From a virus, in IMG/VR virus record IMGVR_UViG_3300027759_000297, positions 1-30,922 of that record: DNA of 30,922 nucleotides; one strand, given 5' to 3'. The position numbers were made by a program, and so were the translations under genes. The notes below the pieces were generated by a model, which was not told the origin of the DNA, made no database searches, and worked only from the letters and a program-made list of their open reading frames with translations. Below, one piece after another: positions 1 through 30,922 of the stretch; position 1 is the stretch's first letter; every line of letters starts with the position of its first letter.

Positions 1-2
1 CA

Positions 3-215
3 GATACCAAAAAAGACCCGTTAGACGATGTTCAGCGTCTGATGTGCAGTGTGCCAGGATGCCCCAAACGTTGGTCAGTTCACATGGAAGGCCAGCGCCC
101 GATGTGTTCCGAACACCAATGGTCTGGCAGCAAACCAGCCAAAAAGGACATTTCTTCCTTGTTGCCCAACACTAAGCCCGTGAAACATTGGATGGATGAT
201 GGGGAGGTATTTTGA
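3..215 (+). CDS. Small Cys/His-rich protein, 5' end outside window
   Basis: An open frame runs in from the left edge and stops at TGA 213-215. The visible 70 residues contain C-x4-C (in CSVPGC) and, after about 20 residues, C-x2-H (in MCSEH), an arrangement that could bind one zinc ion. The tail is polar and ends in an acidic stretch, MDDGEVF. The stop shares one base with the ATG of the following methyltransferase, so both are probably on one polycistronic message. I do not recognise the family. Small zinc-binding proteins of this kind are common in phage DNA-metabolism regions, but no function can be given. The true start lies beyond the window. Confidence 0.7.
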   Translation, partial: DTKKDPLDDVQRLMCSVPGCPKRWSVHMEGQRPMCSEHQWSGSKPAKKDISSLLPNTKPVKHWMDDGEVF

Positions 216-1162
216 TGAACAAGATTGAATTTGGAGATTGCAGAGAAACAATGCGCCGCTGGAAAGATCAGGGCATCAAAGCACAGACTTGCGTGACCAG
301 TCCACCTTACTTTGGATTGCGGGACTATGGGCACGATGGGCAATTAGGTTTTGAAGAAACGCCAGAGGAATACATCAAGGCAATGGTTGAGGTGTTTCGA
401 TGTGTGTGGGATGTGCTGGAGGATGATGGGACGCTGTGGCTGAATATTGGCGATAGTTACTGCAACAGCAATGGATTTGCCAGGGCAAGCCCAGAATATC
501 AGCGTGAAGGCAGAAACAATATGCCAGCAAATGACCGCAAGCTGGACAAGTTGCATGAAACAGGTTTAAAGACCAAAGACCTTATCGGCATTCCTTGGAT
601 GCTGGCGTTTGCACTAAGGGCTGATGGTTGGTATCTGCGCCAAGACATTATTTGGCACAAGCCAAATCCTATGCCTGAGAGTGTGCAAGACCGATGCACC
701 AAGGCGCATGAGTACATTTTTTTGATGAGTAAATCGCCCAAGTATTACTACGATGCCGATGCGATAAAAGAAAAATCAATTCATGCTGGAGAACAACAAA
801 GTTTTAACTCTCCCAAAAAGGCAATGAGGAATGTAGATGGGAAAGTATCAACTGGAAATGAACATCCAGATGCTTTGCCAACAGAAATATCTGAACTGAA
901 AAACAAAAGAAGTGTTTGGACAGTCAGCCCAAAACCCTACGCTGGCGCACATTTCGCAGTATTTCCATCAGACTTGATTGAACCATGCATCCTTGCTGGC
1001 GCACCTGTTGGCGGCATTGTGCTTGACCCATTCATGGGAAGTGGCACAACGGCACAAGTGGCGCAAAACCTTGGGCGGCAATACATTGGCTGTGAATTGA
1101 ACCCTGCCTATATGGAATTGCAGAACATCCGCACTGCACAACAATCGTTGATATTGGCATGA
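215..1162 (+). CDS. DNA methyltransferase, N4-cytosine/N6-adenine type, beta-class order
   Basis: This 315-aa protein should transfer a methyl group from S-adenosylmethionine to an exocyclic amino group of DNA. The catalytic motif SPPY is at residues 29-32 (TSPPYFGLRDYG). The SAM-binding motif DPFMGSGT is near the C-terminus at residues 271-278, followed by GRQYIGCELNPAY. Catalytic motif before SAM motif is the beta-class order. SPPY occurs in both N4-cytosine and N6-adenine enzymes, so the target base is not settled. ATG 215 is chosen because GGGGAGGT lies about seven bases upstream; a TTG directly before it is also in frame. No cognate restriction enzyme is adjacent, so protection against host restriction or a regulatory role is more likely than a complete R-M system. 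Confidence 0.93.
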   Translation: MNKIEFGDCRETMRRWKDQGIKAQTCVTSPPYFGLRDYGHDGQLGFEETPEEYIKAMVEVFRCVWDVLEDDGTLWLNIGDSYCNSNGFARASPEYQREGRNNMPANDRKLDKLHETGLKTKDLIGIPWMLAFALRADGWYLRQDIIWHKPNPMPESVQDRCTKAHEYIFLMSKSPKYYYDADAIKEKSIHAGEQQSFNSPKKAMRNVDGKVSTGNEHPDALPTEISELKNKRSVWTVSPKPYAGAHFAVFPSDLIEPCILAGAPVGGIVLDPFMGSGTTAQVAQNLGRQYIGCELNPAYMELQNIRTAQQSLILA

Positions 1163-1368
1163 ATTACTTTGACGCGCACAAACTTTTAGACAGGGTAAAA
1201 GATGGACAAACCATCAGCCGAACCGCAATTGACTATGCGCTTTTCCTTACAGGAGATGCGCCAGAGCGAGGCCAGAGAATGGATTTTGAGATACCAGCAG
1301 AAAACCAAAGAACTGGGCAAGGCCAAGGCATCAGCTTGGTGGCAGACCACGATTGCCGACATTTCTAA
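1159..1368 (+). CDS. Small phage protein, unknown function, overlapping the next gene
   Basis: ATG 1159 overlaps the methyltransferase stop as ATGA, which suggests translational coupling. The first 34 residues (MNYFDAHKLLDRV... to TGDA) look like a small helical phage protein family of about 35-45 residues. The remaining 35 residues are low-complexity-like and out of frame with the more convincing gene at 1202-1435. The gene may have lost an earlier stop near 1260 and now reads through. Coding in the first half is plausible and in the second half doubtful. Function unknown. Confidence 0.5.
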   Translation: MNYFDAHKLLDRVKDGQTISRTAIDYALFLTGDAPERGQRMDFEIPAENQRTGQGQGISLVADHDCRHF

Positions 1369-1435
1369 GCGCAGGGGTGAAGCCGCTGCCGATGATCTAC
1401 GAAAGCGCATGAATGCGATACGCAGCGAGGGTTGA
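1202..1435 (+). CDS. Small helical phage protein (DUF7696-like)
   Basis: The 77-residue product is strongly charged and helical, with a recognisable segment AREWILRYQQKTKELGK followed by AWWQTTIADISKRRG. This resembles small phage proteins grouped as DUF7696, whose function is not known. ATG 1202 has AGGG six bases upstream. In-frame ATGs at 1235 and 1256 could also serve; the latter sits directly after AGGAG with no spacer. The gene lies inside and beyond the preceding small frame (overlap 1202-1368) and overlaps the next gene by 23 bases. The family assignment comes from memory of the sequence pattern and is moderate. Confidence 0.65.
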   Translation: MDKPSAEPQLTMRFSLQEMRQSEAREWILRYQQKTKELGKAKASAWWQTTIADISKRRGEAAADDLRKRMNAIRSEG

Positions 1436-1679
1436 TGCCAACCAAGAGCAAATTGTTTCAGCACTTAGGGCTGCTGGCGCTTATGTTTGGGTCATTGGCC
1501 TACCAGTTGACCTTTTGGTGGGATACAAGGGGCACACCTTTCTGGTTGAAATCAAGAATGGCCCTAGAAAGCGTTTAACAGCCTTACAAGCCGACTTTTT
1601 TGAAAGTTGGGGCGGAGGTACGTTGGCAAGAATTGATGGCCCTGACGGGGCTTTACGCATGATCGGAGTTTTGAAATGA
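1413..1679 (+). CDS. VRR-NUC-like PD-(D/E)XK nuclease, minimal
   Basis: This 88-aa protein has the compact restriction-endonuclease core expected of phage VRR-NUC nucleases: an early Glu (E12 in NQEQIVSALRAAG), Asp33 in PVDLLVG, and E46-x-K48 in FLVEIKNG, in the order E...D...ExK. Stand-alone VRR-NUC proteins of 85-120 residues are typical of phages, and characterised members cut branched or flap DNA. The start ATG 1413 lies inside the preceding gene and has no clear Shine-Dalgarno sequence, so coupling is likely. The stop overlaps the next start as ATGA. It probably processes replication or recombination intermediates, which is inference from family and context. Confidence 0.82.
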   Translation: MRYAARVDANQEQIVSALRAAGAYVWVIGLPVDLLVGYKGHTFLVEIKNGPRKRLTALQADFFESWGGGTLARIDGPDGALRMIGVLK

Positions 1680-2005
1680 AACCAGAAGAAGCCGCCCAAG
1701 ACATCCGCGCAAAAGCCGCAGCCTATGGCGATGCCAAGGCCCAGCGGGTATATCTTGAAGAATTCCGCAAGTCTAAAAAAGCCCTTTTGATGAAAGATGC
1801 TTTGCAAATGGGCTACGAGGCGGCAAACGCGCAGGAAAGGGAAGCCTACGCAGACCCCGAATATCACACCTTGCTGAAAGGATTGGCCGCGGCAATAGCC
1901 CAGGAAGAAACCCTGCGCTGGGAGATTGAGGCATCAAGGCTAGATGTCGAAATTTGGCGGACTCGAGAGGCCACCAACCGACTGCAAGACAGGGCGCACC
2001 AATGA
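1676..2005 (+). CDS. Helical phage protein of unknown function
   Basis: The 109-residue product is almost entirely helical and charged, with an Ala-rich N-terminus (EEAAQDIRAKAAAYGDAKAQ), a basic segment (RKSKKALLMK) and a C-terminal helix ending RLQDRAHQ. No signal peptide, membrane segment or catalytic motif is visible. Similar Ala/Glu/Arg-rich proteins of about 110 residues recur beside nucleases and zinc-finger proteins in phage accessory DNA-metabolism blocks, but I know of no assigned function. Start ATG overlaps the previous stop (ATGA at 1676-1679) and its own stop overlaps the next start in the same way, so it is firmly inside the operon. Confidence 0.78.
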   Translation: MKPEEAAQDIRAKAAAYGDAKAQRVYLEEFRKSKKALLMKDALQMGYEAANAQEREAYADPEYHTLLKGLAAAIAQEETLRWEIEASRLDVEIWRTREATNRLQDRAHQ

Positions 2006-2187
2006 AGTGTCCAGAATGCGGGACATGGACAATTGTCAAGGAAACGAGAATATCCACAGGTAACACTCGCAGAAGGCGGCTAGAGTGTGCTAATTTCCAC
2101 AGGTTTTCCACATTGGAGACAATTGTTGTACCAAAAACACAAATACGTCAGGTCAAAAAAGCTGCTGAAACTGGTGGCAAGCCTTGA
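2002..2187 (+). CDS. NrdR-like zinc-ribbon protein lacking an ATP-cone
   Basis: The 61-aa product begins MKCPECGTW and continues KETR...RRRRLECANFHRFSTLE. This matches the N-terminal zinc/DNA-binding part of NrdR, the bacterial repressor of ribonucleotide reductase genes. Ligands are C3, C6 and C29, with H33 in place of the usual fourth Cys. NrdR is normally about 150 residues, with an ATP-cone after the zinc domain; here the protein stops after the zinc domain and a short basic tail. ATG 2002 is chosen because it forms an ATGA overlap with the previous stop; an ATG at 1954 would extend it into the preceding gene. It could bind NrdR-box DNA or simply be a small phage zinc-ribbon protein. Confidence 0.75.
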   Translation: MKCPECGTWTIVKETRISTGNTRRRRLECANFHRFSTLETIVVPKTQIRQVKKAAETGGKP

Positions 2188-2455
2188 TTGTCAAGCCTGT
2201 GGGTCGGGCAACATGGTGCAAGCGGCACACACAAACTGGGGCGGCGGCAAGGGCCGAGGGGTCAAAGCTGACGATAATCTGGTCGCTGCGCTGTGCTTGG
2301 GATGCCATTACGAGATTGACCAAGGCAAGGATTTAAGCCGTGAGGAACGCCAAGAAATGTGGCTACACGCCCACCGCAGGACAATTGACAATTTAAAAGA
2401 CGTATGGCCCAAAGATGTGCCATTTCCGATAGAATGGGATGGCAGTAGCCATTAG
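2126..2455 (+). CDS. YbcO/DUF1364-like HNH-type nuclease
   Basis: The protein carries a beta-beta-alpha-metal type zinc site: C-x2-C in DCQACG, then QAAHTNWGGGKGRGVKADD, then C-x2-C-H in LCLGCHYEIDQG. This order is that of the YbcO/DUF1364 and Ref-like phage nucleases. The N-terminus is basic (KYVRSKKLLKL). I place the start at TTG 2126, giving 109 aa, because GGAG lies seven bases upstream and family members start just before the basic segment; GTG 2087 is an alternative. The frame overlaps the zinc-ribbon gene by about 60 bases. A role in recombination or repair is inferred from the family. The stop TAG is inside the stem of the following terminator. Confidence 0.78.
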   Translation: MYQKHKYVRSKKLLKLVASLDCQACGSGNMVQAAHTNWGGGKGRGVKADDNLVAALCLGCHYEIDQGKDLSREERQEMWLHAHRRTIDNLKDVWPKDVPFPIEWDGSSH

Positions 2456-2480
2456 GGGGGCTGTGTCCCCCCTCTTTTTT
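2454..2480 (+). terminator. Rho-independent terminator closing the DNA-metabolism block
   Basis: AGGGGGG (2454-2460) pairs perfectly with CCCCCCT (2467-2473) around a six-base loop, and is followed by C and six T residues (2475-2480). The 5' arm overlaps the TAG stop of the HNH gene. This should end transcription of the upstream block or attenuate read-through into the packaging genes. Confidence 0.88.
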
Positions 2481-2490
2481 AGGGGTAGCT

Positions 2491-2859
2491 ATGGCAGTTG
2501 AAGACAAAGATGTAGCGGATTTCGTAAGTACGCTATTGCACAGCGGTACAGTTGCCCACTTTATGCACCTTGGCACAGACAGCCTTGGGGTGCATTTGGC
2601 GACTGGCGACTACTACACCGCAATTATTGACTTGGTAGACCAGTTTGCCGAGGCTTTTATGGGGTGTTATGGGAAAAAGATAAAGAACTTTCCCGAGAAC
2701 TTTCACAATGCCAAAGACCCCATGAAATACTTTGAAAGCCTGTCAAAGTACGTGGAGACTAACCGAAAGGCCATGCCTGATGACACTCAATTGCAAAACA
2801 TCATTGATGAAATTGCCCAATTGATTGACTCAACCCTATTCCGCTTGACGCTGAAATGA
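2491..2859 (+). CDS. DUF5856-like small helical protein
   Basis: This 122-aa protein is predicted all-helical: VADFVSTLLHSGTVAHFMHL, then YYTAIIDLVDQFAEAFMGCY, then a middle helix and a C-terminal LQNIIDEIAQLIDSTLFRL. The pattern matches DUF5856, a phage family seen in marine and freshwater phages, with a spaced His and acidic-residue layout reminiscent of Dps/ferritin-like four-helix bundles. No function is established, and the ferritin resemblance is my inference. A Shine-Dalgarno AGGGG lies five bases before ATG, right after the terminator U-tract. The stop overlaps the next start as ATGA, tying it to the glycosyltransferase. Confidence 0.8.
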   Translation: MAVEDKDVADFVSTLLHSGTVAHFMHLGTDSLGVHLATGDYYTAIIDLVDQFAEAFMGCYGKKIKNFPENFHNAKDPMKYFESLSKYVETNRKAMPDDTQLQNIIDEIAQLIDSTLFRLTLK

Positions 2860-3536
2860 TTAGGATATTTGCAGGATATGACCCCCGAGAGGCCATTGGC
2901 TATCACGTTTTCTGTCAAAGCCTAATTGAGAGATCAACCGATGGGGTAGCGGTGACCCCCCTATTTGGCAAGCAAAGGGACGGGACTAACGCCTTTACCT
3001 ATCAAAGATTCCTGATTCCTTACTTCATGGGGTTTCAAGGACGGGCCATATTTTTGGATGGCGCTGATATGCTGATGCTAGGGGACATTGCCGAACTGGA
3101 CAAGCTGTATGACCCTACCAAAGCGGTGCAAGTGGTCAAACACGACTACCAGACCAAGCACCCAAGAAAATACATTGGCACACCGATGGAATCGGTAAAT
3201 CGGGATTATCCGCGCAAAAACTGGTCAAGTTTGATACTTTGGAACTGCGCCCACCCCCGAAACAAGGTGCTGACCCCTGAGTTTATTGAGGAAAACAGCG
3301 GGGCAGACTTACACCGATTTGGTTGGTTGCCTGATTCACTTATCGGTGAAATACCAAGAGAATGGAATGTGCTGGTTGGTGAGCAAGATCACTTGAGAAT
3401 CAAGATTGCCCACTACACGCTAGGAATCCCAGAATTTGAGTATTATGAAGATTGTGATTATTCTGAGGAATGGAAACGCACCAAAGGCAGAATGATTAAC
3501 GGCCTAATAAAGATGAAGGAAACACAAGATGCCTAG
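2856..3536 (+). CDS. Glycosyltransferase, GT8-like (GT-A fold)
   Basis: The 226-aa product starts IRIFAGYDPREAIGYHV, typical of phage-encoded GT8-like transferases. It has a metal-site-like segment, IFLDGADMLMLGDI, with D68 and D71, where family members have DxD. Other expected parts are the TYQRFLIPYF helix before it and the late GEQDHLRIKIAHYTLG segment, where a His often completes the nucleotide-sugar site. It is single-domain, soluble and lacks a signal peptide. The donor and acceptor cannot be read from the sequence. Its position before terminase, with a sugar cassette further downstream, suggests modification of phage DNA, virion protein or host surface glycans. The spacing of the DxD motif is a little unusual. 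Confidence 0.8.
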   Translation: MIRIFAGYDPREAIGYHVFCQSLIERSTDGVAVTPLFGKQRDGTNAFTYQRFLIPYFMGFQGRAIFLDGADMLMLGDIAELDKLYDPTKAVQVVKHDYQTKHPRKYIGTPMESVNRDYPRKNWSSLILWNCAHPRNKVLTPEFIEENSGADLHRFGWLPDSLIGEIPREWNVLVGEQDHLRIKIAHYTLGIPEFEYYEDCDYSEEWKRTKGRMINGLIKMKETQDA

Positions 3537-3687
3537 CACTTCAAAGAAACAAGAGAAATTTATGGCGGCAGCGGCGCATAACCCCAAATTTGCAAAAATG
3601 GCGGGGATTCCTGTAAAGGTTGCCAAGGAATACAACAAAGCCGATCAAGCTAAAAAGTCAGTACCAAATGACTACAAATCAAAATAA
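3529..3687 (+). CDS. Small basic phage protein (52 aa)
   Basis: ATG 3529 begins a 52-residue basic protein, MPSTSKKQEKFMAAAAHNPK, followed by FAKMAGIPVKVAKEYNKAD and a Lys-rich tail. This PSTSKKQ...AAAHNPKFAKKAGIP pattern recurs in many phages just before or after the small terminase gene; no function is known. It overlaps the glycosyltransferase by 8 bases and the small terminase by 20 bases, in different frames. The start lies in the sequence AAGGAAACACAAG-ATG, giving a plausible ribosome binding site. Confidence 0.82.
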   Translation: MPSTSKKQEKFMAAAAHNPKFAKMAGIPVKVAKEYNKADQAKKSVPNDYKSK

Positions 3688-3988
3688 AGTAGTGGAATCT
3701 GAAAAGAAGAGGGGTGGGCGCAAAGCTGGCATTCCAAACAAGGCCACAGCACAGGCTAGAGAGGCCATTGCCGCCTTTGTTGATGGCAACGCATACCGCC
3801 TTACCGAGTGGCTTGATGAAGTCGCTAACGGCGATCCTAGTCGAGACATAAAGCCTAACCCAGCAAAGGCGTTTGAACTCTTCCAGAGCGTAGTTGAATA
3901 TCACGTGCCCAAGTTGGCAAGGACTGAGGTAACAGGGGCAGATGAAGGCCCGATAGAAATGGTGGTTAAGTGGGCAGCAGAGAAATAA
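3668..3988 (+). CDS. terS: Terminase small subunit, putative
   Basis: The 106-aa product opens with a basic, disordered segment containing KKRGGRKAGIPNKATAQARE, the GR.AG.PNK pattern often seen in phage small terminases and DUF5681-like proteins. Two or three helices follow, with RLTEWLDEVANGDPSRD and AKAFELFQSVVEYHVPKLAR. The small subunit recognises viral DNA and recruits the large subunit for packaging. ATG 3668 is chosen; a TTG at 3620 would add 16 residues. The assignment rests on the N-terminal pattern and on immediate placement before the large terminase, which it overlaps by 19 bases. Confidence 0.78.
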   Translation: MTTNQNKVVESEKKRGGRKAGIPNKATAQAREAIAAFVDGNAYRLTEWLDEVANGDPSRDIKPNPAKAFELFQSVVEYHVPKLARTEVTGADEGPIEMVVKWAAEK

Positions 3989-5289
3989 TCCTCCCTTACG
4001 CGCCCCGTAAGGCGTTTATGCCCTTTCACTTGAGGACAGAACGTTGGTCATGCTTGGTGGCACATAGACGGGCTGGCAAGACAGTAGCCGCCATTAACGA
4101 CTTGATCAAACGGGCTATAACTGAGGGCAACAGACAAGCCCAATATGCTTACATTGCCCCGTTTAGAAGTCAGGCCAAGCGGGTGGCATGGGACTACATC
4201 AAGTATTACGCCGCACCGATAACCAAATCTACCAATGAAAGCGACCTGATGGTGGAGCTGGTCAACGGGGCAAAGATCATGTTGTTTGGGTCAGATAACG
4301 CCGATGCCATGCGGGGGCTGGGGTTTAACGGGGTTTACCTTGATGAATACGGCGACTTCAAACCCTCAGTTTGGGGCAATGTCATACGGCCTACGCTGTC
4401 AGATCGATTGGGCTGGGCGGTGTTTGGGGGCACGCCCAAAGGTAAAAACCAGTTTCATGACATATATAGGGTCAGTCAGGCAACGCCAGATTGGTTTTTG
4501 CTGAGACTGCCAGCCTCGGCATCTAAGCTATTGCCGGACACAGAATTAAGAGCCGCCCGAGAGCAATTGAGCCAAGATCAGTATGACCAAGAATATGAAT
4601 GCTCATTTGATGCCGCCATTCTGGGGGCGTTTTACGGGTTAGAAATGCGCCGGGTGGATGAAGAGGGCCGCATTAAAGAATTGCCATTTGAGCCAGAAAG
4701 CCCGGTTTACACCGCTTGGGACTTGGGTTACCGGGATGACACGGCTATTTGGTTTTACCAAGTGGTCAGGGGCGAGATCAGGGTTATGGACTACTATGCG
4801 GTCAGCGGGGCCAGCATTGAGGAAATCTGCCAAGCCGTGATTGACAAGGGGTATATATACACACGGCATTGGTTACCCCATGACGCAAGGGCCAAGACTT
4901 TGGCAAGCGGTGGAAAGTCAATCATTGAGCAGTTAGCCGAGCATTTGGGCATGAGCAAGCTGGCAATTGTTCCCGAGATTGGGGTGCAAGACGGCATCCA
5001 AGCGGTGCGGCTGGTGCTACCCCGGTGCTGGTTTGACCCAAGCTGTGATGAGGGGCTTGAGGCGCTGAGACAATATCAGCGGGAATATGATGAGGACAAA
5101 AAGGCTTTTCGACAAAATCCCCGCCATGATTGGTGTTCGCACCCAGCAGATGCCTTTAGAATGTTAGCAGTAGCCTATAAAGCCGAGGCTAAAGACGAAA
5201 GACCGCCCAAGGGCAAGACCCTACAAACCATCACACTTGATGAACTGTGGGACTTTGAGACTGAATACAAGCAGGAGCAGAGAATATGA
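3970..5289 (+). CDS. terL: Terminase large subunit (ATPase-nuclease)
   Basis: This 439-aa motor protein translocates DNA into the prohead and cuts it. Walker A is AHRRAGKT (residues 31-38), Walker B VYLDE (122-126), followed by the adenine/coupling region VFGGTPKGKNQFHD. The nuclease domain begins TAWDLGYRDDTAIWF with catalytic Asp251, and ends HDWCSHPADAFRMLA with Asp394. Length fits the 430-500 residue class typical of phages with short P22-like or T7-like terminases. The start is GTG 3970, inside the small-subunit gene; the alternative ATG at residue 17 would leave most of the core but lose the PYAPRKAF segment normally present. The stop overlaps the next ATG (ATGA). Confidence 0.95.
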   Translation: MGSREIILPYAPRKAFMPFHLRTERWSCLVAHRRAGKTVAAINDLIKRAITEGNRQAQYAYIAPFRSQAKRVAWDYIKYYAAPITKSTNESDLMVELVNGAKIMLFGSDNADAMRGLGFNGVYLDEYGDFKPSVWGNVIRPTLSDRLGWAVFGGTPKGKNQFHDIYRVSQATPDWFLLRLPASASKLLPDTELRAAREQLSQDQYDQEYECSFDAAILGAFYGLEMRRVDEEGRIKELPFEPESPVYTAWDLGYRDDTAIWFYQVVRGEIRVMDYYAVSGASIEEICQAVIDKGYIYTRHWLPHDARAKTLASGGKSIIEQLAEHLGMSKLAIVPEIGVQDGIQAVRLVLPRCWFDPSCDEGLEALRQYQREYDEDKKAFRQNPRHDWCSHPADAFRMLAVAYKAEAKDERPPKGKTLQTITLDELWDFETEYKQEQRI

Positions 5290-5561
5290 GCCAACCAGTA
5301 GCCGAAGTCGGTGCGTACAAAAACATTACCGCCACAGGCGCAGTCACAACAGGCCCATGCCAGTTGCTTGGCTTTTACGTTAACAGCACAACCGCTGGCA
5401 CTTTAGTGCTGAGAGATGGTGGCGCAAGCGGCACAGTTATGTGCGGCACAATTACTCCGGCAATTGGTTATCACCCATTTCCTGCCAACGTGGGAACTAG
5501 CTTACACGCAACCGAAGGCGGCACATTGGATGTGACTTTCTTCTTTGCCAGCGGTAACTAA
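5286..5561 (+). CDS. Small beta-rich virion-type protein
   Basis: The 91-aa product is rich in Gly, Thr, Ser and Ala with alternating hydrophobic residues, as in ITATGAVTTGPCQLLGFYVN and GTLVLRDGGASGTVMCGT. This predicts a compact beta-sandwich with no helix or membrane segment. Such proteins between large terminase and portal recur in environmental podoviruses, and could be a head decoration or fibre-base protein, but no function is established. Start overlaps the terminase stop by four bases and the portal starts two bases after its stop, so expression is coupled to the head genes. Confidence 0.7.
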   Translation: MSQPVAEVGAYKNITATGAVTTGPCQLLGFYVNSTTAGTLVLRDGGASGTVMCGTITPAIGYHPFPANVGTSLHATEGGTLDVTFFFASGN

Positions 5562-5563
5562 TC

Positions 5564-7864
5564 ATGTACGAAGAAAACGGCGCATATGAGGGCGAAGACC
5601 CGGGCCCGTATTGGCATGACCAGATCGAAAAAGCCACCAAGATTTTCGACAAATGGGAAAAGCGCGGTCACAAGGTAGTCAAACGCTATAGGGATGAGCG
5701 CGATGCGGTAGAGATGCCGCGCATGAAGTTCAACATCCTTTGGTCAAACATCCAAGTGCTTTTTCCGGCGCTGTATGGCAGACAAGCCAAGCCCGAGGTT
5801 TCCCGGCGCTACATGGATCAAGACCCCGTGGGCCGTTTGGCCTCAACAATGCTTGAGCGCGTCATGGAGTACGAGGTTACCCAATTTGGGGACTTTGACG
5901 CTGCCATGCAAGGCGCGGTGCAAGACCGATTGCTACCGGGGCGGGGCACGGCGTGGATTCGCTACGAGCCGATCATTACAGGGCCAGAGCCGACTGAGTA
6001 TATGGGTGAGGTTGAGGCCGATGAAGGCGCAACCATAACTAATGCCGAGGAAATAGAGCAAATTGATGCGGCGCATAGCCCTATTGATTACGTCTATTGG
6101 TGCGACTTTATCCACAGCCCCGCCCGTACATGGGATGAGGTCTGGTGGGTGGCCCGTGCGGTCTACATGACCAAAGAAGAGGGCACAGAGCGCTTTGGGG
6201 ATGTGTTTAAAAACGTGGGGATGACCTCCGAAAACACAGACATGGACGGCAAGAACCCTCAGACTGCCAAACAGGGTTACGACAAAAAAGCCAAGGTATA
6301 CGAGATTTGGAACAAGCGCACTATGAAAGTGTGCTGGGTTGCCAAGGGTTATCCACAGGCTTTGGATGAGCGTGATGACCCGCTGGAACTGGAAGAATTC
6401 TTCCCATGTCCCCGGCCTTTGCTGGCAACCACCACCACCGGGACGATGATCCCCGTGCCGGACTACTGCCAATATGAAGACCAAGCGCAAGAACTCGACA
6501 ACCTGACCCAGCGGATTTACTTGCTGACCAAGGCTTGCAAGGCCGTGGGTGTGTTCAACGCCGAGTTTAAGGAACTGGGCCGATTGTTTACCGAAGGGGT
6601 GGACAACAAGCTATTCCCGGTCACAGGCTGGGCCGCAATGAGCGAAAAGGGCGGTCTGAAGGGTGCTATTAATATGATGGACACCACCCAGATCGTTGCA
6701 ACGCTGGCGCAGTTATACGGGGCGCGGGAACAGGTCAAGCAGATCATCTATGAAATTTGCGGCATCAGCGACATTTTGCGGGGCGCAAGCAAAGCCCAGG
6801 AAACTTTGGGCGCACAACAGCTAAAAGCCAACTTTGGCAGCTTGCGGTTAAAGAGCGCCCAAGGCGATGTGGCTCGGTTTGCATCCGACATATTCAAACT
6901 CAAAGCGCAAGTAATCTGTAAGTTTTACCCGCCTGAATTGATTGTGGAAATGTCTGGGGTGATGAATACTCCAGAAGGCCAAGACCCGCAATTGTTGCAA
7001 GCCGCCATTCAGATGCTGGCAAGCGGGACAATTCGGGATTACCACATAACTGTGGAAAGCGATTCCCTCGCCCAGATTGATGACCAAGCTGAAAAGCAAA
7101 ACGCACAAGAGGCAATTGGCGCTATTGGTGGATTCTTGCAAAACACTTTGCCGATGGTGCAGGGTGCGCCCGAATTGTTGCCGATGGCCTCTGAAATGCT
7201 TTTGTTTATGGTGCGCCGATACCGCGCAGGGCGTGGGTTAGAAAGCGCCATTGAGCAAGCCATGAAACAACTACAGGCCAAGGCGCAACAGGCACAACAA
7301 CAGCCCCCACAAAATCCTGAGATGATGAAACTGCAAGCTGAGCAACAGGCCGAGCAGATGCGGATGCAAGCCCAAGCGCAAGCTGATCAGATGAAACTGC
7401 AAGCCGAGGCGCAATTGGCACAAGCTAATGCCCAAGTTGAGATGCAGATGCAACAGGCCAAGACCCAAGCGGATATGCAATTGGAGCAGATGAAAGAGCA
7501 ATTTCAACAGGCTATGGCTAACCAAGAATTGCAAATCAAAGCCCGAGAAATGCAAGGCCGCGAGGAATATGAGCGCTGGAAAGCTGAACTGGATGCGGCT
7601 ACAAAGATCATGGTTGCAAGGATTGGTAGCAATCCAGGCGTTGATTTGCCTGTCATTGAGGCGGCATCTGCCCAAATCACCAATGAATTGGGTGGCACAA
7701 TATTGACGGCAATGAACAAAATGTCAGAAATGCACGACAACATGGCAAATCTGCATGGCGAATCGATGCAAAACATTGGCGAGGCAATGAAACGCCTATC
7801 AGCCCCCAAAAAGGTAGTGCGGGACGCTGATGGCCTAGTGATTGGGGTGGAGACTGTGCAATGA
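5564..7864 (+). CDS. Portal protein, P22-like, with long Gln-rich helical barrel/tail
   Basis: At 766 residues this is in the size range of P22-type portals (P22 gp1 is 725 aa), which form the dodecameric DNA channel and connector vertex. The N-terminus has the expected RYRDERDAVEMPRMKFNILWSNI segment region, then IHSPARTWDEVWWVARAVYM and a stem-like region near LTQRIYLLTKACKAVG. Residues about 569-676 are an uninterrupted Gln/Ala/Met-rich amphipathic helix, comparable with the barrel helices of P22-like portals. After it come VDLPVIEAASAQI and a polar tail. Location directly after terminase supports the call. The stop overlaps the next start as ATGA. Confidence 0.92.
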   Translation: MYEENGAYEGEDPGPYWHDQIEKATKIFDKWEKRGHKVVKRYRDERDAVEMPRMKFNILWSNIQVLFPALYGRQAKPEVSRRYMDQDPVGRLASTMLERVMEYEVTQFGDFDAAMQGAVQDRLLPGRGTAWIRYEPIITGPEPTEYMGEVEADEGATITNAEEIEQIDAAHSPIDYVYWCDFIHSPARTWDEVWWVARAVYMTKEEGTERFGDVFKNVGMTSENTDMDGKNPQTAKQGYDKKAKVYEIWNKRTMKVCWVAKGYPQALDERDDPLELEEFFPCPRPLLATTTTGTMIPVPDYCQYEDQAQELDNLTQRIYLLTKACKAVGVFNAEFKELGRLFTEGVDNKLFPVTGWAAMSEKGGLKGAINMMDTTQIVATLAQLYGAREQVKQIIYEICGISDILRGASKAQETLGAQQLKANFGSLRLKSAQGDVARFASDIFKLKAQVICKFYPPELIVEMSGVMNTPEGQDPQLLQAAIQMLASGTIRDYHITVESDSLAQIDDQAEKQNAQEAIGAIGGFLQNTLPMVQGAPELLPMASEMLLFMVRRYRAGRGLESAIEQAMKQLQAKAQQAQQQPPQNPEMMKLQAEQQAEQMRMQAQAQADQMKLQAEAQLAQANAQVEMQMQQAKTQADMQLEQMKEQFQQAMANQELQIKAREMQGREEYERWKAELDAATKIMVARIGSNPGVDLPVIEAASAQITNELGGTILTAMNKMSEMHDNMANLHGESMQNIGEAMKRLSAPKKVVRDADGLVIGVETVQ

Positions 7865-8943
7865 GTCTAGTTCTTGATGACCGGGTGCGGGAAACAACCA
7901 CAACCACGGGGACAGGAACGATTACATTAGCCGGGGCGGTGACGGGTTATCAAGGCTTTAGCGTCATTGGCGACAACAACACCACGTATTACACGATTGC
8001 TGGCACTTCCGAGTGGGAGGTGGGTCTAGGTACATATCTAAGCGGGACACTAAGCCGAGATACTGTGCTGGCCTCATCCACAGGGTCTAAAGTCATGTTT
8101 GCGGCTGGGTCAAAGGATGTGTTTGTAACCTATCCAGCACAAAAATCGGTTAATCAAGATGCCAACAATAGGGTTTTGATACCCTATACATCAGGCACGA
8201 CTAATGTTGGATCGTTAAATGTTGGTAACGCAACGGCACATACCGATACGGGTGTAATTGCAGGATTCACGGCAAGTGAGCCGCTGTATCTATATACCAG
8301 TTTGCAAAACACAAGCGCCAGCAACACAAGTTATGCAAGCTATGCAGTCAATGATGGCGGTCATACGGCTTACGGCGAATTGGGCATCAATAACGCTAAT
8401 TACAGCTATGCGGCGGCAGGATACCCCAATAACGGGTTTTCGTTGCCATTGGCTAGTTTTGTAGAGTCTTATGGTGGCCCATTGGTTTTAGGGTCATGGG
8501 ATAGCCAAAAGATCAGTTTTATTGTCAATGGCGCGGTAAACACAACCGATGCAATGACCATTAACACCAATGGATCGGTGGCATTTAACGGTCAAGCTGG
8601 CTCGGCAGGGCAGGTTTTGCAAAGCAATGCCACAAGCGCACCGACTTGGGTAACACCTAGTAGTGGAACTGTTACAAGTGTTGCGGCTACTGTCCCATCA
8701 TTCTTATCTGTATCTGGTTCACCAATTACAACAACTGGCACATTGGCGATTGCTCTTGCATCTACTCCCACTAATGGTCAGTTATTGATTGGCAATGGCA
8801 CAGGGTTTTCTTATGCCGCATTAACTGCTGGTAGCAACATCACAATTACAAATTCATCAGGTGGTATTACTATCGCCTCAAGTGGTGGCGGCTCATCACT
8901 TCCTATTACTAAAATGCAAGCACAATTATTTGGAGGCTTTTAA
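7861..8943 (+). CDS. Fibre-like or head-fibre structural protein
   Basis: The 360-aa product starts VLDDRVRETTTTTGTGTI then LAGAVTGYQGFSVIGD, an N-terminal module shared by many environmental phage structural proteins. A low-complexity Ser/Thr/Asn/Gly-rich beta region follows. The C-terminal third contains the fibre-like run GTVTSVAATVPSFLSVSG and TTTGTLAIAL, typical of repeating beta shafts. It lacks a visible chaperone domain. Its location between portal and scaffold, rather than at the tail-fibre end of the cluster, argues for a head fibre or decoration role, although a tail fibre cannot be excluded. It is coupled to the portal by ATGA and to the next gene by TAATG. Confidence 0.7.
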   Translation: MSLVLDDRVRETTTTTGTGTITLAGAVTGYQGFSVIGDNNTTYYTIAGTSEWEVGLGTYLSGTLSRDTVLASSTGSKVMFAAGSKDVFVTYPAQKSVNQDANNRVLIPYTSGTTNVGSLNVGNATAHTDTGVIAGFTASEPLYLYTSLQNTSASNTSYASYAVNDGGHTAYGELGINNANYSYAAAGYPNNGFSLPLASFVESYGGPLVLGSWDSQKISFIVNGAVNTTDAMTINTNGSVAFNGQAGSAGQVLQSNATSAPTWVTPSSGTVTSVAATVPSFLSVSGSPITTTGTLAIALASTPTNGQLLIGNGTGFSYAALTAGSNITITNSSGGITIASSGGGSSLPITKMQAQLFGGF

Positions 8944-9365
8944 TGGCACAGAATACATCACCAGTTTTTCCTTTAGTCCCAGTAGTAATTTGGGTAAACA
9001 CAGGCGCAGTTACTGCAAACACAACCACCGATTTGACGGCGGGGACTAATTACAATTCTAACTTTACAGCCAACGCAACCAATGGCTCTAGAGTTGACTT
9101 TATCCGTGTAAGGGCATTGGGTACAAACGTAGCAACAGTTATGCGTGTTTGGTTAAACAATGGATCAACAACAGCAACTGCCGCTAACAATACATTGTTT
9201 TTTGAAAGAACATTGGCGGCAACAACTGTTTCACAAACGGCAGAATTGCCCGATGTAATTCTTCCTATAAATGTATCTTTGCCAGTAGGGTATAAGATTT
9301 ATTACACATTTGGAACAGCCGTAGCGGCTGGTTATGGAATACAAGTAGTTGGTGGGGATTACTAA
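8943..9365 (+). CDS. Beta-rich structural protein, unknown
   Basis: The 140-residue product is rich in Thr, Asn, Ala and Val, with alternating patterns such as TANTTTDLTAGTNYNSNF and an aromatic/Val C-terminus ending VVGGDY. Composition suggests a jelly-roll or Ig-like fold, about right for a head decoration or fibre-binding protein. No catalytic or membrane motif is seen. TAATG overlaps on both sides place it in one translational unit with two fibre-like genes, so it may bind or anchor them. The family is not recognised. Confidence 0.65.
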   Translation: MAQNTSPVFPLVPVVIWVNTGAVTANTTTDLTAGTNYNSNFTANATNGSRVDFIRVRALGTNVATVMRVWLNNGSTTATAANNTLFFERTLAATTVSQTAELPDVILPINVSLPVGYKIYYTFGTAVAAGYGIQVVGGDY

Positions 9366-10426
9366 TGTTTACTGGTTTTCCATCTACGCAAACTCCCACA
9401 GTTCAATGGTGGGATTACAGCAAAACAAATGCTGGAACAATAAATATTGCATTGCCAAATGATTGTGCGCCTGTGCAATATTTTGCAACAGGTGGTTCAA
9501 CAACAACCATTCAAGTTACCTTGCCACCTAATCCTGCGCAAGGCAAAACAATAATCATAAAAAATGATAAGTATGGTGGTAGTACACAGTCAGTGCAAAT
9601 CAATGATGGAAGTGTGCCATATATTAATGCCGCAATTTTAGGAGCAGCTTCAGAAGTTACTTATTGTTATATTGTACAAAACACTTTGGCTGGAACAGGG
9701 CCGTCATTTTCTAATTGGATACGAATTGCTGGGGGTAGCACATATCTAAATCAATTTGGGACTTCCATTGGTGGACATACTAATTCAGCAACTGGGTTTG
9801 CCTCTACGATTATTGGTGGTTACAGTAATACATGCTCTGGATTTGGTGCAATAGTAATTGGGGGTGTATCAAACACAGCGTCTGCTACTTATGCGTGTGC
9901 TGGAGGTTCAATTTCTACGGCTAATTCTAATAATTCTTTTGTATTTGGAAGTGGTGCAACTGCCCGTAGTATTGTAGGAAATACTGTATTTGGGGCAAAC
10001 GATTCTCCTTATAGTGGTGGAGCAAAACAATTAGCCATGTTAACTGTTGGCGCACAAACAACAGATGCAACAGCAACAGTTTTAAGAAGCAATACAAGTG
10101 CCGCAAGTGCAACTAACCAAATTGCTTTAGCATCCAATTCTGCATATTACTTTAGGGGCGAATGTGTAGCAGGGGTCACCGCCGCAGGAGATGCAAAAGG
10201 TTGGTACATTGAGGGTGTAATCAAAAGGGCTACACTTGCTTCCACCACAACCCTTGTTGGAACTCCATCAGTTACATCTCTGTATGCTGATGCAGGGGCA
10301 ACTACATGGTCTCTTGCGGTTACAGCAGATACAACCAATGGCGCATTAGCAATAACAGCAACAGGTCAAGCGGCAACAACCATTCGATGGCTCTGTCAAA
10401 TTCGTACAACTGAAATGGGATTCTAA
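9365..10426 (+). CDS. Fibre-like protein with YadA/Hep-Hag-like head repeats
   Basis: The 353-aa product has a beta-rich N-terminal part, then a central section of short repeats: SIGGHTNSATGFASTIIGG, YSNTCSGFGAIVIGG, VSNTASATYACAGG, and NSFVFGSGATARS. This period of about 14-16 residues with GG/FG turns resembles the left-handed beta-roll of trimeric autotransporter (YadA-like) heads, also used in phage fibres, and suggests a trimer that binds a surface. The C-terminal domain (ECVAGVTAAGDAKGWYIEG and onward) is a separate beta domain without S74 motifs. Placement in the head module suggests a capsid-attached receptor or glycan-binding fibre, which is inference. Confidence 0.7.
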   Translation: MFTGFPSTQTPTVQWWDYSKTNAGTINIALPNDCAPVQYFATGGSTTTIQVTLPPNPAQGKTIIIKNDKYGGSTQSVQINDGSVPYINAAILGAASEVTYCYIVQNTLAGTGPSFSNWIRIAGGSTYLNQFGTSIGGHTNSATGFASTIIGGYSNTCSGFGAIVIGGVSNTASATYACAGGSISTANSNNSFVFGSGATARSIVGNTVFGANDSPYSGGAKQLAMLTVGAQTTDATATVLRSNTSAASATNQIALASNSAYYFRGECVAGVTAAGDAKGWYIEGVIKRATLASTTTLVGTPSVTSLYADAGATTWSLAVTADTTNGALAITATGQAATTIRWLCQIRTTEMGF

Positions 10427-10427
10427 A

Positions 10428-10691
10428 ATGGCACTCAAAATATCTATATCTACAAGTAGCGTTGGCGTACCTTTTACGGATGCTTACGCACGAATCACAA
10501 ATATTTGGGCAACCAAAGATCAATGCCAATATCAGGTATCTGTGTCTGCAAACGCAGATGCTAGGCAAGCCAACGCTCAAGAGGTGGCAAGTCATGCTTT
10601 TTATTGTCCAACTCCAACGGATAACTTGATGGAAAGCCTGTATGCTGACTTAAAAAATCAGGTTGGCTTTGAAAACGCAACAGACTGCTGA
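10428..10691 (+). CDS. Small structural-block protein, unknown
   Basis: This 87-aa soluble protein has a beta-rich start (MALKISISTSSVGVPFTDAY), a central segment with QCQYQVSVSANADARQA, and a C-terminal helix with SLYADLKNQ. It begins one base after the preceding fibre-like gene and is very probably co-translated with it. The compact size and alternation suggest a small beta-grasp or tail-knob accessory protein. The family is not recognised and no function is claimed. Confidence 0.65.
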   Translation: MALKISISTSSVGVPFTDAYARITNIWATKDQCQYQVSVSANADARQANAQEVASHAFYCPTPTDNLMESLYADLKNQVGFENATDC

Positions 10692-10712
10692 TAAAAACTT
10701 TTCAAGGTTTAA

Positions 10713-11072
10713 ATGTTTGGTTTCGCATCATTTGCAGAACTTCCATTTGCCACAATAGGCGCAAGTGCAGCACCAACCCCAGATGTTTTACTGGGAGGCC
10801 ATTTTGGATTTGATGAAAAAAAGCGCAATCAGCAATGGGAAAAAGAGCGCGAATTAGAAACCCAGCGTAAAAAGAAACTACATGAGGCTTTGTTTGGCCT
10901 TCCGCCAGAAATACGCGAGGAAATTACAACCGCGCCAGAGCAAACGATAGAAATTGCATCTCAGACGGCAATAGATTATGATGCGCTCATTGCAAAGGTA
11001 AGCGAACTAAACAGGCGCATACGTTTCCAAAGAGATGAGCAAGACATATCCCGCATTTTGGAGTTGATTTGA
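10713..11072 (+). CDS. Coiled-coil protein of the head module, unknown
   Basis: The 119-aa product starts with a hydrophobic Phe/Ala-rich segment, MFGFASFAELPFATIGAS, which recurs at the start of small proteins in environmental podovirus head clusters. A strongly charged helix follows (KKRNQQWEKERELETQRKKK), then PPEIREEI and a C-terminal amphipathic helix. The pattern suggests an anchor peptide plus coiled coil. There is no signal-peptidase site. The next gene starts with TTG overlapping its TGA, so translation is coupled. Function unknown. Confidence 0.68.
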   Translation: MFGFASFAELPFATIGASAAPTPDVLLGGHFGFDEKKRNQQWEKERELETQRKKKLHEALFGLPPEIREEITTAPEQTIEIASQTAIDYDALIAKVSELNRRIRFQRDEQDISRILELI

Positions 11073-11491
11073 GAACGACTTGGGTATATCCATCTGACGG
11101 CACAGAGCCGTATGAAAAGCACAATGCGCCCATGAACGAGGGTTTAATGGTGTATGGGGACTTTGAGCCTTTTCGATCTCCAGATGGGGCAATGATTATG
11201 GGCAAGGCCCAATGGCGCGAGCATCTTAAAAAGACAGATACCATTGAGATGGGGCATTCTGACGTTAAGTATGCTCAAGCTGAGTGGAACAAGAAAAAAG
11301 AGCAGCACCGAGAGCGATTAAAAGGCCAAGTGGCTATGGTGCAAGAGTTTGACCGCCCCGGTGCGCCCATTGCCCCGCACAAAATGTCGGGCTTAAATGT
11401 GGAAATGGCAAATCGGTTGCATAATCGGCCTATGCCAGAGCGCAAAGAAATGATTAAAATGACCCTTGAACAAATGAAAAGGATGAAGTGA
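11069..11491 (+). CDS. Conserved-type phage protein of the head module, TTG start
   Basis: The 140-aa protein begins with TTG 11069 (MRTTWVYPSDGTEPYEKHNA) in a TTGA overlap with the upstream stop; the next in-frame ATG is 21 residues in. The first half reads like a small recognition domain with YGDFEPFRSPDGAMI. The second half is basic and helical, and ends in EMIKMTLEQMKRMK. Proteins of this size and style occur just before scaffold genes in similar phages, but I know no assigned function. The stop overlaps by one base with the scaffold ATG. Confidence 0.7.
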   Translation: MRTTWVYPSDGTEPYEKHNAPMNEGLMVYGDFEPFRSPDGAMIMGKAQWREHLKKTDTIEMGHSDVKYAQAEWNKKKEQHRERLKGQVAMVQEFDRPGAPIAPHKMSGLNVEMANRLHNRPMPERKEMIKMTLEQMKRMK

Positions 11492-12528
11492 TGGAAAACG
11501 AAGTTGTCGCACCCGACACAGTAGAAACACCAGCACCCGAAACCCCGTCAGTAGAGACCCAAGCGGTAGATGAGCCGCAAAGCCGTGCGGACACGATCCG
11601 CGAGGCATTATCTAAAAACCCCACCAATCGGGGTAAACACGCCGTAAGCCAACCCCGTGAATCGGGCAAATTTGCGCCTAAAGAACCCAAGTTTCCAACC
11701 GCTGATGCGCCAACCCGCGCAGAAATGCCCAAATCATTGCGGCTTGAGTTGAAAGATCATTGGGAAAAAGCCCCAGCAGAACTCCAACAAGCCATTGCCC
11801 AGCGTGAGGCCGATTTTGAGCGCGGTATCAATACTTATAAAAGCCGAGATGCCGAGGCCAAGGCGATTACTGAGTTATTCCAGCCCTATGAATGGATGCT
11901 GAGAAACGAGAATGCAACCCCAGCAACGGCAATTGGGCCATTGCTCCAAACGGCGGCATTGCTGAGAACGGGCACACCACAGCAGAAAAGCCATGCTGTA
12001 GCTCAGATGATCCAGCAGTTTCAGATTCCTTTAGATCAGGTGGCATCCTATTTTGGCGGTGAGCAACCACAACCCCAAGATAATCAATATAATCAGTTAG
12101 CGCAACAGGTACAACAGCTTACGCAACACATCACGCAAAGCCAGTACCAAGCGCAAAAACAGAATGAAAGCCGGGCACTCTCGGTAATCCAGCAGTTTGC
12201 GAGCGACCCCGCAAACGTGCATTTTGAGGCAGTCTCTGATCGAATGTTGCAGCTTCTCCAAGCGCCACAAGTATTAGGTGACACAAGTCAAATGTCCGAA
12301 CGCGAGAAATTGCAATTGGCTTATGACACGGCGGTAAGGCTTGACCCAACCACGGCGCAACAGATATATGCTCAACAGCAACAATCTATGCAAGCGGCTA
12401 ATCAAGTTCAACGAGCAAAAACGGCGGCAGTTCAAGTGAGGGGCGCACCCAGCGCATCTCCTAGTTTTGTCACAAATCAATCTGACAGACGAGCCGTGAT
12501 AGCCAATGCGCTCCGGCAAGTCGGTTAA
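11491..12528 (+). CDS. Capsid scaffolding protein, putative
   Basis: The 345-aa product has a disordered Pro/Glu/Thr-rich N-terminus, a conserved-looking central helical part (KSLRLELKDHWEKAPAELQQ, then IAQREADFERGINTYK), and a Gln-rich helical C-terminus (QQVQQLTQHITQSQYQAQ). An acidic, helical, low-complexity protein directly before the major capsid gene is the usual profile of an internal scaffold, which guides prohead assembly and then leaves or is degraded. Start ATG 11491 is preferred over the adjoining GTG 11488. The major capsid gene follows after 13 bases. No protease motif is visible. Confidence 0.78.
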   Translation: MENEVVAPDTVETPAPETPSVETQAVDEPQSRADTIREALSKNPTNRGKHAVSQPRESGKFAPKEPKFPTADAPTRAEMPKSLRLELKDHWEKAPAELQQAIAQREADFERGINTYKSRDAEAKAITELFQPYEWMLRNENATPATAIGPLLQTAALLRTGTPQQKSHAVAQMIQQFQIPLDQVASYFGGEQPQPQDNQYNQLAQQVQQLTQHITQSQYQAQKQNESRALSVIQQFASDPANVHFEAVSDRMLQLLQAPQVLGDTSQMSEREKLQLAYDTAVRLDPTTAQQIYAQQQQSMQAANQVQRAKTAAVQVRGAPSASPSFVTNQSDRRAVIANALRQVG

Positions 12529-12529
12529 A

Positions 12530-12535
12530 AAGGAG
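12530..12535 (+). promoter_or_regulatory. Strong Shine-Dalgarno of the major capsid gene
   Basis: AAGGAG lies six bases before ATG 12542. Together with the AAGGAG seven bases before the decoration gene at 13534, these are the two clearest consensus ribosome binding sites on the + strand, fitting high production of capsid proteins. Confidence 0.8.
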
Positions 12536-12541
12536 TAAGTT

Positions 12542-13522
12542 ATGGCATACGCCAATAGTAATTACTCAGACGTTTTGGCAACCACCATTGAATCACGCTC
12601 CGGCATCGTTGCCGACAACGTGACCAAAAACAATGCGTTGCTGACCCGTCTGCGCGAGAAAGGCCGTTACAAGCCCTTCTCTGGTGGTTCGACAATCTTG
12701 CAAGAGTTGTCATTCCAAGCAAACAGCACAGCCATGTATTACTCGGGCGCTGAAACCCTGAACATTTCCCCAGCGGATGTGATCAGCGCGGCTCAGTTCC
12801 CGATCAAACAGGCAGCGGTTGCGGTCACGATCAATGGCCTTGAAATGTTGCAAAACAGCGGCGAAGAGCAAATCATTGATTTGTTTGATGCCCGTTTGGA
12901 CGTTGCAGAGGCATCCATTGAGAACTTGATCTCTACTGGTATCTACTCGGACGGCACAGCCAACAACGGCAAGCAGATCACTGGTCTGCAAGCTATGGTG
13001 GTTGCAAGCCCAAGCACGGGTGTGGTTGGCGGTATTGACCGGGCAACGTGGTCATTCTGGCAAAACCAAACCTTTGACTTTTCCAGCGACCTTGGCGCAA
13101 GCGCATCTAGTTCCAACATCCAGACTGGTTTTAACCGCCTGTATGCCAAAACTAGTCGCGGCTCTGACGTTGTTGACTTGATCCTGTTGGACAATAACTT
13201 GTGGGGATTCTTTATGTCTTCCCTGCAAAACATCCAGCGTTTCCCCGGTTCATCGAAGATGGCAGAACTTGGTTTTGTTGCATCAAAGTACATGAACGCT
13301 GATGTGGTCTTGGACGGCGGTATTGGCGGCAACATTCCGACCTCTACTGGTTATTTCCTTAACACGAAATACATCTTCTTCCGACCCCATCAAAACCGCA
13401 ATTTCGTCCCAATCGGCGATGAGCGCATGAGTACCAACCAAGATGCCATCGTGCGCTTGATTGGATGGGCTGGCAATATGACTGCTTCGGGACTCCAGTT
13501 CCAAGGCATCATGACTGAATAA
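12542..13522 (+). CDS. Major capsid protein
   Basis: The 326-aa product has the features of a HK97-fold major capsid protein of the compact type: N-terminal arm MAYANSNYSDVLATTIESRS, then KPFSGGSTILQELSF and NISPADVISAAQFPIKQAAV (extended E-loop region), a long helix through EEQIIDLFDARLDVAEASIEN, and a C-terminal A-domain region ending FQGIMTE. It directly follows the putative scaffold, has a consensus ribosome binding site and uses a more GC-rich, uniform codon choice than its neighbours. A P-domain-like Gly/Ser-rich stretch near DLGASASSSN is visible. The exact capsid family cannot be decided without comparison. Confidence 0.92.
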   Translation: MAYANSNYSDVLATTIESRSGIVADNVTKNNALLTRLREKGRYKPFSGGSTILQELSFQANSTAMYYSGAETLNISPADVISAAQFPIKQAAVAVTINGLEMLQNSGEEQIIDLFDARLDVAEASIENLISTGIYSDGTANNGKQITGLQAMVVASPSTGVVGGIDRATWSFWQNQTFDFSSDLGASASSSNIQTGFNRLYAKTSRGSDVVDLILLDNNLWGFFMSSLQNIQRFPGSSKMAELGFVASKYMNADVVLDGGIGGNIPTSTGYFLNTKYIFFRPHQNRNFVPIGDERMSTNQDAIVRLIGWAGNMTASGLQFQGIMTE

Positions 13523-13533
13523 GGAGCATAAAA

Positions 13534-14067
13534 ATGCCTGATTACGTCACAGACGGAAAAATTGGTATTGATTTGACGGCTACCTATGCGTCAACCAGTG
13601 CTGGTTCTACGACCCTTTTCCCGGTTACTCCGGGAACGCGGGTCACCACCTCCAACAACGGCACTTACATCTTTGTTCGCGCCGAATCCACCATCAGCGC
13701 TTACGATGCGGTGATCATGTCTACGTATGGTGATAGTGCGTCACAAACGCCTGTCCTGCGCGCAGTACCTGTCACTACGACTAATGCCGCTGCTTTGGGT
13801 TGGAACATGGTTGGCTTTGCCCAAACCGCGATTGCCTCTAGTTACTATGGCTGGGTGGCATTGAATGGTGTGGTTAAGGTTAACTTGTTGGTTGCTTGCC
13901 AACCTAAAGTGCCTTTGTACACCACCTCTACCGCTGGATCATTGGACGACACTACTGTGTCGGCTGGTTTCATCCAAGGTATTGTGGCTAACACCTCGGC
14001 AACGAGCGCATCCGCGCCTTTCTGTGTGGTTAATAACCCTGGCCTGATGATGGTTGGTGCTGGTTAA
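13534..14067 (+). CDS. Capsid decoration or DUF2190-like protein
   Basis: The 177-aa product is a beta-rich, Thr/Ser/Val-rich protein: DGKIGIDLTATYASTSAGST, then TRVTTSNNGTYIFVRAEST, and the segment AYDAVIMSTYGDSASQTP, which recalls small capsid-stabilising proteins and DUF2190-like proteins that follow major capsid genes. It has no cysteine network, signal peptide or membrane segment. AAGGAG seven bases before ATG predicts strong translation, as required for a protein present in hundreds of copies. The terminator directly behind it closes the head transcription unit. Confidence 0.75.
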   Translation: MPDYVTDGKIGIDLTATYASTSAGSTTLFPVTPGTRVTTSNNGTYIFVRAESTISAYDAVIMSTYGDSASQTPVLRAVPVTTTNAAALGWNMVGFAQTAIASSYYGWVALNGVVKVNLLVACQPKVPLYTTSTAGSLDDTTVSAGFIQGIVANTSATSASAPFCVVNNPGLMMVGAG

Positions 14068-14073
14068 ACCTAG

Positions 14074-14099
14074 CCCCCTCTCACAAGGAGGGGGTTTTT
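14074..14099 (+). terminator. Rho-independent terminator after the capsid genes
   Basis: CCCCCTC (14074-14080) pairs with GAGGGGG (14088-14094) around loop TCACAAG, followed by five T residues (14095-14099). It lies seven bases after the stop of the decoration protein and five bases before the next ATG, so read-through is required to express the downstream cassette and tail genes unless an unseen promoter exists. Confidence 0.88.
14087..14094 (+). promoter_or_regulatory. Shine-Dalgarno embedded in the terminator 3' arm
   Basis: GGAGGGGG ends nine bases before ATG 14104 and is the only purine-rich candidate ribosome binding site for that gene. It is also the 3' arm of the terminator, so folding of the hairpin would hide it. 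This predicts low or conditional translation of the downstream enzyme. Confidence 0.6.
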
Positions 14100-14103
14100 C
14101 TTA

Positions 14104-15738
14104 ATGAGTTTTTTACCTCTCAAGATAACTGGTAAATGTGTCGCAGATGATGAGACATTATTTACAAACATGGAATCCGCAATAGCGCGGGGACTGCCAC
14201 AAGTCAAGCAAAGCGAACCCCCCAAGGATGGGACGATTGTTTTGGTGGCTAGTGCGCCAAGTGTCAAGGGACAGATAGAACTCATTAAAAAGATGAAAGC
14301 CCAAGGGTTGCCCATAGTAACAATCAAAGGGGCGCACGATTGGTTAATTGACAATGGGGTGATGCCAGATTACGCATTGGCAATTGACCCCCAAGAACAC
14401 CGCATTTCTTTCTACAAGCCCCAAGACGGGGTGCACTACATGATTGCCTCACAATGCCATCCGGCAATGTTTGACAACTTGGAAGGCCGCAAAGTCACAA
14501 TTTGGCATCCTTACGTGATGAAGGGCCAAGACCGCCCCGCTAAGTCTTTGCTGATTGGCGGGGGAACTACCTCGGGCCTCAGGGCTATATCGTTGTTTTA
14601 TGTATTGGGCTGGCGGCACTTTGCTTTGTTTGGGTTTGATTCCTGTAATGATGGCGAGACTCTTAGGGTCAACGGGGATGGGCTTAAAGAGGGCGACAAG
14701 CTACTCGAGGTCAGGATTGAGCCTGATGGTGAGCCGTTTTATTGCAATGCGTCTATGGCCTTGCAAGCCGAGCATTTCCAGACCTATTACGACTATTTGC
14801 CCGATGCTACTTACGAGGCGTTTGGGCATGGCCTAATCCAAGCAATCATCAAAAAACGCATGGAAAATGGCGCGGCATTGCAGCAGATTATCGACCAAGA
14901 TTACAAGCCAAATGACCGGGTTTCGTTCATCCATTGGGGGGATAAGACCTCGGCAAGCTGGCGGTATCGAGCAAGAATTCCAAGTGCGGGATGGGCAAAC
15001 ATAAATGATTTGCTGGCAGATACTTTGATCTTTGCGAAACCCCAAGCCAATGAATTGATGGACATGGCACGGGCCAAAGCCCGAGGTGCATGGATTGTGG
15101 TTGATTTCTGTGATGATCATTTTGATTGGACACATTACGCCGAGGCATTGCGCCTTGCCGATGTGGTGACTTGTCCAACCGATGAGATGGCCCGTAGGAT
15201 CAAAGCATTAGGCCGAGATGCGGTGGTGATCCCAGACCCATTTGAATACCCAGAGGCCGTGCCCCATTGCAAGGGAACTAACCTTTTATGGTATGGACAC
15301 GCTGTTAACAAGCACAGCTTACAAAGAATATTGCCGGACTTGGCAGATTACCCTTTGCGGGTGGTCTCCAACTTTGGCGGCACAATTCCTTGGTCTTATG
15401 AGACCATGTTGAAAGAATTTGCCCGAGCCGATATAGTAGTGATCCCGGCAACCGAAACCTACAAAAGCGCAAATAGGGCGATTGAGGCGACCAGACAAGG
15501 TTGTTTTGTGGTGGCAGAACCTCATCCAGCACTTAAAGGTTTTCGCGGGATTTATATCGGCAACATCAAAGAAGGCATTGAATGGACACGACAGCAGAAC
15601 GTCAGGAGCGATATTTTGGTGGCACAACAATACGTGAAGGAAAAATATACGCCGCAAATACTGATCGAAATGTGGAAGACAGCTACGAAACGGCCTATAA
15701 CCTCGGATGTGGAACTAAGAAATGGGACGGCTGGATAA
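14104..15738 (+). CDS. Two-domain protein: MptE-like (DUF115) plus glycosyltransferase
   Basis: This 544-aa protein joins two enzyme-like domains. Residues about 45-230 resemble MptE-like/DUF115 proteins, known from archaeal 6-hydroxymethylpterin diphosphokinase and from Maf-type glycosylation proteins: IVLVASAPSVKGQIELI, then TIKGAHDWLIDNGVMPDYAL, then LIGGGTTSGLRA and FALFGFDSC. Residues about 270-520 look like a GT-B type glycosyltransferase C-terminal half: DVVTCPTDEMARRIKALG, VVIPDPFEYP, LLWYGHAVNKHSLQRIL and ADIVVIPATETYKSANRAIE. The Maf analogy suggests transfer of an activated sugar to a protein or glycan, but substrates are unknown. It has no signal peptide. The 3' end overlaps the next gene by 157 bases in another frame. 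Confidence 0.82.
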   Translation: MSFLPLKITGKCVADDETLFTNMESAIARGLPQVKQSEPPKDGTIVLVASAPSVKGQIELIKKMKAQGLPIVTIKGAHDWLIDNGVMPDYALAIDPQEHRISFYKPQDGVHYMIASQCHPAMFDNLEGRKVTIWHPYVMKGQDRPAKSLLIGGGTTSGLRAISLFYVLGWRHFALFGFDSCNDGETLRVNGDGLKEGDKLLEVRIEPDGEPFYCNASMALQAEHFQTYYDYLPDATYEAFGHGLIQAIIKKRMENGAALQQIIDQDYKPNDRVSFIHWGDKTSASWRYRARIPSAGWANINDLLADTLIFAKPQANELMDMARAKARGAWIVVDFCDDHFDWTHYAEALRLADVVTCPTDEMARRIKALGRDAVVIPDPFEYPEAVPHCKGTNLLWYGHAVNKHSLQRILPDLADYPLRVVSNFGGTIPWSYETMLKEFARADIVVIPATETYKSANRAIEATRQGCFVVAEPHPALKGFRGIYIGNIKEGIEWTRQQNVRSDILVAQQYVKEKYTPQILIEMWKTATKRPITSDVELRNGTAG

Positions 15739-16184
15739 ACGTAGATTTGCATTCAGACGTTTCTGATCTGAAATGCGATTTGCGAAAGCTGGAGATTGCA
15801 AGCGATAGCGCCGATGCTGTGGCGGCAATCCATGTCCTAGAGCATTTCTATGAATGGGAAGTGCGGGATTTGCTGATTGAGTGGATGCGGGTTCTTAAAC
15901 CCGGTGGCAAAATGATCCTAGAATTGCCATGTATGGATAAAGTGTTTGCTTACATCCATAACTGTGTGGTCAACAAAGAACCGATACAGCCCTTTATGTC
16001 GCTGTTTGCTTTGTATGGTGATCCCAAATACAAAAATGAGTTTATGTGCCACAGGTGGGGATGGTTTCAGACCCCCTTGCGTTTGATGCTGGAATCGGCG
16101 GGGTTACAGCGCATAGAATTTTGCGAGCCGCGCTACCATTTTCCATTTAGAGATATGAGAATCGAATGCTACAAGGGGTCTTGA
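15582..16184 (+). CDS. SAM-dependent methyltransferase, class I
   Basis: The 200-aa product has the class I methyltransferase core: motif I NLGCG at residues 40-44 with WDGWINVDL and acidic Asp55, then HVLEHFYEWE and LKPGGKMILELPC. It resembles methyltransferases of sugar-biosynthesis clusters, which act on nucleotide sugars or glycans. ATG 15582 has AAGAAGG seven bases upstream and lies 157 bases before the preceding stop; GTG 15672 would shorten the overlap but removes the region before motif I. Both frames look coding in the overlap. The C-terminal region (CHRWGWFQTPLRLMLESAG) completes the fold. It overlaps the next gene by 19 bases. Confidence 0.88.
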   Translation: MDTTAERQERYFGGTTIREGKIYAANTDRNVEDSYETAYNLGCGTKKWDGWINVDLHSDVSDLKCDLRKLEIASDSADAVAAIHVLEHFYEWEVRDLLIEWMRVLKPGGKMILELPCMDKVFAYIHNCVVNKEPIQPFMSLFALYGDPKYKNEFMCHRWGWFQTPLRLMLESAGLQRIEFCEPRYHFPFRDMRIECYKGS

Positions 16185-16900
16185 GCAACGATCAGCGCCA
16201 CGCGCAAATGGCCCTAGCAAAAGGCCAAATGCTAAAAAAGCGAGGCAAATTTAACGACAAGTGGGCATCCATTGTCTGCTACGGGCCAAGCCTTGCAGAC
16301 ACTTGGAAGATGATAAAGCGCCCAATTGTGACTGTCTCAGGGGCGCATGATTATCTGATGGACAGGGGCATAGTGCCCGACTTTCACGTGGATTGCGACC
16401 CCAGAGCGCACAAAGCCAGAATGCTTAAAAAGCCCCAGAAGGGCACGATTTACCTTATGGCATCTGTGTGCCACCCAGACTTTTGGGAGGTCTTAAAGGG
16501 CCATAAGGTGCGTCTATGGCACTTGATAAACGGGGATGATTTGGAAACTGTGGCATGGGTTGCACAACACCACCCCGAAGGCATGAAATGCTTGATTGGC
16601 GGGGGGTCTAGCGTGGGCATGAGGTCAATGAACGTGATGGCGGCGCTGGGTTACAGGCGTTTCCAGATTCATGGGATGGATTGCAGCTTTACCACTCAAA
16701 GACACGCTGGGGAACATTTGGGCAAGGAACAAGATAAAATATTTGCTAGGGCTGGGGACAGAGTTTTTCAGACCACAAAGCAAATGTTACAAGCGGCGAT
16801 GGAGATGGAGCAATTCATCAAAACTCAGGATGCAGAGGTTGCATTTTTTGGTGATGGTCTGATGCAAGAGACCGCAATTCAACTTAAAGGATTAACATGA
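16166..16900 (+). CDS. Stand-alone MptE-like (DUF115) protein
   Basis: The 244-aa product is a paralogue of the N-terminal domain of the protein at 14104-15738. Shared segments are ASIVCYGPSLADTWKMI (compare IVLVASAPS), TVSGAHDYLMDRGIVPDFHV (compare GAHDWLIDNGVMPDY), LIGGGSSVGMRS (compare LIGGGTTSGLRA) and FQIHGMDCSF (compare FALFGFDSC). Both end in an AEVAFFGDGLMQ / ATYEAFGHGLIQ-type segment. In Maf/DUF115 proteins this fold belongs to sugar or pterin phosphoryl-transfer chemistry. Without a partner domain it may act with the fusion protein, or with the methyltransferase lying between them. ATG 16166 overlaps the methyltransferase by 19 bases, and its stop overlaps the next start as ATGA. 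Confidence 0.85.
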   Translation: MLQGVLSNDQRHAQMALAKGQMLKKRGKFNDKWASIVCYGPSLADTWKMIKRPIVTVSGAHDYLMDRGIVPDFHVDCDPRAHKARMLKKPQKGTIYLMASVCHPDFWEVLKGHKVRLWHLINGDDLETVAWVAQHHPEGMKCLIGGGSSVGMRSMNVMAALGYRRFQIHGMDCSFTTQRHAGEHLGKEQDKIFARAGDRVFQTTKQMLQAAMEMEQFIKTQDAEVAFFGDGLMQETAIQLKGLT

Positions 16901-17484
16901 AGAACGAAAGCGCTGGCTGGACAAATGAGAATTTTGCCGATGACAACCGGGGAAAGATGCACATTTTCTTTCATGCGGTACAGGTGCAAAACAACCACAA
17001 AACTGCATTAGAAAAGCGCCCAATCTTTGAAGAGCGCGTTTTTATTAAGAAACTTGTGCCAGGTGACTCGACTTTGGTGGTTGACCGCCCCATGCGTATG
17101 CAAGACATGGACGATTTCCCTGTGGAATGGGCGCGGTACGAGCAAAAGAAAGAGCAAAAAGTGTCGGGTACGCCGATTGATGCTTGGGCCGCTATTTCTG
17201 ACACGCAAAAAGCCGAATTCAAGGCTTTGCACATTTTTACCATTGACCAGTTTGCCCAGCTTGCGGACTCGGCTGGTAACAAAATCATGGGTTTTAACGA
17301 ATTAAGGGCTAAAGCACGGGCATTTATTGACGCTGCCCAAGATTCTCAGTTGATGGACAGAATTCGCGCCGAGACCGATGAAAAATTACAGGCCCAAGAG
17401 GTTGAAATGGCGAAACTCCGTGCGATGATTGACGAATTGTCAGCCAAGAAAGCTGGCAGACCCAAAAAAGAAATGGTGGAGTAA
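16897..17484 (+). CDS. Coiled-coil structural-cluster protein with basic tail
   Basis: The 195-aa product has an N-terminal beta-rich part (RGKMHIFFHAVQVQ, RVFIKKLVPGDSTLVVDRPM), then a helical region, and a C-terminal coiled coil from about residue 150 (RIRAETDEKLQAQEVEMAKL, then RAMIDELSAKK). It ends in KAGRPKKEMVE, whose GRPKK core resembles an AT-hook-like DNA-binding tail. It is placed between the sugar cassette and the connector gene with coupling on both sides (ATGA before, zero-gap stop/start after). The family is not recognised. A structural or DNA-contacting accessory role is possible. Confidence 0.72.
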   Translation: MKNESAGWTNENFADDNRGKMHIFFHAVQVQNNHKTALEKRPIFEERVFIKKLVPGDSTLVVDRPMRMQDMDDFPVEWARYEQKKEQKVSGTPIDAWAAISDTQKAEFKALHIFTIDQFAQLADSAGNKIMGFNELRAKARAFIDAAQDSQLMDRIRAETDEKLQAQEVEMAKLRAMIDELSAKKAGRPKKEMVE

Positions 17485-18402
17485 ATGTCCTACACGTTGC
17501 TGGAGTTGGTTGATCAAGTCTCGGGCGAACTCGGGTTAGTTCAACCGACCTCAGTAATCGGGTCAGCGACTAATCAAACCCAGCAATTCTTGGCTTTGGC
17601 CCAGCGCCTTGGCAAGGACTTGGTAAGGGATTTTGAGTGGCAGCGCTTGGTGCAAGCCTACATCTGGCAAACCCAAGCCGCCATCACTACCACAGGCAAT
17701 ATCACCGCTGCCTCTAGCGTCATTACCGCAATTCCCACAACCGCCGCATTACAAGTTGGTAATGTTGTTACGGGAACGGGCCAAGCGCCATTTGCTGAGA
17801 TTTTGACCATTGACAGCAACACGCAAGTGACGCTGAATATGCCCGTGACCACCAGCACGGCCTCGGTTAGCCTTACATTTGCCAAACAGGACTATCCTTT
17901 ACCCGCTGGGTATGACCGCATGATTTCAGACACAAACTGGGATCGGACAGACCATTGGCGCAATCTGGGGACTAAATCCAGCCAGGATTGGCAATTCTTG
18001 CAAGGCGGCATTATCAGTATTGGGCCACGTGAAAGATACCGAATTTATAACCAGAAATTTCGCATATTCCAAGCGTTAACCACAGTCTATAACTTTTCTT
18101 TTGAGTATGTTTCAAACTATTGGGTTTGTGCAACTGGGTCTAGTTTTGGCACAAAAGCGGAATTCACAGCCGACACAGACACTTGCATTTTCCCCGATGA
18201 TCTAATGATGGCAGGATTGAAGTTCTATTTCTTGAAGGCCAAAAAGCTAGATTTTGGAGTGGAACTGGGTGAATTTACCCGTGCGCTAAGTTACTCAAAA
18301 GCGCAGGATGTGCCTGTGTCTAGCATGAGCCTTGCCCCGATTGGCATGAACCAATTGGTAGGCCCGTGGTCTGTGCAAGATGGCAACTGGCCCACAGTCT
18401 AA
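17485..18402 (+). CDS. Head-tail connector/adaptor protein with beta-rich insert, putative
   Basis: The 305-aa product starts MSYTLLELVDQVSGELGL and has FLALAQRLGKDLVRDFEWQR, a helical region like that of phage head-completion/adaptor proteins (P22 gp4-like or tail-tubular-A-like). A beta-rich Thr/Val insert (AAITTTGNITAASSVITAIP and GNVVTGTGQAPFAEIL) lies in the middle, then YPLPAGYDRMISDTNWDRTD continues the conserved part, as in adaptors described from environmental phages. It attaches below the portal and seals the packaged DNA. Placement just before the beta-propeller tail protein fits. It starts directly at the previous stop. Assignment is by pattern and position. Confidence 0.65.
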   Translation: MSYTLLELVDQVSGELGLVQPTSVIGSATNQTQQFLALAQRLGKDLVRDFEWQRLVQAYIWQTQAAITTTGNITAASSVITAIPTTAALQVGNVVTGTGQAPFAEILTIDSNTQVTLNMPVTTSTASVSLTFAKQDYPLPAGYDRMISDTNWDRTDHWRNLGTKSSQDWQFLQGGIISIGPRERYRIYNQKFRIFQALTTVYNFSFEYVSNYWVCATGSSFGTKAEFTADTDTCIFPDDLMMAGLKFYFLKAKKLDFGVELGEFTRALSYSKAQDVPVSSMSLAPIGMNQLVGPWSVQDGNWPTV

Positions 18403-19958
18403 TGCTGAATCAATTTAGCAGATACGGGAAGATGCGTACTCAAACGAGTACGACCATTAGCATTCCCGCGCCTATAGGGGGCTGGAACGCCCGAGATTCT
18501 TTGGGTGCAATGGCGGTTGAGGATGCGGTGACCCTGACTAATTGGTGGCCTGGTACAAACTCGGTCATTCTTAGGAATGGTTATACAAAGTGGGCCACGG
18601 GCATCACAGGGCAAGTTGAATCTATATTGTCCTATTCCGGCGGCACATCAAATAAGCTGTTTGCCGCCGCCACTACCAAGGTTTACGACATAACAACAAC
18701 GGGCGCGGTTGGTGCGCCTGACTTGACCAGTTTGACCAATGCGCGGTGGCAGTACGTGAATATGCGAACCACGGCGGGGTCATACCTGATGATGGTTAAC
18801 GGCGCTGACAAACTAAGATTTTATGATGGGTCTGCTTGGCACAAAGACGGGGATGGCGCTGGGTGGGACATAACCGGGGTCAATACCTCTAATTGCGTCA
18901 ACATTAACCTATTTAAAAACCGCGTTTGGTTGGTAGAAACTGGGTCAATGAAGGCTTGGTATCTTCCAATTAACTCAATTGCTGGGGCGGCTACATCGCT
19001 TGACATGAGCAGTCTGGTGATGATGGGCGGCTACATCATGGCGGGGATGAACTGGACGCTAGACGCTGGTTATGGCATGGATGACTATCTGGCCTTCATT
19101 ACAAACAATGGTGAGGTTTTGGTGTGGCGATTGACTGACCCCACCACCCCGTCAGGCATCAGTTTGATTGGGGTCTACAACATTGGATCACCTATAAATC
19201 GACGATGCTGGACTAAGTTTGGCGGGGATTTATTGATCATTACGCAAGATGGCGTAGTGCCCATGTCAGGCGCTTTGCAGTCATCCAGGCTTGACCCAAG
19301 GGTTAGCATCACCAATAAAATTCAGTACGCCATGAGCGCGGCTATATCGACTTATGGGGCTAATTTCGGGTGGCATTTGCTGTATTACCCAAAAGAAAAC
19401 CAATTGATTCTTAACGTGCCGATTGCCGAGGGTAGCCAGCAACAACAATATGTGATGAACAACATCACTAAATCTTGGTGTAATTTTACGGGCTGGAACG
19501 CTAACTGTTGGGAACTCTACGAGGATAATCCTTACTTTGGCGGTGATGGGTTTGTAGGTTTGGCGTGGGATGGTCAAGTTGACGATACTGACAACATTCA
19601 GAGTTTTGCAATTCAGAGTTTTCAGACCTACGGCGTACCTTCCCAAAAACAATGCCAGATGATCAGGTTTCACCTATTCACCAATGGGTCACCAGCACTT
19701 TACGGCAACGTGAACGTGGATTACAACTTGGCAGATTTGAGCACCCAACTGGGCACATCACCGACTGAGTACGGGTTATGGGATGTAGGACTGTGGGATC
19801 AAGCAAATTGGGGTGCTGGGTTGATGCCTAGCGCGGAGTGGCAAGGTGTTACCGAAATCGGCTACACATTTGCGCCAATTATCAAGACAGCGACAAACGG
19901 GATTCAAGTTCAATGGGTAGCATCTGACTTGGTTTTCCAAGGCGGCGGCACTCTTTAA
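18402..19958 (+). CDS. Tail hub/DNA-stabilisation protein (P22 gp10-like), putative
   Basis: The product (about 518 aa from ATG 18402) has PIGGWNARDSLGAMAVEDAV near its start, then TLTNWWPGTNSVILRNGY, a combination typical of phage packaged-DNA stabilisation / tail-hub proteins. It then has many beta strands with repeated W/Y-G turns (RWQYVNMRTTAGSYLMMVNG, LRFYDGSAWHKDGDG, GVYNIGSPINRRCWTKFGGD), consistent with a beta-propeller. P22 gp10 closes the connector after packaging. ATG 18402 overlaps the connector stop (TAATG); a second ATG at 18432 after GGGAAG is equally plausible and would remove ten residues. No membrane segment is visible. Confidence 0.72.
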   Translation: MLNQFSRYGKMRTQTSTTISIPAPIGGWNARDSLGAMAVEDAVTLTNWWPGTNSVILRNGYTKWATGITGQVESILSYSGGTSNKLFAAATTKVYDITTTGAVGAPDLTSLTNARWQYVNMRTTAGSYLMMVNGADKLRFYDGSAWHKDGDGAGWDITGVNTSNCVNINLFKNRVWLVETGSMKAWYLPINSIAGAATSLDMSSLVMMGGYIMAGMNWTLDAGYGMDDYLAFITNNGEVLVWRLTDPTTPSGISLIGVYNIGSPINRRCWTKFGGDLLIITQDGVVPMSGALQSSRLDPRVSITNKIQYAMSAAISTYGANFGWHLLYYPKENQLILNVPIAEGSQQQQYVMNNITKSWCNFTGWNANCWELYEDNPYFGGDGFVGLAWDGQVDDTDNIQSFAIQSFQTYGVPSQKQCQMIRFHLFTNGSPALYGNVNVDYNLADLSTQLGTSPTEYGLWDVGLWDQANWGAGLMPSAEWQGVTEIGYTFAPIIKTATNGIQVQWVASDLVFQGGGTL

Positions 19959-19968
19959 GGGGATATAA

Positions 19969-21708
19969 ATGCAATTATCAGAAAAAGCACAACAACTGCG
20001 CTCTAAGGGTCGAGGCGGGGACACGATCCTAGCCCACATAAACCCCACAGAAGCGGCAATGTTGAAGGCTATGGGCGGGTCTGGAACGACCAACCCAAAA
20101 ACGGGTTTGCCTGAGTTTGGTTTTTTTGATAATCCCATTGGGGCAGTTACAAACTTTCTTGCCGCACCAGCTACCGCATTTTCTGGTGCATCTGCCCCCG
20201 CTGCCCCCGCCGCGCCGGATTACGCTGGGGCGGCTACAGCCCAAGGACAAGCCAATATTGATGCGGCTAGGTTAACGGCAAAACTAGGTAACCCCAACAT
20301 TGTCAATCCCTACGGGACGCAAACAGTAACGTACACCAATGACCAGCCAACAGTTACCCAAACGCTAAACCCAATGGCGCAAAAGGCGCTAACGTCACAG
20401 CAAAATCTGCAAGCTAATATGGCAGATTTGGCAAATACGGGGTACAAAAATGCGTTTGGGGTACTGAGCAGTCCATTCTCCTTTGGTGGGCCAGCGGTTC
20501 AGACCTCTTTAGCATCACCGGGAGCATTGCAAGGTGGGCCTACAGCGGGTCAATATGGCACGGCACAAGGCGTTACTGCAAGTCAATTTGGCACGGCTGG
20601 CGGCGTAGATGCAAGTCAATATGGAAAAGCACAAGGCGGCGTAAATGCACCTAATTTGCAATCTAATCTTGATTTAAGCGGTGTGGCAAAAATGCCTGTA
20701 AACGCTGGGATGACAGGTCAAGAGGCCATTATGTCTCGGCTTGAGCCGACTTTGGCAAGAAACCGGGTAAGCACAGAAACGCAATTGATTAACCAAGGTT
20801 TGCGCCCCGGTACAGAGGCTTACGACAATGCCGCTAGAATTCTTGGACAACAAGAAAACGATCAGCGCACACAAGCGGCTTTGCAAGGCTTAAATCTTGA
20901 TCTAAGTGCCAACCAACAAGGCTTTGGACAGGCTTTAAACGCTGGTCAATTTGGCAATACCGCACAGCTTGCGGGGTTTGGTGCTGGCCTACAAAATCAA
21001 CAAGCCGCCAATCAAGCTATTGCACAAAATTTTGGACAAGGCACAGCCGCACAACAATTGGCTAACCAAGCTATCGGTCAAAACTTTGGTCAAGGCACTG
21101 CCGCCCAACAAATGCAAAATGCGGCAATTGGACAAAACTTTGGTCAAGGCCAAACAGCGGCACAAGCCAATAACGCAATGGTTGCCCAGCAAGCTAATCA
21201 AAACTTGCAACAAGGTCAGTTTGCCAACACCGCCCAGCAACAGGCATTAGCCCAAGCGTTACAACAACGGCAAATGCCGATCAATGAAATTGCAGCGCTT
21301 ACAAGTCAATCGCAAATACAAAACCCTCAGTTTGGGGCTTATCAGGGTTCAAACATTGCGCCAGCACCCATTGCAAATGCGGCGGCACAAACAGCGGCTT
21401 ACAACCAAAATCTTTACAACCAACAGACTGCATCTGCTAATGCAAACATGGGCGGGTTGTTTGGTCTTGGTGGCGCGGCACTTAGCAACATCCCAGCAAT
21501 CACAAGTTTATTTTCAGATATTCGATTGAAATCTAATATTGAACGTATTGGCACACACAAAACTGGTTTGGGCATTTATGCTTATGACATTTTTGGGCAT
21601 CGTGAAGTTGGTGTAATGGCACAAGAGGCCATGATTTTGATGCCTGATGCTGTGTCTCAGCACTCAAGCGGTTATTTGATGGTTAATTATGGGAGGTTAA
21701 ATGGCTGA
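19969..21708 (+). CDS. Gln/Gly-rich virion protein with repeats and C-terminal S74-type domain
   Basis: The 579-aa product begins with a basic helix (MQLSEKAQQLRSKGRGGD) followed by ILAHINPTEAAMLKAMGGSG. It continues with Ala/Gly/Gln-rich, mostly unstructured sequence that carries two tandem-repeat blocks, an 11-residue and an 18-residue type. At the C-terminus LFSDIRLKSNIERIG, then GVMAQEA, matches peptidase S74-type intramolecular chaperone motifs, with Ser516 and Lys521 as the expected autocleavage dyad. The domain is short and has no C-terminal coiled coil. Its position after the tail hub and before the ejection-type proteins suggests a virion injection or tail-tip component. Ejection protein versus spike cannot be decided. 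It overlaps the next gene by 8 bases. Confidence 0.7.
   Translation: MQLSEKAQQLRSKGRGGDTILAHINPTEAAMLKAMGGSGTTNPKTGLPEFGFFDNPIGAVTNFLAAPATAFSGASAPAAPAAPDYAGAATAQGQANIDAARLTAKLGNPNIVNPYGTQTVTYTNDQPTVTQTLNPMAQKALTSQQNLQANMADLANTGYKNAFGVLSSPFSFGGPAVQTSLASPGALQGGPTAGQYGTAQGVTASQFGTAGGVDASQYGKAQGGVNAPNLQSNLDLSGVAKMPVNAGMTGQEAIMSRLEPTLARNRVSTETQLINQGLRPGTEAYDNAARILGQQENDQRTQAALQGLNLDLSANQQGFGQALNAGQFGNTAQLAGFGAGLQNQQAANQAIAQNFGQGTAAQQLANQAIGQNFGQGTAAQQMQNAAIGQNFGQGQTAAQANNAMVAQQANQNLQQGQFANTAQQQALAQALQQRQMPINEIAALTSQSQIQNPQFGAYQGSNIAPAPIANAAAQTAAYNQNLYNQQTASANANMGGLFGLGGAALSNIPAITSLFSDIRLKSNIERIGTHKTGLGIYAYDIFGHREVGVMAQEAMILMPDAVSQHSSGYLMVNYGRLNG
20551..20649 (+). repeat. Three 33-bp tandem repeats (11 aa each)
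   Basis: Units start at 20551, 20584 and 20617 and encode QYGTAQGVTAS, QFGTAGGVDAS and QYGKAQGGVNA. The reading frame is kept, so the expansion is tolerated in the protein. Divergence between units at synonymous and replacement positions indicates an old duplication. Confidence 0.85.
21010..21171 (+). repeat. Three 54-bp tandem repeats (18 aa each)
   Basis: Units start at 21010, 21064 and 21118. Each encodes the pattern NQAIGQNFGQGTAAQQ with small changes; the third ends QGQTAAQAN. The pattern continues loosely on both sides (FGQALNAGQFGNTAQ before, NQNLQQGQFANTAQQQ after), so a longer degenerate array is likely. Confidence 0.85.
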
Positions 21709-23230
21709 TATTAATTTATCCCCTTTTACTGCTGAATCGGATGCCATTGCGCGGCGATTACGCATGGCAGAGGCGCTAAATCAGCAAGCCTTAATGCCTA
21801 TGGAAATGCCCCAGCAAGCGGGGTACAAGCAAAGCCCTATAGCGGGTTTGGCTAAATTGTTGCAAGGGTATTTGGCTGGGCAGTCAAAAGCATCTGCTGA
21901 AGAAGATGCTAAAGCATTAGCTGAAAAATACCAACGGCAAAGCAAATCAGAGGCCAGCACATTTCTTGAAGCATTGCAAGGCACACCCGCACAGGCGGCA
22001 ATTCCAGCATCTATTGTGCAAAACGCCACGGGTGCTGATGCCGCTGACAATCCCAATCTTGAGATTATGGGCGGTCAAGGATTAGCGCCAGAAGTGCCGG
22101 GACAGGCGGCAATTGGCCCTGACATGAAAAAAGCCTTAGCGGTTGCATTAGGCGCACAGGCTAACCCAACCATACAAGCGGCTGGCGGGGCATTGCTAAC
22201 TAGCATGATGAAACCCGCAGAATCAGCGTTTGCCAAAATTAACCCCAAGGATTACACCAAAGAAAGCGTAAGAGCATTCATGGCAAGTGGCGGCAAAGAT
22301 ATGTCTTTGCTTGATCCGCTGGATAAATTGAATTTCCAAAATATTGGCACAGAAGTAGTTGGCTTAAATCCTTACACCGGGGCAAAAGTAGGAACACCAT
22401 TACCTGTAAATGTTAGTGTTGATACAACTGCAAGACTGCAACAAGACCGCGAATTGTCTGATCGTGCATTTGGTCAACTTAGTGCCAATCAACGGGCGCA
22501 ATTGGCTAATGATGCTGCGAGACTTAACATTAGCGCACAAGACTTGTTTTACAACACAGGCATCCGCGCAGGTGGCGGCGGTATGAGCGGCGCGGTTGCA
22601 CCACCTATGGCCCAACAGCCAAACGTGCCCACTAGTGCAGCTATGGGAGCGCCAGTAGCACCGCAGATTCCCGGTTACACACCATTAGGACAAATGCCCG
22701 TAGGCGGTACAAATTTGCCGCCTAAATTGCAAAATCAAATGACATTAGAAAATTTGCAAGCAGATGCTAAAAAAGCCAGAGGTATGCAAGGAATTGGGAC
22801 TGTCATTGATCAAGCAAGAAATGTTTTGACTGGCAAAACAGTCAATGAAAAAGGTGAGGTTATACAAGCGCCATTGCCTACCCAAAGTTATTTAGGGGCT
22901 GCTGGAGATGTGCTGGCAAGCGTTGCAGCTAGATCACCTCAAGGTGCGGCGCAAGCTGACCAATTGAAAGTTTTGGGCGGTGCGTTGGTTATGTCCATGC
23001 CTAGAATGGAAGGGCCACAATCAAACGCTGACATGATTCTTTATCGTGAAATGGCTGGACAAATTGGCGACAATACTTTACCCGTTGCAAGGCGTTTGAC
23101 TGCTTTGGGCGAGGTGGAGAGGTTATATCGTAAATACGATTTATCGTCACCTACTGCACCCGAACCGACTCAACCAACTCAACCAATGACGGGTCAAGCC
23201 CCGCCCGGTGCTGTCAGGAGAATTAGATAA
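21701..23230 (+). CDS. Ala/Gln-rich internal virion or ejection protein, putative
   Basis: The 509-aa product starts MADINLSPFTAESDAIARRL then RMAEALNQQALMPMEMPQQ, a short N-terminal motif recurring in phage injection proteins of podoviruses. It has helical, Ala/Gln-rich blocks (LAKLLQGYLAGQSKASAEED, ALAEKYQRQSKSEASTFLEA), a Pro/Gly-rich central linker and a helical C-terminal third. No enzyme motif or membrane segment is clear. GGGAGGT upstream of ATG 21701 gives good translation; the ATG precedes the previous stop by eight bases. It sits second among three large Ala-rich proteins, as in the P22 gp7/gp20/gp16 group, so DNA ejection is the most likely role (by position). Confidence 0.68.
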   Translation: MADINLSPFTAESDAIARRLRMAEALNQQALMPMEMPQQAGYKQSPIAGLAKLLQGYLAGQSKASAEEDAKALAEKYQRQSKSEASTFLEALQGTPAQAAIPASIVQNATGADAADNPNLEIMGGQGLAPEVPGQAAIGPDMKKALAVALGAQANPTIQAAGGALLTSMMKPAESAFAKINPKDYTKESVRAFMASGGKDMSLLDPLDKLNFQNIGTEVVGLNPYTGAKVGTPLPVNVSVDTTARLQQDRELSDRAFGQLSANQRAQLANDAARLNISAQDLFYNTGIRAGGGGMSGAVAPPMAQQPNVPTSAAMGAPVAPQIPGYTPLGQMPVGGTNLPPKLQNQMTLENLQADAKKARGMQGIGTVIDQARNVLTGKTVNEKGEVIQAPLPTQSYLGAAGDVLASVAARSPQGAAQADQLKVLGGALVMSMPRMEGPQSNADMILYREMAGQIGDNTLPVARRLTALGEVERLYRKYDLSSPTAPEPTQPTQPMTGQAPPGAVRRIR

Positions 23231-25269
23231 TGTCTACCTTCCAAGTTGACATTGGCAATGCCACTTATGAGGTAGATGCGCCTGATGAAACTACCGCATG
23301 GAAAATGGCTAACCAAGTTCATGTTAATGCCCCATCTGTAGCGCCCAAGCAAAACATTAATGAATCTATCCTGCAACAGCTAAAACCCTCGCCTAATGCG
23401 GCAGCAAGCGGTTTGATGATGGGTTTAAAAGACCCAATCAATGCTGGCGCACAAATAGTTTCTAGCATGATGCCCGAGGCGGTCAATCGTGCTGTTGACT
23501 TTCCATCTTTGCGTGAAAGCAATAACCCATTGGTCAAAGCCTTGGCAAACAGAGTTTTGGCTAATCCAAGGCCAGAGGCTATTAACGAGGAAATTCGCAA
23601 ACAAGAACGCGCCTACCAGCAAGAACGCCAGCAAACGGGCGATGCTGGCTTTGACACGGCGCGGATGGTGGGTAATGTAATCCCAACAATGGCGGCGGGT
23701 ATTGGTGCTTTGCCAAAAGCGGCAATGGCAACCATTCCCAGATTTTTGGGATCAACGGCAGCATTGGGTGCGGCAACCAGTCAATTGACCCCGGCGGTCA
23801 GTCTTGAAGAGCAACAAAACTTTCCCCAAACAAAAGAAAGTCAAGCAATGTTTGGGGCAATGCTTGGCCCAGCCGGGACAATTATCGGCAAAGGGTTGGG
23901 CGCTGGTGCAAGCAACATTGCACAACGATTTAGTGAATCATCCGCAGCAGATGCGGCAAAACTAAAACTTGCTGAATTGCTATCTAAAAGCGGCGTGGGC
24001 AATGTTTTCCAAACTGGTGGCGCTAATCCTTTGGCCCAAGTTGAGGCTAAATTGGCAAGCACCGGGCCGGAAGGAACAATTGCGGTTGCTGGGCGGGGAA
24101 GAACCTTGTCAGCATTAGACACACTTGCCACGTTGCCCGGTCAGGCCAAAGATTTAGTAGAGCAGTTTATTCATAACCAGCAAGCTAGACGCGCAAGCAG
24201 ACTTGTGACGGCGGCTGATGACGCATTAGGTACAGGTGGCAAATCTTACACAGGCGCAATTGCTGACCTAATTGAACAGAAAAAGACCGCCGCAGGGCCG
24301 TTATACGACCAATTGCGGGGCGTTTCTTTTAAAGTTGATGATGAGTTAGCCTCTATCATTCAAGCCTCTAAAAGCGCTCATGGAAGTGCTGAATTGTTGG
24401 CTGAGTTAAAACGTGCAACACCTATTGACATATCCAAAATTAAAAAAGGTGACGATGTACCTTTAGATGCGTTGGATAAGGTTAAACAGGCGCTTTACAC
24501 ATTGGAAATAAACTCGAAAGGCGACTTTGGTAAAAGCACCCCAATCAGTAGCGCTTACAGCGATTTGCGTAATGCGTTGACTAAAAAGCTGGATGATTTA
24601 AGCCCTAAAGACCAAAACGGCTCTATTTACAAACAAGCCAGAGATGCGTTTGCTGGGCCAAGCCAACTAGAAGATGCTATTCGGGTTGGGCGTGATGCAA
24701 TGAAAAAAGACGCTATTGCGGTTGCTGATGCCACAAAAGGCATGACCCAGAGCGAACTTGACGCATATCGCATTGGTGTATTGCAAGCCTTAAAAGACAA
24801 GGTAGGGACAGAGGGTGGGCAAACCTCATTGCTTAAATTTTGGAAAGAACCAAAAACAAGTGGTGTGCTAAAAGAAACTTTTGGCAATGATTACAAGCAA
24901 TTTGCCGCTGATGTTTTGCGTGAAAGCAGACTTAAAACCATTGAATCGGTAGGCCGTGGATCACAAACAGCGTCAAGGCTTGCGGCAATTGAAGACGACA
25001 ATTTAAGCAATGTTGTTCAAGCTGGTCAAGCGGGTGCGGCGGCGGCGGCGGGTAATCCTTTTCCGGCATTGGGCACATTGTCTAAGATGATCACCAAGGC
25101 CAGCACCCCAGAGGCAACCCGCAATGAGTTGGCTAAATTGCTACTCCAGCAAGGGCCAATGGCAACAAGGACAATCCAACAACTTCCCGCCCAAGTACGG
25201 GCCTACAACGAAAAACTTGCAAATCAAGCGGCTTTAGCAAATGCTTTGGCTCAACAACAGCAAAGGTAA
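23230..25269 (+). CDS. Large internal virion/ejection protein with hydrophobic Gly-Ala segments
   Basis: The 679-aa product has an N-terminal module, MSTFQVDIGNATYEVDAPDE then TTAWKMANQVH, common to many phage virion proteins. Two hydrophobic Gly/Ala-rich segments follow: VIPTMAAGIGALPKAAMATI with FLGSTAALGAA, and AMLGPAGTIIGKGLGAGA. The latter could insert into a membrane during ejection. The C-terminal 400 residues are helical and charged (IADLIEQKKTAAGPLYDQLR, KLDDLSPKDQNGSIYKQ). No lytic-transglycosylase Glu motif is recognised, although such domains occur in some proteins of this class. Its ATG overlaps the previous stop (TAATG). The role of forming a channel across the cell envelope is inferred from position and composition. 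Confidence 0.7.
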   Translation: MSTFQVDIGNATYEVDAPDETTAWKMANQVHVNAPSVAPKQNINESILQQLKPSPNAAASGLMMGLKDPINAGAQIVSSMMPEAVNRAVDFPSLRESNNPLVKALANRVLANPRPEAINEEIRKQERAYQQERQQTGDAGFDTARMVGNVIPTMAAGIGALPKAAMATIPRFLGSTAALGAATSQLTPAVSLEEQQNFPQTKESQAMFGAMLGPAGTIIGKGLGAGASNIAQRFSESSAADAAKLKLAELLSKSGVGNVFQTGGANPLAQVEAKLASTGPEGTIAVAGRGRTLSALDTLATLPGQAKDLVEQFIHNQQARRASRLVTAADDALGTGGKSYTGAIADLIEQKKTAAGPLYDQLRGVSFKVDDELASIIQASKSAHGSAELLAELKRATPIDISKIKKGDDVPLDALDKVKQALYTLEINSKGDFGKSTPISSAYSDLRNALTKKLDDLSPKDQNGSIYKQARDAFAGPSQLEDAIRVGRDAMKKDAIAVADATKGMTQSELDAYRIGVLQALKDKVGTEGGQTSLLKFWKEPKTSGVLKETFGNDYKQFAADVLRESRLKTIESVGRGSQTASRLAAIEDDNLSNVVQAGQAGAAAAAGNPFPALGTLSKMITKASTPEATRNELAKLLLQQGPMATRTIQQLPAQVRAYNEKLANQAALANALAQQQQR

Positions 25270-25272
25270 ATC

Positions 25273-26703
25273 ATGTCCTACAACGGCTCTGGAACATTCC
25301 AAATCAACACATCTGGGCAACCAGTAGTTACGGGCACATCTATCAGTAGCACAGTTTTTAATGCGCTGACTGCTGACCTTGCCACGGGTTTATCGACTGC
25401 CATTACCAAGGATGGACAGACCACTACAACGGCGCGGATTCCCTTTGCATTGGGAATTAACTCTACATTGGTGACAGATGCAACAAACACCACATCTGGG
25501 TCAATTATTACGGCTGGCGGGGTAGGCATAGCTAAAGCTGTATTTATTGGCACAACATTAAATGTTGCTGGCGCATCAACAATGACAGGCTCAATTGCCG
25601 TTGATAGCGTTACCGATTCAAGCAGCACCACTACAGGCTCAATTCAAACTGATGGCGGGGTAGGCATAGCCAAAGCGCTGTATGTTGGCACTACGGCTAA
25701 TGTGGCGGGTGCTGTGACATTACAAAACGCATTAAGCGTTACAGGTGTAACAACTATTCAAGGACTCACTGTAGGTCTTGGCGGTGGTGCTGTATCTAGC
25801 AACACTGCGGTTGGGTATCAAGCGCTTTTAAATAATAGCACTGGAAACGAGAATACCGCAGTTGGCTATCGAGCGCTTAAAGGAGCCACTGACTCAGGAA
25901 ATACCGCATTGGGTTATTTAGCGGGGGCGGTTGCCGCAGACACCACCGGCTCTGTTTTTGTAGGCCAATACGCCGGACAAAATACAACTGGCGCTAGTAC
26001 CATTGGAACCACTTTTGTTGGGGCAGGCGCTGGAGGACAGAACCTAGGTGGCGGAAGAAACACGGCGGTTGGTTATTTGGCCCTAGGGCAAAACCAAACC
26101 GGTTATTACAATGTTGCGGTGGGGCATCAAGCTGGATATTACGGTGCTGGGGGCGATTACAACACAACAGTTGGGCAGAATAGCGGCGGATCATCTGCAT
26201 ATACCGGATCAAATCTTACGCTCTTGGGGTACAACGCACAGCCAAGCGCGGGTTCTGCATCCAATGAATTTGTGTTGGGCAACAGTTCAGTGTCTGTTTT
26301 GCGTTGCCAGCAATCTTCTATCAGCGGCTTGTCTGATGCGCGGGACAAATATGACATTGAGGACTTGCCGGTTGGTTTGGACTTCATCAATTCACTCAAA
26401 GCCCGCAGGTTCAAGTGGGACAAGCGCGATGCGTACTTTGATGAAGTTCAAAATGAAACCGGACCTCCTACACAAGTGGCTGTTCCCAAAGACGGGTCGC
26501 GCAAGTCCGATGAATGGAATGAGGGTTTCATTGCCCAAGAGGTGGATGAGGCCGCAACGGCGGCTGGCGCAGACTGGATGAAGATTGTGTATAAATCCAA
26601 CCCAGAAAAGTTGGAAATGGCCCCCGGCAAGCTCATCCCCGTTTTGGTCAAGGCCATCCAGGAATTGACGGCGCGTCTTGAGGCGCTAGAGGCAAGAAAT
26701 TGA
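25273..26703 (+). CDS. Trimeric tail fibre with YadA-like repeats and S74 chaperone domain
   Basis: The 476-aa protein starts with a short collar-like segment (MSYNGSGTFQINTSGQPVVT). It has a duplicated shaft module of 46 residues (TTSGSI...GGVGIAKA...GTT.NVAGA), then a beta-roll of NTAVGYQAL-type repeats: NTAVGYRALKG, NTALGYLAG, NTAVGYLALGQ, NVAVGHQAG. The C-terminus is a peptidase S74-type intramolecular chaperone: LSDARDKYDIEDLP with Ser354 and Lys359 as the autocleavage dyad, RRFKWDKRDAYFD, EGFIAQEV, and a final coiled coil LVKAIQELTARLEALEARN. S74 domains assemble trimers and are cut off. It should be the receptor-binding fibre. The stop overlaps the ATT start of the next gene. Confidence 0.9.
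   Translation: MSYNGSGTFQINTSGQPVVTGTSISSTVFNALTADLATGLSTAITKDGQTTTTARIPFALGINSTLVTDATNTTSGSIITAGGVGIAKAVFIGTTLNVAGASTMTGSIAVDSVTDSSSTTTGSIQTDGGVGIAKALYVGTTANVAGAVTLQNALSVTGVTTIQGLTVGLGGGAVSSNTAVGYQALLNNSTGNENTAVGYRALKGATDSGNTALGYLAGAVAADTTGSVFVGQYAGQNTTGASTIGTTFVGAGAGGQNLGGGRNTAVGYLALGQNQTGYYNVAVGHQAGYYGAGGDYNTTVGQNSGGSSAYTGSNLTLLGYNAQPSAGSASNEFVLGNSSVSVLRCQQSSISGLSDARDKYDIEDLPVGLDFINSLKARRFKWDKRDAYFDEVQNETGPPTQVAVPKDGSRKSDEWNEGFIAQEVDEAATAAGADWMKIVYKSNPEKLEMAPGKLIPVLVKAIQELTARLEALEARN
25489..25718 (+). repeat. Duplicated 138-bp fibre shaft module
   Basis: The segment starting at 25489 recurs at 25627, in frame. The 16-base core GGCGGGGTAGGCATAG appears identically at 25516 and 25654. It encodes TTSGSI-(5)-GGVGIAKA-(2)-(2)GTT-x-NVAGA twice. 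Near-identical cores suggest relatively recent duplication or gene conversion. Confidence 0.85.
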
Positions 26704-27268
26704 TCCAATCACGGCATTCGCTCTTTGCAAAAGTGCCTATGAAGGCATAAAGGGGTGCGTTGCCGTCTACCAGGATTTAAAGAAGACGGGCAACGATTTA
26801 TCCAAAATCACAAGCGAGGTAGGCGGGGCTTTATCATCTTTTTTCAAGGGTCAGGCAGAACTTGAATCAAGCCATGAAAAAGCCGAGGTGCAACGGGAAG
26901 AAAACAAACGCAAAGGAATCAAGGACGATTTAGCCACCCAAGCAATCGACAATGTAATGTTTCTCAGGCAGACTAAACAGTTTTATGCTGACTTGGAAAG
27001 AATGGTGCGCTGGGAGATGGGGCAACCCGATCTGTGGCGTGAGATTGTTGAAGAGTACCAGCGGCTACTTGAGCAAAAGGCCGAGGACAACGCAAGGGAA
27101 CTGCACAAAAAACGGGTGGCTGAATGGCGGCGACAAAGGTTAAAAAATCAGATACTGGACAGGGTGCTGGAAACGTTAATGGTGGTTTTCGTAGTAGGTT
27201 ACTTGATATGCCTAATGTGGATAATCAGTCTTCAGCATCGGGGTCTTTTGGATACCTTCTGGTTTTAG
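26699..27268 (+). CDS. Membrane-anchored helical protein with ATT start
   Basis: The frame is open from a TAG at 26687-26689 to TAA ending 27268 and encodes 189 residues. There is no ATG, GTG or TTG before the conserved-looking N-terminus; the codon at the expected place is ATT 26699, followed by DPITAFALCKSAYEGIKG. AGAGG (26688-26692) lies six bases upstream, an ideal Shine-Dalgarno spacing. The body is a long charged helix (EKAEVQREENKRKGIKDD, EEYQRLLEQKAEDNARELHK). Residues about 156-177 form one transmembrane helix (VLETLMVVFVVGYLICLMWI), leaving a short C-terminus outside. GTG 26888 would drop 63 residues. The family is familiar in podovirus lysis/tail regions but without known function. 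Confidence 0.75.
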   Translation: MDPITAFALCKSAYEGIKGCVAVYQDLKKTGNDLSKITSEVGGALSSFFKGQAELESSHEKAEVQREENKRKGIKDDLATQAIDNVMFLRQTKQFYADLERMVRWEMGQPDLWREIVEEYQRLLEQKAEDNARELHKKRVAEWRRQRLKNQILDRVLETLMVVFVVGYLICLMWIISLQHRGLLDTFWF

Positions 27269-27471
27269 TCTTGTTTGCGCTTGTTTTTGTGCTTGTGCTG
27301 CCCTTAGTTGGGATGATGTATATGGACACAATGGTAGTAAGGCGAGAGGCCAAAGCGCAAATGGAAAAAGTGGAAAAACTGCGAAAGCAAATTGAAGAGG
27401 AACGAAAAAATGCTAACCCTATTCTCAAGCCTAATATCATTTCTGATGGGCGGTCTTCCCAAAATCCTTGA
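27208..27471 (+). CDS. Single-pass membrane protein, spanin-like (i-spanin candidate)
   Basis: From ATG 27208 the product has 87 residues: a short polar N-terminus, one transmembrane helix at about residues 15-38 (FGYLLVLVLFALVFVLVLPL), and a charged coiled coil, VVRREAKAQMEKVEKLRKQI, then EEERKNANP. That topology is that of an inner-membrane spanin, and the location beside holin and endolysin fits. No lipoprotein partner with a lipobox is seen, so the spanin role is uncertain. A longer form from ATG 27124 would add 28 hydrophilic residues overlapping the upstream gene. AGG lies nine bases before ATG 27208. The gene overlaps its upstream neighbour by 61 bases and the holin-like gene by 62 bases. 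Confidence 0.62.
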   Translation: MPNVDNQSSASGSFGYLLVLVLFALVFVLVLPLVGMMYMDTMVVRREAKAQMEKVEKLRKQIEEERKNANPILKPNIISDGRSSQNP

Positions 27472-27916
27472 TTTTATTCAAGACAAATCTGACAAAAAGC
27501 ATGAATTGGCGTTAGCCGCCATGCAGACAGAAAGGGAACTAACCCTTAAAAAAGCCGGGTTAGAGGCCCAAGAGCGCATTGAACACATCCAAACAGAGCA
27601 GATTCAAATAACCGCTGATGTGCAAATGGTGCAAGCCCAGATGCAAGAGCGCCAAGCCCTGTACGCGCACGATATAGCCTTGGGACAAGGTGCATCTACC
27701 TGGGTGATCAACATGAGGGCTGCGACCCGTTCAGTCATCACTTACGGGATGTTTGTGATGTTTATGTTTGTTGAGGTGTTTGGGTTTTATTACGCATGGC
27801 ACACCGGGGTGGCTTTTGACGTTGCGCTAAACCATTTGTGGGATGACGATACACAAATTATCTGGTCTTGCATCGTTTCGTTTTGGTTTGGCGGTCAAGC
27901 GTTTAAATCTAAATAG
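27410..27916 (+). CDS. Holin-like protein, GTA-type 3-TM family
   Basis: The 168-aa product starts with a hydrophobic helix (MLTLFSSLISFLMGGLPKIL), then a long charged helix (KKHELALAAMQTERELTLKK, then QERIEHIQTEQIQI). Two further transmembrane helices lie at about residues 108-130 (SVITYGMFVMFMFVEVFGFY) and 150-165 (IIWSCIVSFWFGGQAF). The order matches the GTA_holin_3TM-type family of phage and gene-transfer-agent holins, which form membrane lesions for endolysin release. GAAGAGGAA precedes ATG 27410 by about eight bases. An earlier in-frame ATG at 27392 adds six residues. The endolysin lies 98 bases downstream. Confidence 0.8.
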   Translation: MLTLFSSLISFLMGGLPKILDFIQDKSDKKHELALAAMQTERELTLKKAGLEAQERIEHIQTEQIQITADVQMVQAQMQERQALYAHDIALGQGASTWVINMRAATRSVITYGMFVMFMFVEVFGFYYAWHTGVAFDVALNHLWDDDTQIIWSCIVSFWFGGQAFKSK

Positions 27917-27940
27917 GGGCTTGATTTGGTCTTTGACATG

Positions 27941-27993
27941 GCGTAGAAGAAAGCCAGAAAACTCTACGCATCGACATCCTCAAATGCTGGCTT
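27941..27993 (+). promoter_or_regulatory. Potential H-type RNA pseudoknot upstream of the endolysin gene
   Basis: GCGTAGA (27941-27947) pairs perfectly with TCTACGC (27963-27969). AAGCCAG (27951-27957), inside that loop, pairs perfectly with CTGGCTT (27987-27993). This gives two interlocked 7-bp stems with loops of 3, 5 and 17 bases. The element ends 21 bases before endolysin ATG 28015, which lacks a Shine-Dalgarno sequence. It is the only intergenic stretch of about 100 bases on the + strand here. The structure is inferred from base complementarity alone and has not been folded by program; chance pairing is possible. Confidence 0.4.
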
Positions 27994-28014
27994 AACACCC
28001 CAAATAAATATAGC

Positions 28015-28494
28015 ATGAACATCAGCCCTAAAGCTATTGAGATGATCAAACATCATGAAGGCGTGAGGTTTAAGCCTTACCGCTGCCCAGCAAAACTTTG
28101 GACAATAGGAGTAGGTCATGTTTTATACCCAGATCAAGGCAAAATGCCAATCGATCAAAGAGACAGTTATGCGTTACGCCCAGAGGATAACCGCACGTTT
28201 TCAGCGGAAGAAGTAAATGGAATTCTTCGAGCCGATCTGCAACGTTTCGAGCGTGGGGTGCGTCTTTTCTGTCCTGTCGATCTTACACAAGGTATGTATG
28301 ACGGGCTTATTAGCTTTGCTTTTAATGTCGGTCTGGGGACACTCCAGCGTTCTACGCTACGCCAGAAGGTGCTACGAGGTGATAAAACGGGCGCTGGTGA
28401 AGAATTCTTGAAATACTGCATGGCGGGTGGCAAAGTTTTAAAAGGCTTGCAAAACCGCCGTATTGACGAACGAGCGCTATTCCTCGGCCCATAA
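28015..28494 (+). CDS. Endolysin, GH24 lysozyme (phage T4/P1-Lyz type)
   Basis: The 159-aa product is a muramidase of the T4-lysozyme-like GH24 family. Catalytic residues follow the E-x8-D/C-x5-T rule: Glu15 (HHEGVRFKPY), Cys24 (YRCPAKLWT) and Thr30, then IGVGHV. Cys in the middle position is also found in phage P1 Lyz. The second half has YDGLISFAFNVGLGTLQRST and a C-terminal RRIDERALFLGP. No signal peptide or signal-arrest-release segment precedes the catalytic core, so it should accumulate in the cytoplasm and need the neighbouring holin. No Shine-Dalgarno precedes ATG 28015. Its end overlaps a reverse-strand gene by 18 bases. Confidence 0.95.
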   Translation: MNISPKAIEMIKHHEGVRFKPYRCPAKLWTIGVGHVLYPDQGKMPIDQRDSYALRPEDNRTFSAEEVNGILRADLQRFERGVRLFCPVDLTQGMYDGLISFAFNVGLGTLQRSTLRQKVLRGDKTGAGEEFLKYCMAGGKVLKGLQNRRIDERALFLGP

Positions 28495-28572
28495 CAGGAT
28501 TTGCACAAATATCCAGCCACACACAATTACAACGCCAGCACCCAAGCACAAGACTAAAAACAATTCAATCAC
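28477..28572 (-). CDS. 31-aa single-pass membrane protein
   Basis: A GTG start at 28572 overlaps the upstream stop as GTGA, and the frame ends with TAG at 28477-28479. The product is MIELFLVLCLGAGVVIVC followed by GWIFVQILLWAEE: one hydrophobic helix with a single acidic residue before it and two after. Size and topology match the tiny membrane proteins that often close early phage operons, some of them lysis or superinfection related; none is identified here. It is the last gene of the reverse operon, and its 3' end runs 18 bases into the endolysin gene on the other strand. It is too short for usual gene finders. Coding is supported by coupling and hydrophobic pattern only. Confidence 0.68.
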   Translation of the reverse strand: MIELFLVLCLGAGVVIVCGWIFVQILLWAEE

Positions 28573-28721
28573 ATTACCCCCCGCATTTCCCAACCAAGCA
28601 AAAAGTAGTTCCAGCGGGTTGTCATGTTTTGATTGGCAAACTTTTCACCATCCCACTCAAGTTCTGATTCTGCATACCCTTTGCCCGTCATAAGGGCGAT
28701 GAATACTTGTCGTGCTTTCAT
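28569..28721 (-). CDS. Small phage protein of 50 aa, unknown
   Basis: ATG 28721 is preceded by AAGGAG nine bases upstream and overlaps the previous stop as ATGA. The product, KARQVFIALMTGKGYAESEL then EWDGEKFANQNMTTRWNYFL and LGWEMRGVM, mixes a short helix, an acidic turn and a Trp-rich end; it reads as a small globular domain. Similar 45-55-residue proteins with a WDG...YVN.R...W-like pattern occur in phage early operons. No function is known. A longer start at 28763 would cross into the upstream gene and is unlikely. Confidence 0.75.
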   Translation of the reverse strand: MKARQVFIALMTGKGYAESELEWDGEKFANQNMTTRWNYFLLGWEMRGVM

Positions 28722-29194
28722 GTGTTCTTCTCCTTGCACTTGGCGCAGTCGTGATTGACACAACCAATCAAAGGCTCTGTGCGCTGTGGTGAGGTGGTGT
28801 TTATAAATTGCTCCAACTCAATAGCAATCTCCCAACAAGTTCCTGCGCCAAAACTTGATGGAATGTTCATGTGTTGCCCATTGTCAGATTGGCGTTTGAG
28901 AAATTTAACCCACTCTTTCATGCGCTTGACCGCCACAGGCTCTTGCTCTGGCTGTGCCAATCGTTCTTTGAGTGCGGCGATTGCTTCGTTAACATGGCGG
29001 TTTTGTGTGTAATGTATTTTCACAATGTCCAATGCAAAAAGCGCCAGTTTCATTGCTTCTTTGTCAGTCATGCTTGTCCCCTTGCTTTCAACATTTTCAA
29101 CATACCGCATGATCTGGTGCTTGCGTGACCCTTGCATACCCCAATCTCCTTGCCGCTTTGCCAAATCCTCAAATGCCTCATCTTCTTCATTCAT
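28718..29194 (-). CDS. Composite small-domain phage protein, possible internal start
   Basis: From ATG 29194 the product has 158 residues. The first 41 (NEEDEAFEDLAKRQGDWGMQ and on) form one charged unit. Then TDKEAMKLALFALDIVKIHY and IAALKERLAQPEQEPVA form a second unit typical of stand-alone phage proteins that begin MTDKEA. A third, Cys-containing end follows (GCVNHDCAKCKEKN, a possible C-x4-C-x2-C zinc site). GGGGGA lies about seven bases before ATG 29194. A second site, AAGGGGAC, lies five bases before internal ATG 29071, so a shorter protein of 117 aa may also be made. ATGA overlaps connect it with both neighbours. No enzyme motif is recognised. Confidence 0.72.
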   Translation of the reverse strand: MNEEDEAFEDLAKRQGDWGMQGSRKHQIMRYVENVESKGTSMTDKEAMKLALFALDIVKIHYTQNRHVNEAIAALKERLAQPEQEPVAVKRMKEWVKFLKRQSDNGQHMNIPSSFGAGTCWEIAIELEQFINTTSPQRTEPLIGCVNHDCAKCKEKNT

Positions 29195-29490
29195 GTCAAA
29201 TCCCCCAGAATGCGCCATTCCCTTTCTTGGCGTTTCGATTTTGATGCAACTGTTTTGCCTGTCAAACCAATCAAGCCCAGCGTTTCCAATTCTTTTAAGC
29301 GCCGAGCCACTTGGTTGCCATCCAGCCCTGTGTGGGCGGCGATGCCATCTTTGCCTTGCGGCCCGTGCTGGGTAAGACAAGCCACAATCAGCGACCCGTG
29401 TTTATTAGCCAATTCCTTGGCGTTGTCCGCTGCCACAAACGAGGTCAGCGGGTCAGATTTACGCACTCTTTGAAATATGAAGTCAAACAT
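29191..29490 (-). CDS. Winged helix-turn-helix DNA-binding protein, putative
   Basis: The 99-aa product has a helix-rich N-terminus (RKSDPLTSFVAADNAKELAN) and a winged-helix segment: IVACLTQHGPQGKDGIAAHT, then GLDGNQVARRLKELETLGLI, then a basic wing (KTVASKSKRQEREWRI). The QVARRLKELETLGLI stretch is the expected recognition helix plus the start of the wing. MarR-like and similar DNA-binding domains share this layout. In a recombination operon it may regulate early genes or bind replication DNA. ATG 29490 is preferred; TTG 29496 overlaps the upstream stop as TTGA and is equally possible. Confidence 0.72.
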   Translation of the reverse strand: MFDFIFQRVRKSDPLTSFVAADNAKELANKHGSLIVACLTQHGPQGKDGIAAHTGLDGNQVARRLKELETLGLIGLTGKTVASKSKRQEREWRILGDLT

Positions 29491-29492
29491 GA

Positions 29493-29741
29493 TCAAAAGG
29501 ACATATCGTCATCATTATCTGCTGGCAAACCCTGCATCTTAGGTTCGTAGGGGCGCGGGTCATTGAGGTATGCCCAGCCATCCCACCCGTTTTCTTTAAG
29601 TGGAATTACATCCAATTTAAGCATTTCGCCATTGCGGGTTTCAATAATTGACCCGATGCGCTGGTAACGGTTTTTTTGTTGACCTTCTTTGTTGGTGTAC
29701 TGACCGACAATTGCGGTGATTTCTTTTTTAATTTTGCTCAT
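29493..29741 (-). CDS. SSB-like single-stranded DNA-binding protein with acidic Phe tail
   Basis: The 82-aa product is a compact beta-rich protein: KKEITAIVGQYTNKEGQQKN then RYQRIGSIIETRNGEMLKLD and VIPLKENGWDGWAYL. It fits an OB-like fold of phage SSB-type proteins found next to recombination genes. The tail ends DNDDDMSF, closely matching the SSB C-terminal peptide (DDDIPF), which docks partner enzymes in bacteria. Typical SSBs are 140-180 residues; this one is much shorter and lacks a long linker. Its place between the exonuclease and the winged-helix gene supports a role with the annealing protein on ssDNA. ATG 29741 overlaps the YqaJ stop (ATGA). Confidence 0.7.
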   Translation of the reverse strand: MSKIKKEITAIVGQYTNKEGQQKNRYQRIGSIIETRNGEMLKLDVIPLKENGWDGWAYLNDPRPYEPKMQGLPADNDDDMSF

Positions 29742-30364
29742 GGTTGGCTTTCTATGTATTGGTTTAATTGCTGAACTTGAGAATCGACCTCGGCTAAGAA
29801 TTTGACAATCTCGGCCTCCATCTCGGTGATAAATGCGTTATCCCGTGGGATGCGGGTTACAAATAGCTGTGCTTTAGGTGGCATTCTGGGATCAAAAACA
29901 CAGTAATCGTTGAACTTGCGCCCAGTACAGGCCATTTGAAATTGCATTTGTGCAAAATACTTGGCGGGTACTTTTTGAGTTAGCAGGGTCTCTAACATTC
30001 CCTTGCTTTCGGGACATTTGATTTCTACCATGCCATCATCCCCAACAAAGCCATCAGGGGACGCACCAGCCATATCAATCGTGGGATGGGGTATAAACCC
30101 CACTTCCTCAACCATTACGCCTTGTGCGGCCTCATAAGCGGCCCGTGCAAATGGTTCTTGTTCAACCCCCCATTGCATAGCCTGAGAGGTAAACCCCTCG
30201 GCCTTGGTCTGGGTGATGCGTTCAAGGACTAATTGGGTCATGTAGCTATCCCGGCTTGCCGAGTAGCCTGTTTTGGTTTTAGCCATAACGTCATTAACCC
30301 GGCTGGCGGTTACCTTGCCTAGACGGGCGATAAACCATTCCTCGGTGCGTTGTTCGTCACTCAT
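29738..30364 (-). CDS. YqaJ-family (lambda Exo-like) recombination exonuclease
   Basis: The 208-aa product is a PD-(D/E)XK nuclease of the YqaJ/lambda exonuclease family. It has the RTEEWFIARLGKVTASRVND start, the conserved WGVEQEPFARAAYE with Glu70, then AGASPDGFVGDDGMVEIKCP with Asp104, Glu114 and Lys116 as active-site residues, and AQMQFQMACTGRKFNDYCVF with the conserved Gln region. These enzymes resect dsDNA ends 5' to 3' to leave 3' tails for an annealing protein. Length fits the family (200-230 aa). It overlaps the ERF gene upstream by ATGA, so the two partners of the system are made together. AAAGGAA precedes its ATG. Confidence 0.92.
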   Translation of the reverse strand: MSDEQRTEEWFIARLGKVTASRVNDVMAKTKTGYSASRDSYMTQLVLERITQTKAEGFTSQAMQWGVEQEPFARAAYEAAQGVMVEEVGFIPHPTIDMAGASPDGFVGDDGMVEIKCPESKGMLETLLTQKVPAKYFAQMQFQMACTGRKFNDYCVFDPRMPPKAQLFVTRIPRDNAFITEMEAEIVKFLAEVDSQVQQLNQYIESQP

Positions 30365-30922
30365 GCTTTTTCCTTTGCTTTTGCAATGCGGTCTGCCTTG
30401 GCCCTAATTACTTTGGCAATCCAAGTCTGATCACCTTGGCAAGCCTCATAAGCGGCTTTGTAGGCGGTTTGCAGTTCTTCTTTATTGGCGCTGGCATCGA
30501 TTGCGGCGATGTGGTCTGCCATCATTCCAGCGTCAATCTTGGGTGTGGGGCGACTAGCGGCTACACCATCATCATCGTCAGATGGTGCAAGGCCGCTGGC
30601 GGTGAGCAACGAATAGCGCCGAGCATAAGAAAGTGCCGAGCCATACCCCATTGCATCGTGCTTGCTGGCAGGGACATGAAGCATTCCGCACTCCATCGCT
30701 TCCCCAGATTCATGCACAAATATTGTTTCAACCATCACCCCGTCTTTGCATTCATAGGTGCGTTGCATCAAGCCTATGCCATTGGCGTTTAAAGCGCCTA
30801 CAACAGCATCAATGCAAGAACTGAGGTCTGCGTACTTAGATTTGAAATGAGGGTTTACAGACGTTTTTAATGCCTTGCCAAACTGCATCTGTGCTTTGAC
30901 AAAGGCGGCGGCTATTTTTGGA
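30361..30922 (-). CDS. ERF-superfamily single-strand annealing protein, 5' end outside window
   Basis: The frame is open to the right edge of the window, so the true N-terminus is beyond it. The visible 187 residues begin in PKIAAAFVKAQMQFGKALK, then NPHFKSKYADLSSCIDAV and GYGSALSYARRYSLLTASGL, the core motifs of ERF-type annealers, followed by an acidic DDDDG linker and a helical C-terminal part. ERF proteins anneal complementary ssDNA and work with a 5'-3' exonuclease, here the adjoining YqaJ-like gene. An internal ATG at 30888 would start the protein inside the conserved domain, which is unlikely because the upstream codons match the family. Its stop overlaps the YqaJ start. Confidence 0.9.
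   Translation of the reverse strand, partial: PKIAAAFVKAQMQFGKALKTSVNPHFKSKYADLSSCIDAVVGALNANGIGLMQRTYECKDGVMVETIFVHESGEAMECGMLHVPASKHDAMGYGSALSYARRYSLLTASGLAPSDDDDGVAASRPTPKIDAGMMADHIAAIDASANKEELQTAYKAAYEACQGDQTWIAKVIRAKADRIAKAKEKA

Follow-up and report, generated by a model that had tools for sequence, protein, structure and literature searches.

The window analyzed here, which is the whole of the linear IMG/VR virus record IMGVR_UViG_3300027759_000297 (30,922 bases), encodes a portal protein and a capsid protein that are 24 to 38% and 27 to 57% identical, respectively, to those of matching phage records, including Myxococcus phage Mx8, Stenotrophomonas phage BUCT555, and Bradyrhizobium phage ppBjS10J-1. 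Because of this portal and capsid identity to Mx8-type records, we assign the virus, judging from its sequence, to the Mx8-like podoviruses; it is known from metagenomes. It resembles these phages in the order and homology of the terminase, portal, capsid, and p50 to p52 genes. Unlike Mx8, BUCT555, and ppBjS10J-1, in which the corresponding slot is empty or occupied by other genes, it carries a cassette of three genes, designated here A, B, and C, and a further gene, D, lies ahead of the terminase genes. The features are as follows.

2856 to 3536, + strand: gene D, GT8-like glycosyltransferase upstream of the terminase genes (226 amino acids; phrog_28018, motif)
12542 to 13522, + strand: major head protein, candidate acceptor (phrog_9953, 4.5e-105)
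13534 to 14067, + strand: decoration-type virion structural protein (phrog_29386, 1.6e-5)
14072 to 14096, + strand: terminator-like hairpin in the gap between the decoration-type gene and A (scan and fold)
14104 to 15738, + strand: gene A, DUF115/MptE-like and GT-B-type fusion (544 amino acids; Pfam, Foldseek, 21-row alignment)
15582 to 16184, + strand: gene B, class I SAM-dependent methyltransferase (200 amino acids; Methyltransf_11, motifs, overlap statistics)
16166 to 16900, + strand: gene C, stand-alone DUF115 protein (244 amino acids; Pfam, AF2, Foldseek, hhalign)
16897 to 17484, + strand: p50-like gene (phrog_20268, 6.6e-12)

The preliminary description had placed a trio of this kind at 14104 to 16900 and a GT8-like gene ahead of the terminase, and both the coordinates and the domain calls were confirmed. 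The cassette is flanked on the left by the genes for the major head and decoration-type proteins and on the right by the p50-like gene and a gene for an SU10-type adaptor. The p50-like gene is homologous (tblastn) to p50 of Mx8, BUCT555, ppBjS10J-1, and ctMlz233, and it is here, 3' of the cassette, that the Mx8-type gene order resumes. PHROGs labels the p52 product (18366 to 19958) an amidase; we treat it as an Mx8 p52-type protein and draw no inference on lysis from the label. The gap between the decoration-type gene and A is 36 nt, and the genes that follow overlap, A with B by 157 nt in another frame, B with C by 19 nt, and C with the p50-like gene by 4 nt, the last of which suggests that the cassette is translated with the late operon. 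No membrane segment was apparent in A, B, C, or D. In the window, the likely ribosome-binding site of A is located in the 3' arm of the hairpin at 14072 to 14096 (z = -2.4). Each of the 29 distinct intergenic sequences in the clade, folded singly, gave a hairpin of -15 to -21 kcal/mol at the same place, with stems that differ in sequence between relatives. A hairpin before A could keep enzyme levels below those of the capsid and decoration proteins.

Proteins A and C both harbor the MptE-like domain PF01973, at 64.7 bits in A (residues 22 to 182; E = 1.2e-17) and 66.5 bits in C, against a cutoff of 34.6 bits, and C is paralogous to the N-terminal half of A (hhalign probability, 99.7%). AF2 gave a good model for C (pLDDT 81, pTM 0.83). 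The nearest solved structure to this model in Foldseek is the flagellin glycosyltransferase Maf 5mu5 (1.9e-7, TMq 0.65), followed by M. jannaschii HPPK/MptE 8sd5 (5e-6) and human ST6GALNAC2 (5.8e-4); Campylobacter CstII was also matched, and the predicted fold of the DUF115 domain of C is sialyltransferase-like (GT29/GT42). Maf 5mu5 is likewise the top PDB fold (1.8e-6, Foldseek) for the AF2 model of A, a model that is only moderately confident (pLDDT 69.9, pTM 0.54). When a combined DUF115 profile was compared with PDB sequences, Maf 5mu5 was again the best match at 2.1e-6, whereas HPPK 8sd5 reached only 0.11. Sequence matches of the C profile to carboxylase chains were discarded as chance.

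In A, the DUF115/MptE-like region (approximately residues 20 to 250) is followed by a GT-B-type half (approximately residues 270 to 530). This half matches no Pfam family above the cutoff (best, 15.7 bits versus 28.5) and, used alone as the query, gives a weak match to phrog_7162 (4.2e-5). By fold, the predicted structure clearly points to a GT4-like GT-B enzyme: after Maf, the Foldseek matches of the moderate-confidence model are to the GT4-type proteins PimA, GtfC, BshA, and SdgB (E values of 2.5e-5 to 2e-4), and two of these, GtfC and SdgB, glycosylate proteins (PDB entries for an accessory secretion system and an SD peptide). The predicted folds, together with the PF01973 matches, support a DUF115-glycosyltransferase fusion and a second DUF115 protein, as had been proposed.

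Protein B matches Methyltransf_11 at 38.6 bits (cutoff, 21.2), and its motifs NLGCG and HVLEH are invariant in 15 relatives; profile and motif I both identify it as a class I SAM methyltransferase. The 157-nt overlap with A is usually of equal length in relatives, and third-position variation in the B frame is 0.24 within the overlap versus 0.39 to 0.41 in the unique parts, as expected if both frames are coding. Protein D scores 20.4 bits for Glyco_transf_8, which is below the cutoff of 24.3, and matches phrog_28018 at 2.4e-36. It contains a D-x-x-D motif at residues 68 to 71, a D-x-D or D-x-x-D motif is present in all of the homologues listed, and the homologue from podovirus ctDrO704 reaches 36.6 bits for the GT8-like profile (cutoff, 24.3).

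Gene A is encoded on at least 114 viral contigs and gene C on at least 103. A search for the trio in other genomes found A, B, and C adjacent in 86 of 86 clade relatives, this being the number of loci with enough sequence after A, and D was present in all 27 long relatives. The median dN/dS is 0.10 for both A and B and 0.053 for C, which indicates strong purifying selection; the major head protein and the adaptor each have a value of 0.045. Given the unbroken adjacency together with the low dN/dS, the arrangement of A to C is not due to chance, and A to D belong to the core genes of the clade rather than to a passing cargo.

The cassette is lacking in the four named Mx8-like phages Mx8, BUCT555, ppBjS10J-1, and ctMlz233, in which the decoration-type gene is followed by p50, and A, B, and C were matched in none of 80 further relatives collected by capsid protein. 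The slot in these 80 is empty or holds virion-type proteins or other genes; since across other Mx8-like phages it holds assorted virion-type or lysis genes, the slot alone is no proof of a virion target. Among 50,697 phage records there was no close match to A or C. Against known phages, C gave nothing below an E value of 5, and B, the fusion protein of contig L116 (see below), and the DUF115 protein of a cellular genome (L342, see below) gave no match. For A, the only match was in the glycosyltransferase half (8e-5, 31.5% identity over 23% of the query), to a protein within a Justusliebigvirus/phi92-type glycosyltransferase cluster near replication genes. Profile queries for distant DUF115 proteins in viral contigs gave, among the best 80 matches of each, only members of the same clade. 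The preliminary description knew of no described function for such a set in a podovirus, and this accords with the lack of a close match in the 50,697 phage records; we also found no paper describing such a phage system under the terms DUF115 or MptE-like.

Related gene sets occur in three other phages. A more distant Mx8-like phage contig, L116, binned with a Sulfuricaulis metagenome-assembled genome (MAG), carries in the cassette slot a 597-amino-acid fusion that ends in a C-type DUF115 domain (48% identity), which we count as an independent case. Residues 1 to 340 of the fusion gave no hit to any family or solved structure, and viral relatives were found neither for the fusion nor for this part of it; a GT9-like motif leads us to guess at a glycosyltransferase role. 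Before the terminase, L116 encodes a D homologue (44%), NAD-dependent epimerases, a UDPG/GDP-mannose dehydrogenase, a transaldolase, a PfkB kinase, a cytidylyltransferase-like protein, a ThDP enzyme, and an FkbM methyltransferase, and, in our own reading of the sequence, what appears to be an SIS-type isomerase. These genes resemble a sugar-nucleotide route, possibly one for a heptose, and this lineage may thus supply its own donor. Podovirus ctDrO704, which has a different capsid family, harbors a D homologue in the stretch from its capsid to its adaptor genes, together with a methyltransferase and a TPR protein, and those of its genes that were tested gave no DUF115 match. In Pelagibacter phage Mosig, the D homologue lies amid methyltransferases, another glycosyltransferase, and a sulfotransferase-like gene. 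The clusters of ctDrO704 and Mosig resemble the window in having a D homologue (41 to 44%) beside methyltransferases and glycan-type genes; that of Mosig differs in adjoining nucleotide-metabolism genes, outside the capsid block.

Among 398 cellular genomes from the phylum of the Sulfuricaulis MAG, close DUF115 relatives were found in two other genomes, L341 and L342, and both neighborhoods are glycan contexts. In L341, the relative of C (32% identity) lies in a lipopolysaccharide (LPS)-type cluster with GT4, GT9, a carbamoyltransferase, and a Wzy_C O-antigen ligase-type protein. In L342, the relative (29%) begins a run of DUF115, TPR-GT41, and methyltransferase-TPR-GT41 genes, which adjoins a gene for a repeat protein with 35% Ser+Thr, and the methyltransferase part resembles B (4e-6 in a single comparison). 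The nearest cellular relatives of C thus include neighbors of O-GlcNAc transferases (GT41).

Maf proteins consist of three domains, an N-terminal Rossmann-like domain, a central DUF115 domain, and a C-terminal helical domain (PMC11339370). A and C share with the Maf flagellin glycosyltransferases (Maf_flag10/PF01973; 5mu5) the DUF115 domain and have them as the best structure match. They differ in that DUF115 stands alone in C and is fused to a GT-B domain in A, neither protein having the three-domain layout, and whereas Maf transfers nonulosonic acid from its CMP form to flagellin, the genes of the window lie in a phage late operon without flagellin. The archaeal 6-hydroxymethylpterin diphosphokinase MptE (8sd5) shares the Pfam family and fold, but it is a weaker match than Maf and the window offers no pterin context. 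Fold and context thus support a Maf-type nature of the DUF115 domains in A and C. Of the two activities for which the preliminary description cited DUF115 proteins, Maf-type glycosylation is the one supported, with Maf 5mu5 best by both fold and sequence and with glycan contexts in addition; pterin phosphoryl transfer, for which only the Pfam family name speaks, is not supported.

We consider it somewhat better than even (probability of about 0.55) that A to D form a phage glycosylation module whose product would most likely be a short glycan attached to a conserved protein of the virion. The four proteins would be cytosolic enzymes produced late, along with head and connector proteins. C and the N-terminal half of A would act as Maf-type transferase domains, the second half of A as a GT4-like GT-B transferase, and D as a GT8-like transferase; sugars from host nucleotide sugars would be added in sequence by A, C, and D, and B would methylate a sugar or the acceptor. 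The scheme builds on observed families, predicted folds, conservation, operon position, and the glycan contexts of relatives; the catalysis, the order of steps, the donor sugars, the acceptor, and the benefit in it are all inferred. The acceptor would be a virion protein kept by the whole clade, the first candidates being the decoration-type protein (13534 to 14067) and the major head protein. The former contains 23.7% Ser+Thr and is kept in 64 of 64 relatives, and the latter contains 17.2% Ser+Thr. The median Ser+Thr content of decoration-type proteins in the clade is 22.6% versus 17.7% in relatives that lack the cassette, a slight rise in a comparison in which not all proteins are strict orthologues. 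By position and composition, the decoration-type protein is the best candidate acceptor. The Ser/Thr-rich fiber-like proteins g8943 and g9365 (8943 to 10426), which had been put forward as possible targets, are present in only 1 of 64 relatives, all of which keep A; lacking in the other 63, they cannot be the general target. Of the broader proposal, modification of virion proteins or host glycans, the first part is supported as plausible, with a glycosyltransferase/methyltransferase module in the late structural block.

Several other roles were weighed against a virion target. The enzymes could modify a host surface glycan (LPS, capsule, or surface protein), for example, against superinfection or re-adsorption of progeny. 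In favor of this role, one of the cellular proteins closest to C is encoded in an LPS-type cluster that includes GT9 and Wzy_C, and soluble transferases such as A to D, with no apparent membrane segment, can act on cytosolic glycan precursors. The late operon position speaks against it, as does the presence of the cassette in every relative, unlike typical conversion genes. No PF00589 integrase or PF00239 resolvase was detected in 27 records (the window and 26 relatives, most of which are possibly fragments), and this, together with the late position and universal presence, weighs against lysogenic conversion, so that we regard a host glycan target as rather unlikely, if still worth serious attention. 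Glycosylation of a host protein, for instance pilin or flagellin, in order to block other phages or ready the cell for lysis is improbable. Maf proteins do modify flagellin (PMC11339370), but neither A nor C has the N- and C-terminal domains of Maf, the window contains no flagellin-like gene, and gene order implies expression with the late structural genes.

To our knowledge, DUF115 is not a DNA-modification family, and it seems very improbable that the transferases add sugar to a modified base in DNA, in the manner of T-even or phi92-like phages. The weak similarity of the glycosyltransferase half of A to phi92-type enzymes encoded beside replication genes is set against the position of the cassette in the structural block and the failure to detect the thymidylate-synthase/hydroxymethylase family PF00303 in any of 27 relatives, with a control that was positive in 9 genomes; TET/JBP (PF12851) was also found in 0 of 27, but here the control was silent. 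Least probable of all is a role for the DUF115 proteins as MptE-like pyrophosphokinases, with a pterin or some other small molecule as the substrate. The Pfam family name and the fold similarity of C to M. jannaschii HPPK 8sd5 (5e-6) would fit such a role, but Maf is better by fold and by sequence (2.1e-6 versus 0.11), and DUF115 is fused or linked to glycosyltransferases in the clade and linked to them in the cellular relatives. The neighbors scanned in the window, L341, and L342 are glycan or virion genes, with none for pterin or folate among them.

Glycosylation of particle proteins has been demonstrated in few phages. A virion glycosylation module is consistent with the location of the putative glycosyltransferase genes within the late structural block. 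In chlorovirus PBCV-1, the terminal part of the capsid glycan is the work of two glycosyltransferase activities together with methyltransferases (PMC9614988), and by analogy a glycan of the window virus would most likely be built and methylated as on that capsid. PBCV-1 is a eukaryotic virus with an N-glycan; its capsid glycan enzymes A064R/A061L (PMC9614988) are likened to the window proteins by description, and in the window the acceptors are candidates. In the passages of PMC12363180 and PMC12619734 that cite Freeman 2023, glycosyltransferases of phages Che8, Corndog, and Myrna glycosylate capsid and tail tube proteins; these phages have mycobacterial hosts, the passages name no DUF115 protein, and the likeness is again one of description. 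Virus-encoded virion glycosylation is thus already established in PBCV-1 and some mycobacteriophages. What differs from the known systems is the Maf-type DUF115 chemistry, the fusion of DUF115 to a GT-B domain, and the constant position within a late operon of the Mx8-like type.

Because a fixed set of sugar-attaching and methylating enzymes lies amid the shell genes, this virus group probably puts a sugar coat on part of its own particle. In its more specific form, a clade-wide Maf/DUF115 system that places a methylated glycan on the capsid or decoration protein, the proposal is a tentative one, with the odds slightly against it. If true, it would mean that Maf-type chemistry is used by viruses, through a four-enzyme set conserved in more than 100 uncultured contigs and including a strongly constrained protein with a domain known otherwise from the glycosylation of flagellin. 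It would also provide a compact system to reconstitute, and both the acceptor on the capsid surface and the role of the sugar would become testable.

Features of the window outside gene A (the DUF115/MptE-like and GT-B-type fusion gene at 14104-15738), together with two loci from other genomes, were as follows.

212-1162: DNA methyltransferase, left end of the window
8943-10426: fibre-like genes rich in Ser/Thr, forming a block that separates the portal from the scaffold region
14072-14096: terminator-like hairpin, 3' of the decoration-type gene, also found in the equivalent gap in relatives
29738-30921, minus strand: RecE-type exonuclease and Erf-like annealing protein, right end of the window
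L339:186-10058 (distant Mx8-like phage, contig JANLIC010000074.1): sugar-nucleotide genes in a row and a GT8-like gene, ahead of terminase
L342:5-12487 (bacterial MAG): Ser/Thr-rich repeat protein, DUF115 protein and two TPR-GT41 proteins

The hairpin between the decoration-type gene and gene A is constant in shape, with differing stem sequences, across all 29 of 29 distinct relatives, and it overlaps the likely ribosome-binding site of A. In BUCT555, lysis genes occupy the slot that follows the decoration-type gene and precedes the p50-like one. Among further Mx8-like phages found by their capsid protein (L167-L246), the same slot holds virion-type proteins that vary between phages, including beta-helix-like and adhesin-like ones (assigned by reading).

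The fibre-like block was found in only 1 of 64 relatives, and its place in the genome is hypervariable. The family of the gene at 18366-19958 is labeled in PHROGs as an amidase (lysis); judged by position and homology, its product is a Mx8 p52-type protein, and the PHROGs label may be wrong.

The phage of contig JANLIC010000074.1 also has a capsid gene that appears split (L116:5940-8431), inside which lie an ORF resembling GIY-YIG proteins and an HNH-like ORF. This raises the possibility that the interruptions are intron or homing endonuclease insertions.

At the bacterial locus L342, which encodes a cellular relative of the second DUF115 protein of the cassette, one of the two TPR-GT41 proteins contains a methyltransferase part. 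This locus is likely to be one for protein O-glycosylation.
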